Shown: positions 1-63,509 of the stretch, piece after piece | Position numbering within the stretch: the first letter of the stretch is position 1 | How the letters are laid out: every line of letters starts with the position of its first letter | Source of the DNA: Dysgonomonadaceae bacterium PH5-43 | Lineage (GTDB): Bacteria > Bacteroidota > Bacteroidia > Bacteroidales > Azobacteroidaceae | Assembly (NCBI GenBank): GCA_029916745.1 | Contig: JARXWK010000020.1 | Span: 1-63,509, forward strand | DNA length: 63,509 bases | Direction: 5' to 3' | Notes under the pieces: model-generated | Database searches by the model: none | The model's input: only the letters and a program-made list of their open reading frames with translations | What the model was told of the DNA's origin: nothing | Position numbers and translations under genes: made by a program

Positions 1-570
1 AACTCGATACTGCAAGCACAAACAAATAATAATGCGCTAAAAGATAAATACAGATTTCAGTCGTATGGCATTAAAATAGGAGTAGGTTTCACTATAGATA
101 AAAAGAAAAAAGACAAAGTCTCACCGAATATTATTGAACCTGAATTTATTAACCCCTATCTTGAACCTATTAATGTAGATGAAGAAGAGCCTCTTAATAA
201 CGATATGGCTTACGAATTTGATATGTTAGCTCTTGCGCAACCAATTAATCGTTACGAAAGTGGAGTTACAGAGATTAATCGTATTCAGCAGATAGTGTTG
301 GAAGAGAAAATAGAGATACTTAATCGTTATCCTGATATGAAGATTCTAATCGAAGGCTTTACATCGGGAGAGGAAGATGCCCATATCGGTTTAGAAAGAG
401 CTACAGTTGTTAAAACTTACCTTATTAATAGAGGCATTACTCCCAATAATATTCAAATAGAAAATAGAGGCAAGTCAATGCAATTAATAGAGGAAATTAA
501 TGAAGAATGTCGTCTTAAAAATAGGCGAATAGTAATTACAAACATAGAAAGGAGGGTAGGAGGTTATTAG
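1..570 (+). CDS. OmpA-like C-terminal domain protein (5' end outside window)
   Basis: The reading frame is open from base 1, so the N-terminus lies upstream of the window; 189 codons are visible. The first ~35 residues (GVGFTID ending) resemble the last strand of an outer-membrane barrel, and a charged linker follows. From about residue 75 on there is an OmpA/MotB-like peptidoglycan-associating domain: ILNRYPDMKILIEGFTS, then RATVVKTYLINRGI, and a terminal NRR. The usual GHTD segment reads GFTS, so it is a diverged member. Probable role is an outer-membrane protein anchoring to peptidoglycan. It is seen as partial only, so total size and any N-terminal domains are unknown. Confidence 0.7.
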   Translation, partial: NSILQAQTNNNALKDKYRFQSYGIKIGVGFTIDKKKKDKVSPNIIEPEFINPYLEPINVDEEEPLNNDMAYEFDMLALAQPINRYESGVTEINRIQQIVLEEKIEILNRYPDMKILIEGFTSGEEDAHIGLERATVVKTYLINRGITPNNIQIENRGKSMQLIEEINEECRLKNRRIVITNIERRVGGY

Positions 571-582
571 AGCCAACCCAAT

Positions 583-620
583 TATAAAAAACAGGGTTAT
601 GGAATAATCCACAACCCTGT
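583..620 (-). terminator. Rho-independent terminator of the 640-2310 lipoprotein gene
   Basis: Inverted repeat ACAGGGTT...AACCCTGT (591-620) is followed on the minus strand by a T-rich tract (583-590). It lies 20 bp past the lipoprotein stop codon and could also stop converging transcripts from the OmpA-like gene. Confidence 0.65.
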
Positions 621-639
621 CACTGTATAAGCATTTTTT

Positions 640-2310
640 TTAATGCTGATTTTCGTCCATTATTATAATATTCATCATGTGACCGTTTTTTACAACGTAA
701 CGACTTTTCAAAAAATCTAAGACGCCTTTTTCACCGCCTTGGGCGTCAATATCTTCTTGGTCCATACCAATAATTGTTTTCGCCGGATCTAAATCCAATT
801 CAAAGTGGGCCCATGTCGCAAACTCACGCAGCGATTTTAAATAATAACCAGTTAATGCAACCTTTGCAAAGGTAACCGGCTTTTCACAAAACACAAGCGG
901 AATCGTATCAAAATCCATACTGTAAAACGATATTCGGCCATCCATCATTTTTTCATATGTGTAATCACCGCCACCAACATACATTGTATCCACGGCCAGA
1001 CCACCAGGCACTCTTCCCGTTGGGAGGACACCTTTTGAATCCACCCATATCCCCAAAGCAGGCTTTTCTTCAAATTGGAATGTTGTTGCGCCAAACTTTG
1101 CGGTGTTTGGTGTACTGAAAGTACGGAATGTTGCATTGGTGTGACCGTGCAGGCCTGCAACGCCATAACCGCCATCAATCTTGGCCTGTTTAACCTTAAT
1201 CGTCGAACCGCGCCAGTCACCCAACTTGGTCAAACCGGACGCAGGCGCACCATCAACATCAACAGTCATCTGATCCATAACAAAGTTATCCAATTTTTTC
1301 GCATCCGCGCCATAGCTGGCGGTGTCGGTCGCAAAATATACGCCCGCATCATATTTGCCAGACAATCTGGACGCACCATTCACACCATTAACACGGAACA
1401 ACTTATTATTGTTATATTTTCCATCGTTCACAATGTTATAATGATCAATCGCAAAGTCAGCATCGATTTCTAAACCATGTTCGCCAGTCTTGACATTATT
1501 ATTGGTAATGTTAACGTTTTCTGTTGTCGCTAGGGTCTTTAACATCGTTATATGACTCTTTTTGGACGCTGTTAAACCACGTACTTCGCCATTGTTTGAT
1601 GAACGTAATACGGATTTAGCTGAACGGACTTCACTTGTTCCACTTGCCAATATTTCATTAAATACAAAAGTTATTGATTCTGCATCGTCTTTTCTGTCTG
1701 GGATAAGAGAAAGTAGACTATACATTTCATCGACATTATTGACGATCCAATCTTTGCTTGAATCTAATACCGCGACTTGGCTGCCGCTTTCTTCAAATTC
1801 AGACAGTTCATCTTTAGGGACAATTATGGTTTCGTTAGTTTCGGGATTCGAGAGCAGTGTAAATTCGCCACCGAAAACGTTTTTGTATTCATCGTTGGTT
1901 AGCGTTACTAAGCCGATGGGATAAACACCGAAGTTATCGCTGGAAGATCGTAAAGTATTTGTATCGATATCCGGATTTTGGGACCAATCGACACGAATAT
2001 TTGTTTGTCGCTTAAACTCTCCTAAAAATTTCAATATCTCTTTTTCTTCTGCTAAAACACCGATGTTATTTGTAATGTAGACATTCACGAGTTCATTGGT
2101 GCCGTTTGCAGTCCTGAGTATATCCGTTGCTTTATCGTTTAATTCGGCAATGCAGGAAATGCCGAAATTATTGGCTTCGCTATCTGTTAATGTGGGCTCG
2201 TCGTCTCCGCAGGAAACAATAAATAAAGATACAATGCTGACAGTCAGATTTAAAACAGATCGTTTTATCAGACCTTTTGGTTTGTAGAGTTTTATCTTTG
2301 CATTTTTCAT
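640..2310 (-). CDS. Putative lipoprotein with compositionally foreign C-terminal half
   Basis: A 556-residue protein of unknown function. The N-terminus has a positively charged stretch, a hydrophobic segment and a lipobox ending at Cys34 (LFIVSC followed by GDDE), so it should be a lipoprotein. I recognise no catalytic motif. The C-terminal ~300 residues (bases about 640-1530) are rich in Gly/Ala/Asp/Thr and use GC-rich codons (GGC, GCC, ACC, CGC) unlike every neighbouring gene; the N-terminal part (1560-2310) is closer to the local AT-rich style. This suggests a fusion or transfer. The gene stands alone with its own terminator. A CAAATGTA (TACATTTG on the minus strand) at 2341-2348 is a plausible promoter. 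Confidence 0.6.
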   Translation of the reverse strand: MKNAKIKLYKPKGLIKRSVLNLTVSIVSLFIVSCGDDEPTLTDSEANNFGISCIAELNDKATDILRTANGTNELVNVYITNNIGVLAEEKEILKFLGEFKRQTNIRVDWSQNPDIDTNTLRSSSDNFGVYPIGLVTLTNDEYKNVFGGEFTLLSNPETNETIIVPKDELSEFEESGSQVAVLDSSKDWIVNNVDEMYSLLSLIPDRKDDAESITFVFNEILASGTSEVRSAKSVLRSSNNGEVRGLTASKKSHITMLKTLATTENVNITNNNVKTGEHGLEIDADFAIDHYNIVNDGKYNNNKLFRVNGVNGASRLSGKYDAGVYFATDTASYGADAKKLDNFVMDQMTVDVDGAPASGLTKLGDWRGSTIKVKQAKIDGGYGVAGLHGHTNATFRTFSTPNTAKFGATTFQFEEKPALGIWVDSKGVLPTGRVPGGLAVDTMYVGGGDYTYEKMMDGRISFYSMDFDTIPLVFCEKPVTFAKVALTGYYLKSLREFATWAHFELDLDPAKTIIGMDQEDIDAQGGEKGVLDFLKSRYVVKNGHMMNIIIMDENQH

Positions 2311-2340
2311 CTTATAAGTATTTTACATTTTTTAATGCCA

Positions 2341-2348
2341 CAAATGTA
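2341..2348 (-). promoter_or_regulatory. -7 element TACATTTG for the lipoprotein gene
   Basis: Exact TAnnTTTG match on the minus strand 31 bp upstream of the start codon; no clear -33 TTG at the standard spacing. Confidence 0.4.
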
Positions 2349-2483
2349 ATATTAATAATTAGTAAAGCATCTATTTTTTTTGATAAAAATACAGGATTAA
2401 CTCATGAAAAATCAAAAAAAACATATTTATCAAGATTGAATAACCTTTGTGTAAATAAATTTTAAGGAGGTAAATTACACGCA

Positions 2484-2672
2484 TTGATGGTATCGATGAA
2501 AGAATTGTATGGCTGGTTAGTTCTGCTTGGTTTGTTTTGCCTATTATTGTTTGCTGCTAAAGAGAGTTCTATTAGCCCTAAATCAGCTATTCACCCTACT
2601 TATCGTTCTATCAGACGATTTATAAAACATCAGCTACGAATGGATAAAAAGGAAGATGACTCAGAAGAATAG
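2484..2672 (+). CDS. Small single-pass membrane protein
   Basis: About 58-62 residues, not recognised. A hydrophobic segment (GWLVLLGLFCLLLFAA) near the N-terminus is followed by a basic and then acidic hydrophilic tail ending DKKEDDSEE, which predicts one membrane span. A full AAGGAGG at 2464-2470 is unusual here, where most genes lack a Shine-Dalgarno. The start could be TTG at 2484 (13 nt from the AAGGAGG), ATG 2487 or ATG 2496. It converges on the AlkD-like gene, with 12 bp between stops. Short length makes the call moderate. Confidence 0.5.
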   Translation: MMVSMKELYGWLVLLGLFCLLLFAAKESSISPKSAIHPTYRSIRRFIKHQLRMDKKEDDSEE

Positions 2673-2684
2673 ACAGTTGCTACA

Positions 2685-3388
2685 CTATTTCTTCATATAA
2701 TATGCCTTTTCTTCTGGGGATAAATGCTCGATAGAATACCTTAGAGCTGTGCGAGGAAGACTTTTGTAATGAATATCAAGGAAGTCTATTAAAGTTTCTT
2801 TGTGTCGTTTTCCAACTTCACGAAGCATCCAACCTACAGCTTTGTGCATTAGGTCGTGTTTATGATTCATAAGTTTTATGGCCAAAGACAAAGTGTCGTC
2901 GAATTGCAGATTTTTAATAAAAGTCCAAGTAGATACAATAGATATACGTTGTTCCCAAAGGTTATTGCTTTCAGCTAATGAATAAAGAACACTTCTATCT
3001 TCTTTGTCAAGGAGATAAACGCCTAACAAATCTCTACAACTCATATCAACCAAATCCCAGTTGTTGGCTTTTTGAGTATTAAGTAGATAGAAGTCTATAA
3101 TCTCTTTTCGTTTCTTTTCGTCTTTCTCTTTCTTAAAGTCCTTAATCAATAAGAAGAAACCGGCTAATCGAGCCTCGTGATATTCCGAATCTATGAGAAT
3201 TTGTATCTCACTCAAAGGTAGTATAGGACATTTCTTAACAATATCGCGAGTTAGAGGAACAACAATGCCTAAGAAGTTATCACCTTCTGCATATTCTCCT
3301 TTGCCTGTTTTGAAAAAATATTTAAGATGCTCAGCTTTCGCAGCATCAGCAACAGAGTGTAGTTCTTGTAGAACGAACTGGGCATTCA

Positions 3389-3389
<1 letters not shown>
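2685..3389 (-). CDS. AlkD-like DNA alkylation repair protein (HEAT-repeat glycosylase family)
   Basis: A 234-residue protein matching the DNA alkylation repair (AlkC/AlkD) family, which removes alkylated purines using a HEAT-like helical scaffold. Visible family features are NNWDLVD in the middle (the Trp and Asp region expected at the active site), EQRISIVSTW, HKAVGWMLREVGKR, and LPRTALRYSIEHL near the C-terminus. Length agrees with the family (about 230 aa). The start codon overlaps the stop of the ABC-F gene by one base (TAATG), indicating translational coupling and one transcript. There is no signal peptide, so it is cytoplasmic. Confidence 0.85.
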
Positions 3390-6014
<2,625 letters not shown>

Positions 6015-6052
6015 AACAGAATTTAAGAAACAATAGTTGTATTGTTAGATAC

Positions 6053-6087
6053 AAAAAACGAGGTATTCTACATTTTAGAATACCTCG
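6053..6087 (-). terminator. Rho-independent terminator of the T9SS-secreted protein gene
   Basis: A perfect 12-bp stem (CGAGGTATTCTA / TAGAATACCTCG, 6059-6087) with a 5-nt loop is followed on the minus strand by six T residues (6053-6058). Confidence 0.85.
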
Positions 6088-6110
6088 CTCCTTTCTATAT
6101 AGAAGTATTA

Positions 6111-8039
6111 TTACTTAATAACTTTACATACTACAGTATCTTTGTCGGTACTAAGTTTTACAATATAAGTGCCTTTTGCTAAATTAGAAACATCGATTGC
6201 ATTTGTTGCATTCGTTTGATTATAAACAATAGCTCCTGATAAAGAGTATATTGAAATTTTAGTTATTTTATCAGTAGAATCTATATATAACATATCGGCA
6301 TATACATATACTTCTATTGAGTCTGTATTAAAGTTATCAATAGATGACAATTTCTTTACTGTCAATTCCTGAGTAACAGGAGTCGCAGCTTCGTATTCGT
6401 CGTTACCGGCTTGCGATGCAGTAATAGTAGTTGTACCTTCTGCAACAATATGGATTTTACCGTCTACTATAGTTGCAACAGTTTCATCAGAGCTTGTGTA
6501 GCTTACTTCTAAACCAGAGCTAGCAGTTGCTCCAGGAGTGAAATCTTTATCACCAACAGTAACTTCAGTTAAAGCATCGAAAGTAATTGTTTGTGATTTT
6601 TTATTTACAGTTATTCCGCACTCTGCTTTAAAGCCTCCATCTTCAGTAGTAACAGTTATTGTTGCAGTTCCAGCTGCTATAGCTGTTACTAAACCTGTTT
6701 CAGAAACAGTTGCTACAGATTCGTCGCTACTACTCCAAGTAGTATTCTTATTGTCTGCATTTGCAGGTTCTATAGTTGCTGTAAGCTGTTCGGTTTCATC
6801 AATGATTAGTTCAAGCGTTGTTTTGTCTAAGCTTACTCCAGTTACAAGTGTTGCCTCTTGGATAATTGTTCCGAAATTTTCCCAAACAGTCGCATCTTGA
6901 TATACCGCTTTTGTCCCTTTAGGAACATAAAGTGTAGCATTAGCTATATCTACATTCCCGAAAACACTGGCTTCAATTTCTACTGGTACGGGATTTAACA
7001 CCGTAACTTCAGTTAAGGCGAGGCAATAAGAAAAAGCTCCACTTTTGATAACCGTAACTGTTTCTGGAATAGTGATTGAAGATAATCCGTAACCAGCACC
7101 AAAGGCTTGCACGCCTATTGAAGTAAGCGTTGAAGGCAAGCTTACCGAAGTAGCTTCTACGCAATTTACAAATGCAAACTGCCCAACCGAAGTAACCCCC
7201 TCTTTAATAATGATAGTTTTAATCTCATCTTTCGTAATATGAGAATACCAAGGAATATCATTCAGACGCTTATAGTCGGGCATTTCGCCTTCGCCCCATA
7301 CAGTGAGTGTTCCGTCTTCGAATTTCCAAAATATGTTTTCGGTTTTAGCATTTACAGTCAATATCTGAGTAACGGGAGTAGCAGCTTCGTATTCGTCGTT
7401 ACCATCTTGCGATGCAGTAATAGTAGTTGTACCTTCTGCAACAATATGTATTTTACCATCTACAATAGTTGCAACAGTTTCATCAGAGCTTGTGTAGCTT
7501 ACTTCCAAACCAGAGCTTGCAGTTGCACCGGGTGCGAAATCTTCATCACCAACAGTAACTTCAGCTAAAGCATCGAAAGTAATTGTTTGTGGTGATTTAG
7601 CAACATCTGTAACTGTATATTCAACTGAATAAATTTCACCTCCTCTATTGCCAGTATAAATTTTAAAAGCCATTACATATTCTCCTGCAAGTAAGCCACT
7701 TCTGGGAGTTACGGTTAATACTACATTATCTCCTTCAGTTCCTTTGGGAGTTAAGTAAACATCAATAACATCTCTACCAGAAGCTCCACCTATTATAAAA
7801 TCAGCATCGTCAATTTCTCTGGGGAAAGACATAAATGCACAGAAATTTACTTCGTCGTTTGTTTTGTTTGTTATTGTTATTGTTTTGCTTACAGGTGTAG
7901 AACCTAAAGGCTGGCTTTCAAATACTAAGCCTGCGTCTGGAGTAATCGTCACATAGTCTCTTACGGTTTGTGCTTGTGCGGTAACAGCAAACGCAACGAG
8001 AGCGAAAGCACTCAATAATAAAGTAAATACTTTTTTCAT
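6111..8039 (-). CDS. Secreted Ig-like/BspA-type LRR protein with T9SS C-terminal sorting domain
   Basis: A 642-residue exported protein. It begins with a classical signal peptide (MKKVFTLLLSAFALVAFAVTAQAQ region). Domains in order: an N-terminal beta domain (about 25-145); an Ig-like repeat R1 (about 149-229); a BspA-type LRR_5 block (about 235-395; FAFVNC, SLPSTLTSIG, SITIPETVTVIKSGAF); a Big_2-like domain (about 400-478; SSDESVATVSETGLVTA); a second Ig-like repeat R2 (about 482-562), nearly identical to R1; and a C-terminal Por secretion domain (ISIYSLSG...LAKGTYIVKL...CKVIK). It should be exported by SecYEG and then T9SS to the cell surface or medium. Likely an adhesin or surface structural protein; no catalytic domain is visible. 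Confidence 0.85.
   Translation of the reverse strand: MKKVFTLLLSAFALVAFAVTAQAQTVRDYVTITPDAGLVFESQPLGSTPVSKTITITNKTNDEVNFCAFMSFPREIDDADFIIGGASGRDVIDVYLTPKGTEGDNVVLTVTPRSGLLAGEYVMAFKIYTGNRGGEIYSVEYTVTDVAKSPQTITFDALAEVTVGDEDFAPGATASSGLEVSYTSSDETVATIVDGKIHIVAEGTTTITASQDGNDEYEAATPVTQILTVNAKTENIFWKFEDGTLTVWGEGEMPDYKRLNDIPWYSHITKDEIKTIIIKEGVTSVGQFAFVNCVEATSVSLPSTLTSIGVQAFGAGYGLSSITIPETVTVIKSGAFSYCLALTEVTVLNPVPVEIEASVFGNVDIANATLYVPKGTKAVYQDATVWENFGTIIQEATLVTGVSLDKTTLELIIDETEQLTATIEPANADNKNTTWSSSDESVATVSETGLVTAIAAGTATITVTTEDGGFKAECGITVNKKSQTITFDALTEVTVGDKDFTPGATASSGLEVSYTSSDETVATIVDGKIHIVAEGTTTITASQAGNDEYEAATPVTQELTVKKLSSIDNFNTDSIEVYVYADMLYIDSTDKITKISIYSLSGAIVYNQTNATNAIDVSNLAKGTYIVKLSTDKDTVVCKVIK
6361..6591. 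repeat. Ig-like domain repeat R2 (DNA copy 1 of 2)
   Basis: This ~231-bp coding segment is nearly identical to 7358-7588 in the same gene. Only scattered substitutions separate the copies (e.g. AspGluAsp versus AspLysAsp, and Ala versus Asp before GlyAsnAsp), while the domains between them are unrelated. Confidence 0.85.
7358..7588. repeat. Ig-like domain repeat R1 (DNA copy 2 of 2)
   Basis: Direct repeat partner of 6361-6591, encoding residues about 149-229 of the T9SS protein. The high DNA identity over a ~1 kb distance makes homologous deletion of the intervening LRR and Big_2 domains possible. Confidence 0.85.
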
Positions 8040-8126
8040 TCTTTCTTTTTGTTATTAATTAATATTTAGTGATTGTTATTCTTGTGTTCATAAATATGCT
8101 AGCGCGTATGTACGAGGAAATGTTTA

Positions 8127-8152
8127 TTGTGCGAAAACAGCGCACAAAGGTA
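8127..8152 (-). promoter_or_regulatory. Putative promoter with overlapping inverted repeat, T9SS protein gene
   Basis: TACCTTTG on the minus strand (8145-8152) overlaps a perfect 7-bp inverted repeat TTGTGCG/CGCACAA (8127-8147, 7-nt spacer). The repeat sits at the expected transcription start, so it may be an operator or a 5'-end hairpin. No TTG is found at 19-21 bp. Confidence 0.4.
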
Positions 8153-8203
8153 GAGTTTATAATGTTTTGGTTTCTTTACAAACAAGAAATAATAATTGAC
8201 AGA

Positions 8204-9409
8204 TTAACAAAAAGCAGCCTTTTTCTTCCATTCACTGAACGTTTTACCTTCATATTGTCGGAAAGTTCTACTAAAAGCTGATGCTTGCGAGAAACCACAC
8301 ATTGAGGCAAGTTCGTCTATTGTTAGTTCGGTATTTTGTTGTACTTGTTCTTTTGCATATTCAATACGTTTACGATTGATAAATTCCCAGAAGTTACAAT
8401 TGTATTCATCTTTTAATATATGGGAGATATACGTGCGGTTTGTGCCAACCATATTTGCAATATCGTTAATCCTCAGATTCTTTTGCAGAAACACTTTATC
8501 TTCGTTAATCACTTTCTCTAATTTAGGTAGAAATTTTAGATAGATACTTGCTTTGTGGTCTGTATCAGTGTGTATATCTAAAGTTTCCATATCCTTATCT
8601 AACAACGCTTGGTCGGGAAGCATTAGTTCTTTGGCAAAAGTTTCTGCTGTGTAATGCGAACAAGATACGTGATAACATATATAATAAAGAATTGCAGCAT
8701 AAAGAAAAAGAATAATCGACACTAAACCTTCATACTCTATATAAAGAGCATAACCCATTACTGCAACAACAAAAGTAAGTATCAGAAAGGCAAGAATACC
8801 CCACAATACCGACCAATGATGTTTAATTTCTTTATCGTCGATGTTGGAGAAAAAGTCGTAGAGATGTTGTCGATACAATATCAGACGGTAAATAGCATAC
8901 ACAAATAAAGACAAGGCTTGTAGCAACAAAAGCAAGCTGTAGGTGTACTCATTAATTAAAAGCCGTAGAGTGTAGTAAATAGGATTATCGAAATGTATAT
9001 CTCCATTGTCTTCAATCATTACTTTCATAAAATTTGTTGCTTGCTCTTCTCCTAAACATAAAAGGCAGACCGCGCTTATGGTGGCAAACAAAACGGGAGG
9101 AATAAAGAACAAACTATTCTTTAAGGCTAATCTACTTTTGTCGCCGGTTACTTCCTTAAAATACAAAAATATAACAGGTATAAACAATAGCGTAGAGTAG
9201 GTCTCAATAATGTCGAGCTTATAAAAGAGACTGTAGTTTTTATCGACATACCAGTAAAAAGCACTCACTCCCATAGTAATTGTAATTAGTATCATTACTA
9301 TAGCCCAGATATTCTGTGAACGATTATTCCTATTCCTATTAAATAAGAAATGAATTGTCCAGAACAAAGACACCATAAAGGGCAGCAATATACTAATGTG
9401 TTTCAACAT
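8204..9409 (-). CDS. Membrane-bound AraC-family transcriptional regulator
   Basis: A 401-residue protein with two parts. Residues about 5-250 carry about seven hydrophobic spans, starting LPFMVSLFWTIHFLF. The C-terminal ~100 residues are an AraC-type double helix-turn-helix (LRINDIANMVGTNRTYISHIL; IDELASMCGFSQASAFSRTFRQYEG). Such proteins are common in Bacteroidetes and are thought to sense a signal in the membrane and act on nearby promoters. The only adjacent candidate target is the T9SS gene downstream (164 bp gap); this is inference. It is divergent from the pnuC-type gene. Confidence 0.85.
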   Translation of the reverse strand: MLKHISILLPFMVSLFWTIHFLFNRNRNNRSQNIWAIVMILITITMGVSAFYWYVDKNYSLFYKLDIIETYSTLLFIPVIFLYFKEVTGDKSRLALKNSLFFIPPVLFATISAVCLLCLGEEQATNFMKVMIEDNGDIHFDNPIYYTLRLLINEYTYSLLLLLQALSLFVYAIYRLILYRQHLYDFFSNIDDKEIKHHWSVLWGILAFLILTFVVAVMGYALYIEYEGLVSIILFLYAAILYYICYHVSCSHYTAETFAKELMLPDQALLDKDMETLDIHTDTDHKASIYLKFLPKLEKVINEDKVFLQKNLRINDIANMVGTNRTYISHILKDEYNCNFWEFINRKRIEYAKEQVQQNTELTIDELASMCGFSQASAFSRTFRQYEGKTFSEWKKKAAFC

Positions 9410-9436
9410 ACTTGCGTTCTTCTGTGTTTATGGAAA

Positions 9437-9466
9437 CAAAGGTAATGATAATTGCAAAACATACAA
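9437..9466 (-). promoter_or_regulatory. Promoter of the AraC-family regulator
   Basis: Minus-strand TACCTTTG (9437-9444) with TTG (9464-9466) at a 19 bp spacer, 28 bp upstream of the start codon. Confidence 0.6.
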
Positions 9467-9555
9467 GTAGAACAATTCGAGCTTTTGCAAACAACTTTCT
9501 CTACTCATTTAAGCATATTCTTAGCGAAATTAATCGGCAGCATTAAAAAAAGCTG

Positions 9556-9563
9556 TAATTTTG
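9556..9563 (+). promoter_or_regulatory. -7 element TAATTTTG for the pnuC-type gene
   Basis: Exact TAnnTTTG match 17 bp upstream of ATG 9581. It supports this start over the in-frame Met at 9452, which would lie upstream of the promoter. No CTGAGA-type TPP riboswitch core is seen between 9410 and 9580. Confidence 0.5.
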
Positions 9564-9580
9564 CCTCCTACTACAAACTT

Positions 9581-10165
9581 ATGGACTGGATTATAAATAA
9601 TAAAATAGAAATAATAGGAGCCTTGCTCTCTTTTATTTTTCTCATTCTTGAAGTAAAACAAAACTGGATTATGTGGATAGTAGGTATATTCAGCTCGGCT
9701 TTTTATATCTATATATTCTATAATGCTCATCTGTTTGCCAATATGGGAATGAATGTTTACTATACCGTTATGTCGGTATACGGCTTATATTGTTGGAAGT
9801 TTGCAAAAAATAAAGAAGCTAACGAAAGTAACGACTTCCATTTCATATCCAAAGAATTAGCAATTAAGTTAAGCATCATAACTCTCTTTGTTTTCGGGCT
9901 TATTCTATTTATCCTGAAACGAGTTCCCGACTCAGAAATTCCTATCCCCGACGCATTAATAGCATCTTTAAGCATAGTGGCAACTTGGATGACCGCCAAG
10001 AAAATAGTAGAGTGCTGGTATCCTTGGATATTTGTAAACTTCTTCTCTATAGGCGTATACGCTTATCAGCATCTTTACCCAACGGCTATATTATATGTGT
10101 TTTATGGTACACTGTCGATAGTAGGCTTAATAAACTGGCGCAAATCTGTTATTAAAAAAATATGA
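9581..10165 (+). CDS. pnuC: PnuC-family vitamin transporter, probably for thiamine (PnuT-like)
   Basis: About 194 residues from the preferred ATG at 9581, with about seven hydrophobic spans. PnuC-family features are IEIIGALLSFIFLILEVKQN at the N-terminus, MGMNVYYTVMSVYGLYCW in the middle and a C-terminal YAYQHLYPTAILYVFYGTLSIVGLINW segment. PnuC proteins import nicotinamide riboside by facilitated diffusion followed by phosphorylation. Here the stop overlaps the start of thiamine pyrophosphokinase by ATGA, the arrangement described in Bacteroidetes for thiamine-specific PnuT, so thiamine is the likelier substrate (inference from context). A longer N-terminal reading exists but begins upstream of the promoter. 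Confidence 0.85.
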   Translation: MDWIINNKIEIIGALLSFIFLILEVKQNWIMWIVGIFSSAFYIYIFYNAHLFANMGMNVYYTVMSVYGLYCWKFAKNKEANESNDFHFISKELAIKLSIITLFVFGLILFILKRVPDSEIPIPDALIASLSIVATWMTAKKIVECWYPWIFVNFFSIGVYAYQHLYPTAILYVFYGTLSIVGLINWRKSVIKKI

Positions 10166-10800
10166 TTCCTTTATTGCAAGACTTCAAAACAATAATATTA
10201 GCAAACGGAGCTTTCCCTACTCATAAAGTTCCTTTGTCGTTCCTTTATTCTGCCGACAGAATTATCTGTTGCGATGGGGCTATAATAAATCTTCTTCAAA
10301 CAGGATTGGAGCCTAACCATATAGTGGGAGATTTAGACAGTATATCTGATGTGCTTCAAAAACGCTTTCAGTCTATTCTTCATCACTGCCCTGATCAAGA
10401 AACTAACGACCTAGCAAAGGCTGTTAAGTTTTGCATTGAAAATGAATGGACGCATATAACCATATTAGGCGCAACAGGTAAAAGAGAAGATCATAGTATA
10501 GGTAACCTTTCTTTACTTGCCGATTATAACGAGGAAGTAGACATACAACTAATAACCGATTACGGAGTTTTTAACCCTCAATCGACTAACAATTCCGTTT
10601 ACGAAAGTCAGCCTAAACAACAGGTCTCCATTTTTAGTCTCACCCCAGATACTCTATTCGATAGCGAAGGATTGGTGTATGCCTTAAATAAGAGAGCACT
10701 TACATCGTGGTGGCAAGGCTCGCTCAACGAAGCTCAAGGAAATAGCTTTACTCTTAATATGAATAAAGGTAAAGCCTTAGTATTCCGCGAGTTTATATAA
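10162..10800 (+). CDS. Thiamine pyrophosphokinase
   Basis: A 212-residue enzyme expected to convert thiamine plus ATP to thiamine diphosphate and AMP. Family motifs are visible: CCDGA near residue 38, HIVGDLDSI near 53 (metal/ATP-binding Asp pair), QETNDLAKAV near 79, and GATGKREDHSIGNLSLL near 102. The C-terminal half is the beta-rich thiamine-binding domain. It is coupled to the PnuC-type transporter by a 4-bp ATGA overlap; phosphorylation would trap the imported vitamin. Confidence 0.9.
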   Translation: MIPLLQDFKTIILANGAFPTHKVPLSFLYSADRIICCDGAIINLLQTGLEPNHIVGDLDSISDVLQKRFQSILHHCPDQETNDLAKAVKFCIENEWTHITILGATGKREDHSIGNLSLLADYNEEVDIQLITDYGVFNPQSTNNSVYESQPKQQVSIFSLTPDTLFDSEGLVYALNKRALTSWWQGSLNEAQGNSFTLNMNKGKALVFREFI

Positions 10801-10807
10801 ATTATAT

Positions 10808-10815
10808 TACTTTTG
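10808..10815 (+). promoter_or_regulatory. -7 element TACTTTTG for the SpmAB-like gene
   Basis: Exact TAnnTTTG match 25 bp upstream of ATG 10841 and 8 bp past the thiamine pyrophosphokinase stop. Confidence 0.45.
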
Positions 10816-10840
10816 TGCTCTAACCCTATTTACATTAACA

Positions 10841-12073
10841 ATGGTACTTAATTACATTTGGATAGCATTTTTCGTTATAGCCTTCGTTGTCGGATTATGT
10901 AAGGTAATCTTTACAGGCGATATGAACATCTTTACCGATATGATGAATGCGACGTTCGACGCAGCTAAGAATGGATTTGAAATATCTATCGGTCTAACAG
11001 GCGTGCTTTCCCTTTGGCTCGGATTTATGAAGATAGGAGAGCGTGGAGGAGTCGTGAACTTCTTATCGCGAGCATCAGCACCAGTGTTTACCCGTCTGTT
11101 TCCCGATATTCCGAAAGGACACCCCGCAACAGGATCTATATTTATGAACATAGCCGCCAATATGCTTAACCTCGACAATGCCGCTACTCCTTTGGGACTC
11201 AAAGCAATGAAGGAGATGCAAGACTTAAACAAGAATAAAGATACGGCAAGCAACTCTATGATAATGTTTATAGTGCTGAATGCTTCGGGGCTTACCCTTA
11301 TTCCTGTTACCATTATGGTTTACCGAACCCAGATGGGAGCTGCCAACCCAGCCGATATATTTGTTCCCCTTATGATTGCCACCTTTGTAGCAACTCTTGC
11401 CGGAGTAATATATGTATGCATACGACAAAAGATTAACATCTTCGACAAGGTATTGCTCAGCTTTTTCGGAGGCATCATAGCCTTTATCGCCTTAGTCGTA
11501 TGGTGGGTTAAATCGTTGCCACAAGAAGACGTTTCTATGTATTCGTCTTTAATAGCAAACTGCTTTTTGTTTTGCATCATCATCTCATTTATAGTTGCAG
11601 GAGTAAGGAAAAAGATAAACGTTTACGATGCCTTTATCGATGGGGCTAAAGACGGATTTAAGACCGCCATTATGATTATTCCTTATCTTATAGCAATGTT
11701 GGTTGCGATAGCCCTGTTCAGAACCTCGGGAGCTATGAGTTTCATTACCGAAGGCTTAGCATCTGGCGTAGCCGCAATCGGACTTCCTACCGAATGGGTC
11801 GACGCTTTCCCCACCGCAATAATGAAACCCTTAAGTGGAAGCGGAGCAAGAGGTATGATGATTAATACTATGCAAACTTTCGGAGCCGACTCTTTCGCTG
11901 GGCGATTAGCCAGTGTTTTTCAAGGCTCTACCGATACAACTTTCTACCTCATAGCCGTTTATTATGGAGCGGTAAATATAAAAAACACTCGTTACTCCAT
12001 TGCAGGCTCTCTGATAGCCGACCTTGCCGGAGTGCTTGCCGCAATATTTGTCTGCTACTTATTCTTTGGGTAA
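10841..12073 (+). CDS. Nucleoside-recognition domain membrane protein (fused SpmA-SpmB-like)
   Basis: A 410-residue polytopic protein. The first half resembles spore maturation protein A (GVLSLWLGFMKIGERGG; PKGHPATGSIFMNIAANML) and the second half protein B (KTAIMIIPYLIAMLVAIALFR; MKPLSGSGARGMM; GSTDTTFYLIAVYYG). Both halves belong to the nucleoside-recognition (Gate) family. Fused forms are ordinary in non-sporulating Bacteroidetes, so no sporulation is implied. Transport substrate is unknown. A fragment of this gene (from base 11870) is duplicated at 12343-12366. Confidence 0.85.
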   Translation: MVLNYIWIAFFVIAFVVGLCKVIFTGDMNIFTDMMNATFDAAKNGFEISIGLTGVLSLWLGFMKIGERGGVVNFLSRASAPVFTRLFPDIPKGHPATGSIFMNIAANMLNLDNAATPLGLKAMKEMQDLNKNKDTASNSMIMFIVLNASGLTLIPVTIMVYRTQMGAANPADIFVPLMIATFVATLAGVIYVCIRQKINIFDKVLLSFFGGIIAFIALVVWWVKSLPQEDVSMYSSLIANCFLFCIIISFIVAGVRKKINVYDAFIDGAKDGFKTAIMIIPYLIAMLVAIALFRTSGAMSFITEGLASGVAAIGLPTEWVDAFPTAIMKPLSGSGARGMMINTMQTFGADSFAGRLASVFQGSTDTTFYLIAVYYGAVNIKNTRYSIAGSLIADLAGVLAAIFVCYLFFG

Positions 12074-12100
12074 ACGGTAATCAATTCGGACTACACCGTA

Positions 12101-12258
12101 GTTTCAAATTTGTTTCACCCGTGTGAAACAGGTTGTTTCAGCTGGGTGAAACGAGTTGTTTCAGTTAGGTGAAACAAGTAGTTTCAGTTAAGTGAAACGA
12201 ATTATATCAAAGTAAGAAACAGATTATTTCACCAGTATGAAATAATCTGTTTCAAAGT
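12101..12258. repeat. Family A palindromic tandem array, copy A1
   Basis: TGAAAC starts at 12124, 12147, 12170 and 12193, and GTTTCA at 12101, 12112, 12135, 12158 and 12181. This gives strict 11/12-bp alternation (23-bp period) before it degenerates with a 22-bp period up to 12258. It fills most of the 314-bp gap 12074-12387. It shares unit order with the 27.9 kb and 46.8 kb copies (e.g. GAAACGAATTATATCAAA). No coding frame is evident. Confidence 0.85.
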
Positions 12259-12292
12259 ATTAAATAAATTGTATTGTCGGAAGAAAGATTAT

Positions 12293-12346
12293 TGCTTTCT
12301 TGTTGCACTTCAAAGAAGTTAATTCGTTAACACATATCATAAATGC
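12293..12346. repeat. 54-bp duplicate of an internal leuS segment
   Basis: Matches leuS bases 13817-13870 with one mismatch over 54 bp, in the same orientation. It ends at ATGC, which is also the first four bases of the SpmAB-derived piece that follows. Confidence 0.9.
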
Positions 12347-12380
12347 AGACTTTCGGAGCCGACTCTTCGTTAACGAATTA
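12320..12380. repeat. Inverted repeat in the scar region
   Basis: TAATTCGTTAAC (12320-12331) pairs with GTTAACGAATTA (12369-12380). The right arm is an inverted copy of the leuS-derived sequence and lies just before the stop of the acyltransferase gene at 12388. It might act as a weak terminator, but there is no good T tract. Confidence 0.6.
12343..12366. repeat. ~24-bp duplicate of an SpmAB-like gene segment
   Basis: Matches 11870-11893 (ATGC, A/G, then ACTTTCGGAGCCGACTC) with one substitution. It is joined to the leuS-derived piece by the shared ATGC at 12343-12346. Confidence 0.8.
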
Positions 12381-12387
12381 TCTCAAA

Positions 12388-13479
12388 TTAAACCTTATAT
12401 AGAGATTTTCTCTTTAATTTAAGAACTCTTTTTTCAACTAATGTCCAGGATAACCATCCTGCTAATAAACAGATAATTATTAAAGGGATGAATATCCATT
12501 CATCTCTTAACCTTAATTCATAAAAAGCATTTATAACTAAAAAATGATAGATATACAGACCGTACGATATATCAGTTTTTCCAATTAATTTAGAAGTTAA
12601 TTCAGGCTTTGTATATGCGAAACTAAATATACTCAAAACTAAAAAACAATGAAATAAAAGTTCCACAAAGTTAGGTTCATATGCTCCCGGATCATAACCC
12701 AAATAATAACCAATAGAACACAGAATAATATATGAAAAAATAAAAAGGAAGCCTTTATGTGCAATAAGAGGAATGATTCGTTCTTTGTTTAAATAAACAA
12801 TAATACCAAAACAAAAGAAAAAGAAAAAATTTACAAATTGTAAAAAAGGATTTATAAATATCAAATAATATCCATTGTCCGAAAAAGAAGATAAAAAGGT
12901 ATGTAAAAAATGGGTTTGATTCTGAGCGTATGAAATCATTCCTAATAATAGGAATATTACTGTTTTTACTCGATTGTTATATCTTTTAATAAAGAAAAAG
13001 ATAAGAGGAATACTTAAATACAACAATATTTCTACACTAATAGTCCATAGTGCAGCATTGGGAGCACTACCTACTCCAAAGCCTTTAATAATCGAAGGTG
13101 TAAATTCTTGTATAAAGGTTAGTTGGGTGAAAATCCATAAAATAAAACTACTGCTTTTTAATTCATTTGTGTTTAAATGCCCGAAATAGATTAACAGTGT
13201 GATTGTTAATATTAAACAACAGATAAGAGCAGGGTAGAGTCTTAAGAAGCGATTTACAAAATACGTTTTCCAGTTAGGATTATTTTCATAAGACCAATAA
13301 ATTAAAAAACCACTTAATGTGAAGAAAATAGGGACACCATTAAACAACGAAAGATATTTAAACCAGTTAGGAACTGAAATGATGAGATGTAAATGCGTTA
13401 TTAATACCTGAAAAGCCGCAAATAAACGAATCAAATTAAAGTTATTTACTTTGTAGTCGATTAGTTTCTCCATGTGCAA
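12388..13479 (-). CDS. Acyltransferase family 3 membrane protein
   Basis: A 363-residue integral membrane O-acyltransferase of the Acyl_transf_3 (OafA/NodX-like) type, with about ten spans. Typical features are NFNLIRLFAAFQVLITHLH near the N-terminus (conserved RxxA and His), GVPIFFTLSGFLIYWSY, and FVNRFLRLYPAL. Members acetylate or acylate surface sugars; the acceptor here is unknown. It follows leuS after 10 bp and may be cotranscribed from its promoter. The gene is notably AT-rich with poly-Phe runs, and the duplicated leuS fragment beyond its 3' end suggests it arrived through local rearrangement. Confidence 0.8.
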   Translation of the reverse strand: MHMEKLIDYKVNNFNLIRLFAAFQVLITHLHLIISVPNWFKYLSLFNGVPIFFTLSGFLIYWSYENNPNWKTYFVNRFLRLYPALICCLILTITLLIYFGHLNTNELKSSSFILWIFTQLTFIQEFTPSIIKGFGVGSAPNAALWTISVEILLYLSIPLIFFFIKRYNNRVKTVIFLLLGMISYAQNQTHFLHTFLSSFSDNGYYLIFINPFLQFVNFFFFFCFGIIVYLNKERIIPLIAHKGFLFIFSYIILCSIGYYLGYDPGAYEPNFVELLFHCFLVLSIFSFAYTKPELTSKLIGKTDISYGLYIYHFLVINAFYELRLRDEWIFIPLIIICLLAGWLSWTLVEKRVLKLKRKSLYKV

Positions 13480-13489
13480 ATTTTATTCA

Positions 13490-16243
13490 TTAATTTATAA
13501 CTATATTTACTATCTTCTTAGGAACAACAATAACTTTCTTAGGAGTTTTGCCTTCTAACCACTTCTGTGCAAGCTCATGCGCAAGCACTGTGCTTTCAAT
13601 CTCTTCTTTCGAAGCCTCAGCAGAGAAGTCTAAAGTGAAACGAGCTTTACCGTTGAAAGAAACTGTGTATTTGATGTTGCTTTCTTTTAAGTATTCTTCG
13701 TTTAACTTCGGATATTCGGCATCAAAAACGGTTGTTTCGTTTCCTAATCTGTGCCAAAGCTCTTCTGAGATGTAAGGAGCAAAAGATGCAAGTATGATTG
13801 TTAAGTCGGATAGGAGTGCTTTCTTGTTGCACTTCAAAGAAGTTAATTCGTTAACGCATATCATAAATGCCGAAATAGAAGTGTTGAAAGAGAAGTTCTC
13901 TATATCTTGTTCTACTTTCTTGATAAGTTTGTGTAATGCTTTAAGTTCTTCGGCGGTAGGTTGCTCGTCTGATACTGCAAAGTCATCGCCAGAGAAGAAC
14001 AGATTCCACGTTTTGCGTAAGAAACGAGATACTCCATCAATTCCTTTTGTGTCCCAAGGCTTAGATTGCTCTAATGGACCTAAAAACATTTCGTATAAAC
14101 GTAATGTATCTGCACCGAACTTTTCTACTATATCATCGGGGTTTACTACGTTGAACATAGATTTCGACATCTTTTCTACAGCCCAACCACAAGTGTATTT
14201 GCCATCTTCTAAGATAAACTCAGCACTTGCAAACTCGGGACGCCAATTCTTGAAAGCATCTAAATCTAATATATCGTTGTCTACTATGTTTACATCAACG
14301 TGAAGAGGTGTTACATCGTAATTGTCTTTCAATCCTAACGAAACGAAAGTGTTGGTGTCTTTTATTCTGTAAACAAAGTTAGAGCGACCTTGAATCATTC
14401 CTTGATTAACAAGTTTCTTAAAAGGTTCTTCATTTGTAATTATCCCTAAGTCGAATAAAAACTTGTTCCAAAAGCGACTATATATAAGGTGTCCTGTTGC
14501 GTGTTCGGTTCCACCGATATAAAGGTCTACGTTTTGCCAGTATTCGTTTACATCTTTAGAAACTAAAGCTTCGTTGTTGTGAGGGTCTTCGTAGCGAAGG
14601 TAATAAGCCGACGAACCAGCAAAGCCAGGCATAGTAGACAATTCTAAAGGATAACCATTGTAAGTCCAATCTTTAGCTCTACCTAATGGAGGCTCTCCTG
14701 TTTCTGTAGGTAAGAACTTATCTACTTCAGGAAGCTGTATAGGAAGATCTTTCTCATCTACCGTATAAGGCATTCCGTCTTTATAATAAATAGGGAATGG
14801 TTCTCCCCAATATCTTTGTCGTCCGAATATGGCATCTCTTAAACGATAGTTTACTTTTACTTTACCTAAGTTGTTTTCGGCGATATACTCTTTAGCTTTT
14901 TGTATTGCTTCTTTAACAGTAAGTCCGTTAAGAAAGCCAGAGTTTATCATAATACCTTCTTTTGCATCGAAGCTTTCTTCCGAAACATCAGCACCCTCAA
15001 TAAGAGGAATTATTGGTAAATCGAAATGCTTAGCAAAAGCGTAGTCGCGACTATCGTGTGCCGGAACAGCCATAATAGCTCCAGTTCCGTAGCCAGCCAA
15101 AACATAATCTGATATCCAGATAGGAATTTCTTTATTGTTAAGAGGATTGATAGCATAAGAACCAGTAAATACTCCCGTAACTCTTTTGTCTGAGATACGT
15201 TCGCGTTCAGTTCGGCGTTTAACTCTGTCGAGGTAAGCATCAACTTCGGCTTGTTGTTCGGGGGTAACTACTTGAGCAACGTATTCCGACTCTGGGGCAA
15301 GCACCATAAATGTAACTCCAAAAACGGTGTCGGCACGAGTAGTAAAAACAGTCATACTTCCTCCTTGTGGAAGTGCGAATTGCATTTCTGCACCTTCCGA
15401 CCTGCCTATCCAATTCTTCTGAGTTTCTTTAAGCGAGTCTGTCCAGTCTACTGAGTTTAATCCGTCGAGTAAACGTTGTGCATAAGCAGAAACACGCAAA
15501 CTCCATTGACGCATCTTGCGTTGTTCAACAGGGTAACCACCACGTTCAGACACACCATCAATAACTTCGTCGTTAGCTAACACAGTTCCCAAAGCAGGAC
15601 ACCAGTTAACCATACTATCGCCTAAATAAGCGATACGATAGTTCATTAATATTTCTTGTTGCTCTTTTTCCGATTTAGAGTTCCATTCTTCAGCGGTGAA
15701 GCTTAACTCTTCAGAACAAGCAACATTCATATCTTTAGCACCTTGGGTTTTGAATACTTCTATAAGTTCTTCTATAGGGCGAGCTTGTTGTTCATCTTTG
15801 CAATAATACGAATGGAACATCTTTATGAATGCCCATTGAGTCCATTTATAATAATTAGGATCGCAAGTTCTTATTTCGCGACTCCAATCGAAGCTAAACC
15901 CAATCTTATCTAATTGTTCTTTATATCGGGCAATGTTTTTGTCTGTAGTAATAGCAGGGTGTTGTCCTGTTTGAATAGCATATTGTTCGGCAGGAAGTCC
16001 GTATGCGTCATATCCCATAGGGTGTAATACATTGAATCCTTTTAATCTTTTATATCGAGAGTAAATATCAGACGCAATGTAACCGAGAGGGTGTCCAACG
16101 TGTAGTCCTGCTCCCGAAGGATATGGGAACATATCGAGGACATAATATTTAGGTTTATCTTTGTTTTCTGTTACACGATAAGTATTGTTGTCTTCCCAAT
16201 ACTTTTGCCATTTCTGTTCGATTTCCTTAAAATTGTATTCCAT
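13490..16243 (-). CDS. leuS: Leucyl-tRNA synthetase
   Basis: A 917-residue class I synthetase charging tRNA-Leu. HIGH-type motif HVGH is at residues 48-51 (in [17 protein letters not shown]) and KMSKS at about residue 690 ([12 protein letters not shown]). The CP1 editing domain lies between, with the TTRADTVFG threonine-rich segment, and the C-terminal anticodon-binding helical domain ends in a beta tail ([16 protein letters not shown]). Length is normal for bacterial LeuRS. An internal 54-bp stretch (13817-13870) is duplicated at 12293-12346. Confidence 0.97.
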
Positions 16244-16281
16244 GATTACTTTTGTTTATTATTAAACTCAGAATAAGTTTG

Positions 16282-16289
16282 CAAAAGTA
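16282..16289 (-). promoter_or_regulatory. -7 element TACTTTTG for leuS
   Basis: Exact TAnnTTTG match on the minus strand 39 bp upstream of the leuS start; no standard -33. Confidence 0.45.
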
Positions 16290-16316
16290 ATCATTAATTT
16301 TTGAAAAGCAGTAAGT

Positions 16317-17816
16317 TTAGTAGTTGAGTTGGAAATTGTACGAAACTCCGAGGCTAAAAGAACTTCCACCTAAATTAGCTCTGTTGCCAAAGAATGGAGA
16401 TATTCTGTATTCGGCAAATATCCCTACATTCTTGTATCGTAAGTTAGTGCCAGCATAAGCATCAAAAGTTGTAGGGGAATAATATATTTTGTTGTCATTT
16501 TTATCTATTTTTTCTACTATATCAGAAGTTATACTAAAAACGCCCAATCCTAAGTAGGGAGTAAGATATATATCTTTTTTTAGTTGTAACTGATAACGAT
16601 ACCTTAACCCCAAACTCACTATACCTCCTTTAATTTTGGTATTATGTAATTCGTTTTCATAAAGACAATTAAATCTTTTCGCATCTGTGGGGAATGCAAA
16701 CTTTGTAGCAATGTCTATTGCCTGATTGTGCTTTATTGGTATTCCTATAGAAAAACCAACGCCAAGAGCTGCGTCAAACGCATTTTTAAGTGTTCCTACA
16801 GGGAGCATAGTTATAGCTTGAACTTCCCAACTGGGAATTATAGACTTATTTAGCTCTTTTGCTTCTTCACTCACGTATTCTGGAGTCTGTACATCAAAAG
16901 GATTATTAGCCCATTCTGGTAATGTAGGAATAGTCATAAACTCTTCAAGTAGTAGAGGCATTTCAAAATCTCCTCTGTTATAAACATAATGACTCATAAT
17001 GCAACTAACAAAATGTCCTCGTATTTCCTCCACTGCATAATATACAGCTAAAGGCAGATAATAATTGTTTATTGGAGCATAAACAATTCGATAAGCCATA
17101 GTAGGTACTCCATCTAAAATAATTTCTATATAGTCATTAGATAGAATTACAGTTTGGTAGGCTTCGTTTAAGTCCATACGAGTATTCAAAAAATCTGAAG
17201 CTTCTTCGTATGAGGGGAACTCCGACCAACTTACTTGTCCTCTCTGATGATAAACATTGTTAGGGCTTTTCCATATACAAGCAGTGCCTAACTCAATATT
17301 TCTTCCTGCAAAATTAATATTCTCAGCAATCCAACTGTCTGATATATATTTATCAAGCTCTTTGTTTAAGAAAGCCTCAACGAATAATTCTTCTAAAGAG
17401 ACATCTCGTTGTTTTTCTTTAGTTATAGCTATTACATTGTAAGATTTTCCGTCAGCATTATTGTATAGATAATAAGTTGTATAAATATTAATATCAGGAG
17501 CTTCAGTAGGTTCTTCACCTTCTATTACCATTAAACGTTTGTCCAATATGTTAATATAACGACTTTCTACATCTTCTTTGATTTTGTTTTTACGCCTAAA
17601 AGACGATAAAGTCTTATCGTTTTCAATAGAACCTTTCTTGTTTTCTGATATTATAATATCATAGCCTCTTGTTTCAAATATAATTTCGTTATTAGAAGTT
17701 TGCTTCATTCCTCTGTTAGTGTTTAGCCCAAGTATACCGGGAAACACATCATCGTTTGCCATTAAGGAAAGAGAACAAAGAAAACAAAAAGTAGAAAGAA
17801 GAATGTTTTTAACCAT
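16317..17816 (-). CDS. Secreted protein with C-terminal outer-membrane beta-barrel domain
   Basis: A 499-residue protein with a signal peptide (MVKNILLSTFCFLCSLSLMA). Residues about 20-330 form a domain I do not recognise. The last ~150 residues look like an 8-strand-type barrel: alternating strands such as GGIVSLGLRYRYQLQL, YLTPYLGLGVFSI, FDAYAGTNLRYKNVGIFAEYRI and a terminal SFSLGVSYNFQLNY ending in an aromatic residue. It is probably an outer-membrane protein with a large periplasmic or surface N-terminal domain. A single-gene unit with its own -7 element at 17844. Confidence 0.65.
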   Translation of the reverse strand: MVKNILLSTFCFLCSLSLMANDDVFPGILGLNTNRGMKQTSNNEIIFETRGYDIIISENKKGSIENDKTLSSFRRKNKIKEDVESRYINILDKRLMVIEGEEPTEAPDINIYTTYYLYNNADGKSYNVIAITKEKQRDVSLEELFVEAFLNKELDKYISDSWIAENINFAGRNIELGTACIWKSPNNVYHQRGQVSWSEFPSYEEASDFLNTRMDLNEAYQTVILSNDYIEIILDGVPTMAYRIVYAPINNYYLPLAVYYAVEEIRGHFVSCIMSHYVYNRGDFEMPLLLEEFMTIPTLPEWANNPFDVQTPEYVSEEAKELNKSIIPSWEVQAITMLPVGTLKNAFDAALGVGFSIGIPIKHNQAIDIATKFAFPTDAKRFNCLYENELHNTKIKGGIVSLGLRYRYQLQLKKDIYLTPYLGLGVFSITSDIVEKIDKNDNKIYYSPTTFDAYAGTNLRYKNVGIFAEYRISPFFGNRANLGGSSFSLGVSYNFQLNY

Positions 17817-17843
17817 GATAGTTGTTTATTGAGTTAGCAAATA

Positions 17844-17851
17844 CAAAGTTA
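17844..17851 (-). promoter_or_regulatory. -7 element TAACTTTG for the barrel protein gene
   Basis: Exact TAnnTTTG match on the minus strand 28 bp upstream of the start codon. Confidence 0.45.
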
Positions 17852-17887
17852 GAATAAATATTAACAACACCGATGAAATGTGGCTTT

Positions 17888-18727
17888 TTAATGAAAATGA
17901 TGAGAAACTAAACCATCTATAGGTTCTTTTATAATATTGCCTGCCGATAAGCTATGTTTAGATAAAACTCGTTTCAAATTGTCTTCGAAGTAATACGCAA
18001 TACTACCTACAAAATGTACAGGTAATTCTTTAGACTGAGGATATTGATATAAGTTTCTGACAACAAACCCATCGAAACTATTCTCTATAATGTTTTTGAT
18101 TGTTTCTTCCGATTTGTATTCATAAAGGAACGGAGCGAAACTTGCTAAAAATCTATTAGGAAGTGGTTGCCTATATACTTTATCTATAATGTTGGCTGAT
18201 GAAAGTTTGTATTTGCAGAAGAAAGCATCTCTTATGTGATTGGGTAATTGATTTTTCAATATATCAGCAATAAGCTTTTTACCAAGAACGGCACCACTAC
18301 CTTCGTCTCCTAAAATATAACCTAAAGGTGATACATTGTTTGCAATATCCTCCCCGTCGTAATAGCACGAATTAGAACCTGTGCCAAGAATACAGGCAAT
18401 GCCTTCTTTGTTCCCGCATACACTGCGAGCAACTCCAAGCAAATCAGACTTTACAGAAACATTATTTGTGTTAAAAAACTTACTTAAAGATCTTGTTACA
18501 ATATGAGATTTTTCGATAGTACACCCCGCTCCATAGAAATGAATCTCTGTAATATTCTCTTTTTCTAAAGAATATTCATTTTCTAAGAGATACAATATTT
18601 CGCTTTCGTTCATAAAAAACGGATTTATACCCTTAGTCTTGCAGTGTTTTACACCTTCGGTATTGCTTATTGCCCAGCTTGTTTTAGATGAACCGCTATC
18701 GGCAATTAAAATATATTTATGTTCCAT
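17888..18727 (-). CDS. BadF/BadG-type ATPase, N-acetylglucosamine kinase-like
   Basis: A 279-residue ASKHA-fold protein. It has phosphate-1 motif [12 protein letters not shown] near the N-terminus, a second phosphate loop [13 protein letters not shown] near residue 115, and [14 protein letters not shown] near 140, which match the BadF/BadG/BcrA/BcrD family including eukaryotic-type GlcNAc kinases. Sugar phosphorylation is the likeliest role (family inference); the substrate cannot be read from sequence. Divergent from the GT2 gene, with overlapping promoter regions. Confidence 0.8.
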
Positions 18728-18749
18728 ACTGACTTTTATGAAGATTGCA

Positions 18750-18757
18750 CAAACTTA
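18750..18757 (-). promoter_or_regulatory. -7 element TAAGTTTG for the BadF-type kinase
   Basis: Exact TAnnTTTG match on the minus strand 23 bp upstream of the kinase start, in the divergent promoter region shared with the GT2 gene. Confidence 0.4.
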
Positions 18758-18770
18758 CAAAATAAATTAA

Positions 18771-18778
18771 TATCTTTG
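18771..18778 (+). promoter_or_regulatory. -7 element TATCTTTG for the GT2 operon
   Basis: Exact TAnnTTTG match 22 bp upstream of ATG 18800. It shows that the earlier in-frame ATG at 18719 is not the start. Confidence 0.5.
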
Positions 18779-18799
18779 GTGCTATTAAATACAGGTAAT

Positions 18800-20131
18800 A
18801 TGAAAACAACATTTACACATATTAAAAATGGAGAGCTAAATCTCTTAAAGGCAGAAGAGCTTAAAGCATTAATTACACAATTAGATACAGACTATGTTTT
18901 TATTCATACTCACTCCGAACCTATAGAGTGGAATAAATATGCAGAAGAAAGAATGCTTAGTGTTGCTAAAAACACAGGAGCAGGTATGGTTTATTCAGAT
19001 TATTGTAAAATAAAAGATGGGATTAAAGTCAATAATCCAGTGTTGGACTATCAGTATGGTAGTTTAAGAGATGATTTCGATTTCGGGGCAGTTCTTCTTT
19101 ATAAAACATCGATTGCTAAACAAGCAGTATCTCGTATTAATGGTAAATACAATTTTGCATCTTTGTATGCTTTAAGACTTAAAATTTCTCAAATTGCAAA
19201 AATTATACACATAAACGAATATCTGTATACAGAATTAGAAAAGGATAATCGTTTGTCGGGAGAGAAACAGTTCGACTACGTTAATCCAAGAAACAGAGAG
19301 GTGCAGATAGAAATGGAGATGGCGTGTACCGAACATCTTAGAGATATAAAAGCTCATTTAACCCCGTCGTTTAACTCTGTCAACTTCGATGAAGAAGTTT
19401 TTGATGTTGAGGCTTCGGTAGTTATCCCTGTAAGAAACAGAGAGAAGACAATAGAAGAGGCGGTTCGTTCGGCTTTGTCTCAAAAGCCAGACTTCTCTTT
19501 TAATGTTATTGTTGTTGATAATCATTCAACAGATAAAACAACAGAAATACTAAGTAAGCTTTCTAACGAGTATAGTAATCTAGTTCATATAATTCCTGAC
19601 GATAAAAACCTCGGAATAGGTGGTTGTTGGAATGAAGCTATAATGAGCGATAAATGTGGTAAGTTTGCAATACAATTAGATAGCGACGATCTTTATATTG
19701 ACAATGATGTTTTGACAAAAATAGTTTCGGCATTTTATGAGCAACAGACGGCTATGGTTATAGGTAGTTATAAAATAGTAAACTTTAAGTTAGAAGAAAT
19801 TCCTCCTGGAATTATAGATCACAAAGAATGGACTCCTGATAATGGACGAAACAATGCCCTGCGCATTAACGGACTTGGAGCTCCTCGAGCTTTCTTTACT
19901 CCTATTGTAAGAGAAATAAAGTTTCCGAATGTTAGTTACGGCGAAGATTATGCTGTTGCTTTGGCTGTTTCTCGCACTTATCAGATAGGGCGAATATACG
20001 AACCTCTATATTTATGTCGGAGATGGGAAGGTAATTCTGATGCCAATATTGATATTCTTAAACAGAACACTTTTAATCACTATAAAGACAGTATAAGAAC
20101 TCAAGAATTATTAGCACGACAAAATGATTGA
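18800..20131 (+). CDS. Glycosyltransferase family 2 protein with N-terminal extension
   Basis: About 443 residues from ATG 18800. The N-terminal ~200 residues form a region that partly resembles a degenerate GT-A domain ([18 protein letters not shown]). The C-terminal ~240 residues are a full GT2 domain: [36 protein letters not shown], and the metal-binding IQLDSDDLY. Sugar donor and acceptor are unknown. Its 3' end overlaps the DUF4922 gene by 8 bp, so the three genes 18800-22140 form one operon. Confidence 0.85.
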
Positions 20132-21026
20132 TGTAAATGCTTTTTTTGAAAAACAATTAAAAGATTGGAAGACTATTTCCGATAATTATTCTGCACTTAA
20201 AAACATACAATGCAAGACTGTTTCTTTCGATGAATTCTATATAAAAGTACAATACAATCCCGAAAGAATACGTTCTTCTGTTGCCAATGTTGATAAAAAA
20301 TCAATAGCTAAAAGACCTTGCTTTTTGTGTGATGCCAATCGTCCCCAAGAACAAGAAAGTATTAACTATCCTCCTTGTTACTATTTGTTGGTAAATCCAT
20401 ATCCTATATTTCCGCAACATCTTACAATTCCCGACCGAAAACATAATCCCCAACTAATAAAAGGTAGAATTGGAGATATGTTAAGTTTGGCTAACGACTT
20501 GCCCGATTTTACAATATTATATAATGGTCCTAAATGTGGAGCTTCAGCTCCAGACCATTTTCATTTTCAGGCAGGAAACAAGGGAGTGTTACCAATAGAA
20601 CGTGATGTTATTTCGTATAAGCGTAAGGTAATAATAAACAAAGAACACAAGGGAACTCTTTATCGCTTAGAAAATTATCTAAGAGAATGTTTGGTGTTTG
20701 AAAGCAAAGATAAAGAATGGCTTTGTGCTTCGTTTGAAGATTATTATGAGTATCAGCATAAACTTCAACCTCTTGAAGAAGAGCCGATGTTTAATCTAAT
20801 ATGTTGGAAAGATAATGATACTTGGAAATTGGTTGTCTTCCCAAGAAAACAACATCGACCTCGCCAATATTTCGAAGAAGGGAAAAGTAATATATTGTTA
20901 GCTCCCGGAGTTGTTGATTTCGGAGGAGTACTTGTAGTGCCTCGAGAAGAAGATTTTATTAAATTAGATAAAGACTTAATAACCGATATTTATTCTCAAC
21001 TAACGTTATTGTATGAAACAACCTGA
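20124..21026 (+). CDS. DUF4922 protein, HIT/GalT-like nucleotidyltransferase or phosphorylase fold
   Basis: A 300-residue Bacteroidetes protein of the DUF4922 family. A histidine-triad-like motif DHFHFQAG is near residue 140, an [11 protein letters not shown] cysteine pair near 64, and [15 protein letters not shown] near 90 resembles the substrate region of GalT/HIT and GDP-galactose phosphorylase proteins. These features suggest nucleotidyl transfer or phosphorolysis of an NDP-sugar, but the activity is not established. It overlaps its neighbours on both sides (8 and 14 bp), so it is probably translationally coupled. Confidence 0.75.
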
Positions 21027-22140
21027 AATACACGTAGGTATATTAACCGCAAAGGAAATAAATGTGGTTGAAAACCCCGAACAAAAATATTTTACTGTAA
21101 AAGATGTGCCAATAGGTATAAATTTTCATTGGGAAAGGAAAGAAGATCAAGAATTTAGAGGAGTGTTTAAGATTATAAATGAAGGCGATAACAAAACTCT
21201 CATAAATATTGTTCCGATAGAAGATTACCTAACGAGTGTTATTTCGTCGGAAATGAGTGCAACAAGCGACATAGAACTCTTGAAAGCTCACGCAGTTATA
21301 TCACGTAGCTGGTTGCTTGCTCAAAAAGACAAGGCTGCACAGATAGATACTTTAGATAAAAAATACTCTTCGATATACGAAACTGCCGACGAATATATTC
21401 GATGGTACGACAGAGAGGAACACGATAATTATGATGTTTGCGCCGACGACCATTGTCAGCGTTATCAAGGAATTACTCGTGCATCTACTCCTCAAGTAGA
21501 AGAAGCAATAAAGGCTACTTTTGGAGAGGTTTTAATGTATGAAAACAAAATATGTGATACTCGTTTCTCGAAATGTTGCGGAGGTATTACTGAGAAATTT
21601 GAAAACTGTTGGGAGCCTATCTCTCACCCTTATCTCGAAAGTGTAAAAGATGTTTTCTGTAATACGAACGATCAAGATGTTCTAAAGCAAATATTGAATA
21701 ACTACGATCAAGAAACTAACGATTTTTATCGATGGGCTGTAGAGTATTCGCAAAAAGAAATAAGCACACTTATAAATAGTAAGTCTGGTTGGAACTTTGG
21801 AGAAATAGAAGATCTTATTCCTTTAGAGATTGGACCATCGGGGCGAATTATCAAACTAAAGATTATAGGAACTCGTCTTTCTAAAACTATAGGTAAAGAA
21901 CTGTTTATAAGAAAAGTTCTTTCCGAAACACATCTTTATAGTTCTGCTTTTGAGATAGAAAAAGTTTATGGAGAGTGTGGAAACGATATTCCTGAAAAGT
22001 TTATACTTCGAGGTGCGGGCTGGGGACACGGTGTTGGGCTTTGCCAAATCGGAGCAGCAATGATGGCTAAAGAGGGTTTTAATTATAAAGAAATACTTGC
22101 TCATTATTTCAAAAACACTGATTTGAAAAGAATTTATTAA
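21013..22140 (+). CDS. SpoIID/LytB domain protein (putative lytic transglycosylase)
   Basis: A 375-residue protein of the SpoIID family, whose sporulation member is a lytic transglycosylase cutting denuded glycan strands. Visible blocks are VPIEDYLTSVISSEM with the catalytic-type Glu, KAHAVISRSWLL, a CCGG cysteine pair and the C-terminal GWGHGVGLCQIGA. No signal peptide is apparent at this start, which is odd for a peptidoglycan-active enzyme. Bacteroidetes carry SpoIID-like proteins without sporulating. Third gene of the GT2-DUF4922-SpoIID operon. Confidence 0.82.
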   Translation: MKQPEIHVGILTAKEINVVENPEQKYFTVKDVPIGINFHWERKEDQEFRGVFKIINEGDNKTLINIVPIEDYLTSVISSEMSATSDIELLKAHAVISRSWLLAQKDKAAQIDTLDKKYSSIYETADEYIRWYDREEHDNYDVCADDHCQRYQGITRASTPQVEEAIKATFGEVLMYENKICDTRFSKCCGGITEKFENCWEPISHPYLESVKDVFCNTNDQDVLKQILNNYDQETNDFYRWAVEYSQKEISTLINSKSGWNFGEIEDLIPLEIGPSGRIIKLKIIGTRLSKTIGKELFIRKVLSETHLYSSAFEIEKVYGECGNDIPEKFILRGAGWGHGVGLCQIGAAMMAKEGFNYKEILAHYFKNTDLKRIY

Positions 22141-22205
22141 ACAGTTAATTAACACTAACACAGAACAATTCTATATTATTGCCTATGCAATATTAATTAT
22201 TTTTG

Positions 22206-22213
22206 TATCTTTG
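22206..22213 (+). promoter_or_regulatory. -7 element TATCTTTG for the GT117 operon
   Basis: Exact TAnnTTTG match 45 bp upstream of ATG 22259. A TTG at 22179-22181 is 24 bp away, longer than the usual spacer. Confidence 0.5.
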
Positions 22214-22258
22214 CCACTTTAATTTGTAAATAACTAATTAGCAATAACATATAACTGA

Positions 22259-25200
22259 ATGAAGAATTATAACTTAGCAAATAACATTCTTGGCTGGATA
22301 GTGTTTGCTATTGCAGCAGCAACTTACCTGTTAACAATTGAACCCACTGCAAGTTTTTGGGATTGTGGAGAATTTATAGTGTCGGCATACAAATTAGAAG
22401 TAGGACACCCTCCTGGAGCTCCAATATTTATGCTTATGGGAAATCTTTTCTCCCATTTTGCTTCCGAACCTTCGCAAGTTCCGGTAATGCTTAATGCAAT
22501 GTCGGCGTTATTTAGTGCGTTTACAATTCTATTTCTATTTTGGACTATCACTTATCTTGCTAAAAAGATAGTAGTAAAAGATAAAAACTCAGAAATGACT
22601 CTTGCTCAGAAAATAACTATATTAGGAGCCGGAGCAGTAGGAGCCTTAGCTTACACTTTCTCAGATACATTTTGGTTTTCGGCAGTAGAAGGAGAGGTTT
22701 ATGCCTTTTCATCGATGATGACTGCTGTTGTGTTTTGGTTAATCCTTAAATGGGATAATGTTGCAGACGAGCCTTATTCTAATAGATGGCTTATACTTAT
22801 AGCTTATCTTATAGGTGTTTCTGTTGCGATACACTTACTTAATTTGTTATGTATTCCAGCAATAGTATTGGTGTACTATTTCCGTAAAAATACAAATCCG
22901 ACTTGGAAAGGAGCCCTTGTTGCTTTATTAGTTTCATTCGGAATTTTAGCAGCTATACTTTATGGTGTAGTGCAAGGTTTGGTTGAAGTAGCTGGTTGGT
23001 TTGAGTTGTTCTTTGTTAATATATTGAGTTTACCATATAATTCTGGAGTAATAGCTTATATGATTATTCTTTTAGGAGTATTATCTTGGGCTATATGGGA
23101 AACTATGAGAGGTAGTAAAGACGACAAAAAAGGAAAAATAGCTTTTGTTATTTCAGTTACCTTGTTGGGTATACCTTTTATTGGTAATGGTTATGCGTTA
23201 GGGATATTCTTAATAATCGCCCTTACCGCATTCTTATTTATTTATAAGAAAGTAAATCCCGTAGTTCTTAATACAATATTAGTCGGATTATTTGTGATAA
23301 CTATAGGATACTCTTCTTACGCCGTAATAGTTATCAGATCTTTAGCTAATACTCCTATGGATCAGAACTCTCCAGAAGATGTATTTACTCTTAGATATTA
23401 TCTTTCTCGTGAGCAATACGGAGAAACTCCTCTGCTTTATGGTCCTACCTTTGTGTCTGAATATCAATTCGAAGGTAGAAATGTGAAACTAATAGACGAA
23501 GGACCAATATGGTCTAAAGTTATCAAAAAAGACAAATCGGAAAAAGATAGATACTATATATCTGGTCGTAAAGAAAAAGCGGTGTATGTTGATGAACTAA
23601 ACACTTTCTTCCCGAGAATGTATAGCAACGAGCCGCAAAACATAAACGCCTATAAAGAGTGGACTGGCTTTCAGGGTAAAAGAGTAAGGTTCTCTACTCC
23701 TTTAAGTGCTTCCGGTGCTAAAACAGTAATGAAACCAACATTTGGAGAGAATCTTAAGTTTTTCTTTAATTATCAGGTTAATTTTATGTATTGGCGGTAC
23801 TTTATGTGGAATTTTGCAGGACGACAAAATGATATTCCGAGCAATGGAGAAGTGTCTAATGGTAATTGGATAACAGGAATTAAGTTTATCGACGAAAAGA
23901 TGGTTGGGCCGCAAGATAATCTCCCCGACAGCATAGCGAAAAATAAAGGACACAACAAGTATTATATGCTGCCTCTATTGTTGGGTGTACTCGGTATTTT
24001 CTTTCAAATATACTCGGGAAATAAAGGTACTCAACAGTTTTGGGTTACATTTTTCTTATTCTTTATGACGGGCTTAGCAATAGTATTATACTTAAATCAA
24101 CCTCCTTTTCAACCACGCGAACGAGATTATGCTTACGCTGGGTCTTTCTACGCTTTCTGTATTTGGATAGGTTTAGGCTCTGCTGCTATTGTAGAAGGGA
24201 TAAGAAGATATGCTAAACAATCTCCTGTAGTATCTGCTGCTTTAGGTACAGCAATATCTTTATTGATTCCTATACAAATGGTTTCTCAAACTTGGGACGA
24301 TCACGACCGCTCGGGTAGATATGTAGCTCGAGACTTTGGTATGAATTATCTTTCTTCTTGCGAAGAGAATGCTATTATATTTACTAATGGAGATAATGAT
24401 ACCTTCCCTTTGTGGTATGCTCAAGAAGTTGAAGGATACAGAACTGATGTTAGAGTCTGTAACTTAAGCTACTTGCAAACTGATTGGTATATAGATCAAA
24501 TGAAACGTCAAGCTTACGAATCAGAACCTCTTCCTATAAGTTTTGCCGATTACGAGTATGCTCAAGGAGTTAACGACTATTTTCGTTTTTATCCTAAATA
24601 TAATGCGCCGATAGATATTGATAGATTCATTGGGCAAATAAAAGCAGGAAAGTTAACAGGTAATGAAATTCCAACGTATAAAATTTCTATTCCTGTAGAT
24701 TCAACTGCTGTTATAGCTTCGGGGTTGGTAAAACCAGAGAATGCCGACTTGCTGACAGATAATATGATTCTTGATTTTGGAAGTCAAACAAATGAAGAGG
24801 GCAAGGCTACTAAAAATCCTAAAGAATATTTAACAAAAAATGAATTGGTAGTATTGGATATGCTCAGAAATAATAAAGATTGGAGCCGTCCCGTATACTT
24901 TGCAATGACTGTAGGTACTGAACAGTTTATGAGATTAGACCCTTACTTCCGACAAGACGGAATAGCTTTCAGAGTTATGCCTTTCGAAACAAAAGAAAAA
25001 CAAAAAATAGATACAGATATTCTTTACGATAATGTAATGAATAAGTTTAAGTGGGGTAATCTGCAGCAACCTGGATTGTATATCGATGATAATTGTATGA
25101 GAATGGTAGCTTCGTTTCGTAGTATATTCGCAGATCTTGCTAATGCTTTAATCGAAGAAGAGAAATTTGCTAAGGCAAAAGAAGTATTAGATCGTTGTAT

Positions 25201-25537
25201 GGAGGTTCTACCTGAATATAATGCGCCATATAATTACAATCAATATCTTCCAGTGTCTAAGTTGGCCGATGCTTATCTTAAAATAGGAGAGGAAGAAAAA
25301 GCCGAAGAAATATACACAACTTTAGGAGATGTTATTGTTAAAAACTTGAATTGGTATAATAGATTAGGTAGAAAACAATATGCTACTGTTATGAGTGATG
25401 CATATAAAGATGGTATCTTTTTACAAGATATAATAAGAGTTTTAATAGAAACAGAAAATCAAAAAGCAGAAGAATATCTGCCTGTGTTTAGTAAGAGTTG
25501 GGAAAAACTTAATGCTGCAGTAGGTAGAAACAGATAA
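22259..25537 (+). CDS. DUF2723/GT117 family membrane glycosyltransferase
   Basis: A 1092-residue polytopic protein. The N-terminus carries the DUF2723 signature (EPTASFWDCGEFI; KLEVGHPPGAPIF), a GT-C-like fold related to protein O-mannosyltransferases. About 12-14 membrane spans (to residue ~700) are followed by a periplasmic C-terminal region with a TPR-like stretch (EEEKFAKAKEVLDRCMEVLP; KLADAYLKIGEEEKAEEIY). Probably transfers a lipid-linked sugar to an extracytoplasmic acceptor; acceptor unknown. The next gene starts 3 bp after its stop. Confidence 0.88.
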   Translation: MKNYNLANNILGWIVFAIAAATYLLTIEPTASFWDCGEFIVSAYKLEVGHPPGAPIFMLMGNLFSHFASEPSQVPVMLNAMSALFSAFTILFLFWTITYLAKKIVVKDKNSEMTLAQKITILGAGAVGALAYTFSDTFWFSAVEGEVYAFSSMMTAVVFWLILKWDNVADEPYSNRWLILIAYLIGVSVAIHLLNLLCIPAIVLVYYFRKNTNPTWKGALVALLVSFGILAAILYGVVQGLVEVAGWFELFFVNILSLPYNSGVIAYMIILLGVLSWAIWETMRGSKDDKKGKIAFVISVTLLGIPFIGNGYALGIFLIIALTAFLFIYKKVNPVVLNTILVGLFVITIGYSSYAVIVIRSLANTPMDQNSPEDVFTLRYYLSREQYGETPLLYGPTFVSEYQFEGRNVKLIDEGPIWSKVIKKDKSEKDRYYISGRKEKAVYVDELNTFFPRMYSNEPQNINAYKEWTGFQGKRVRFSTPLSASGAKTVMKPTFGENLKFFFNYQVNFMYWRYFMWNFAGRQNDIPSNGEVSNGNWITGIKFIDEKMVGPQDNLPDSIAKNKGHNKYYMLPLLLGVLGIFFQIYSGNKGTQQFWVTFFLFFMTGLAIVLYLNQPPFQPRERDYAYAGSFYAFCIWIGLGSAAIVEGIRRYAKQSPVVSAALGTAISLLIPIQMVSQTWDDHDRSGRYVARDFGMNYLSSCEENAIIFTNGDNDTFPLWYAQEVEGYRTDVRVCNLSYLQTDWYIDQMKRQAYESEPLPISFADYEYAQGVNDYFRFYPKYNAPIDIDRFIGQIKAGKLTGNEIPTYKISIPVDSTAVIASGLVKPENADLLTDNMILDFGSQTNEEGKATKNPKEYLTKNELVVLDMLRNNKDWSRPVYFAMTVGTEQFMRLDPYFRQDGIAFRVMPFETKEKQKIDTDILYDNVMNKFKWGNLQQPGLYIDDNCMRMVASFRSIFADLANALIEEEKFAKAKEVLDRCMEVLPEYNAPYNYNQYLPVSKLADAYLKIGEEEKAEEIYTTLGDVIVKNLNWYNRLGRKQYATVMSDAYKDGIFLQDIIRVLIETENQKAEEYLPVFSKSWEKLNAAVGRNR

Positions 25538-25540
25538 GGT

Positions 25541-26155
25541 ATGTTAATAGAACGTCCGCCTATATTTTATAGACTATTATTTCCAGGAGCATACTGGAGG
25601 TTTAACAAAAAGAAAAAGGTAGTATATCTTACTTTCGATGATGGACCTATACCAGAAATAACTCATTGGGTGTTAGACTTATTGGATAAGTATAAAATAA
25701 AAGCTACATTCTTTTGTGTTGCCGACAATGTGCGTAAATATCCGGAAATATATAATGAAGTTTTGCGAAGAGGTCATTTAACAGGTAATCACACCTTCCA
25801 TCATCTGCAAGGCATAAAAACAAGGTCGAAAAAGTTTATTCAAGATGTTGAAGATGCCAATAATTTGATAGAAAGTAACTTATTCAGACCTCCACACGGA
25901 CATATAAGATTTCCGCAACTTCAGGCACTAAAAAAGAAATATAAAATAATAATGTGGGACGTTGTTACTCGCGACTATAGTTGCTTAATGACCGAAGAAC
26001 AAGTCTTAGACAACGTAAAAAAATACACCCGTAACGGTTCTATAATTGTATTTCACGACTCGCTAAAAGCAGAAAGCAAAATGAAGTATGCCTTACCCAA
26101 AGCAATAGAATGGCTTATTAGCGAGGGATATTCTTTTGAGCTTATAGAAAACTAG
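25541..26155 (+). CDS. Polysaccharide deacetylase (CE4) family protein
   Basis: A 204-residue NodB-homology protein. TFDDGP is at residues 31-36 (catalytic Asp and metal Asp), the metal-ligand GNHTFHH near 82, and RPPHGH near 112 (usual RPPYG with Tyr replaced by His). FHDS is near 168. CE4 enzymes remove acetyl groups from GlcNAc-containing glycans. There is no evident signal peptide, which raises the question of its cellular site. In an operon with GT117. Confidence 0.88.
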   Translation: MLIERPPIFYRLLFPGAYWRFNKKKKVVYLTFDDGPIPEITHWVLDLLDKYKIKATFFCVADNVRKYPEIYNEVLRRGHLTGNHTFHHLQGIKTRSKKFIQDVEDANNLIESNLFRPPHGHIRFPQLQALKKKYKIIMWDVVTRDYSCLMTEEQVLDNVKKYTRNGSIIVFHDSLKAESKMKYALPKAIEWLISEGYSFELIEN

Positions 26156-26181
26156 AGTTACAATTCCGACCTTAATTTATT

Positions 26182-27003
26182 ATGCAACTACCAGGCTTAA
26201 AATTATATAGAAAACTTCGTTATAGAAAAGGCTTTGGAATACATTCGCCATTTGTTTATAATTTAGTAACTAAGGTTGTGGAAGAAAAATCGTTGTACTA
26301 CGCTTTTGAAGAAATAGAAAAGTTTAGAGTTGATTTACTTTCACGAGAAGACTCATTATCTAAAACAACAAAAAAAGAATCCCAATCTCCCAACGTTGGT
26401 GCTTTTTTATTCCGAATAATGAACTTTTTTAAATGTCAGAACGTTGTTCAAGTTGGGTGCTCTACAGGAGTGATGAGTTTGTATTTAACGATGTATTCAG
26501 CGAAGAATAATACTTGTTACTTGTTAGAAGAGCGCGAAGGTTTATTACAGTCGTTAAAAGATTTTTCAAGACAGCATAATATGCCTAATGTTAATGTAAT
26601 GGAAGGCAGTTACGAAAAGAGTATTAATAAACTTGAAGCATTAAAAAAAAATATAGATTTGATTTTTCTCAACTTTGTTTCTAAAGAAGATAAAGATCGC
26701 ATAAATGAATTATTCTTGATGTGTGAGCCATTAATAAAAAGAACGAATATTCTTATTATTAATGACATTAAAAATAAAGAGATAAAAAAACAATGGAAGC
26801 TTATAAGGCAATCTCCCGAAGCAAAGGTTTGCTTAGATCTTTACTCCTTAGGAGTTGTGTTTTTCGATGATAAGCTGCCGAAGAAAAACTATAAAGTATA
26901 TTTTGATTATGGCAAAAAGCAAAGTTTACACAAAAACAGGCGACGAAGGATACACTTCCTTAGTTGGAGGAAAAAGAGTTCCAAAAACAAACTCTCGCAT
27001 TGA
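26182..27003 (+). CDS. Class I SAM-dependent methyltransferase-like protein
   Basis: A 273-residue protein. It begins with RKGFGIHSPFVYNL, typical of a Bacteroidetes methyltransferase group, and has a motif-I-like VVQVGCSTGVMSLYL near residue 92. The acceptor is unknown. Its last 95 nt overlap the start of the adenosyltransferase gene in another frame, so the terminal basic tail (HKNRRRRIHFLSWRKKSS) is read from the other gene's coding sequence. It may be an acquired read-through tail. Confidence 0.7.
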   Translation: MQLPGLKLYRKLRYRKGFGIHSPFVYNLVTKVVEEKSLYYAFEEIEKFRVDLLSREDSLSKTTKKESQSPNVGAFLFRIMNFFKCQNVVQVGCSTGVMSLYLTMYSAKNNTCYLLEEREGLLQSLKDFSRQHNMPNVNVMEGSYEKSINKLEALKKNIDLIFLNFVSKEDKDRINELFLMCEPLIKRTNILIINDIKNKEIKKQWKLIRQSPEAKVCLDLYSLGVVFFDDKLPKKNYKVYFDYGKKQSLHKNRRRRIHFLSWRKKSSKNKLSH

Positions 27004-27460
27004 AGCTTACGGCACTGTCGATGAGCTAAATACTTTTATAGCTTCTTTATTAGACGAAGTTAATGACAAAGACGACCGAAACTTCTTACTTCTTATTCAA
27101 AATACATTATTTGTTGTTGGAGGGTATTTAGCAACGGAAGGAAACGAAAGCAAATGTGGAGTTTCTGAAACAGATATTGAAGCCTTAGAAGCAGAAATAG
27201 ATGCAATAGACGAATTAATACCTCCATTAAAGGCATTTGTGCTTCCTGGAGGTTGCAAAGCAAACTCTTTCTCTCATATTTGTCGTGCGGTGTGTCGACG
27301 AGCAGAAAGAACCATATATAAACTTGCAGAAACAGAAAATATAGACTCCTTAGTACTTAAATATATTAATCGATTATCCGATTATTTTTTCCTTTTTGCA
27401 CGAAAACAGAGTCTTATTCACAATGAAGAAGAAATAATATGGAATAATACTTGTAAATAG
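26909..27460 (+). CDS. Cob(I)yrinic acid a,c-diamide adenosyltransferase, PduO type
   Basis: About 183 residues from ATG 26909 (MAKSKVYTKTGDEGYTSL). It transfers adenosyl from ATP to cob(I)alamin to make coenzyme B12. PduO-type motifs are TKTGDEGYTSLVGG (ATP-binding), RIEAYGTVDELN near residue 30, and FVLPGGC...CRAVCRRAER near 112. Earlier in-frame ATGs lie inside the methyltransferase and lack this conserved N-terminus. No cobalamin riboswitch is seen. Confidence 0.93.
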   Translation: MAKSKVYTKTGDEGYTSLVGGKRVPKTNSRIEAYGTVDELNTFIASLLDEVNDKDDRNFLLLIQNTLFVVGGYLATEGNESKCGVSETDIEALEAEIDAIDELIPPLKAFVLPGGCKANSFSHICRAVCRRAERTIYKLAETENIDSLVLKYINRLSDYFFLFARKQSLIHNEEEIIWNNTCK

Positions 27461-27480
27461 ATTATATTTTTTTACTTTTG
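27451..27480 (+). promoter_or_regulatory. Promoter of the DUF2795 gene
   Basis: TTG (27451-27453) and TACTTTTG (27473-27480) are separated by exactly 19 bp, a full Bacteroidetes-type promoter 17 bp upstream of ATG 27498. Confidence 0.65.
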
Positions 27481-27497
27481 CGGAAAATTACGAAATT

Positions 27498-27719
27498 ATG
27501 TACTGGACTTTAGAATTAGCATCAAAACTGGAAGACGCTCCTTGGCCTGCAACAAAAGATGAATTAATCGATTTTGCTATGCGCTCAGGTGCCCCACAAG
27601 AAGTGGTTGAAAACTTACAAGAAATGGAAGACGAAGGCGAAATATACGAATGTATAGAAGATATTTGGCCTGATTATCCGAGTAAAGAAGACTTTTTCTT
27701 TAACGAAGAAGAGTATTAA
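27498..27719 (+). CDS. DUF2795 domain small acidic protein
   Basis: A 73-residue, strongly acidic cytoplasmic protein (MYWTLELASKLEDAPWPATKDELIDFA...). It fits the DUF2795 family: short proteins with an N-terminal helical region reading PATKDELIDFAMRSGAP and an acidic tail (EIYECIEDIWPDYPSKEDF). Function unknown. It has its own consensus promoter and a strong terminator (27757-27797), so it is probably expressed alone and well. Confidence 0.8.
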   Translation: MYWTLELASKLEDAPWPATKDELIDFAMRSGAPQEVVENLQEMEDEGEIYECIEDIWPDYPSKEDFFFNEEEY

Positions 27720-27756
27720 ATAGTCTTTAAGGCCTCCTCAAAGGGAGATTGCATTT

Positions 27757-27797
27757 AACACGACAGCTCACTTTTTCAAGTGGGCTGTCGTGTTTTA
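27757..27797 (+). terminator. Rho-independent terminator after the DUF2795 gene
   Basis: An 11-bp perfect stem (AACACGACAGC / GCTGTCGTGTT) at 27757-27794 is followed by TTT on the plus strand. Confidence 0.75.
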
Positions 27798-27821
27798 ATA
27801 TTACCGAATAGTAATTTCTGA

Positions 27822-27900
27822 ACTAAGAACTAAGAGTTATGTGCTTCGCTTTGCGCCAACTTTTAGTTTTTATCTTTTAGTTTTTAACTGTGAGCTTGCT
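27822..27900. repeat. Family C connector module (27.8 kb)
   Basis: Contains the strings AACTAAGAACTAAGAGTT, GTGCTTCGCTTTGCGCCAAC and TTTTAGTTTTTATCTTTTAG. They recur in inverted orientation at 46.95-47.06 kb and in part at 28.08 kb and 36.86-37.11 kb. It directly precedes a family A array, as in the 46.8 kb copy. No coding content. Confidence 0.7.
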
Positions 27901-27908
27901 TGCCTGTC

Positions 27909-28060
27909 GTTTCACCCGTATGAAACAGGTTGTTTTATTAGTATGAAACAAAGTGTTTCACCTATATGAAACAAGTGTTTTCAAACCATGAAACGAATTA
28001 TATCAAACCGAGAAACGGATCGTTTCAAAGTATGAAATGGATTATGTCTATGTATGAAAC
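27909..28060. repeat. Family A palindromic tandem array, copy A2
   Basis: TGAAAC-type units start at 27921, 27944, 27967, 27989, 28011, 28033 and 28055, and GTTTCA-type units at 27909, 27932, 27955, 27978, 28000 and 28022. The spacing is 23 bp and then 22 bp, with the two motifs offset by 11-12 bp. It is an inverted copy of A3 (46794-46945). The gap 27720-28378 holds only repeats and terminators; I see no gene in it. Confidence 0.88.
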
Positions 28061-28081
28061 AAAAAGGCTTTCAGCCTTTTT
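28061..28081. terminator. Short hairpin at the end of array A2
   Basis: AAAAAGGCT / AGCCTTTTT with a 3-nt loop makes a symmetrical hairpin with A and T tracts, able to terminate in both directions. A related hairpin (AAGGCT GAA AGCCTT) sits at 47053-47067 beside the inverted copy. Confidence 0.5.
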
Positions 28082-28149
28082 TGAACTAAGAACTAAGAGT
28101 GAATAACTAAGAGTTGGCGCGAAGCGGCAAGCGACTAGTCTTTGTTGCG

Positions 28150-28217
28150 TAAGCAACCCATAGTTGTTAGTAGAGACTATCCGCCCCACTATAATAACAA
28201 CGGCAAGGGGTATCTAG
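28150..28217. repeat. Degenerate family B remnant
   Basis: The segment with GTTAGTAGAGAC and AACAACGGCAAGGGGTATCT resembles the far end of family B at 57.13-57.2 kb (AACAACGACAAGGGGTATCT in reverse complement). It follows a second connector module (28083-28125). Confidence 0.6.
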
Positions 28218-28225
28218 CAATAAAA

Positions 28226-28257
28226 AAATAAGGGTATTCTCACGAACACCCTTATTT
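28226..28257 (-). terminator. Rho-independent terminator of the pta-HCDH-ackA operon
   Basis: A perfect 10-bp stem AAATAAGGGT / ACCCTTATTT with a 12-nt loop. An A-tract at 28222-28228 supplies the T run on the minus strand. It lies about 120 bp past the ackA stop; the region between (28258-28378) shows nothing else. Confidence 0.7.
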
Positions 28258-28378
28258 TGTATTTATAAACCTTAAATCTAATACTATTATGAAAAAACCA
28301 CGATGCAAATATATTGCAAAAAATAGGTCAAAGCAAGTTTTTTATAAGTAATTAGTATTAAACTATCACAAATTATAA

Positions 28379-29572
28379 TTATTTCAATAACCCTAAAGTG
28401 TCTAAAGCAATCATATACTCTTCGTCGGTAGGGATTACTACTACTTTTACTTTATTGTTTTTCTGACTAATAAGTATTTCTTCTCCTCTTGTTTTGTTAG
28501 CTTCTTTATCAATAGAAATACCTAAGAACTCTAAACCGTCACAAATTTTTTCTCGTGTACTTGCTTGGTTTTCTCCAACACCACCAGTAAATATTACTAC
28601 GTCTACACCTCCAAGAGCAGCAGCATAAGAGCCTATGTATTTTTTAATTCTGTAAGAGTAAATATCTAAGGATAGGCTTGCTCTTTTGTTCCCGGCTTTG
28701 AATGCAGCTTCAACTTCTCTCATATCAGACGATACGCCAGACACTCCTAATACACCACTATGTTTGTTTATGATAGTATTAATTGCCTGAGCTCCTATGT
28801 TTTCTTTTTCCATAAGGTAAGTTAGAACGCCAGCGTCTATATCACCGCAACGAGTACCCATAAGTAATCCTTCAACAGGAGTCATTCCCATAGAAGTATC
28901 TACTGATATTCCATCTTTAATAGCTGCAATAGAAGCTCCGTTACCTATATGACAGCTTATTATCTTTTGGTCTTCATAAGGAATATTCAAAAATTCGCAA
29001 GCACGTTTAGATACATATCGGTGACTTGTGCCGTGAAATCCGTAGCGACGAATAGCGTATTTCTCATAAAGAGAGTAGGGTAGACCATACATATAAGCAT
29101 AATCTGGCATAGTTTGGTGGAATGCAGTATCAAATACAGCTACTTGAGGTGTGCCTGGCATTAACTCTTGAATGGCGTAAATACCATTAAGGTTAGAAGG
29201 ATTGTGTAAAGGAGCTAAATCGATACATTTTTTAATGTCTTCAATAACGCTATCATCAATAATTACACTGCTATTAAAGTTTTCTCCTCCGTGAGCAACA
29301 CGATGTCCTACTGCATCTATTTCTTTAAGAGATTTGATACAGCCATATTTTTCACTTGTTATAAGTCCTAATATATATTCTATACCAGCTCTATGTTCTA
29401 ATATTTCGCCCTCTAATATTACTTTCTCATCATTAGGTAAAGTAAATTTTAAGAAAGAACCTGTAAGTCCAATCTTTTCAATACCTCCTTGAGCCATTAT
29501 TGTGTTGGCTCCCATATCTAATAATTTGTACTTGATAGACGAGCTACCACAGTTTAATACTAATATCTTCAT
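28379..29572 (-). CDS. ackA: Acetate kinase
   Basis: A 397-residue ASKHA enzyme interconverting acetyl phosphate plus ADP with acetate plus ATP. Motifs are VLNCGSSSIKYKL at the N-terminus (phosphate loop), GHRVAHGGE near residue 90, FDTAFHQTMP near 147, RRYGFHGTSHRYV near 175, and CHIGNGASIAAI near 207. Full length. Last gene of the operon pta - HCDH-like - ackA (11-bp gap), giving the acetate-forming, ATP-yielding end of fermentation. Confidence 0.97.
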   Translation of the reverse strand: MKILVLNCGSSSIKYKLLDMGANTIMAQGGIEKIGLTGSFLKFTLPNDEKVILEGEILEHRAGIEYILGLITSEKYGCIKSLKEIDAVGHRVAHGGENFNSSVIIDDSVIEDIKKCIDLAPLHNPSNLNGIYAIQELMPGTPQVAVFDTAFHQTMPDYAYMYGLPYSLYEKYAIRRYGFHGTSHRYVSKRACEFLNIPYEDQKIISCHIGNGASIAAIKDGISVDTSMGMTPVEGLLMGTRCGDIDAGVLTYLMEKENIGAQAINTIINKHSGVLGVSGVSSDMREVEAAFKAGNKRASLSLDIYSYRIKKYIGSYAAALGGVDVVIFTGGVGENQASTREKICDGLEFLGISIDKEANKTRGEEILISQKNNKVKVVVIPTDEEYMIALDTLGLLK

Positions 29573-29583
29573 TGTTACGAAAT

Positions 29584-30561
29584 TTACTTGTTATTAAATA
29601 TAGGGTTTGGTTCTTTTATTTTTCCGTTTTCGTAGATGTAAAAACCTTCGTTGTAGTGCATACCTAATTGTTTAGTACGATATAGTCTCCAAAGCAATGG
29701 AGAAGGTTTATATTTCTTGTCGCCATACTCGTTAAACATATCTTCCATTAGTTGTACAATCTTTTCTATACCAATTGTGTCTGCCATCTGAAAGATTCCT
29801 ATTCTCATACCGTAAACAACTTCAGTAAGTCGGTCTATGCTTTGCATAGAAGAAACATTTTCTAAAACCATTTGGCAAGCTTCGTTAAGAACAGTTACCA
29901 AAAGTCTCATACTTACTAAACCATTACTTTCGTGTACTTCTATAGTTTCGTATTTGATCAGTTTAGCGAAAAGCAACACCTTGTTATATACATCTTCCGA
30001 AGTGTGTATGCTTTTTACTATTTCTAATATTTTAGCATCAGAGTGTGCTATTGGGAAGTGAATACTTACAGCTCTGTTTTTATGTTCAAGTTCTGAAGCT
30101 AATTCACTAATTATAACTGTTGTTGCATTAGTTGCAATAATAGCATCGGGAGCTACTACATTTTCGATTTTCTTAAATGCTTGTTTTCTTAAATCAATGT
30201 CGCGTTCTCCTGTTTCATTATCATAACGTATACACTCAATAACAAAATCACAATTTTTTAGAGCATCGTAACTTGTTGAGCCATTAATACGTCCAAGTAT
30301 TGCTTTCTTTTCACCCGAGGTTAGTCCCCAGTTTTCTATTCTATGGTCTAAACCATCACTTATTCGTTCGAATACAAAATCGATTCTCTTTTGATCGTCT
30401 TCTATAAACACAACTTCAAGTCCGGCAGTAGCCGTTAAACGGATAATATTTCTTCCGTCTCTACCAGCACCTACTACTCCTATTTTAGAGAACAAAGACT
30501 TCTTTTTATTTTTAGAGAAAAGACCATACGGTTCAATTGGTTCAATAATTGTTTCTGCCAT
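29584..30561 (-). CDS. 3-hydroxyacyl-CoA dehydrogenase-like protein with altered active site
   Basis: A 325-residue protein with a Rossmann N-terminal domain (IGVVGAGRDGRNI) and a C-terminal HCDH-type helical domain (LTEVVYGMRIGIFQMADTIG). In canonical enzymes a Ser, a His and an Asn act on the substrate. Here the His is present (VSIHFP), but the TNTSS-like loop reads TNATT and the GFVVNR-like segment reads GLVSMR, so the Asn is missing by my alignment. It may therefore use another substrate or not be a classical HCDH. Its place between pta and ackA, with gaps of 20 and 11 bp, ties it to acyl-CoA/acyl phosphate metabolism. The first ~25 residues are an extra charged tail. Confidence 0.75.
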   Translation of the reverse strand: MAETIIEPIEPYGLFSKNKKKSLFSKIGVVGAGRDGRNIIRLTATAGLEVVFIEDDQKRIDFVFERISDGLDHRIENWGLTSGEKKAILGRINGSTSYDALKNCDFVIECIRYDNETGERDIDLRKQAFKKIENVVAPDAIIATNATTVIISELASELEHKNRAVSIHFPIAHSDAKILEIVKSIHTSEDVYNKVLLFAKLIKYETIEVHESNGLVSMRLLVTVLNEACQMVLENVSSMQSIDRLTEVVYGMRIGIFQMADTIGIEKIVQLMEDMFNEYGDKKYKPSPLLWRLYRTKQLGMHYNEGFYIYENGKIKEPNPIFNNK

Positions 30562-30581
30562 TACTATTTAGATATAATATA

Positions 30582-31589
30582 TTATTTTTTAAGTCCTATT
30601 GCCTGATTGGCAGTTATTGCTACCATCTTGTAAATATCATCAACAGAGCAACCTCTTGATAAGTCGTTTACAGGAGCTGCCATACCCTGAAGTATTGGAC
30701 CTACAGCTTCTGCATTACCTAAGCGTTGAACCAATTTATAAGAAATATTTCCACATTCAAGATTTGGGAACACTAAAACGTTTGCATTACCAGCAACCTT
30801 GCTACCTGGAGCTTTAGAATTTCCTATAGCAGCAACAAGAGCTGCGTCGGCTTGCATTTCGCCATCAATTAAAATATCTGGCGCCATATCTTTTGCTAAT
30901 TTTGTAGCTTCTATAACTTTATCAACTAATGGATCTTTCGCACTACCTTTAGTAGAAAAGCTAAGCATAGCAACTTTGGGTTCAATTCCTACAATAGCTT
31001 TAGTAGTGCGTGCTGTAGCAACTGCAATTTCTGCAAGTTGAGCAGCGTCAGGATTTGGCATCACAGCACAATCGGCAAAAACAAGGAGTCCGTCTTTACC
31101 ATATGTTTTCTCATTTGTAAACATAAGAAAGGCTCCAGAAACGACATTCATTCCTTTCGCTGTTTTTATAATTTGAAAAGCAGGACGTAATACATCTCCT
31201 GTTGTATTAAGAGCACCTGCAATCTCGCCATCAGCGTCTCCATTCTTAATCATTAAACAAGCAAGGTAAAGAGGATCTTCAGCAAGTTTTTCAGCTTGTT
31301 CTAAGGTTAAGCCTTTGCTTTTTCTTAATTCAAACAATAAGTTTGCATACACGTTTTTCTTTTCATTATTGATAGGATCAACAATGGTAGCTTTTTCTGT
31401 ACTGTTTAGTCCATACTTAAGAGAAAGACTTTTAATTTCGCTTGGGTTACCAATTAAAACAATGTCGGCAATTCCATCTTCAAGCAATCTGTTTGCTGCA
31501 CGTAGAGTTCTTTCTTCAGTACCTTCGGGAAGCACTATTCGCTGTTTGTCAGCTTTAGCTCTTTCGATTATGTCTTGTATTAAATCCAT
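30582..31589 (-). CDS. pta: Phosphate acetyltransferase
   Basis: A 335-residue PTA_PTB family enzyme converting acetyl-CoA and phosphate to acetyl phosphate. Family blocks are RIVLPEGTEERTLRAANRLL near residue 18, DGEIAGALNTTGDVLRPAFQII near 120, GLLVFADCAVMPNP near 168, MLSFSTKGSAK near 208 and the C-terminal GNANVLVFPNLECGNISYKL. Short (non-DRTGG) form. First gene of the operon with the HCDH-like gene and ackA. Confidence 0.95.
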   Translation of the reverse strand: MDLIQDIIERAKADKQRIVLPEGTEERTLRAANRLLEDGIADIVLIGNPSEIKSLSLKYGLNSTEKATIVDPINNEKKNVYANLLFELRKSKGLTLEQAEKLAEDPLYLACLMIKNGDADGEIAGALNTTGDVLRPAFQIIKTAKGMNVVSGAFLMFTNEKTYGKDGLLVFADCAVMPNPDAAQLAEIAVATARTTKAIVGIEPKVAMLSFSTKGSAKDPLVDKVIEATKLAKDMAPDILIDGEMQADAALVAAIGNSKAPGSKVAGNANVLVFPNLECGNISYKLVQRLGNAEAVGPILQGMAAPVNDLSRGCSVDDIYKMVAITANQAIGLKK

Positions 31590-31617
31590 AAAATTTAGTT
31601 GATTTGTTATTATGGCA

Positions 31618-31625
31618 CAAAATTA
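31618..31625 (-). promoter_or_regulatory. -7 element TAATTTTG for the pta operon
   Basis: Exact TAnnTTTG match on the minus strand 29 bp upstream of the pta start; a TTG lies 24 bp further upstream. Confidence 0.45.
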
Positions 31626-31660
31626 GTAATTTTTGCAATATTCAGTTTGCAAAAACAAAT

Positions 31661-31696
31661 AATTTTTACAAGTTGAGTTGACATTTTCAACTTGTA
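31661..31696 (-). terminator. Rho-independent terminator of the LptF/G-ribBA operon
   Basis: A perfect 10-bp stem TACAAGTTGA / TCAACTTGTA (31667-31696) is followed on the minus strand by AAAAATT; the T-tract is weak. It lies just past the ribBA stop at 31729. Confidence 0.6.
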
Positions 31697-31728
31697 ATAC
31701 AATCTAATGTATCGAAGAGATGTATTTT

Positions 31729-32943
31729 TTACTTGATATTCTTAAGATTATGCCCCATTCTTTCTTTTTTAGTTCGCATATAAGCTTCGTTGTAAGGATT
31801 TACCTCTATTTCAATGGGTATGTTTTCAACGATTTCTAAACCGTAGCCTTCTAATGCTGCACGTTTTACGGGGTTGTTAGTTATAAGACGTATTTTTGAA
31901 ATGTTTATATCGCGAAGTATTTGCGCTCCTACGCCATATTCTCTTTCATCAGAATCGTGTCCGAGATGAAGGTTTGCATCAACTGTGTCTAAGCCTTCCT
32001 CTTGAAGTTTATAAGCTTTCATCTTATCCATAAGACCTATCCCTCTTCCTTCTTGACTTAGATAAACAACAGCACCTTTGCCCTCTTTCTCTATCATTCC
32101 CATTGCTTTATGAAGTTGATCTCCACATTCGCAACGCATAGAAGCGAATATATCTCCAGTGGCACACGAAGAATGCATTCTTACCATTACAGGTTCGTCT
32201 TTTTCCCATTCACCTTTTATAAGAGCAATATGTTCTAATCCGTTTGATTTCTGACGGAAAGGGATTAAGCTAAAGTGTCCATACTTTGTAGGCATATTAA
32301 CCATTACTCCTTTTTCAAGAAGGTTTTCACATTGTAAGCGATAAGCTATCAAGTCTCTTATGCTTATAATTTTTATATCGAATTGTTTAGAAACTTCCAT
32401 TAATTGCGGAAGTCGAGCCATAGTTCCGTCTTCGTTTATAATTTCGATTAAAGCTCCTGCTGGATATAATCCTGCTAAACGAGCCAAATCGACAGCTGCT
32501 TCGGTATGTCCAGCTCTTTTAAGAACTCCTCTATTGCGAGCTCTAAGAGGGTTGATATGTCCAGGGCGAGCTAATTCTTCTGGCTTTGTGTCAGGATTAG
32601 CTAATGCTTTTATTGTTTCAGCTCTGTCGAACATAGAAACTCCGGTAGAACAACCTCCGCCTATTTTGTCTACAGTTATAGTAAAAGGAGTATCATAAAT
32701 AGATGTGTTTTTTGATGTTTGCATTTCTAACTCTAACTCTTCGCAACGATCTTCTGATATAGGAGCACATAATACGCCTCTACCATATCTCATCATAAAG
32801 TTTACTTTCTCGGGAGTTATCTTTTCAGCGGCTATAATAAAATCTCCTTCATTTTCTCTATCTTCATCATCTACTACAATAAGAAATTTACCTTCACGAA
32901 AGTCTTCTATTGCCTCTTCTATTGTGTTTAATTTATATTCCAT
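31729..32943 (-). CDS. ribBA: Bifunctional 3,4-dihydroxy-2-butanone-4-phosphate synthase / GTP cyclohydrolase II
   Basis: A 404-residue riboflavin-biosynthesis enzyme. The N-terminal RibB half carries [12 protein letters not shown] near residue 22 (metal ligands) and [14 protein letters not shown] near 145. The C-terminal RibA half carries the zinc-binding [20 protein letters not shown] near 257 and SQEGRGIGL near 295. It makes both precursors of 6,7-dimethyl-8-ribityllumazine. Its first 11 bp overlap the 3' end of the LptF/G gene. No FMN riboswitch is seen. Confidence 0.97.
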
Positions 32944-34855
32944 AACTGTTTAATTTTAATTTTATGAGTTCTGCTTTTAAGCTGTCGTTAATTTTTTGAG
33001 ATGTTTTTATATCTTGAATTATTTGTCGCTGTTTGAAGAACGACCAAATGTATACTATTAATCCTATAGGGAAAATTATACCGCAGGCATATCGAAGTGC
33101 TTTGTTGTTGAATATATTCATACTTGGAATATCAATGACAGGATAATCCATTATTTTGCCAATAATAAGAGTTTCGTCTGAGTTTCTTAAATCTTCAATC
33201 CAAGCCTCCATAGTTTCTACTAAGCTTGTTAGTTCGACGTCATTAAAGTTTTTACTCCAGAAAGAAAAATAAGAATTAAATCTTTTATGCTTCTTTATGT
33301 AAGAATTACTGTTTGTTTGCCACTTATCTATACTTTCTATATCGTCAATGTAGTTTGGATTTTCAATAATAACTTCCTTTTTATCATAATTACGAGACTC
33401 TCGTTTTCCCATAATTTTTTGGAGAATATTTTTCCAAGCATCAGGATTTAACATTGTTGAGTCGTTAACTGCTTTGTAAGTAAAGAAACCTCCCAATGCG
33501 GCTAACACAAAAGAACTAAACCAAACTCCCGCCCAGATAGTCCACACTCCTTCGCGAGCCATTTTAACTCCAAAAGTATCTATAATATAATATAGAATAA
33601 ATAACAAAACAGAAATAACCGCAGGTAACCCCAGCCCCCCCTTTCTTATTATAGTACCCAATGGAGCTCCAATAAAGAAGAATAATAAACAGGAGATAGC
33701 CATAGAGAACTTTGTCATTAGTTGTATTTTGTGCGATCTAATATTGTTTCGCATTTCGTTTTGTCTAAACAGTTCTATATTGTTGTCTCTTTTTATATCT
33801 TCGGTTTTAGATTTGCTGAGATGAAGAAGATTTAGTTTGTACTCCAGTTCTAAATTTTTATAATAGTGTTGAAACCCTTGTCTGAAAATAGTATCTCGTT
33901 CGTCTATGTTGGGACTATTAGAGTAAGTTCTGTTTTCAACAAAAAGACTCTTATATGATTTAGTGATAAAATTAGGAGCATTTACAGAGTTTATACTATC
34001 TTGTTTATACTGCATAGAGTCGACATAATGCGATAAAGCTTTTACGTTTTTGCCTAAGTCGCGGCTACCCATTATAGACTCGTCTGCTAAATTAAAATTA
34101 GTATCATATTCAATAAGAAGCTCTCTTAAACTAAAAGTCTCTCGTCTGTTACTTACCTTATCGTTGTAGTTTCTAATTCTTTTTCTTTCAAAATTATTTT
34201 CAAACGATTCGCCGTCATACAATGTTAATACCAGATACTTTTTATTCTCCGAAATCTTTAGTCTTCCCGAGTCAGCAACTGTTACCATTACATTGTCGAT
34301 GCCATTAGAATAGTCGTATATCATAATGTTGCGGAGCATTCCCGTTTCTTTATCTTTGTTTCTAACATAAATGTTGTATCCGGATATAGCTTTATAAAAA
34401 ACTCCTTCGGGAATATCTAATTCTGGCGACTTCTGTTTGAGCGACAGAAGAATTGTAGTCATCTTTGTTTTTGCCTGAGGCAATACATTATTCTGAAACA
34501 CGAAAGAAATACCCACTAAAAATATTGCGAATATTATAAGAGGTTTCATTATGCGAATAAGAGAAATGCCCGAAGCTTTCATTGCTAACAGTTCCATATG
34601 TTCGCCTAAATTACCAAAAGATATAAGAGAGGCTAATAAAACCGATAGAGGCAAGGCCATAGGTATGAATGTTAGAGCCGCATAAAAAAACAACTGCCCC
34701 AACACTATTAGGTCAACACCTTTACCAACCATATCGTTGATGTATCGCCATAAAAACTGCATCAGTATTATAAATAGGCAGACACTAAACGTAGCCAACA
34801 ATACGGGAAGAAAAGTTCCTAATATAAATGTATATAATCTTTTTATTTTAAGCAT
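32933..34855 (-). CDS. LptF/LptG-family (YjgP/YjgQ) permease
   Basis: A 640-residue inner-membrane protein of the LPS-export ABC transporter permease family. The N-terminal spans ([51 protein letters not shown]) are typical, a periplasmic beta-jellyroll region follows (about 130-330), and more spans come after ([15 protein letters not shown]). It is much longer than E. coli LptF/G (about 360 aa) because of a ~200-residue C-terminal extension ending in another span and a coiled tail. Extended forms occur in Bacteroidetes. It should help move LPS to the outer membrane with LptB, not encoded here. Confidence 0.85.
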
Positions 34856-34877
34856 ATAGTTTTTGACGAACAGGCTA

Positions 34878-34885
34878 CAAAGGTA
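34878..34885 (-). promoter_or_regulatory. -7 element TACCTTTG for the LptF/G-ribBA operon
   Basis: Exact TAnnTTTG match on the minus strand 23 bp upstream of the LptF/G start. Confidence 0.45.
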
Positions 34886-34909
34886 ATAAATTAAAAGATA
34901 CGAAAAAGG

Positions 34910-34939
34910 TTGATAACCTGAAAAAGAAATGTACTTTTG
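34910..34939 (+). promoter_or_regulatory. Promoter of the PIF1-like helicase gene
   Basis: TTG (34910-34912) and TACTTTTG (34932-34939) with a 19 bp spacer. ATG 34950 lies only 10 bp after the -7 element, so the mRNA would be almost leaderless. The in-frame ATG at 34929 falls inside the promoter and is rejected as start. Confidence 0.65.
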
Positions 34940-34949
34940 TATAAGTATT

Positions 34950-36779
34950 ATGATTACTCCAGACGAAAATAACGATATTTTTAGGCTCGCAACAGATTTT
35001 ATTAATCAAACATCAGAGCATCTTTTCCTAACAGGCAAGGCGGGAACAGGTAAAACAACATTCTTAAAACATATAAGAGAGAATACTCATAAAAATACAG
35101 TTGTTGCTGCTCCGACTGGTGTTGCAGCTATTAATGCAGGAGGGGTTACTCTTCATTCTTTGTTTCAATTGCCTTTCGAACCGTACATACCAGGCTCTTC
35201 AAAGTTGCAATCGAAAGCTCATTTGTATAAGTTTTCAAGACAAAAATTAGATTTGCTAAGGCACTTAGAGCTTCTAATTATCGACGAAGTAAGTATGCTG
35301 AGGGCCGACACTTTAGATGCTATAGATATAACGCTAAGGAGTGCGCGACGGAATTATAAACCCTTTGGAGGAGTGCAAGTTTTGTATATAGGAGATGTTT
35401 TTCAGCTTCCTCCCGTAGCTAAAGAAGATGAATGGAAGCTATTACAAGAGTATTATGCTGGAACATTCTTCTTTCACTCTCAGGTTGTACAGCAAACCAA
35501 CCCCATATACTTAGAACTTAAAAAAGTTTATAGACAAGGCGATCAAGTATTTGTTGATTTGCTTAATCGTGTTCGTAATAATATTCTTACAGCTAACGAC
35601 TTTCAAACTCTTAATGGGTTATACAATCCTAACTTTTCGCCCAATAAAGAAGATAATTACATAGTTCTTACTACTCATAATTACAAAGCAGACAACATAA
35701 ATAATAGTGAACTTGATGAATTGCCGGGTAAAGAGCGTGTGTTTTTTGGAAATATAGAAGGAGATTTCCCCGACTATGCTCGCCCTACCGAATTGGAATT
35801 GCGATTGAAAGTTGGTGCGCAGGTAATGTTTATTAAAAACGACCCAGAAGGTAAATACTATAATGGCAAGATAGGGATAGTAACTGATATAGTATCCGAT
35901 ATGGTTCACGTTTCTATGAAAGACGAAAGCGAGTCGGTAATACTAAAAAAGGAAATTTGGGAAAATATACGTTACGAGCTTGATAAAGATTCGGGCGATA
36001 TAAAAGAAGAACTATTAGGCTCTTTCTCTCAGTTGCCTATTAGATTGGCTTGGGCAATAACAATACATAAAAGTCAGGGGCTTACCTTCGATAAAGCAAT
36101 AATAGATATAGGAGCGTCGTTTGCTGCCGGACAAGCATACGTCGCTTTAAGTCGTTGCACCTCTTTAAACGGTATAATACTGTATTCGAAAATTTCATCT
36201 AAATGTATAATGACGGATAATACGGCAATTGAGTTTAGTAAGAAAGAAAAACCAGTAGAGGCATTAGCCGAGATATTTCATCTTGGCAAAAGAAGATTTT
36301 GGGGAGAACGATTATTGTTGTATTTCGATTGGCTGCCAATGTATGCTATCAACAAACAATTCGACAAAATACTTACCAATAAAGACGGCGAAGAGTACGA
36401 AAGAGCCAAAGTGTTACTTGTCGATTTCAAAAGAAAAGTGAGAGAGTTAGACGAGGTAACAACAAAGTTTCAGACTCAACTTAAAAAAATAATTGAAGAA
36501 AAGGACGATTGTGATGCAATCTTGCTATTGCAAGAGCGATGTTCTAAAGCCATTACATACTATTCACAGCAAGTTATAACAAACATATTAATACCATTGC
36601 AACATTATATAGTCGATTTTAAGTCGACTAAAAAGGCCAAAACGTTTCATAAAAACCTAATTCAAATAGAAGGCGATATAATTTTATTTCTTGAGAATAT
36701 GAAAAAGGTAAGATACAACAATATTCCTCTGGTAGAAAATGTAGAAATTGATATTCCTAAACGACAAGAGCTATTCTAA
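34950..36779 (+). CDS. PIF1/RecD2-like superfamily 1 helicase
   Basis: About 609 residues from ATG 34950. Helicase motifs in order: Walker A LTGKAGTGKTTF near residue 28, motif Ia APTGVAAINAGGVTLHS near 54, Walker B LLIIDEVSML near 110, GDVFQLPPV near 145, and late motifs LAWAITIHKSQGLTFDKAII and AYVALSRC near 370-405. PIF1-like enzymes unwind DNA 5' to 3' and resolve G-quadruplexes or R-loops. Residues about 430-609 form a helical, charged C-terminal extension of unknown role (AEIFHLGKRRFWGERLL). Transcribed divergently from LptF/G. Confidence 0.9.
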   Translation: MITPDENNDIFRLATDFINQTSEHLFLTGKAGTGKTTFLKHIRENTHKNTVVAAPTGVAAINAGGVTLHSLFQLPFEPYIPGSSKLQSKAHLYKFSRQKLDLLRHLELLIIDEVSMLRADTLDAIDITLRSARRNYKPFGGVQVLYIGDVFQLPPVAKEDEWKLLQEYYAGTFFFHSQVVQQTNPIYLELKKVYRQGDQVFVDLLNRVRNNILTANDFQTLNGLYNPNFSPNKEDNYIVLTTHNYKADNINNSELDELPGKERVFFGNIEGDFPDYARPTELELRLKVGAQVMFIKNDPEGKYYNGKIGIVTDIVSDMVHVSMKDESESVILKKEIWENIRYELDKDSGDIKEELLGSFSQLPIRLAWAITIHKSQGLTFDKAIIDIGASFAAGQAYVALSRCTSLNGIILYSKISSKCIMTDNTAIEFSKKEKPVEALAEIFHLGKRRFWGERLLLYFDWLPMYAINKQFDKILTNKDGEEYERAKVLLVDFKRKVRELDEVTTKFQTQLKKIIEEKDDCDAILLLQERCSKAITYYSQQVITNILIPLQHYIVDFKSTKKAKTFHKNLIQIEGDIILFLENMKKVRYNNIPLVENVEIDIPKRQELF

Positions 36780-36855
36780 ACACTCAAACAACGATACACT
36801 ACTACGTTTATTTGCTAACAACTTTAACTCTATTTTGCAACGTTTTACGTCAACT

Positions 36856-36965
36856 CTTAGTTCTTCATTCTATCTCCGTAGGCAACGCTTCGCTCGCCGT
36901 ACGGCTATGGAATTTTTACCCTTTGGGTGACTTAACTTTTATCTTTTAGTTTTTAGTTTTTAACT
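36856..36965. repeat. Family C connector, direct repeat copy 1 (~110 bp)
   Basis: Nearly identical to 36999-37109. It contains CTTAGTTCTTCA, TCTATCTCCGTAGGCAACG, CTTCGCTCGCCGTACGGCTA and TTAACTTTTATCTTTTAG. The gap 36780-37795 (about 1 kb) holds these repeats, family B and the tlpA promoter; I see no gene in it. Confidence 0.85.
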
Positions 36966-36998
36966 GCGAGTTTGCTCGCTTGTCGCTTCGCGCCAGTT

Positions 36999-37109
36999 CT
37001 TAGTTCTTCACTCTATCTCCGTAGGCAACGCTTCGCTCGCCGTACGGCTATGGAAGTTTTACCCCTTTGGGTAACTTAACTTTTATCTTTTAGTTTTTAG
37101 TTTTTAACT
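36999..37109. repeat. Family C connector, direct repeat copy 2 (~111 bp)
   Basis: Tandem partner of 36856-36965, separated by 33 bp that include GCGAGTTTGCTCGCTTGTCG. It runs directly into family B copy B1. Confidence 0.85.
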
Positions 37110-37402
37110 TGTGAAACACAAAGCTTCACTTAGGGTCTTCTCTCTTAGTAGAGACCCCTCTTCTCTCTTAGTAGATAGGCGAGGTCTCTCTACTAAGAAC
37201 GGCGGGGTGTCTTAAGTATAAAGACGAGACCGTTATACTAAGAGCGGTATCGGGTCTCTACTAAGAAGCAGCTCGCCTATCTACTAACAAAGGCGAGGGG
37301 TCTTTACTAAGAAGCAACCGCCCTTTCTACTAAGAGCAATAAGGGAGTTCTACTAAGAAGCGGAGAGAGTGCTCTATTAAGAGCAGCGAAGTGCTTCACA
37401 AG
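37107..37402. repeat. Family B array, copy B1, bounded by inverted ends
   Basis: About ten TCTTAGTAGA / TCTACTAAGA-type motifs are spaced roughly 25-30 bp apart and separated by GC-richer segments such as GGCGGGGTG, GCAGCTCGCCTATC and GGCGAGGGGTC. The ends are inverted repeats, CTTGTGAAACAC at 37108 and GTGCTTCACAAG near 37391 (11 of 12 match). The order of segments matches B2 at 57.1-57.35 kb in reverse complement, including an exact 18-bp end AAAGCTTCACTTAGGGTC. Confidence 0.85.
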
Positions 37403-37657
37403 AGAGATAGAGCCGACCATTTGTCCAGACGCTAACTTTTACGTTCTTCTCCGAGAGTTAAGAGATTTCATATAGTTGCCGATTGAGGGTAGTTTGCTTA
37501 CTCTCTTGTCTCCTTTCTTTAATTACACAAAGGGTCGATAATATCAAAATAATAGAAAAAATAGAAGTCTTGTAAAAATAAGTAAGTAGAAAAAATGTCG
37601 AGAATTTGGGTGAAATAGGAAAAAAAGAAAAAGTTTTCGCTGAATAGTTACTATGCA

Positions 37658-37665
37658 TAGCTTTG
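37658..37665 (+). promoter_or_regulatory. Possible -7 element TAGCTTTG for the TlpA-like gene
   Basis: Exact TAnnTTTG match, giving a long leader of about 125 nt before ATG 37796. No -33 element was found. Confidence 0.3.
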
Positions 37666-37795
37666 TGTAACGCATTTTAAAAACATAAATATTAATTACA
37701 ACTTGCAATTAAAATAAAACTCTTAAAACAACGTTATTACCTTAGTAACAGACAGCTTGCTTGTAATGATGGCAAGATGTCGTAAAAAATATACA

Positions 37796-39199
37796 ATGAA
37801 GAAAATATTTACTTTTGTGTTGCCACTTTTGGCAAGTATTCTTATTAGTGCGTGTTCAGAAAAAAGTGCAATCTCCACTATTGAAGGGACAATAAATAGA
37901 GGAGAGACTAACGATGTAGGGCTTTTTAAAGTTGAGAATGGACATTTAGTCCAGTTATCTTCTTATATCTTAGGAGATGACAACAAGTTCTATTTTGCAT
38001 TCGCTCCCGAGTCGGAGGGATTTTATGTTATTGGGTCGGGTCTGGAAATACAGCAACAAAACAAATACACATTTTATTTCAAACCCGGAGATAAGCTTAA
38101 TGTGGCAATAAACGACTCTACTTACACGCTTGTAGGCGATAATACTCCTGAAAATCAAGAGATGGAGAAGTGGCATAACTTTATGTACGAAGTAGAATTT
38201 AACTCTGTCTACTTCAATAAAACATTGAGCAATTATAAAGATTTCTTCCCTTTGATAGAGTCTAAGAAAGCAGAAATGGAAACATATACTGTTGCTAATA
38301 AAGGAAACAAAATCTTTAATAAAAAATTTGAGGAGTATAGAAAATTAGACTTCTTGAATTTAGCTTTCGGATTTCATCTTAAACCGAGAACAGAACACCC
38401 AGATACAAAAGACTTCCCAGAGTTTTACAGAACAACTGATTTGGCAGACGTAACAAGCTCTGACGAAATAGTTAATTATCCTTATTTTGATAGTTTTATT
38501 AAGTCGTATACCCTAATTTATCCGTCAATCAATCGCGAACAATTTACAGATGCAGACTTAAGAAACTACGGAATGCTTTTCGTAATTCTTGATCGTTTCC
38601 TTCCCGAAATTAAGAATGAGGTAATGCAGGGTGAGTTTGTGCTTTCGTGGGCAAACCGTATAGAAACTTATGAAGGCTTTGTTGACTTTCAGAGTAAGTA
38701 TGGAAAATATCTTGTTACAGAGAAGCAGCAAAAACTATTCTCTTCATATATTAAAAAAGTTGCAGACAATGTAGTCGACAAAGTTGCTTCTGACTTTACT
38801 TTCAAAGATATAAAAGGGAAGAAAGTATCTCTTTCTGATTTTAAGGGCAAATTAGTTTATATTGATGTGTGGGCAACTTGGTGTGGTCCTTGCGTAAGAG
38901 AAATTCCAGCACTTAAGAAACTTGAAGAAGAGTATCACTCTAAAAACATTGTATTTATGAGTATCTCTATCGATAGAGATAAAGACAAACAGAAGTGGGA
39001 AGATTTTGTTAAGAAAGAAAACTTGACAGGCGTACAACTTTTCGGAGGCGATGCATCAGACGATTTGTTATCATCTCCTTATAAGGTAAATGCTATTCCT
39101 CATTTCATTTTAATAGGGAAAGATGGAAAGATTATCTCAGAAAAAGCTCCCAGACCATCATCTTCAGAGATAAAAGGATTGTTAGATAAGAATCTGTAA
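37796..39199 (+). CDS. TlpA-like thioredoxin lipoprotein (DUF4369-type N-terminus)
   Basis: About 467 residues from ATG 37796 (MKKIFTFVLP), with a lipobox ending at Cys20 (ILISAC). The N-terminal ~130 residues resemble the DUF4369 domain that precedes thioredoxin in Bacteroidetes; a helical middle follows; the C-terminal ~145 residues are an AhpC-TSA/thioredoxin fold with WCGPC at 362-366 and the cis-Pro segment VNAIPHFIL. Likely a periplasm-facing thiol-disulfide oxidoreductase anchored by lipid. The ATG at 37757 would place a charged stretch before the signal peptide and is less likely. Confidence 0.88.
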   Translation: MKKIFTFVLPLLASILISACSEKSAISTIEGTINRGETNDVGLFKVENGHLVQLSSYILGDDNKFYFAFAPESEGFYVIGSGLEIQQQNKYTFYFKPGDKLNVAINDSTYTLVGDNTPENQEMEKWHNFMYEVEFNSVYFNKTLSNYKDFFPLIESKKAEMETYTVANKGNKIFNKKFEEYRKLDFLNLAFGFHLKPRTEHPDTKDFPEFYRTTDLADVTSSDEIVNYPYFDSFIKSYTLIYPSINREQFTDADLRNYGMLFVILDRFLPEIKNEVMQGEFVLSWANRIETYEGFVDFQSKYGKYLVTEKQQKLFSSYIKKVADNVVDKVASDFTFKDIKGKKVSLSDFKGKLVYIDVWATWCGPCVREIPALKKLEEEYHSKNIVFMSISIDRDKDKQKWEDFVKKENLTGVQLFGGDASDDLLSSPYKVNAIPHFILIGKDGKIISEKAPRPSSSEIKGLLDKNL

Positions 39200-39217
39200 A
39201 GCCTCTGGTATAGAAAA

Positions 39218-39260
39218 ACAAAAAGGTCTTTCAAGTTAAACTTGAAAGACCTTTTTGTTT
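39218..39260. terminator. Bidirectional terminator between the TlpA-like gene and tRNA-Gln
   Basis: A perfect stem of about 18-19 bp around CAAAAAGGTCTTTCAAG with a TTAAA loop has A-rich and T-rich flanks on both sides. It serves the plus-strand lipoprotein gene and the minus-strand tRNA. Confidence 0.9.
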
Positions 39261-39263
39261 TTG

Positions 39264-39334
39264 TTGTCCCACCAGGACTCGAACCTAGGCTAGCTGAACC
39301 AAAACCAGATGTGCTACCACTACACCATGGGACA
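39264..39334 (-). tRNA. tRNA-Gln (anticodon TTG)
   Basis: On the minus strand a 71-nt cloverleaf begins TGTCCCATGGTGTAGTGG. The acceptor stem TGTCCCA/TGGGACA is perfect, the anticodon loop is TTTTGGT (anticodon TTG), and the T arm is CTAGG TTCGAGT CCTGG. The CCA end is not encoded. The outermost anticodon-stem pair (27-43) appears to be a T-C mismatch. Confidence 0.93.
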
Positions 39335-39358
39335 ATCCTATGCTTTATAAAAGCGATG

Positions 39359-39388
39359 CAAAGGTAATTCTTTTCTGTGAATAATCAA
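39359..39388 (-). promoter_or_regulatory. Promoter of tRNA-Gln
   Basis: Minus-strand TACCTTTG (39359-39366) and TTG (39386-39388) with a 19 bp spacer, 25 bp upstream of the tRNA. Confidence 0.65.
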
Positions 39389-39405
39389 ATAAAAACAGAA
39401 GAAAA

Positions 39406-40698
39406 TTACTTTGCTATAATCAAAAAGTAATTTTTCTTACCTTTTTGCACTAAAAGATACTTTCCACCGAGCAGATAAGAAGAGTCTATTGTTGCATCGA
39501 ATTCAGTTAGTTTTTCTTTATTAATGCTTACTCCTCCACTCTGAACTAATTTGCGAACTTCTCCTTTAGAAGGGAATACAGCGGCAGCTTCTGTTAGTAA
39601 ATCTACTGCTTTTATTCCTTTAGTCAATTCATCTTTAGAGATTTCGAATTGAGGTACACCAGCGAAAACATCTAATAGGGTTTCTTCGTCAAGTTTCTTT
39701 AGAGAGTCAGATGTAGAGTTTCCAAATAATATGTTTGAAGCTTCTACGGCTGCATCGTAATCTTCTTGAGAGTGAACCATTATAGTTACTTCTTTAGCTA
39801 AGCGTTTTTGTAACGGACGAAGATGTGCAGCTTCTTTTTGCTCTGCAACTAATGCTTCAATCTCTTCTTTGCTTAAAGCTGTGAATATTTTGATGTATTT
39901 TTCTGCGTCATCATCTCCTACATTTAACCAAAATTGATAGAACTTATAAGGAGAAGTGTAACGTTTGTCTAACCAGATGTTTCCAGACTCCGTTTTGCCG
40001 AACTTACCGCCGTCGGCTTTCTTTATTAAAGGACAGGTTAAAGCAAATGCCTTACCGCTTATCTTTTTATGAATTAAATCGGTTCCTGTGGTTATATTTC
40101 CCCATTGGTCAGATCCCCCCATTTGTAAGCGGCAGCCAAAGTTTTCGTATAAATGCAAGAAGTCGTATGCTTGAAGTAATTGATAAGAAAACTCAGTAAA
40201 AGACATTCCCACTGAAGATTCTGAGTTAAGGCGTTTCTTAACAGAATCTTTAGACATCATATAGTTAACGGTAATGTATTTGCCAATGTCACGAATGAAG
40301 CCTAAGAAAGAATAATCTTTCATCCAGTCGTAGTTGTTTACAAGAACGGCAGCGTTTTTGCTATCCGAATCAAAGTCCAAAAACTTAGATAGTTGGGCTT
40401 TTATGCCCGCTTGGTTTCTTCTTAAAGTTTCTTCATCAAGAAGATTGCGTTCTTGTGATTTCATAGATGGGTCTCCAATCATACCGGTAGCTCCACCTAC
40501 TAAAGCTATCGGACGGTGGCCTGCGCGTTGAAAATGTTTAAGCATCATAACGCTTACCAAGTGTCCGATGTGTAACGAGTCGGCAGTAGGGTCGATTCCG
40601 ACATAAGCCGAAGTCATTTCTTTTTGAAGTTGTTCTTCTGTTCCGGGCATAATGTCGTGAATCATGCCTCTCCATTTCAATTCTTCTACAAAATTCAT
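39406..40698 (-). CDS. tyrS: Tyrosyl-tRNA synthetase
   Basis: A 430-residue class I synthetase for tRNA-Tyr. HIGH-type motif SLHIGHLVS is near residue 41, the tyrosine pocket segment [12 protein letters not shown] near 178 and [10 protein letters not shown] near 193, and KMSKS-type KFGKTESG near 232. The C-terminal S4-like domain ([19 protein letters not shown]) is present. Length is normal. It follows the TatD-type gene but has its own promoter. Confidence 0.97.
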
Positions 40699-40728
40699 CG
40701 AATTAATTATTACAATTTATTAAAACGA

Positions 40729-40759
40729 CAAAGGTACGACTAATTAAAACGTTGTGCAA
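40729..40759 (-). promoter_or_regulatory. Promoter of tyrS
   Basis: Minus-strand TACCTTTG (40729-40736) and TTG (40757-40759) with a 20 bp spacer. The TTG lies inside the 3' end of the TatD-type gene. Confidence 0.6.
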
Positions 40760-41387
40760 AGTTTTTTTCTAACTGAATGATTAGTTCTTCTTCTGAAATA
40801 TTGATAAGTGCGGTTATATCTCTATATATTTGACAAATAGAAGAGTTGTTGTTGTCTGTTTCTAAAAACAGTCTATCTAAAGGAATGGTTTTTATAGTGT
40901 CTTCGTTGAAGTGTTTTCCGAACGATAGGCAAAAATTTAGGTTTATTAGTTGGTGCATTTGCTCGGGTTTGCCTCTAAAGCCGTGAATAATCCAAGTTTG
41001 TTTTGGTTTTAATTCTTTTTTGAGAGTTATTAGTTCGTCGAAAGCTTTAACGCAATGAATGATAAGCGGTTTATTAACCTTTTCGCTTATTATGATTTGA
41101 GCTTGCAAGGCTTTGACTTGTAAATCCCAGTCGGTTTTAGTTAGTTTATCTAAGCCGCATTCTCCGATTGCTTTAACGCAATCAAATGTCGCATTATCTT
41201 CTATGTATCTTAAATGCTCAGAGAGCAACTGTTCTTTAATGTTCCAAGGGTGTATTCCTAAAGAATAATTGGTGTTTTGTAAATCCAATCCGCATCTACA
41301 GTGGTAGTCAGGCACATTAAGGTTGTAGACCGACAAGGTATTGCTTGTATTAATACTTTTGTTGTGAGTATGAATATCTATATACAT
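40740..41387 (-). CDS. TatD-family metal-dependent hydrolase
   Basis: About 215 residues from the ATG at 41387 (MYIDIHTH). A TIM-barrel metallohydrolase of the TatD DNase family: metal-binding DIHTH at the N-terminus, AIGECGLD near residue 85, LIIHCVKAFDEL near 115, HGFRG near 140 and the terminal FLETDNN near 177. TatD proteins are metal-dependent nucleases. A longer reading exists upstream but would overlap yidD entirely. Gap of 11 bp from yidD. Confidence 0.88.
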   Translation of the reverse strand: MYIDIHTHNKSINTSNTLSVYNLNVPDYHCRCGLDLQNTNYSLGIHPWNIKEQLLSEHLRYIEDNATFDCVKAIGECGLDKLTKTDWDLQVKALQAQIIISEKVNKPLIIHCVKAFDELITLKKELKPKQTWIIHGFRGKPEQMHQLINLNFCLSFGKHFNEDTIKTIPLDRLFLETDNNNSSICQIYRDITALINISEEELIIQLEKNFAQRFN

Positions 41388-41398
41388 AAGCAAGTTAA

Positions 41399-41632
41399 TT
41401 AAGGAACGGGGTCGTATCCGTGTCCACCCCAAGGATGGCATTTGCATATCCTTTTTGTTGCTAACCAAGTACCCTTTAATGGTCCGTGTTTTTTTATGGC
41501 TTCTAATGCGTACGCCGAACAAGAGGGAGTGAAACGACAAGAGGCTGGAGTTAAAGGAGATATGCAAGCTCTGTAAAACCAGATTGGAGTTGACAGAATA
41601 AAGATAAAGACATTTCTAATATACTTTTTCAC
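41399..41632 (-). CDS. yidD: Membrane protein insertion efficiency factor YidD
   Basis: A 77-residue protein with an amphipathic N-terminus and the YidD signature: [27 protein letters not shown], then GWATKRI-type [21 protein letters not shown]. It is thought to help YidC insert inner-membrane proteins. The start codon is GTG at 41632, overlapping the rnpA stop in GTGA, so it is translationally coupled. Confidence 0.95.
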
Positions 41633-42015
41633 GATAGTTTATCTTGAAGCAGTTTCAATGCTTTAATCATTGCAGGCTCTATGTCGGAATGAGAAGGAAG
41701 GTTGTTGCCTATAAATATAAAAGCAATCATTACTCCTTTGTTGTTTGTGTTGAGAAACTGTACTAAATCGGCTTTGTTTAGTCTGTAACTTTCTCTTATT
41801 AATCGTTTAATTCTATTCCTATTGACTGCAAGTTTGGTTCGTTTCTTCGGAACGCTTATTAAGATAGAGGAAGGGGTTTCTGAGAAATCTTTCTCGGTGT
41901 ATATAATCCTAAGAGGGTATGCCGAAAAAGATAGACCTTTGTCGAACAAGAGGTCTATCTCTTTTTTAGCAGATATACGTTCTTCTTTCTTAAAAGTTTG
42001 TCGTTGACTAAGCAA
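41629..42015 (-). CDS. rnpA: Ribonuclease P protein component
   Basis: A 128-residue basic protein, the protein subunit of RNase P that matures the 5' end of tRNAs. The RNP motif is seen as [20 protein letters not shown] near residue 57, with the N-terminal phenylalanine/basic region upstream. The order hemD - rnpA - yidD - tatD replaces the rpmH - rnpA - yidD - yidC order of many bacteria; rpmH is not here. Confidence 0.93.
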
Positions 42016-42030
42016 TACTAATGTTGTTAT

Positions 42031-42792
42031 TTATTTCTTACCTTTTTGTGCAGCTTTAAGATAGTTGTCTAAGGCGGTAGTCATAGATGGAGCCTCAGGG
42101 CTGGGGGCTTCTATGTCTAATGTTAAGCCAGCGTCTTTAGCAGCTTTAGCTGTAGTAGGACCAAAAGTACCTATAGCGATTTTCTTTTGGTCAAAGTCAG
42201 GGAAGTTTTTAATTAAAGAAGAAATCCCTGAAGGAGAAAAGAATAATAAAACATCATAATCGAATGTTTCGTCTGGAGTAAAGTCATTACTCACAGTTCT
42301 GTACATCACAGCTTTTGTGTAGTTTATTCCTTTTGCTTCTAACAGACGAGCCATATCTTCTTTATGTACGTCAGACACAGGCATTAAAAATGTTTCTTTA
42401 GAATGCTTATTAATAGGAGTCATTAAGTCTTCCATTTTGCCAGAAGCAGGGAAGAATATTTTACGTTTACGATAAACAATATATTTTTGAAGATACACTG
42501 CTATTGCTTCTGTTACACAAAAATATTTTAATGTTTCAGGAATGGGTACTCTAAATTCTTCTGCTAAACGAAAGAAGTGGTCGATAGCAGTTTTCGCGGT
42601 AAAAATTATAGCAGAATATTCAGCTATATTTATTCTTTGTTGTCTGAAATCTTTAGCATCTACAGGTTCAACCTTGATGAAGGGTCTGAAGATAATTTCC
42701 ACACCGTATTTTTGAGCTATATCATAATACGGCGACTTTCCCGTAGCCGGTTGAGGCTGAGAAACTAAAATTTTTTTTACATTTGAAGCCAT
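42031..42792 (-). CDS. hemD: Uroporphyrinogen-III synthase
   Basis: A 253-residue HemD-type two-domain protein that would cyclise and invert ring D of hydroxymethylbilane in haem/sirohaem synthesis. The family is poorly conserved; visible supports are KILVSQPQP at the start, AIIFTAKTAIDHFF near residue 62, the middle KIFFPASGKMEDL, DVLLFFSPSGISSLI near 180, and IGTFGPTTAKAAKDAGL near 205. In an operon with DUF4271 upstream (10-bp gap) and rnpA downstream (15-bp gap). Confidence 0.85.
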   Translation of the reverse strand: MASNVKKILVSQPQPATGKSPYYDIAQKYGVEIIFRPFIKVEPVDAKDFRQQRINIAEYSAIIFTAKTAIDHFFRLAEEFRVPIPETLKYFCVTEAIAVYLQKYIVYRKRKIFFPASGKMEDLMTPINKHSKETFLMPVSDVHKEDMARLLEAKGINYTKAVMYRTVSNDFTPDETFDYDVLLFFSPSGISSLIKNFPDFDQKKIAIGTFGPTTAKAAKDAGLTLDIEAPSPEAPSMTTALDNYLKAAQKGKK

Positions 42793-42802
42793 AAAGTACT
42801 TT

Positions 42803-43498
42803 TTACATGGAAATAAATAAAAAGCTAAACGCTTTGTATGCCCAATAAAGGGGCATTATTTCGAGGGTGCAAAGGTACAAAATAAAATAAAGCAAAAGAC
42901 CTTTGCGATAAAAAAAAGTACTGTAAATCTTGTAAAATGTTAAAAGAATAGAGCCTATTAGGTAAGTTACAATAAAGATTAAGCAATAAATGTATGCTTT
43001 TTCTTCGAAGAACATTATTAAAGTTGGTATAAATAAGATTAATCCGCTTAGAGATAAAATAGATGAAAAAGTTTCATTCCATATCGCAACATCTTCTTTT
43101 CGGAAGAAAATATTGTTGAAAATATTATATAGTATAAGTTTTGTCATTATGAATGAAAGACCGAACAAACCTAGCCAAAGTATTATGGAGTGGAGTTTGT
43201 TTACTTCGTTTATTTCTATATATGTATGGGTTTTTATTACTGAATAAGCAATTATAGAGAATAGTATAATGCTTTGTAAGATTAAAAGTATTTTGGAAAC
43301 AAGTTCGTTTTTTGCCGATTCTAAGAAGAGGCTGTCTTTAGTGTCGTTCTTGAATAAGCTTTGAAACATTGAAGATATTGTACGCCCTCCTTTGCTTAGC
43401 GCAGGCAAAGACAAAAATAGACAAAATAAGAAAGCTACAAATATCCAATTTTGTACTATAGGTATTTCCGACAATAATTCTTCTCTTAAGCTGTCCAT
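42803..43498 (-). CDS. DUF4271 integral membrane protein
   Basis: About 231 residues from ATG 43498. It has about seven hydrophobic spans, and the order next to hemD fits the Bacteroidetes DUF4271 family. Function unknown. Its ATG overlaps the stop of the LOG-family gene by one base (TAATG), which decides this start over the upstream in-frame Met at 43591. A TACCTTTG lies inside its 3' end (42870-42877). Confidence 0.75.
   Translation of the reverse strand: MDSLREELLSEIPIVQNWIFVAFLFCLFLSLPALSKGGRTISSMFQSLFKNDTKDSLFLESAKNELVSKILLILQSIILFSIIAYSVIKTHTYIEINEVNKLHSIILWLGLFGLSFIMTKLILYNIFNNIFFRKEDVAIWNETFSSILSLSGLILFIPTLIMFFEEKAYIYCLIFIVTYLIGSILLTFYKIYSTFFYRKGLLLYFILYLCTLEIMPLYWAYKAFSFLFISM
42870..42877 (-). 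promoter_or_regulatory. Possible internal promoter for hemD-rnpA-yidD-tatD
   Basis: Exact TACCTTTG on the minus strand inside the coding end of the DUF4271 gene, 77 bp upstream of hemD. The nearest TTG is at only 15 bp, so confidence is low. Confidence 0.3.
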
Positions 43499-44088
43499 TA
43501 TAAAGCGGCTATTGATAGAGGGTTGTTTTCCCAAGTGGAATTTTCTAATACTATTTCTAAAGCTTGGTCTGGAGTATTTGCCAGCGACCATATAGATGTA
43601 TGTCTTAGATGCATAAACTTTTCTTCAGCAGCTCTGTTGAGCATATTAAGTAAATCGTTGTAATATCCATTAATGTTGAGTATAACTATAGGATTATTAT
43701 ACAAACCTAATTGTTTCCATGTAATTATTTCCAACAGTTCTTCTAACGTTCCAATGCCTCCGGGTAGAGCAATGCAAGCATCAGACATTGATGCCATAAG
43801 TTCTTTCCTTTTATGTATGTCGGTTGTAACAATGCATTCCGATAATTCGGTATGACACCAGCCTTCATCAACCATAAACTTTGGAATAATGCCTGTTACA
43901 CTCCCTCCGTTCTCTAAGGCAGCATCAGTTACGGCTCCCATTAATCCTTTACTGCCAGCTCCGTTTATGCAGTTTATATTGTTTTTGGCAAATAGAGCGC
44001 CAAGTTTCTTTGCTGCTTCGAAGTAACTAACGTCTATTTGAGAACTTGAAGATGCGTAAACGGTAACTGATTTTATATCTTTACTCAT
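43498..44088 (-). CDS. LOG-family (TIGR00730) Rossmann-fold protein
   Basis: About 196 residues from ATG 44088 (MSKDIKSVTVYASSSS). A LONELY GUY family protein with the nucleotide-binding PGGIGTLEEL motif near residue 100 and GAGSKGLMGAV near 45. Characterised members cleave cytokinin riboside or nucleoside 5'-monophosphates to the base plus ribose phosphate. The longer reading to 44172 would run past the promoter element at 44106-44113. Confidence 0.88.
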   Translation of the reverse strand: MSKDIKSVTVYASSSSQIDVSYFEAAKKLGALFAKNNINCINGAGSKGLMGAVTDAALENGGSVTGIIPKFMVDEGWCHTELSECIVTTDIHKRKELMASMSDACIALPGGIGTLEELLEIITWKQLGLYNNPIVILNINGYYNDLLNMLNRAAEEKFMHLRHTSIWSLANTPDQALEIVLENSTWENNPLSIAAL

Positions 44089-44105
44089 ATTTTTAGCTTG
44101 ATATG

Positions 44106-44113
44106 CAAAAGTA
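44106..44113 (-). promoter_or_regulatory. -7 element TACTTTTG for the LOG-DUF4271-hemD operon
   Basis: Exact TAnnTTTG match on the minus strand 18 bp upstream of ATG 44088, in the divergent region with ahcY. Confidence 0.45.
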
Positions 44114-44135
44114 GTAATAATTAACAAAAAAGGAC

Positions 44136-44143
44136 TAACTTTG
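44136..44143 (+). promoter_or_regulatory. -7 element TAACTTTG for ahcY
   Basis: Exact TAnnTTTG match 29 bp upstream of ATG 44173. No S-adenosylhomocysteine riboswitch is visible in the short leader. Confidence 0.45.
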
Positions 44144-44172
44144 CGTATTAATACGAATATAAAATCTTTCAA

Positions 44173-45585
44173 ATGATTATGTCAGAAAACTTATCTTATA
44201 AGGTAGCCGATATGTCTTTAGCAGACTTCGGTAGAAAAGAAATAGAGATTGCTCAACACGAAATGCCGGGATTAATGGCTTTACGTGCTAAATATGGTAA
44301 AGAAAAACCTTTAAAGGGAGCAAGAGTAATGGGTTCGTTACACATGACTATTCAGACGGCGGTGTTGATTGAAACCTTAGTCGAACTGGGTGCTGATGTT
44401 CGTTGGGCGAGCTGTAATATATTTTCTACTCAAGACCACGCAGCGGCAGCTATTGCGGCGGCAGGTGTTCCTGTCTTTGCTTGGAAAGGAGAAACTCTCG
44501 AAGAGTATTGGTGGTGTACTGATATGGCTTTGAAATTCCCTAATGGTAAAGGTCCTAATCTTATTGTTGACGATGGTGGTGATGCAACACTACTTATGCA
44601 CTTAGGATATAGAGCCGAAAACGATGCTTCTGTTTTAGACAAAGTAGCAAGTAGCCACGAAGAACAAGTTATCTTAAATACATTAAAGGGGATATTAAAA
44701 GAGGATAATACTCGTTGGCATCGTGCTATTGAAGATTTGAAAGGAGTTTCGGAAGAAACAACAACAGGTGTTCATCGTTTGTATCAGATGATGGAGAGAG
44801 GTGAGTTGCTTATCCCAGCTATAAATGTTAATGACTCGGTAACTAAATCGAAGTTCGACAATCTTTATGGTTGTAGAGAATCTTTAGCCGACGGAATAAA
44901 AAGAGCAACCGATGTAATGATTGCGGGTAAAGTAGTTGTAGTACTTGGATATGGAGATGTAGGTAAAGGTTGTGCACGCTCTATGCGTTCTTACGGAGCA
45001 AGAGTTATTGTTACAGAGATTGATCCTATTTGTGCTTTGCAAGCAGCAATGGAAGGTTTTGAAGTGTCGACTATTGAAAAAGCTTTAGCAGAAGGCAATA
45101 TATATGTAACTACTACCGGAAATAAAGATGTGATAAAAATAGAACATCTTAAAGAAATGAAAGATCAATCAATAGTGTGTAACATAGGGCACTTCGACAA
45201 TGAGATACAAGTTGATAAGCTTGTTAATTATCCTGGAGTAAAGCATCTTAACATAAAGCCTCAGGTTGATAAATATACATTCCCTACAGGTAATTCTATC
45301 TTTTTACTTGCCGAAGGCAGGTTGGTAAACTTAGGTTGCGCTACCGGACACCCTTCTTTTGTTATGAGTAATTCGTTTACAAATCAAGTATTGGCTCAAA
45401 TAGATTTATGGAAGAATAACTACGAAGTTGGAGTTTATCGTTTGCCTAAATACTTAGACGAAGAGGTTGCTCGTTTGCATCTTGCTCAAATAGGAGTGGA
45501 GTTAACGCAATTGTCTCAAGAGCAAGCAGACTATATAGGAGTAAATGTAGACGGTCCATACAAGCCCGAACACTACAGATACTAA
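44173..45585 (+). CDS. ahcY: Adenosylhomocysteinase
   Basis: A 470-residue NAD-dependent enzyme splitting S-adenosylhomocysteine into adenosine and homocysteine in the activated methyl cycle. Features are [16 protein letters not shown] near residue 53, [16 protein letters not shown] near 77, the NAD loop [16 protein letters not shown] near 258, NIGHFDNEI near 335 and the C-terminal [10 protein letters not shown]. Met3 is an alternative start. The GT4 gene follows after 21 bp with no promoter between, so it may be cotranscribed. Confidence 0.97.
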
Positions 45586-45606
45586 CGATTAGCTAATTTT
45601 CATTAT

Positions 45607-46719
45607 ATGAGAATTTCTTTTCTTTCAAGTTTTTATCCATTCAGAGGAGGGATAGCTCAGTTTAATGCTCTTTTATATAAAGCATTGGAGGAGCAAGGGC
45701 ATACGCTCAAGGCATTTAATTTTACTTGTCAGTATCCGTCGTTGCTATTTCCAGGCAAAACTCAGTATGTAACCGAGAATGATAATGCTATTCATATTGA
45801 CAGTGAAGCCGTGCTTAGTAGCGTAAATCCTATTTCGTACGAAACATCGGTAAAGAAAATACTTGCATGGAAACCAGATGTAGTTATATTCAGATATTGG
45901 ATGAGCTTTTTTGCTCCCGCATTTGGTCACGTTGCTAACCGACTTAGAAAGAAAGGAGTGAAAGTTGTGGCTATTGTAGATAATGCACTTCCTCACGAGC
46001 CTCGTTTCTTCGACAAACCGTTTGCAAAGTTATTTTTCAGTCAGGTTGATGGCTTTGTTGTGATGAGCGATATAGTGGAAAGAGACTTAATCTCAATAAA
46101 ACCCGATGCTAAATACATTTTCAAACAACACCCTTTGTACAATCATTTTGGTAATAAGTTAGAAAAAGATGAAGCAAAGGATAGGCTATTCTTAGATAAA
46201 GATAAGAGAACCTTACTGTTTTTCGGACTTATTCGCGATTATAAGGGTCTGGATATTTTACTCGATGCAATGAATATTTTAGATGATTCTTACCAGCTTG
46301 TAATAGCAGGAGAGCCTTACGGATCGTTCGAGAAGTATCAAATCCAAATAAACAATTCGTCAGCCAAAGATAGAATTAAGTTAATTTGTAAATATATCAG
46401 CGACGATGAGGTTCCTGCTTTGTTTTCGGCAGCCGACTTGTTGGTGCTTCCTTATAAATCGGCAACACAAAGTGGCGTAATCCCAGTGGCATATCACTTC
46501 GAAGTGCCTACAGTTGCAACAGATGTGGGCGGATTAAAGATGACTTTAGAGGTTCCGCAAACTGGTGTTGTTAAGCAACCCGATGCTAAAGACATAGCTT
46601 TGGGGATAGAAGAGGTGTTTACTAAGGGATTAGATTATTATGTTTCTAATATAAAAAAAGAGAAGCAGTTGCTATCGTGGAGTGTCTTTGCTGATACGCT
46701 AACCGAGTTTATTAAATAA
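45607..46719 (+). CDS. Glycosyltransferase family 4 protein
   Basis: A 370-residue GT-B protein. The N-terminal domain begins ISFLSSFYPFRGGIAQFN (glycine-rich acceptor loop), and the C-terminal domain has LLFFGLIRDYKGLDILLDAM near residue 200 and DLLVLPYKSATQSGVIPVAYHFEVPTVATDVGG near 278, the donor-binding E/S-x7-E-like region. Sugar and acceptor unknown. It follows ahcY closely and ends at a terminator that opens repeat array A3. Confidence 0.88.
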   Translation: MRISFLSSFYPFRGGIAQFNALLYKALEEQGHTLKAFNFTCQYPSLLFPGKTQYVTENDNAIHIDSEAVLSSVNPISYETSVKKILAWKPDVVIFRYWMSFFAPAFGHVANRLRKKGVKVVAIVDNALPHEPRFFDKPFAKLFFSQVDGFVVMSDIVERDLISIKPDAKYIFKQHPLYNHFGNKLEKDEAKDRLFLDKDKRTLLFFGLIRDYKGLDILLDAMNILDDSYQLVIAGEPYGSFEKYQIQINNSSAKDRIKLICKYISDDEVPALFSAADLLVLPYKSATQSGVIPVAYHFEVPTVATDVGGLKMTLEVPQTGVVKQPDAKDIALGIEEVFTKGLDYYVSNIKKEKQLLSWSVFADTLTEFIK

Positions 46720-46758
46720 TATTGCTGTCCGGTAAAACTTTAACCTCATAACAACATT

Positions 46759-46794
46759 AGCGAAACAGCCTACTTCAAGCCGTTTCGCTTTTTG
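46759..46794 (+). terminator. Rho-independent terminator after the GT4 gene
   Basis: An 8-bp stem AGCGAAAC / GTTTCGCT (46759-46789) is followed by TTTTT. Confidence 0.65.
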
Positions 46795-46945
46795 TTTCAT
46801 ACATAGACATAATACATTTCATACTTTGAAACGATCCGTTTCATGGTTTGATATAATTCGTTTCTCGGTTTGAAACTACTTGTTTCATATAGGTGAAACA
46901 CTTTGTTTCATACTAACAAAACAACCTGTTTCATTAGTATGAAAC
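46794..46945. repeat. Family A palindromic tandem array, copy A3 (inverted relative to A2)
   Basis: GTTTCA-type units start at 46794, 46816, 46838, 46860, 46882, 46905 and 46928, and TGAAAC at 46827, 46871, 46894 and 46940. The 22-bp and then 23-bp spacing mirrors A2. The reverse complement matches A2 nearly base for base. The gap 46720-47148 holds this array, a connector module and two terminators, and no gene that I can see. Confidence 0.88.
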
Positions 46946-46950
46946 GACAG

Positions 46951-47067
46951 ACAAGCAAGAAAAAAGTTAAAAGTTAAAAGATAAAAACTAAAAGTTGGCG
47001 CAAAGCGAAGCACATAACTCTTAGTTCTTCACTCTTAGCTCTTAGTTCTAAAAAGGCTGAAAGCCTT
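46951..47067. repeat. Family C connector module (46.95 kb, inverted copy)
   Basis: Contains AAAAGATAAAAACTAAAAG, GTTGGCGCAAAGCGAAGCAC, ACTCTTAGTTCTTCACTC and the hairpin AAGGCT GAA AGCCTT (47053-47067). It is the reverse complement of material at 27.82-27.90 and 28.06-28.11 kb. Confidence 0.75.
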
Positions 47068-47086
47068 AACTGTAAACGCAAACTAT

Positions 47087-47121
47087 AAGAGGGTGTGTCA
47101 TTGCTTTTGACACACCCTCTT
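47087..47121 (-). terminator. Hairpin terminator between repeat region and nhaD
   Basis: A perfect 14-bp stem AAGAGGGTGTGTCA / TGACACACCCTCTT with a 7-nt loop, 28 bp past the nhaD stop. The following T tracts are short on both strands, but the stem is strong. Confidence 0.65.
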
Positions 47122-47148
47122 ATTTCTTTAATATATGCGAATGGTGAC

Positions 47149-48435
47149 TTAGAAAAATATTACTCTTTGTAATATGTAGATAGCGCAACCGGCTAAGTAT
47201 CCGATTAAAGCTAACCAAGATATTCTTTTAAGATACCAAATGAAATCTATTTTCTCCATACCCATTACGGCAACACCAGCGGCAGAGCCTATAATAAGAA
47301 TACTACCTCCTGTTCCGGCAGCATAAGCAAGAAATTCCCAGAAGTAGTGATCCATTTCGAAGTTATACATACCCATTGCTCCAGCAACCAAAGGCACGTT
47401 GTCGACTATGGCAGATAGAGCTCCGATTACAACAGTTATGAAATAGTATTTATTGGGTTCTTCCATCGGTATAGTGTCTAAAGAAGAAGATAGCATACCT
47501 AATTGTCCGCCTGTTTGCAAAGCGGCAACAGCCATCAAAATACCTAAGAAGAATAAAATACTTGGAGTATCGATACGAGTTAGTATGTTTGTGATAGATA
47601 ATCTTTCTATTCTACATTTTGGATCTCTTTTATGCATAATTTCTGTTACCATCCAAAGAAGTCCTAAGCCACCTAACATTCCTAAATAGGGAGGTAAGTG
47701 TGTAATTGTTTTGAATACAGGAACAAATAATAAAGCTCCTACACCCATACAGAATACTAAACTTTTTTGTCTTGTTGATAGGTTAGAATAACAACTGTCG
47801 TTACTAACGTTTTCGGGGCGGTTTACATTTCCTTTCATTGTGAAAGACAATATACATAAAGGAACTATCATAGAGACTAAACTTGGTAAGAAAGTAGTTT
47901 TAATAATATTTAAAGCACTTACTTTTCCTGCTACCCAAAGCATAATGGTTGTAACGTCTCCGATAGGCGACCAAGCACCTCCTGCATTTGCAGCTAAGAT
48001 AACCATACCGGCATAAAACCAACGGTCGTTTTTGTCAGCGATAAGTTTTCTTAAAAGAGCAATCATTACAATAGATGTAGTAAGATTGTCTAATACAGCC
48101 GACATAAAGAATGTAAGGACACTAATTATCCATAATAGAGAAGATTTCTTACGAGTATTAATTCTGTCGGTAATCATTGAAAAACCTCCGTGAGTATCAA
48201 TGATTTCAACGATAGTCATCGCTCCAAGTAAGAAGAAAAGGATTTCAGCAGTTTCGCCTAAATGCTCGATAAGATGATGATCGATGTGAGAAACCGCAGG
48301 TTCCATATAAGTGAGAAACACCCACATAAGAGAACCTAATAACAATGCCGTTGCAGTCTTGTTTATGCCCAACGGATGTTCTAAAGCAATGCAAGCGTAG
48401 CCTATAGCAAAGACTACAATCATAATTGTGAACAT
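47149..48435 (-). CDS. nhaD: NhaD-type Na+/H+ antiporter
   Basis: A 428-residue membrane protein of the ion-transporter/arsenite permease superfamily, NhaD group, with about 11-12 spans. Typical blocks are ETAEILFFLLGAMTIVEIID near residue 62, AVLDNLTTSIVMIALLRKL near 113 (ion-site Asp and Asn), NAGGAWSPIGDVTTIMLW near 150, and late AIVDNVPLVAGAMGMY near 340 and GTGGSILIIGSAAG near 375. It should export sodium in exchange for protons. Confidence 0.92.
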   Translation of the reverse strand: MFTIMIVVFAIGYACIALEHPLGINKTATALLLGSLMWVFLTYMEPAVSHIDHHLIEHLGETAEILFFLLGAMTIVEIIDTHGGFSMITDRINTRKKSSLLWIISVLTFFMSAVLDNLTTSIVMIALLRKLIADKNDRWFYAGMVILAANAGGAWSPIGDVTTIMLWVAGKVSALNIIKTTFLPSLVSMIVPLCILSFTMKGNVNRPENVSNDSCYSNLSTRQKSLVFCMGVGALLFVPVFKTITHLPPYLGMLGGLGLLWMVTEIMHKRDPKCRIERLSITNILTRIDTPSILFFLGILMAVAALQTGGQLGMLSSSLDTIPMEEPNKYYFITVVIGALSAIVDNVPLVAGAMGMYNFEMDHYFWEFLAYAAGTGGSILIIGSAAGVAVMGMEKIDFIWYLKRISWLALIGYLAGCAIYILQRVIFF

Positions 48436-48469
48436 GGTAAGTTAGTTTTAATAAATTTTAAATTGCGCG

Positions 48470-48477
48470 CAAAGGTA
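48470..48477 (-). promoter_or_regulatory. -7 element TACCTTTG for nhaD
   Basis: Exact TAnnTTTG match on the minus strand 35 bp upstream of the nhaD start. Confidence 0.45.
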
Positions 48478-48502
48478 TAATCATTTATTTAGATAAAAAA
48501 AT

Positions 48503-48510
48503 TATCTTTG
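48503..48510 (+). promoter_or_regulatory. -7 element TATCTTTG for mutS
   Basis: Exact TAnnTTTG match 28 bp upstream of ATG 48539. Confidence 0.5.
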
Positions 48511-48538
48511 TTGATTAATTCATTCGCACACTAAAGTT

Positions 48539-51154
48539 ATGGCAAAAAATATAGCAGAAACACCATTGATGAAACAATATTTCGAGATCAAGTCGAAGCA
48601 CCCTGATGCAATTCTCTTGTTTAGGGTTGGAGACTTCTATGAAACTTTTTCAGACGATGCTGTTTGTGCTTCAGAAATTTTAGGACTTACATTAACTAAA
48701 AGAGCTAATGGTCCGTCGCAACACGTAGAGTTGGCGGGATTTCCTCACCACGCTTTAGATACTTATCTCCCCAAATTAGTAAGAGCAGGTAAGCGAGTAG
48801 CTATATGCGATCAGTTGGAAGACCCTAAACTTACTAAGGGAATCGTAAAAAGAGGGATTACCGAATTGGTTACGCCAGGAGTTTCGATTAACGATAATGT
48901 TCTGAATCATAAAGAAAATAATTTCTTGGCTGCCATTCACTTCAATAAACATATCTGTGGAATTGCTTTCTTAGACATCTCAACGGGAGAGTTTCTTACT
49001 GCCGAGGGAGAAATTAATTATATAGATAAACTCTTAAACAACTTCTCTCCTAAAGAGATTTTAATAGACCGAAGTAAGCGAAATGTCTTTTTAGAAGCTT
49101 TCGGCTCTAAATGGTTGACTTTTGAAATGGAAGATTGGGTCTTTACAGAAGATTCGGGAAAGGATAGACTCATTAAGCAATTTGAGACAAAGAACTTAAA
49201 AGGATTTGGAGTTCAGCATCTTACTAATGGTATAATTTCGGCAGGTGCTATCTTACATTATCTTGATCTTACTCATCATACACAAACCGCACATATAACA
49301 GCTTTGTCGAGAATAGAAGAAGACAGATATGTTCGTCTCGATAGGTTTACAGTCAGAAGTTTAGAACTTCTAAATACTATGAATGAAGGAGGTCGGGCTC
49401 TTATACATATCTTAGATAAAACAATCACTCCGATGGGAGCTCGTATGCTGAAACGTTGGGTGGTGTTTCCTCTTAAAGAAATAAAACTTATCGACGATCG
49501 CTTGGCTGTTGTAGAGTATCTATTTAAGAAGCCAGAAATAAAAGAAATGTTAGACCAGCAGCTTAATCTTATTGGCGATTTAGAGCGAATAATATCAAAA
49601 GTAGCAGTAGGTAGAGTAAGTCCGAGAGAAGTTGCTCAACTTAAAGTTGCATTAAATGCTATTATCCCAATAAAGGAAGCCTGCCTAAATGCCGAAGATG
49701 CAAGTTTAAGAAGGATAGGCGAACAGCTTAATCTTTGTTCTATTATAAAAGATAAAATACAACGAGAGATTGTTGCCGACCCTCCTGTTTTGCTTAACAA
49801 AGGGAATGTAATTGCAAAAGGAGTAAACCAAGAGTTAGACGAACTCAGGCAGATTGCTTACTCAGGCAAAGACTTCTTACTTCAAATACAACAAAGAGAA
49901 ATAGAAGAGACTGGTATTCCTTCTCTAAAGATAAGCTACAACAATGTGTTTGGCTACTTTATAGAAGTGAGAAACACTCATAAAGATAAAGTTCCAGAAA
50001 ACTGGATACGCAAACAAACCTTAGTTAATGCAGAGCGATACATTACCGAAGAACTTAAGGTTTACGAAGAAAAGATATTAGGGGCTGAAGATAAAATAAG
50101 TGCTTTAGAGTCTAAGTTGTTCAACGAACTTGTACTGGAGTTAATGGAATATATTTCTCCTATACAGACAAATGCAAATCTTATAGCTCAGATTGACTGC
50201 TTACTCTCTTTCGCAAAGATTGCAGAAAAGAACAAATATATACGACCAGAGATTAACGACAGTGCTGTTATAGATATAAAGAGTGGTCGCCACCCTGTTA
50301 TAGAAACACTTCTGCCTCATGGCGAGAGTTATATCCCTAACGATGTTTACTTAGACGATAAGAAACAACAGGTAATAATGATTACTGGTCCGAATATGGC
50401 TGGTAAGTCGGCTCTTCTTAGGCAAACGGCTTTAATAACTCTTATGGCTCAGATAGGAAGCTTTGTCCCTGCCGAGTCTGCAAAGATTGGTTGGGTAGAT
50501 AAAATATTTACAAGAGTAGGAGCAAGCGACAATATCTCTCTGGGAGAGTCTACCTTTATGGTAGAAATGAGCGAGGCTGCCGATATATTAAACAATATCT
50601 CGGAGCGTAGCTTAATATTGTTCGATGAGTTAGGAAGAGGAACTTCTACTTACGATGGTATTTCTATTGCTTGGGCTATTGTAGAATATATACACGAACA
50701 CCCAAGGGGAAGAGCTAAAACTTTATTCGCAACTCACTATCACGAATTAAACGAAATGGAGAAGACATTTAAGAGAATTAAAAACTTCAATGTTTCGGTA
50801 AAGGAGGTTGACAATAAAATTATATTCTTAAGAAAACTACTAAGAGGAGGCAGTGAACACAGTTTTGGTATTCACGTTGCAAAACTTGCAGGTATGCCAG
50901 TTAGTATAGTTAAAAGAGGTAACGAAATATTGGCTCAATTAGAAACTGATAACAGGAAAGGTGATATATCGAAGAAACCTATGACTAAAATCTCTACCGA
51001 AAGGGAAGGTTATCAAATGAGCTTCTTCCAGTTAGACGACCCAGTGCTTTCGCAGATAAGAGATGAGATAAATAATTTAGATGTTAATAATCTAACTCCA
51101 ATAGAAGCTCTAAATAAGTTGAACGATATAAAACGAATAGTTAGAGGTAAATAA
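48539..51154 (+). CDS. mutS: DNA mismatch repair protein MutS
   Basis: An 871-residue mismatch-recognition ATPase. The mismatch-binding domain has [10 protein letters not shown] near residue 28 (intercalating Phe-x-Glu). The clamp and lever regions are helical. The ATPase has Walker [15 protein letters not shown] near 617, the [21 protein letters not shown] segment near 657, Walker [16 protein letters not shown] near 695, and [12 protein letters not shown] near 730. Full MutS1 length. The flippase gene begins 7 bp after its stop. Confidence 0.97.
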
Positions 51155-51161
51155 CTGTAAT

Positions 51162-52646
51162 ATGGGAATCGTAATCCGTCAAAGTATAAAAGGAAGTCTG
51201 GCTACTTATGTAGGAACAATAATAGGGATATTAACCACCTTATTTATTATACCTAAATACATAGGGGAAGAATTATTAGGGCTTACTCGTGTGCTTTTTG
51301 AGGCAGGAGTATTGTTTGCAACTATATTTCAACTTGGAGCTTCTTCTTCTGTAATCAAATTTTTCCCTTACTTCAAATCTAAAGATAAACACAATAATGG
51401 CTTCTTTTTCTATCTTATAGCTTTAGTAACCGTCGGATTTTTATTATTTGTTCCAGCTTTTTTAATATTAAAGGAGCCTATCTCTAACTTCTTTTCAGAG
51501 AAATCTCCTTTGTTTGTTGATTATCTTTATTGGGTAATTCCACTGACTTTCTTTCTTCTTTATTGGATAACATTTGAAATCTACTCTATAGTGTTGATGC
51601 GAATAGCTATTCCTAAATTTATAAGAGAAATAGTGGTAAGATTATTGCTTGTTGTTGTGTATGTGCTTTACGCTTTAGGGTTTCTAAATCTAACCGGATT
51701 TATTGTAGCGTTTATATGTGTGTATGGTATAGTTATGATGATAGCTTTCTTTTATATTTCCCGAATAGGTTCGGTGTCATTAAAGCACGACTCTAAGTTT
51801 ATTACACCATCACTAAAGAAAGATTTTACATCTTATACCTCTTTCCTTTTAATAGGGTCTATAGGTTCTTCTCTTGTTGGCAAGATAGACTTGTTTATGA
51901 TTAGTGCAGAGATGAGTTTAGCTTGGGCAGGTATTTATTCCATTGCTTTTTATATGGCTAATGTAATAGAAATACCTTCTCGTTCTATATCAGCCATATC
52001 AGCGCCCATAGTTGCGGAAGCACTAAACAAGGAAAACTATGAAGAAGCTGGAGCTTTTTATAAGAAGGTGTCTTTGCATCAACTATTGATAGGAAGTTCT
52101 CTGTTTATTTTGATATGGATAAATTTAGATAACGCTTTTGCCATTATTCCCAACGGAGAAGTTTATAGTTCAGGTAAATGGGTTGTTCTGTTTATAGGAC
52201 TGGCAAAGCTGGTAGAAATGACTTTTGGCTTTGGTGGAATTATGATAAATTTCTCAAAACATTATAAGTGGAATCTATTTTTTACTTTCTTTATCACATT
52301 TGTTACTATAGCATTCAATGCACTGCTTATACCTCGATTGGGTATTTCGGGAGCTGCAATAGCTACGTTTATTACTTATATTATTTGTTTCGGGCTGCAA
52401 CAAATACTTGTGCTTGTTACAATGAAAGTGCACCCTTATAGTATAGGTTTCTTGAAAATACTTGCGGTTATGTTTGTAGCTTTCGGTCTAAACTATATTC
52501 TTCCTACCTTAAACAATGTATGGATTGATTCTATTTACCGAACATTAATAGTGGTGGCAGTATCGGGTACGCTTATATATGTATTGAATATATCAGAAGA
52601 GGCGAATAACTTAATAAAATCAACAATCAAGAAGTTAAAGAAGTAA
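51162..52646 (+). CDS. Polysaccharide flippase (Wzx/MATE-like, oligosaccharide translocase)
   Basis: A 494-residue membrane protein with about 12-14 spans. It has the N-terminal IRQSIKGSLATYVGTIIGILTTLFIIPKYIG seen in polysaccharide biosynthesis proteins and a later GISGAAIATFITYIICFG pseudo-repeat near residue 395. Flips lipid-linked glycan units across the inner membrane (family role). It begins a run of seven plus-strand genes for surface glycan assembly and may be cotranscribed with mutS. Confidence 0.85.
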   Translation: MGIVIRQSIKGSLATYVGTIIGILTTLFIIPKYIGEELLGLTRVLFEAGVLFATIFQLGASSSVIKFFPYFKSKDKHNNGFFFYLIALVTVGFLLFVPAFLILKEPISNFFSEKSPLFVDYLYWVIPLTFFLLYWITFEIYSIVLMRIAIPKFIREIVVRLLLVVVYVLYALGFLNLTGFIVAFICVYGIVMMIAFFYISRIGSVSLKHDSKFITPSLKKDFTSYTSFLLIGSIGSSLVGKIDLFMISAEMSLAWAGIYSIAFYMANVIEIPSRSISAISAPIVAEALNKENYEEAGAFYKKVSLHQLLIGSSLFILIWINLDNAFAIIPNGEVYSSGKWVVLFIGLAKLVEMTFGFGGIMINFSKHYKWNLFFTFFITFVTIAFNALLIPRLGISGAAIATFITYIICFGLQQILVLVTMKVHPYSIGFLKILAVMFVAFGLNYILPTLNNVWIDSIYRTLIVVAVSGTLIYVLNISEEANNLIKSTIKKLKK

Positions 52647-52649
52647 ACT

Positions 52650-53564
52650 ATGGTTAAAATATACTCTTTTCATAATAAGGTAGATTATATAAGGTGTCAG
52701 AATAAACTATTTAAGAAATTTATTACCGAAGAATATCAGTTCTTTGCAGTAAATACTGCCGAAAGTTATGAAGATAAAAAGCTCATAAAGGAAGAATGTG
52801 ATAGGGAAGAAGTATCTTGCATTGAACTTCCATTCTTAAATACCCATAGTACTCCTTCGGCTCGCAATAGTATTCCTCTTCAATGGGTATGGGATAATTA
52901 TATTGTTAACGATGAGTCTACAACTGTAATAATGGATTCGGATATGTTTCTTCTTACTCCTTTTAATTTTACAGACTTTCTTGGAGATAATGATATTGCA
53001 GGAGTAATTAATAAAAGGGCTCATATATGGTATCCTTGGAATGGATTGTCTATATTCTCAGGTAATTTACCCGACAAAAATACGATGAACTTTAGAGAGG
53101 GCTTAATAGATGGAGTATATGTAGATGTATCGGGTAACTTATATCATTATATACAGAAACACTCTAAGTTGAAAGTGAAAAATATTTACGATGGAGGATT
53201 TATATGTTCGAAGAATAAAAACAGACATTTACTTCCTGATGTCCTAAAAGAAAGATATGAAGATGTATTTTTATCTCAGATATTTGGGCAGGCTTTCTTT
53301 CATATACGAGGAGGCAGTAACTGGAACAACAGCATAGCGTTCGATAAAAAGGTAAAGTTTACCTCGTTTATGGTAGAGGAAGCTATGAACGACAAAATAA
53401 AATTCCCATCAACAAATAATTACAGATTTATAGATACCGATGATATCAAAACTTTAGAAGCTCCTATTCACTGGACTGAATATACTCGGTATGTTAATGG
53501 TAAATGGATTAATGCAACACCAAAGCGTTCTCTGATTAGATTTGTAAAGAAGTTGCTTGCTTGA
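52650..53564 (+). CDS. Putative glycosyltransferase, family not recognised
   Basis: A 304-residue soluble protein placed 3 bp after the flippase. A GT-A-like DxD motif occurs in TTVIMDSDMFLLTPF near residue 95, after a region that looks like a nucleotide-sugar fold (VKIYSFHNKVDYIRCQNKLFKKF). The C-terminus is basic (RSLIRFVKKLLA), as in membrane-associated transferases. I cannot assign a CAZy family. The neighbourhood supports a role in the same glycan. Confidence 0.6.
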   Translation: MVKIYSFHNKVDYIRCQNKLFKKFITEEYQFFAVNTAESYEDKKLIKEECDREEVSCIELPFLNTHSTPSARNSIPLQWVWDNYIVNDESTTVIMDSDMFLLTPFNFTDFLGDNDIAGVINKRAHIWYPWNGLSIFSGNLPDKNTMNFREGLIDGVYVDVSGNLYHYIQKHSKLKVKNIYDGGFICSKNKNRHLLPDVLKERYEDVFLSQIFGQAFFHIRGGSNWNNSIAFDKKVKFTSFMVEEAMNDKIKFPSTNNYRFIDTDDIKTLEAPIHWTEYTRYVNGKWINATPKRSLIRFVKKLLA

Positions 53565-53587
53565 TATAAGAAAAAGCTTTACATTTG
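53557..53587 (+). promoter_or_regulatory. Promoter upstream of the methyltransferase-GT6-GT11-GT2 genes
   Basis: TTG (53557-53559) and TACATTTG (53580-53587) with a 20 bp spacer, inside and just past the end of the preceding gene; ATG 53606 follows 18 bp later. Confidence 0.55.
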
Positions 53588-53605
53588 TTACTAAATGGTA
53601 TTGTA

Positions 53606-54346
53606 ATGGATTTAGTACAACAAGAGTTTTGGGATAAATCGTATGAAAACTTTGATAATGGAACTCAAATTCCGTCAACAAGTCCTTTAATATCTTGGAT
53701 TGACGAAATTTCTTCTTTGGCTATTAATGGTACTTGCATAGAAATAGGAGCTTTCCCTGGAGGATATTCTAATGAGTTTGGAAAACTTGGTCATATAATA
53801 AGTGGTGTAGACCTTACTCCTCGTATAACAGAATTAAATAAAACATTCAACAATCGCAATTATAAGGTAGGAGAGTTTAAAGAACAAAACTTCTTAGATT
53901 TTACGCCTGAAAACAAATATGATATAGTATTTTCTGTAGGTTTCATCGAACATTTTAACGACTATCTATCAATTATTGAGAAACATTGCGATTTGGTAAA
54001 CGACAATGGAGTATTGTTTATTGCAGTTCCTAATTTTAGAGGGAAAATACAATATCTTCTACATAAACTAATGGATAAAGATAACTTAGCCATACATAAT
54101 ATAAACTCGATGAATCCTGATGAATGGGAAGAAACAATACGTTCTAAAGGATTTGAAATAGTTAAGAAAGGATATATAGGAGGGTTCGATTTTTGGACAG
54201 GTAGCACTAAAAAGAATTATCTTCAAATTGCAGCTCGTCGATTAATGGTTTTTGTGGTTAACCCTCTGTTGAAAAAGATTCTTACAAGCCCCTCTTCTTC
54301 TTATTCGCCTTATTGTGGAATTATTGCTAAAAGGAATAAAGTATGA
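53606..54346 (+). CDS. Class I SAM-dependent methyltransferase
   Basis: About 246 residues from ATG 53606 (MDLVQQEFWDK). Motif I is GTCIEIGAFPGGYS near residue 42 (glycine-rich SAM loop), the motif II-like acid is GVDLTPR near 67, and KYDIVFSVGFIEHF near 108 is typical of the methyltransferase 11/12 group. Probably methylates a sugar of the surface glycan (context). The stop overlaps the start of the GT6 gene (ATGA). Confidence 0.85.
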   Translation: MDLVQQEFWDKSYENFDNGTQIPSTSPLISWIDEISSLAINGTCIEIGAFPGGYSNEFGKLGHIISGVDLTPRITELNKTFNNRNYKVGEFKEQNFLDFTPENKYDIVFSVGFIEHFNDYLSIIEKHCDLVNDNGVLFIAVPNFRGKIQYLLHKLMDKDNLAIHNINSMNPDEWEETIRSKGFEIVKKGYIGGFDFWTGSTKKNYLQIAARRLMVFVVNPLLKKILTSPSSSYSPYCGIIAKRNKV

Positions 54347-55125
54347 CTATAGGATTGTTATATATTGCAACAGGTAAATATTCTATCTTTTGGAAAGATT
54401 TTTATCTTACTGCTAAGAAGTACCTATTCCCAAATGTCAAGAAAAAGTTCTTTGTATTTACTGATCTTGAGGATTTATATGCAGATGACGCTGATGTAAT
54501 AAAGATAGATATTCCTCATAGAGAATGGCCTTATAGCACCTTGCTTCGTTTCGAAATGTTTTTAGAAAATGAAAAACTATTAAAAGATTGCGATTATCTT
54601 CTTTTCTATAATGCTAATACTATATTTACAGAGGTTATCGAGCCTAATGAAATCCTTCCCAATGAAGATGATAATTACTTAGTGGCGTTATCTAATAATG
54701 ATATTCTTGAAACCGATCCTAATAAATTTGCTTATGATCGTAATCCTCAATCAACGGCGTATATACCTTATGGTGCAGGAACTCGATATTATAGAGGTGG
54801 TTTTAATGGAGGAAGAATTGCGGAGTTTATGGAACTCGCAAAGACTTGTAAGTGCAATATAGATAAAGATGAGGAGAATGGCGTTATGGCTTTGTGGCAC
54901 GATGAATCTCATCTAAACAAATATCTACTTAATCGTAAAATAAAAATAGTAGGTTCGGAATATGGAAAGGCTGAAGAATGGGATATTCCGAAGAATGCAA
55001 AAGTTATTTTTGTCGATAAAAACAGGGTTTTAGAGTCTGATAAACTGCGTAAATTCAAGCAGGGACGTTCTTCTAAATATTCTATTTCAAGATTTATGAA
55101 GAAACTTCTTAAAAAATTCTCTTAG
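54343..55125 (+). CDS. Glycosyltransferase family 6 (ABO blood-group transferase-like)
   Basis: A 260-residue retaining GT-A enzyme of family GT6, which includes mammalian A/B transferases and bacterial homologues. Visible features are IGLLYIATGKYSIFWKDFY at the N-terminus, KKKFFVFTD near residue 33, EWPYSTLLRFEMFL near 61, and N90-A91-N92 in LLFYNANTIF, where mammalian enzymes have DxD. NxN is the known signature of metal-independent bacterial GT6. GGFNGGRIAEFMEL near 151 and WHDESHLNKYL near 186 match the acceptor and catalytic regions. Characterised members add GalNAc or Gal alpha-1,3 to fucosylated galactose. The GT11 gene follows after 3 bp. Confidence 0.88.
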   Translation: MTIGLLYIATGKYSIFWKDFYLTAKKYLFPNVKKKFFVFTDLEDLYADDADVIKIDIPHREWPYSTLLRFEMFLENEKLLKDCDYLLFYNANTIFTEVIEPNEILPNEDDNYLVALSNNDILETDPNKFAYDRNPQSTAYIPYGAGTRYYRGGFNGGRIAEFMELAKTCKCNIDKDEENGVMALWHDESHLNKYLLNRKIKIVGSEYGKAEEWDIPKNAKVIFVDKNRVLESDKLRKFKQGRSSKYSISRFMKKLLKKFS

Positions 55126-55128
55126 TTT

Positions 55129-56004
55129 ATGGAAACTGTAGTTTTAACAGGTGGATTAGGTAATCAGATGTTTCAATATGTCTTTTATTTGGCAAAGAAA
55201 AAGAGAGGAAACGCTTGCTTTAATTCCTATTTTGTTGAAAAAGAAGGTGCTCATAGTGGCTATGATTTGTATAATGCTTTTGGAATAGAAGGAAATAATA
55301 AAACTCCATTTATTCTTAAGTTGATAAGAAAACTAATAATATTCGAGAAGAAAAAACCTTATAAAACAATAGCTTCTTGCTCGCTTAGCCTTTTACGAAA
55401 ATTAGGTGTTAATTACATAGTAGAAAGAAATCATTCGGAATATAATGAAGATTATCTTATTCCTCAAAAAGAAGCGTTGTACTTTGGCTATTGGCAAACC
55501 CCTAAATATTTTAACGATATAAATAAGTTGAGAGATATTTTCTGTTTTAGTAATATCAACGAAAAGAATATTTCATTTGTAAACTCTATCAAAGACAAAG
55601 AATCTGTGGCTATACATATTCGATGCGGAGATTACTTGTCGGAAGATAACAAAAATACTTACGGAGGAATATGCACTAAGGAATATTATGATAAAGCAAT
55701 CTCGTTGATGAATGCAGATTTAGAGAATGTCTTTTATGTAGTGTTTTCTGATGAACCGGAGAAAGCAAAACAAATCTTATCCGTAGATAACGCTGTTTAT
55801 GTAGATTGGAATACAAAGGATCGCTCTTTTGAAGATATGTATCTTATGTCGAAATGTAAACATAATATTATTGCTAATAGCACCTTTAGTTGGTGGGGGG
55901 CTCAACTAAACTCAAATCCTAATAAGAAAGTTATTGCTCCTAAAAAGTTTTTGAACAATTACGATACTCCTGATATTTACCCTTTAGATTGGATTACTAT
56001 TTAA
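55129..56004 (+). CDS. Alpha-1,2-fucosyltransferase (GT11)
   Basis: A 291-residue GT11 enzyme transferring fucose from GDP-fucose, usually in alpha-1,2 linkage to galactose. Family motifs are GGLGNQMFQY at residues 8-17, HIRCGDY at 163-169 (GDP-fucose binding), and NSTFSWWGAQLN near 251. Length is normal. Directly after GT6, whose family needs a Fuc-alpha-1,2-Gal acceptor, so the two enzymes probably act in sequence on the same chain. Confidence 0.93.
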   Translation: METVVLTGGLGNQMFQYVFYLAKKKRGNACFNSYFVEKEGAHSGYDLYNAFGIEGNNKTPFILKLIRKLIIFEKKKPYKTIASCSLSLLRKLGVNYIVERNHSEYNEDYLIPQKEALYFGYWQTPKYFNDINKLRDIFCFSNINEKNISFVNSIKDKESVAIHIRCGDYLSEDNKNTYGGICTKEYYDKAISLMNADLENVFYVVFSDEPEKAKQILSVDNAVYVDWNTKDRSFEDMYLMSKCKHNIIANSTFSWWGAQLNSNPNKKVIAPKKFLNNYDTPDIYPLDWITI

Positions 56005-56010
56005 TTGCTT

Positions 56011-56970
56011 ATGAAAATATCTGTAGTTATACCTATATATAATGTGCAACAATTTATTGTTCGTTGTCTAAAATCCGTTTTGGCTCAGACTTACGATAAT
56101 TTAGAGATTATTTTAGTAAACGATGCAACTCCCGATGATAGTATGACTGTTATAGAAGATGTTATTCAGAATACTTCTCGAAAGAATAATATAAAAATAA
56201 TAAATCACCCAATAAATAAGGGCTTAGCAGCAGCTCGAAACTCGGGAGTGAAAGAGGCTACAGGCGATTACATTTTCTTTTTAGATAGTGATGATGAGAT
56301 TTCTCCTAACTGTATAGAGCTTTTAGCTTCGTTAGCCATAGATAAAACTATTGATATGGTTATAGGAGAGATAGAAGTTATAGGAAATAAAAGAAATGCT
56401 TATCCTCTATTGCAGCTTAAAGATGGAATATATAGAGGAAATAACTTTATATTAAATGCTTTTCTTCAACGCAAGTGGTACGAGATGGCTTGGAATAAAC
56501 TTATAAAAACCTCCCTTTTCATCGAGAAAAACGTTTGGTTTACAGAAGGAATATTGCACGAAGATACACTTTGGTCGTTTCAATTAGCAATGCATTTACA
56601 GTCGTTAGCAGTTCTTAATGCTAAAACATATTATTACCATATTCAGAGTAATTCTATTACACAAAAAAAGACACAGAAAAATATAGAAGATTCTTACTTC
56701 TTGATAAGAGAAATAGCAGAAGAGGCTAATGCTTCAAGGTTATTTATAAAAGCACCATCGGTAGCTAAATATTTAGAATCTCAAAGAATATATTTTATAA
56801 AGAATTTATATCGAAATAATTTACCTAAGCAATTTATTGAAAAACAAAAACTGCAGTTGGATAATTTATATAAACAGTATGTGTGGCCAAATAAACCACA
56901 AACACTGTTGTCTAAAGTAAAGGAGTGGGGCATAAAATTTATACAAGAAACGTCTGCTTCTTATGTCTGA
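56011..56970 (+). CDS. Glycosyltransferase family 2 protein
   Basis: About 319 residues from ATG 56011 (MKISVVIPIYNVQ). GT2 features are VVIPIYNVQQFIVRCLKSVLAQ, EIILVNDATPDDS near residue 35 and the metal-binding DYIFFLDSDDEIS near 88. A TTG start at 56005 is possible but less likely. The C-terminal ~100 residues are helical. Last gene of the polysaccharide run; donor unknown. Confidence 0.88.
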   Translation: MKISVVIPIYNVQQFIVRCLKSVLAQTYDNLEIILVNDATPDDSMTVIEDVIQNTSRKNNIKIINHPINKGLAAARNSGVKEATGDYIFFLDSDDEISPNCIELLASLAIDKTIDMVIGEIEVIGNKRNAYPLLQLKDGIYRGNNFILNAFLQRKWYEMAWNKLIKTSLFIEKNVWFTEGILHEDTLWSFQLAMHLQSLAVLNAKTYYYHIQSNSITQKKTQKNIEDSYFLIREIAEEANASRLFIKAPSVAKYLESQRIYFIKNLYRNNLPKQFIEKQKLQLDNLYKQYVWPNKPQTLLSKVKEWGIKFIQETSASYV

Positions 56971-56989
56971 TTACAAGTTAAGCGAATAT

Positions 56990-57082
56990 AAGGCGTAGGC
57001 TGTCTATTATTTGAGTGGTGGGTGTTTGGCGATACCTCGAAACAAATAAAGAGCTAACAGATCCTACGCCTTCTTTGTTTGG
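56990..57082 (+). ncRNA. Candidate structured element or long-loop terminator after the polysaccharide cluster
   Basis: AAGGCGTAGG (56990-56999) pairs perfectly with CCTACGCCTT (57063-57072), enclosing 63 nt with further short internal complementarity (TGTTT...AAACA around GGCGATACC). A T-rich stretch CTTTGTTT follows. It could be an unusual terminator or the body of a small RNA; I do not recognise a known family. Confidence 0.35.
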
Positions 57083-57129
57083 TAAATCTTAGACAAACAA
57101 TTCTTAGCAAAATGAAGTTACTATAACTT

Positions 57130-57355
57130 CCTTCCCTCTATTACTAGATACCCCTTGTCGTTGTTACTAGATAGGCGAGCTGCTTCTTACTAGATACCCC
57201 ATGCCGCTCTTAGTAGATACCCCTTGCCGTTCTTAGTAGAACCACCCCGCCGAAGTCCTTAAAGCACCCCGCCGTTCTTAGTAGAGAGACCTCTCCTCTC
57301 TTAGTAGAGACACGAGGGGTCTCTTAGTAGAGAGACGACCCTAAGTGAAGCTTTG
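57130..57355. repeat. Family B array, copy B2 (inverted relative to B1)
   Basis: About eight ACTAGATA / TCTTAGTAGA motifs are separated by segments such as ACCCCTTGTCGTTG, GCGAGCTGCTTCTTAC and CACCCCGCCG. In reverse complement the segment order follows B1 (37.1-37.4 kb) and includes the exact 18-bp end GACCCTAAGTGAAGCTTT. It lies in the 456-bp gap 56971-57426, which otherwise contains only the structured element above. Confidence 0.85.
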
Positions 57356-57426
57356 CATTTTTAGGAGCAAAATACAACAAAAACACGTCATTTTAGTTAG
57401 CGTGATTTAAGCTTTTTGTTCTGTGC

Positions 57427-58242
57427 TTACACAAAATCTATGAGATTAAATTTCTTCAATTTAGTTCTAATTTCCAGTTTTAGCTTACTGTAGTAAAAAG
57501 ATAAAAAATCGGCGAAGCTATTTATTCTATCACTCAACTTGTTAAACTCTCTTACGGAATTGCCAGAACATTCTAATACTAAATTATTTATTCTTTTAGT
57601 ATGAAATTCATCTTTCCCATAAAATCGAGAATACCACGAATGAAGTAAAATTACTTCTCCATTCATATCTTTAAGTATTGAAGTGCAACCATCGGCGTGT
57701 GTTTCGGCGTCCATATATAAAGTTTTGTAGTTGATGCTTAGCCAAAGAAAAAAGCTGTAGTATGGTTCGCACACGTCAAATTGGTATTCGCTTTTGTATA
57801 AATTATTAGGTGCATACTTTTCGTAATCGTATTTAGTAAAGTCGAAATTCTCTACGTCTTTAACATTGAAGTTTTTCTTAATTTCTTTAATGTTTAAGAT
57901 GTTGAAAAAAGGATTGGTAACTAAAGGATTATGATTGCGTATAGGAAGAATTCCGCCGTCGGGGAAACCGCAATTTACATAGTTATTGGCGATGACGTAT
58001 TTTAAGAAGTCTAAAAGTTTATTTGGGTCTGAAACAAAAGCGTCTTCATCAATATTAATAGCATAGTCAATGTCGTATTTCATTATATCGTAAAAATAAC
58101 TTATAGCGGAAGTGTGTTTCAAACGAATATGCTTAAAGGGTAAGCCTATTAATTGAGATGATAACTCGAATAGCTTAGCATTCATCGAACGGGTGAAAAT
58201 CACTATTTTATATTTGCTTAAGTCTATATTTTTATATTCCAT
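57427..58242 (-). CDS. Putative glycosyltransferase-like protein, family not recognised
   Basis: A 271-residue soluble protein, the only minus-strand gene in this part. The central YAINIDEDAFVSDPNKLLDFLKYV (near residues 58-80) looks like a GT-A DxD region, preceded by a stretch IVIFTRSMNAKLFEL that could be a nucleotide-sugar-fold start. The C-terminus is basic and hydrophobic (LKLEIRTKLKKFNLIDFV). Family unknown. It is separated from the polysaccharide run by array B2, so it may be a separate acquisition. No clear promoter. Confidence 0.55.
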   Translation of the reverse strand: MEYKNIDLSKYKIVIFTRSMNAKLFELSSQLIGLPFKHIRLKHTSAISYFYDIMKYDIDYAINIDEDAFVSDPNKLLDFLKYVIANNYVNCGFPDGGILPIRNHNPLVTNPFFNILNIKEIKKNFNVKDVENFDFTKYDYEKYAPNNLYKSEYQFDVCEPYYSFFLWLSINYKTLYMDAETHADGCTSILKDMNGEVILLHSWYSRFYGKDEFHTKRINNLVLECSGNSVREFNKLSDRINSFADFLSFYYSKLKLEIRTKLKKFNLIDFV

Positions 58243-58319
58243 TTTATTAAAAGTTGTTTCAGACCGTGAAGTTATTTATTTTTTTACTTATTCAAAAATG
58301 CCGACTGATTAATTTGTGC

Positions 58320-58327
58320 TATATTTG
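58320..58327 (+). promoter_or_regulatory. -7 element TATATTTG for the YfhO-DUF2130 genes
   Basis: Exact TAnnTTTG match 15 bp upstream of ATG 58343. The in-frame ATG at 58316 overlaps the element and is rejected. Confidence 0.45.
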
Positions 58328-58342
58328 TGCAATAAACTCATT

Positions 58343-60814
58343 ATGGATATGAATATTAAACACTTTCTAACAAAAGCACTTCCTCACGTCTGCGTGGCGT
58401 TGTTCTTCTTTCTATTAGTTTTCTTTTATTTTCAACCTGCATTTGACGGTAAAACTCTTCAACAAAGTGATATAACTCACTTAGATGGGGTAGCTCAGGA
58501 AGTTTTAGAGTATGGTGAGCGTACGGGTTGGACAGGTTCTCAATTCTCAGGTATGCCAACGTATCAAACTACGGGCTACGATACGGGAATAAATTTAATA
58601 AAACAATTTTACGGATTTATTTATTCAGAAACAGGAGGGGCAATATTCTTCTTCCTTCTTTCTTCTTATATATTGTTTTTAGTATTAGGAGCACCTTGGT
58701 GGTTGTCGGCTTTAGGAGCAGTTGCTATGGCATTTCAGTCGTACAATTTTATTCTTCTTATAGCAGGGCATATAACTAAGATATGGGTGTTGGCTTTTGT
58801 TCCTTTAGTATTAGCAGGCTTGTCGTTGGTGTTTAAGAAGAAATATTGGTTGGGATTGATAGCCTTTACCTTAGGCTTGTCGTTGATGATAATTATTAAT
58901 CACCTTCAGATAACTTATTATGTAGCTATTTTTTGCTTAATTCTTTTTATAGCATTTGTTGTGAATACAATTATAAAGAAAGAATACAAACATTTAGGTT
59001 TGGCTATAGCTACTTTGTTTGTCGGAGTGAGCTTAGTAGTGTTGTCTAATCTGTCAAGTCTTTATATCAATTATGAATCCGGACAAGAAAGTATTCGAGG
59101 TAAAACAGAGCTTACACCTATCGACAGTGATTCTCGTCACGTATCGGAAGGCTTAGATAAAGATTATGCTTTTGCTTGGAGCTACGGAATAAGCGAAACT
59201 TACACAATGCTTGTACCTAATGTAAAAGGAGGAGCTTCGGGAGGAACTTTAGGTAAGGATTCGCATCTTTATAAAGAGTTGAAAAGTAAAGGAGCTCAGA
59301 TAGGTAAAGAAATTCAGGCTCCTACCTACTGGGGCGAAAAAGCATTTACCTCTGGTCCGGTTTACTTTGGAGCTATTATTTGTTTGCTTTTCTTTTGGTC
59401 GTTCTTTATAGTTAAAGGCAAAAGCAAGTGGTGGTTATTAGGAGCTGCGGTATTCTTTATATTCCTATCTTGGGGTAGAAACTTTTCAATCTTCAACGAC
59501 TTTATGTTTTATTACTTCCCGCTTTATAATAAGTTCCGTACAGTAGAAATGGCACTTGTTATTCCTGGATTTATATTCCCAATAATGGGAGTGTTAGCTA
59601 TAAAAGAGTTGATAAATACAAAGATAGATACTAAGCAACTTATAAATTCATTACTTATATCAACAGGTGTTGTAGGTGGTATCTGTTTCTTATTCTGGTT
59701 AATGCCTGGAGCTTTCTTTACTTTCGAATCTTCTTACGATGCACAATATGGTATGCCTGATTGGTATTATGATGCCGTTATAGCAGATAGAAAAGATTTA
59801 TTGAAAGCAGATGCTTTACGCTCGTTAATGTTTATAGTATTGGCGGCAGGAATTATATTTGGCTACTTAAAGATAGAAAATAAGAAAAAGGTAATGCCAT
59901 ATATGATGGCGGGATTGGTAATTCTTGTTTTAGTTGATTTATGGCAGGTAGATAAAAGATACTTAAACAATGATAACTTTGTTGATGGTAAGAATTATAA
60001 CAAACAGGTTTTTGAAAAAACTATTGTCGACAAAGCGATATTAGAAGATACTTCGGAGTCGTATAGGGTATTAAACCTTAATAATACTTTTCAAGATTCT
60101 CGAACTTCTTATTATCATAAATCCATAGGTGGATATAGTGCTGCTAAGTTAGGACGATACCAAGATTTAATAGACAGACAATTAATTCCAGAAGTTAAAT
60201 CGGTAATTTCATCTTTAAGTACAGCCACAAGCTATGAAGATTTATCTAATGCATTAGCAAATTGTTCATCGCTTAATATGCTTAATGCTAAATATGTTAT
60301 TTACAACACAAATCAAGCTCCAATATATAATCCTAACGCCTATGGTAATGCTTGGTTCGTTAATTCGTATCGTTTTGTAGATACTCCAGATGAAGAGATG
60401 CAGGCATTGAACTCTATAAATACAAAATCAGAAGCCGTGCTTGATATTCAATTTAAGGATAATATTAAAGGATTAGATATAGTTCCTGATGAAAATGCAA
60501 CAATAGAACTTACTGCCTATTATCCGAATAAACTTGAATACATATCTCGTTCTTCTAAAGACGGATTGGCTGTATTCTCTGAAATTTATTACAAAAATGG
60601 TTGGAAAGCATATATAGATGGAGAGCAAGTGCCTATTAGTCGTGCTGATTGGACGTTGAGAGCTATTGTTATTCCTGCGGGTGAGCATAAAATATTCTTC
60701 GAGTTCTCACCTGATAATATTAATATGTTCGGACGTGTATCATCTGTGTTCTCGATTCTCCTTGTAATATTAATGTTTGTAGGATTAGGATTGACTATAT
60801 ATAGACGAAAATGA
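58343..60814 (+). CDS. YfhO-family membrane glycosyltransferase-like protein
   Basis: About 823 residues from ATG 58343. The YfhO family has a GT-C-like fold with about 12-14 spans followed by a periplasmic C-terminal region. Typical features are [11 protein letters not shown] near residue 43 (first periplasmic loop acid), [15 protein letters not shown] near 60, and the late [16 protein letters not shown] motif before a final span. In Firmicutes YfhO adds sugars to lipoteichoic acid; here the acceptor is unknown. Its stop overlaps the DUF2130 start (ATGA). Confidence 0.85.
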
Positions 60815-62142
60815 AAGAACTTAAATGCCCTCATTGCAATAGTGTTTTTACAGTAGATGAAGCAGATTACGCATCTATTGTAAATCAAGTTAGAACTGAA
60901 GAGTTTCAGGCCGAGATTGATCGCCGTATGAAAGAGCTTCATAAGCAACATATTGCCGAACAAGAATCTAAGGTTCTAAAAACAGAACAGAGCTATCAGA
61001 CCAAACTTTCAACTAAAGATTTGGAACTGAATAAGAAGGAAACAGAGATTGCAAAGCTGAACGAACAACTAAAGAATATTGCTCAAGCTAAGCAATTAGA
61101 ATATGCCGAACTTTTAGCTAAAAAAGAACAGGAGATTTTCAAATTAAAGTCATCTATTGATCAAAAAGATGATAGTATTAAGATTGCTGTTCTTGAGGAG
61201 CAGAAAAAGTTTCAGCAAACAGAAAAGCTTAAAGACGATCAAATTGCAGAATTGAAAAATAAGATTATAATAGAACAAAATACTGCAATAGAACGACATA
61301 ATAATCTTAAGAATAGCTATGAGTTACAGTTAAAACAAAAGCAAGAACAAGTAGATTATTATAAGGATATGAAGTCTCGATTGTCTACTAAAATGGTTGG
61401 AGAAACTCTTGAAATACATTGTAACACCGAATTTAATCGAATGCGACCTCTTTTCCCTAATGCTTATTTCGAGAAAGACAATGATGCTTCCGGAGGTAGT
61501 AAAGGCGATTTTATTTTTAGAGATTCGGAAGACGGAGTGGAGTATTTATCCATAATGTTTGAGATGAAGAACGAGATGGACGAAACTGCAACGAAGCATA
61601 AGAATGAAGACTTTTTGAAGAAGTTAGATGAAGATAGAAGAAACAAACAATGTGAATTTGCTGTCTTGGTATCACTTCTTGAACCAGAAAGCGAATTGTA
61701 TAATACAGGAATAGTTGACGTGTCGCATAAATATCCTAAAATGTATGTCATACGTCCTCAGTTCTTTATTCCTTTAATTACGTTACTCGTACAAACATCT
61801 AAGAAGAGTATTGAATATAAGAAAGCGTTGATAGAGGCGCGAAGTCAGTCGGTAGATGTTACTAACTTTGAAAATCATCTGAATGAATTTAAGGATAAGT
61901 TTGCTTATAACTATCGCTTGGCAAGTGAGAAGTTTAAGTCAGCCATTGAGGATATTGATAAATCTATAGATCGTTTACAGAAAGTGAAGAGTGCACTGCT
62001 TGGTTCGGAAAATAATCTCCGATTAGCTAATGATAGAGCCGATAATCTTACAATAAAGAAGCTTACACGAGGTAATCCTACAATGAAAGCTAAATTTGAG
62101 GAGGCTAAAGAGCAAAATCGAGAACTGGGAGAGAGGGATTAG
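60811..62142 (+). CDS. DUF2130 coiled-coil protein with possible PD-(D/E)XK nuclease core
   Basis: A 443-residue cytoplasmic protein. The start has a single CPHC ([12 protein letters not shown]), a possible half zinc knuckle. A long charged coiled coil covers about 30-195. A globular domain (about 195-345) holds GDFIF followed by [13 protein letters not shown], with an acid-hydrophobic-E-x-K pattern resembling PD-(D/E)XK nucleases; this is my reading, not an established activity. A second helical region ends the protein. Coupled to YfhO by ATGA, though no functional link is obvious. Confidence 0.75.
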
Positions 62143-62174
62143 TCTCTTTTATGTCGAGATATTTAACTAAGAAA

Positions 62175-62216
62175 AACAAAGATAGTTGTCAAACTTGTTC
62201 GACAACTATCTTTGTT
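62175..62216 (+). terminator. Rho-independent terminator after the DUF2130 gene
   Basis: A perfect 16-bp stem AACAAAGATAGTTGTC / GACAACTATCTTTGTT with a 10-nt loop is followed by TTTG on the plus strand. Confidence 0.85.
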
Positions 62217-62270
62217 TTTGTTGAATTAAACCAGTAATGAATCTTTAGGATTATCAATTATTAGCTAATA

Positions 62271-63409
62271 ACCTGAGTTTCGTTTAAGAAAAGTATAAAA
62301 AAAGTTGGTAAGTAAGCCTATAATTAGTATCTTTAAGTCTGATAAACAACAAGATACGTCACATTATGAGCTTACTTACCAAAGACAAAATTACAGAAAT
62401 TTTCTGTGCTGCAGATGAATTTTGCAAAGAATATGCAGAAGTTATAAAAGAAAATAAATCATTGCCGGCCACAGATGGGAAGAAAAGACGCAATCGTCTC
62501 CATGAAATGTCCGATAGTGAAATTATGACCATCTTAATACTTTATCACTTCGGGAACTTTAAGAATTTCAAGTCGTTTTACTTGATGTATATTGGCGTCA
62601 CATTGAAAAAGGAATTTCCCAAACAACTTTCTTACTGTCGATTCGTTGCTATTGAACATAAGGTGTTTACTCCCATGATTTTATTTTTGAACTTGGTTTG
62701 TTTTGGTCAATGCACCGGAATAACATTCGTCGACAGTACGAAAATTAGCGTTTGTCATAACAAACGAATCTTTAACCATAAAACATTCAAAAACTTAGCT
62801 CAACGAGGAAAAAGTACAATGGGCTGGTTTTATGGCTTCAAATTACATTTTGCATGTAATGAAAAAGGAGAAATTCTCAGTTTTTTCTTTTCTCCAGGAA
62901 ATACTGACGACAGGAGCTTGGATGTATTCAACGTCTTGAAAAAGAAACTGTTTGGTAAACTTTATGCCGATAAAGGATATATCTCAGCCTCTCTGTTCGA
63001 AGCTCTTTTTAATGATGGAATACATATAGTTACCGGTATTAGAAGCAATATGAAGAACAGATTAATGTCTATCTATGAAAAAATTATGCTTAGAAAAAGA
63101 TCTGTAATAGAAACAATTAACGACCAACTCAAAAACATTTGTGATATAGAGCATTCTCGTCATCGAAGCATCCATAATTTCTTTATGAACTTAATTGCTG
63201 CTTTAGCTGCTTATTGCTTATTTGACAAGAAACCTTCCATTAGAGTTGAATGGGAACGAGCTGATTCGAATCAATTAGCTCTCTTTTATTAATCATTCGT
63301 GCTTTAGTCTTTCTGAACTATAGGTGATTTCGCCTACAGCTTACTCTGCTTACCCATAGGCTACTATGACTGGAGGAATGGTTGGAGGAAAATTAAACGA
63401 AACTCAGGT
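62271..63409 (+). mobile_element. IS982-family insertion sequence, apparently intact
   Basis: A 1139-bp element with perfect 17-bp terminal inverted repeats ACCTGAGTTTCGTTTAA (62271-62287) and its complement (63393-63409). Direct flanks TAATA at 62266-62270 and 63410-63414 are a candidate 5-bp target duplication. It encodes one transposase reading frame. The right end abuts a second related element 7 bp away. Confidence 0.88.
62366..63292 (+). CDS. IS982-family transposase
   Basis: A 308-residue DDE transposase. The first acid is in GITFVDSTKISVCHNKRI near residue 120, followed by FKNLAQRGKSTMGWFYGFKLH, the second acid in LYADKGYIS near 205, and the third in KRSVIETINDQLKNI near 250; this spacing matches IS982. 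It ends ...SIRVEWERADSNQLALFY, the typical tail. No frameshift or stop is seen, so the element may be active. Confidence 0.93.
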   Translation: MSLLTKDKITEIFCAADEFCKEYAEVIKENKSLPATDGKKRRNRLHEMSDSEIMTILILYHFGNFKNFKSFYLMYIGVTLKKEFPKQLSYCRFVAIEHKVFTPMILFLNLVCFGQCTGITFVDSTKISVCHNKRIFNHKTFKNLAQRGKSTMGWFYGFKLHFACNEKGEILSFFFSPGNTDDRSLDVFNVLKKKLFGKLYADKGYISASLFEALFNDGIHIVTGIRSNMKNRLMSIYEKIMLRKRSVIETINDQLKNICDIEHSRHRSIHNFFMNLIAALAAYCLFDKKPSIRVEWERADSNQLALFY

Positions 63410-63416
63410 TAATATA

Positions 63417-63509
63417 ACGTGAGTTCGATATAAGATTAGAATAAAGCAAGCTGCATGTCCTCTACATAATCAACTTTGATGGCAGGCTTCTTAGGCAGAA
63501 AGCTATATG
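63417..63509 (-). mobile_element. End of a second IS982-family element (continues beyond window)
   Basis: ACGTGAGTTCGATATAAG from 63417 resembles the first element's terminal repeat (ACCTGAGTTTCGTTTAA), and the adjacent minus-strand reading is a transposase C-terminus. Only 7 bp separate it from the first element. Confidence 0.6.
63436..63509 (-). CDS. IS982-family transposase, C-terminal fragment (N-terminus outside window)
   Basis: The minus-strand frame open to the window edge ends SFLPKKPAIKVDYV...QLALF followed by TAA (63436-63438). This parallels the end of the first transposase (FDKKPSIRVEWER...QLALFY), so it is a related but not identical copy. Confidence 0.55.
   Translation of the reverse strand, partial: YSFLPKKPAIKVDYVEDMQLALF

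Follow-up and report, generated by a model that had tools for sequence, protein, structure and literature searches.

The window, by which we mean the entire 63,509-nucleotide stretch analyzed here, carries at positions 12101..12258 (plus strand) an array of alternating GTTTCA and TGAAAC hexamers, referred to below as family A, which is flanked by convergent ORFs at 10841-12073 (+) and 12388-13479 (-) and has homologous loci elsewhere in the genome. GTTTCA starts at 12112, 12135, 12158 and 12181, and TGAAAC at 12124, 12147, 12170 and 12193; all hexamer positions given in the initial annotation, together with its exact 23-bp period, are correct. An extra GTTTCA lies at 12101, degenerate later units extend to 12254, and the right end of the array forms a perfect 16-bp inverted repeat across two units and their spacers. 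The further copies that had been placed at 27.9 and 46.8 kb are present as well, with mixed 22- and 23-bp steps. The first (27909..28060, plus strand) lies inside a longer dispersed repeat, and the second (46794..46945, minus strand) belongs to the same subfamily in reverse orientation, the two arrays being mutually homologous. Each of the window's three family A arrays is located between convergent ORFs. With up to two mismatches allowed, TGAAAC-N5-GTTTCA has 18 matches in the window compared to 4.62 ± 1.99 in 100 shuffles (maximum 9); equally frequent matches in shuffled DNA, which had been named as the mark of a chance repeat, were thus not seen. The N6 version of the same pattern is at chance level (3 window matches; shuffle mean 4.80).

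The window also holds two arrays of a second kind, family B, built on the motif TCTTAGTAGA/TCTACTAAGA, which is unrelated to that of family A and likewise recurs with a 23-bp period. One occupies 57130..57339 and the other lies in the 977-bp intergenic gap at 36780..37756, where the lag scan found it at lag 23, the gap coordinates following from the ORF list; neither is assigned a strand. Heptad repeats of the type AACTAAG/AAAAGTT adjoin many family A copies, in the window at 28090-28120 and 46957-47046. Just past the first array, the stretch 12291-12348 shows 81-93% identity to dispersed sites in six congeners (G012, G014, G006, G036, G007 and G018) and, judged from these matches, is probably a different dispersed repeat from the array.

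The family A unit is one rigid dyad, GAAAC-N5-GTTTC (17 bp counting the outer T/A), repeated roughly three to ten times per array, in blocks some 160 bp long, with a pitch that varies slightly, being either 22 or 23 bp. GAAAC..GTTTC pairs with a gap of 0-20 are spaced at N5 in 63/63 cases at 19 Bacteroides loci, 90/91 at 28 non-redundant loci of the source genome and 22/23 at eight additional loci, and the linker between dyads measures 7 or 8 bp with few exceptions. As these loci were picked through N5 units, a search with free gaps is the better test: with the gaps freed (1-14 and 1-16), N5 and N7/8 were again found at 98 of 100 places in the source genome and 47 of 50 in genome G434, counted by hand among the matches listed. 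The spacing is therefore not an artefact of the search pattern. At 10.5 bp per turn of the DNA helix, 22-23 bp corresponds to 2.10-2.19 turns, and successive dyads therefore rotate by approximately 34-69 degrees. A face is common only to the two halves of a single dyad, 10 bp apart, and the earlier proposal that the motifs line up on one side of the DNA is not supported for the array. Of the selection on spacing that had been suggested, the fixed N5 within the dyad stands, but not the phasing of successive dyads on one face. Curved DNA is likewise disfavored, as the common feature does not appear to be an A-tract: TATTAATA, GTGCCA/TGGCAC and GTTTATTATAAAC serve as the motifs of other families with this period.

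At least 43 family A loci, the window array included, are present in the 2.54-Mb source genome, of which the window is contig 20. BLAST with the window array recovered 40 distinct loci (L001-L040), which is a floor (40 of 56 candidates were scored), and at least three further loci occur in pattern lists only (C7:77970-78111, C9:74469-74598 and C15:76173-76212). The two-unit pattern has 37 matches when written with TGAAAC and 55 with GAAAC, with none for the reversed-pattern control in either case, while single units number 135 compared to 6 in the control. Many copies have common flanks or one common left end; among many copies in dissimilar contexts, homology stops near the array; the flanks themselves were inspected by eye. 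Three loci (L036, L038 and L039) have about 800 bp of right flank in common at 92-96% identity, probably through a recent long duplication. No plasmid match was obtained for the window array.

Outside the source genome, we scanned approximately 85,000 species, each represented by a single genome, for a strict 40-bp pattern (records of the source genome possibly being omitted). This returned 15 loci, all from records with Bacteroides, Parabacteroides, Paraprevotella or Mediterranea in the title and with spacers and surroundings dissimilar to those of the window. Single units exceed the control in nine of the ten genomes behind these loci (for example 79 vs 9, 67 vs 16 and 67 vs 4), in one of the nine barely (18 vs 15), and the tenth has 6 vs 7. 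In the genus group of B. faecalis (G436), which also includes the Mediterranea-titled G442, a two-unit match occurs in 34 of 119 genomes, with a maximum of 62 in one, and the remaining 85 have none; the control is non-zero in one genome. In an even order-wide sample of 393 genomes, the GAAAC two-unit version matches the source genome and none of the 392 others. The distribution is patchy. The question raised earlier of whether the arrays are conserved in other copies or in relatives can be answered affirmatively for dozens of loci in the source genome and for several Bacteroides-group genera (the four named above), but not for the nearest relatives sampled, as the strict pattern is absent from all 44 other genomes of the window's family. 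A Bacteroides array is matched by a single plasmid and by a single scaffold labelled as phage. We considered carriage by either element and rejected it, as the plasmid site sits between pectinesterase genes and the scaffold, judged from its ORFs, looks chromosomal.

G434 and G436 have four orthologous array loci in common, one of which is also found in G542 (L136, which came from flank homology and not from the pattern). Across all pairwise comparisons in these four sets, differences were counted at 4 of 330 positions in cores, 57 of 372 in spacers and 302 of 1304 in flanks. The value for the cores is somewhat optimistic, since the loci were picked for intact units and a core was counted if present in either sequence. 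The difference between core and spacer substitutions yields a Fisher p of 9.6e-13 with pairwise comparisons treated as independent. Paralogues within the source genome follow the same pattern, with a mean pairwise identity of 0.86 in core columns compared to 0.544 elsewhere (28 non-redundant arrays of 40, the 12 close copies having been removed), and together these values bear out the suggestion that selection acts on the hexamers. Distinct sequences account for 34 of 58 spacers and 57 of 69 linkers at 15 loci of G434 and G436; spacers are less free in the source genome (21 of 90 distinct, with 46 of 98 distinct linkers). The L116 site, compared in 30 of 105 matching genomes and over 600 bp only where the right flank was not located, has units in G434, G542, G436 and G443 and none in the other 26. 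Near a site orthologous to L116, a Bacteroides-group genome carries TGCGTTGGGCATTT repeated approximately every 23 bp (L164).

None of the 40 BLAST loci of the source genome lies inside a called gene. The adjoining genes are convergent at 13, co-directional at 12 and divergent at 9, with 6 unclassified (12/12/8/8 by the first ORF caller); at 29 loci of other genomes, orthologues included, the corresponding numbers are 8, 16, 2 and 3. A bias toward convergent genes, as for a terminator or supercoil role, was rejected: in the background samples, convergent gaps account for 6/26 gaps with a 22-23-bp array vs 8/74 in the source genome (p 0.19) and for 2/10 vs 17/99 in the Bacteroides group (p 0.69). 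The neighbors are mostly ordinary genes, as determined for 74 proteins of the source genome and 49 of 55 at other loci, the six from the orthologous loci L128, L132 and L133 being excluded. Gene-specific regulation was also rejected, with no listed family in more than three members among these 74 and 49 neighbors. Among the top 25 families listed, no recurrent regulator or HTH family adjoins the arrays (TetR_N occurs in 2 of the 74), and a transposase is absent from the listed recurrent neighbor families. The BT4734-like_N domain, in 3 of the 49 proteins, is the only neighbor family that looks mobile; its loci, guessed from flanks as L058, L059 and L063, lie near short repeats such as CCATCAC/GTGATGG. 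One of the 49 proteins has a RuvC_III domain.

The 22-23-bp period extends beyond family A. A background sample of the source genome was made up of the window and 19 fixed-coordinate stretches (443.5 kb, of which 46.1 kb is intergenic). In it, 354 recurrences of exact 8-mers fall at a distance of 23 bp, or 299 without the window, compared to approximately 1.6 per distance in shuffles. Lesser peaks at 7, 14 and 21 bp come from the AACTAAG/AAAAGTT heptad repeats. A lag scan of 162 intergenic segments found 26 at lag 23 and 6 at lag 22, with 0-3 at other lags from 12 to 40; 28 of the 162 segments carry a 22/23-bp array (23 of 137 without the window). Scripted sorting assigned these 28 to family A (7), family B (14) or neither (7), and by eye four of the last seven are degenerate members of A (1) or B (3). 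After this reading by eye, family B outnumbers family A, with 17 segments of the background sample vs 8; in several places its arrays adjoin TGCAAAGCTTCACTTAGGG.

Comparable recurrence was observed in the Bacteroides group, where G434 and G524 have a peak at 22 bp (40 and 43) and the small samples of G545 and G444 have weaker peaks at 21 and 20-22 bp, respectively. The arrays of this group use the motifs GTTTATTATAAAC, GTGCCA/TGGCAC, CCNAGGTNGAACG, TATTAATA and others. When gaps of 8-20 were permitted, TATTAATA was spaced at 14 or 15, equivalent to a 22-23-bp pitch, in all but one of the matches listed; its arrays occur in 11 of 119 genomes, with a control that is non-zero in 5. The 22-23-bp peak is absent from a 150-kb sample of E. 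coli K-12 (12.9 kb intergenic). In the wider order, sampled as 19 stretches of which one (258 bp) is without intergenic DNA, the pooled recurrence count peaks at 22 bp (46), with 10, 20, 7 and 16 bp next (34, 31, 30 and 27), and the 22-bp excess is due to L215, L220 and L221. The period is thus not universal in the order, and the wider-order peak is weak and unsharp. Since the 22-23-bp period is common to several dyad motifs that are otherwise unrelated, a machine seems to determine the period, and the specificity of that machine the motif.

We compared the arrays with known repeat and operator systems. CRISPR arrays have repeats of some 23-50 nt, unique spacers of similar length and cas genes; this assignment was rejected, as the conserved part of family A is only 5-6 nt, its spacers are 5-8 nt and its neighbors are mostly ordinary genes. 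REP/BIME elements are intergenic palindromic units arrayed at many loci. Family A resembles them in each of these respects but differs in having short dyads, a 22-23-bp pitch and free spacers; a Y1 (RAYT-type) transposase (PF01797) is absent from the source genome and was matched in one of six array-rich genomes. Operator arrays of XRE/CI-type repressors consist of two-fold operators with fixed internal spacing at a pitch near 22-24 bp, and the family A arrays have this geometry.

Viral contigs contain the two-unit pattern at 17 loci, and at 15 of these GAAAC-N5-GTTTC dyads with a 23-bp pitch lie directly upstream of a similar gene start, in the manner of XRE Cro/C1 operators of phages and ICEs. 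Of the remaining two, the L230 stretch stops before the gene, and L237 is different. The L228 gene, the sole one translated and family-tested, encodes a Cro/C1-type HTH protein whose best PDB match is the Xre-family regulator of ICEBs1, suggesting that elsewhere the same dyad, at the same pitch, serves next to a gene for an HTH repressor. The viral operators comprise a dyad pair plus a third dyad near the gene's own promoter region. Unlike them, family A has about three to ten dyads at dozens of loci without an adjoining repressor gene, and we leave the arrays outside the class of phage operators. A cognate repressor adjoining the arrays was not found among the neighbor families listed. A search of the source genome with the phage repressor gave three weak matches only (E 6.6e-4 to 2.1e-3); one of these relatives (L248) has a single loose site with one mismatch per half, and the other two have no similar site nearby.

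Among published repeats, the closest relative in design that we found is BrickBuilt of Porphyromonas gingivalis, a 23-nt intergenic tandem unit that, in the parts of the report available, is described at 19 places in strain ATCC 33277, in 1 to 22.8 copies, with a leader and a tail bearing IS5-like terminal repeats (PMC4596501). The same parts report it from P. gingivalis and P. gulae and treat it as a MITE with promoter activity (PMC4596501). It resembles family A as a 23-nt intergenic repeat with conserved and variable positions within the unit, and its printed consensus, by our own reading, also alternates inverted arms (TCTC/GAGA) (PMC4596501). It differs in that consensus, AGAYCATARTATCCTCTCRTRTG vs TGAAAC-N5-GTTTCA-N5/6 in family A units, and in being described as a MITE with leader and tail and not as an operator array (PMC4596501). 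Neither the GAAAC-N5-GTTTC motif nor 22-bp Bacteroides arrays were found in the open-access (PMC) literature searched. The initial annotation had known of no described family with this design; within that literature this remains accurate for the motif, but in its design the array does have a published relative, the 23-nt BrickBuilt repeat.

The family A arrays combine a rigid dyad, a flexible linker and conserved cores, and recur in several genera. The reading that we consider best, and to which we give about even credence, is that they are cooperative multi-operator DNA platforms for a candidate dimeric HTH protein. Each GAAAC-N5-GTTTC would act as a single operator of two-fold symmetry, bound by a helix-turn-helix dimer whose two recognition helices occupy major grooves 10 bp apart. 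With about three to ten operators spaced at 22-23 bp, neighboring dimers would be close enough to touch, and the array could nucleate a cooperative nucleoprotein patch in the non-coding DNA between mostly ordinary genes. Such a patch, we infer, would act on chromosome organisation or insulation and not on one regulon. Protein binding, the dimeric state and cooperativity are all proposed features of this model. A platform for a dimeric nucleoid or regulatory protein had been among the initial suggestions, and it is favored by the fixed dyad, the conserved cores with their freer spacers, a constraint on DNA and not on RNA, the viral dyads as a precedent for a protein that reads them, and the period common to unrelated motifs. 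Against it stand the weak matches to the phage repressor, the lack of a recurrent regulator among the neighbor families listed, the spacer complementarity of a subset of arrays, the patchy distribution and the lack of a robust position bias.

The main rival, which we judge rather unlikely, holds that the arrays are non-coding selfish repeats, MITE- or minisatellite-like, that spread and expand by slippage and have no host function, their cores being kept for a recombinase or transposase of their own. Lineage-specific amplification is consistent with this account, with 40 BLAST loci in the source genome, many of which share flanks or a left end. So is the absence of an array after the orthologous upstream gene at all 19 congener loci compared (L166-L184, from 26 other matching genomes), where the following sequence is unlike that of the window and a clean empty site was not seen. 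Whole units are, moreover, gained or lost between sister species in steps of 22, 44 and 66 bp. Against this account, four arrays remain at orthologous sites of G434 and G436 (one also in G542) despite spacer turnover; separate loci have common cores but not a common unit order, and in addition to the missing transposase among the listed recurrent neighbor families, Y1_Tnp is missing in five of the six array-rich genomes.

Nucleic-acid hairpins, either as runs of RNA stem-loops (mRNA 3' ends or terminators) or as cruciform-forming DNA, are an improbable explanation, even though the window array folds as RNA at -66.7 kcal/mol, where dinucleotide-shuffled sequences reach -25.6 ± 3.5 (z -11.7, and -11.2 on the opposite strand). 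The strong fold follows from the dyads themselves, as any dyad array must fold stably. With cores fixed and spacers shuffled, z was below -2 for 2 and 7 (two strands) of 28 arrays of the source genome and for 7 and 5 of 24 others, with mean values of -0.37/-1.13 and -1.34/-1.04, respectively. A minority, to which the window's own array belongs, has extra spacer complementarity (L001, z -3.6/-4.0; L016, -5.7/-5.5; L118, -5.5/-4.7) that plain binding does not predict; we read it as local template-switch correction, yet it is the strongest remaining hint of a structural role. Within the spacer, N1:N5 pairing is slightly above expected in three sets (10/21 vs 8.3, 15/34 vs 10.8 and 12/22 vs 9.4), whereas N2:N4 pairing is not (11/21 vs 10.7, 10/34 vs 14.9 and 1/22 vs 7.0).

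The deviations within the cores also argue against hairpins. On the sense strand, 3 deviants are wobble-compatible vs 11 that are not at 14 co-directional loci of other genomes, and 9 vs 12 at 12 loci of the source genome, some of them close copies; without a sense strand, the numbers are 9 vs 8 (11 other loci) and 19 vs 20 (source-genome set). Deviations in adjacent half-sites are almost always one-sided (91 in the source genome, with 2 complementary and 3 non-matching two-sided cases; 57, 1 and 4, respectively, in other genomes). As compensation for a deviant core is rare and wobble-compatible changes are not preferred, what is conserved is apparently not RNA pairing, and these sequence comparisons place the constraint at the DNA level. 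At gathering scores, Rfam matched only a tRNA in the window, leaving the arrays without a known structured RNA family. The alternative RNA hairpins proposed at the outset are thus disfavored, strong fold and partial spacer complementarity notwithstanding.

It is very improbable that the arrays are a mutational by-product of template switching at chance palindromes that multiplies and perfects inverted repeats, for although such correction would give products like the perfect 16-bp inverted repeat that closes the window array on the right, mirror-copy spacers would be expected generally and most tested arrays are without strong excess complementarity, and one GAAAC/GTTTC core in several genera and the common 22-23-bp period of unrelated motifs would be left unexplained.

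The arrays are real, their code is conserved, and they are patchily distributed and were not found in print in the literature searched. Extending the operator-platform reading, we tentatively propose, as a possibility that we would not yet call probable, an undescribed genome-wide class of arrays in which many unrelated dyad motifs at a 22-23-bp pitch would each have their own reader within a diversified family of cooperative dimeric proteins building nucleoprotein patches between genes; family A and BrickBuilt would both be members, and the pitch would be the signature of the shared machine. Arrays of 22-23 bp are present in about a sixth of the sampled intergenic segments of the source genome. 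Should they serve as protein platforms, they would amount to an extensive layer of chromosome organisation or insulation that has so far gone unread and is shared with gut Bacteroides; if they are selfish, they would show how a repeat can retain a trans-acting recognition code. Either way, BrickBuilt, presented as species-specific in the parts of its report available (PMC4596501), may be a single instance of a broader phenomenon.
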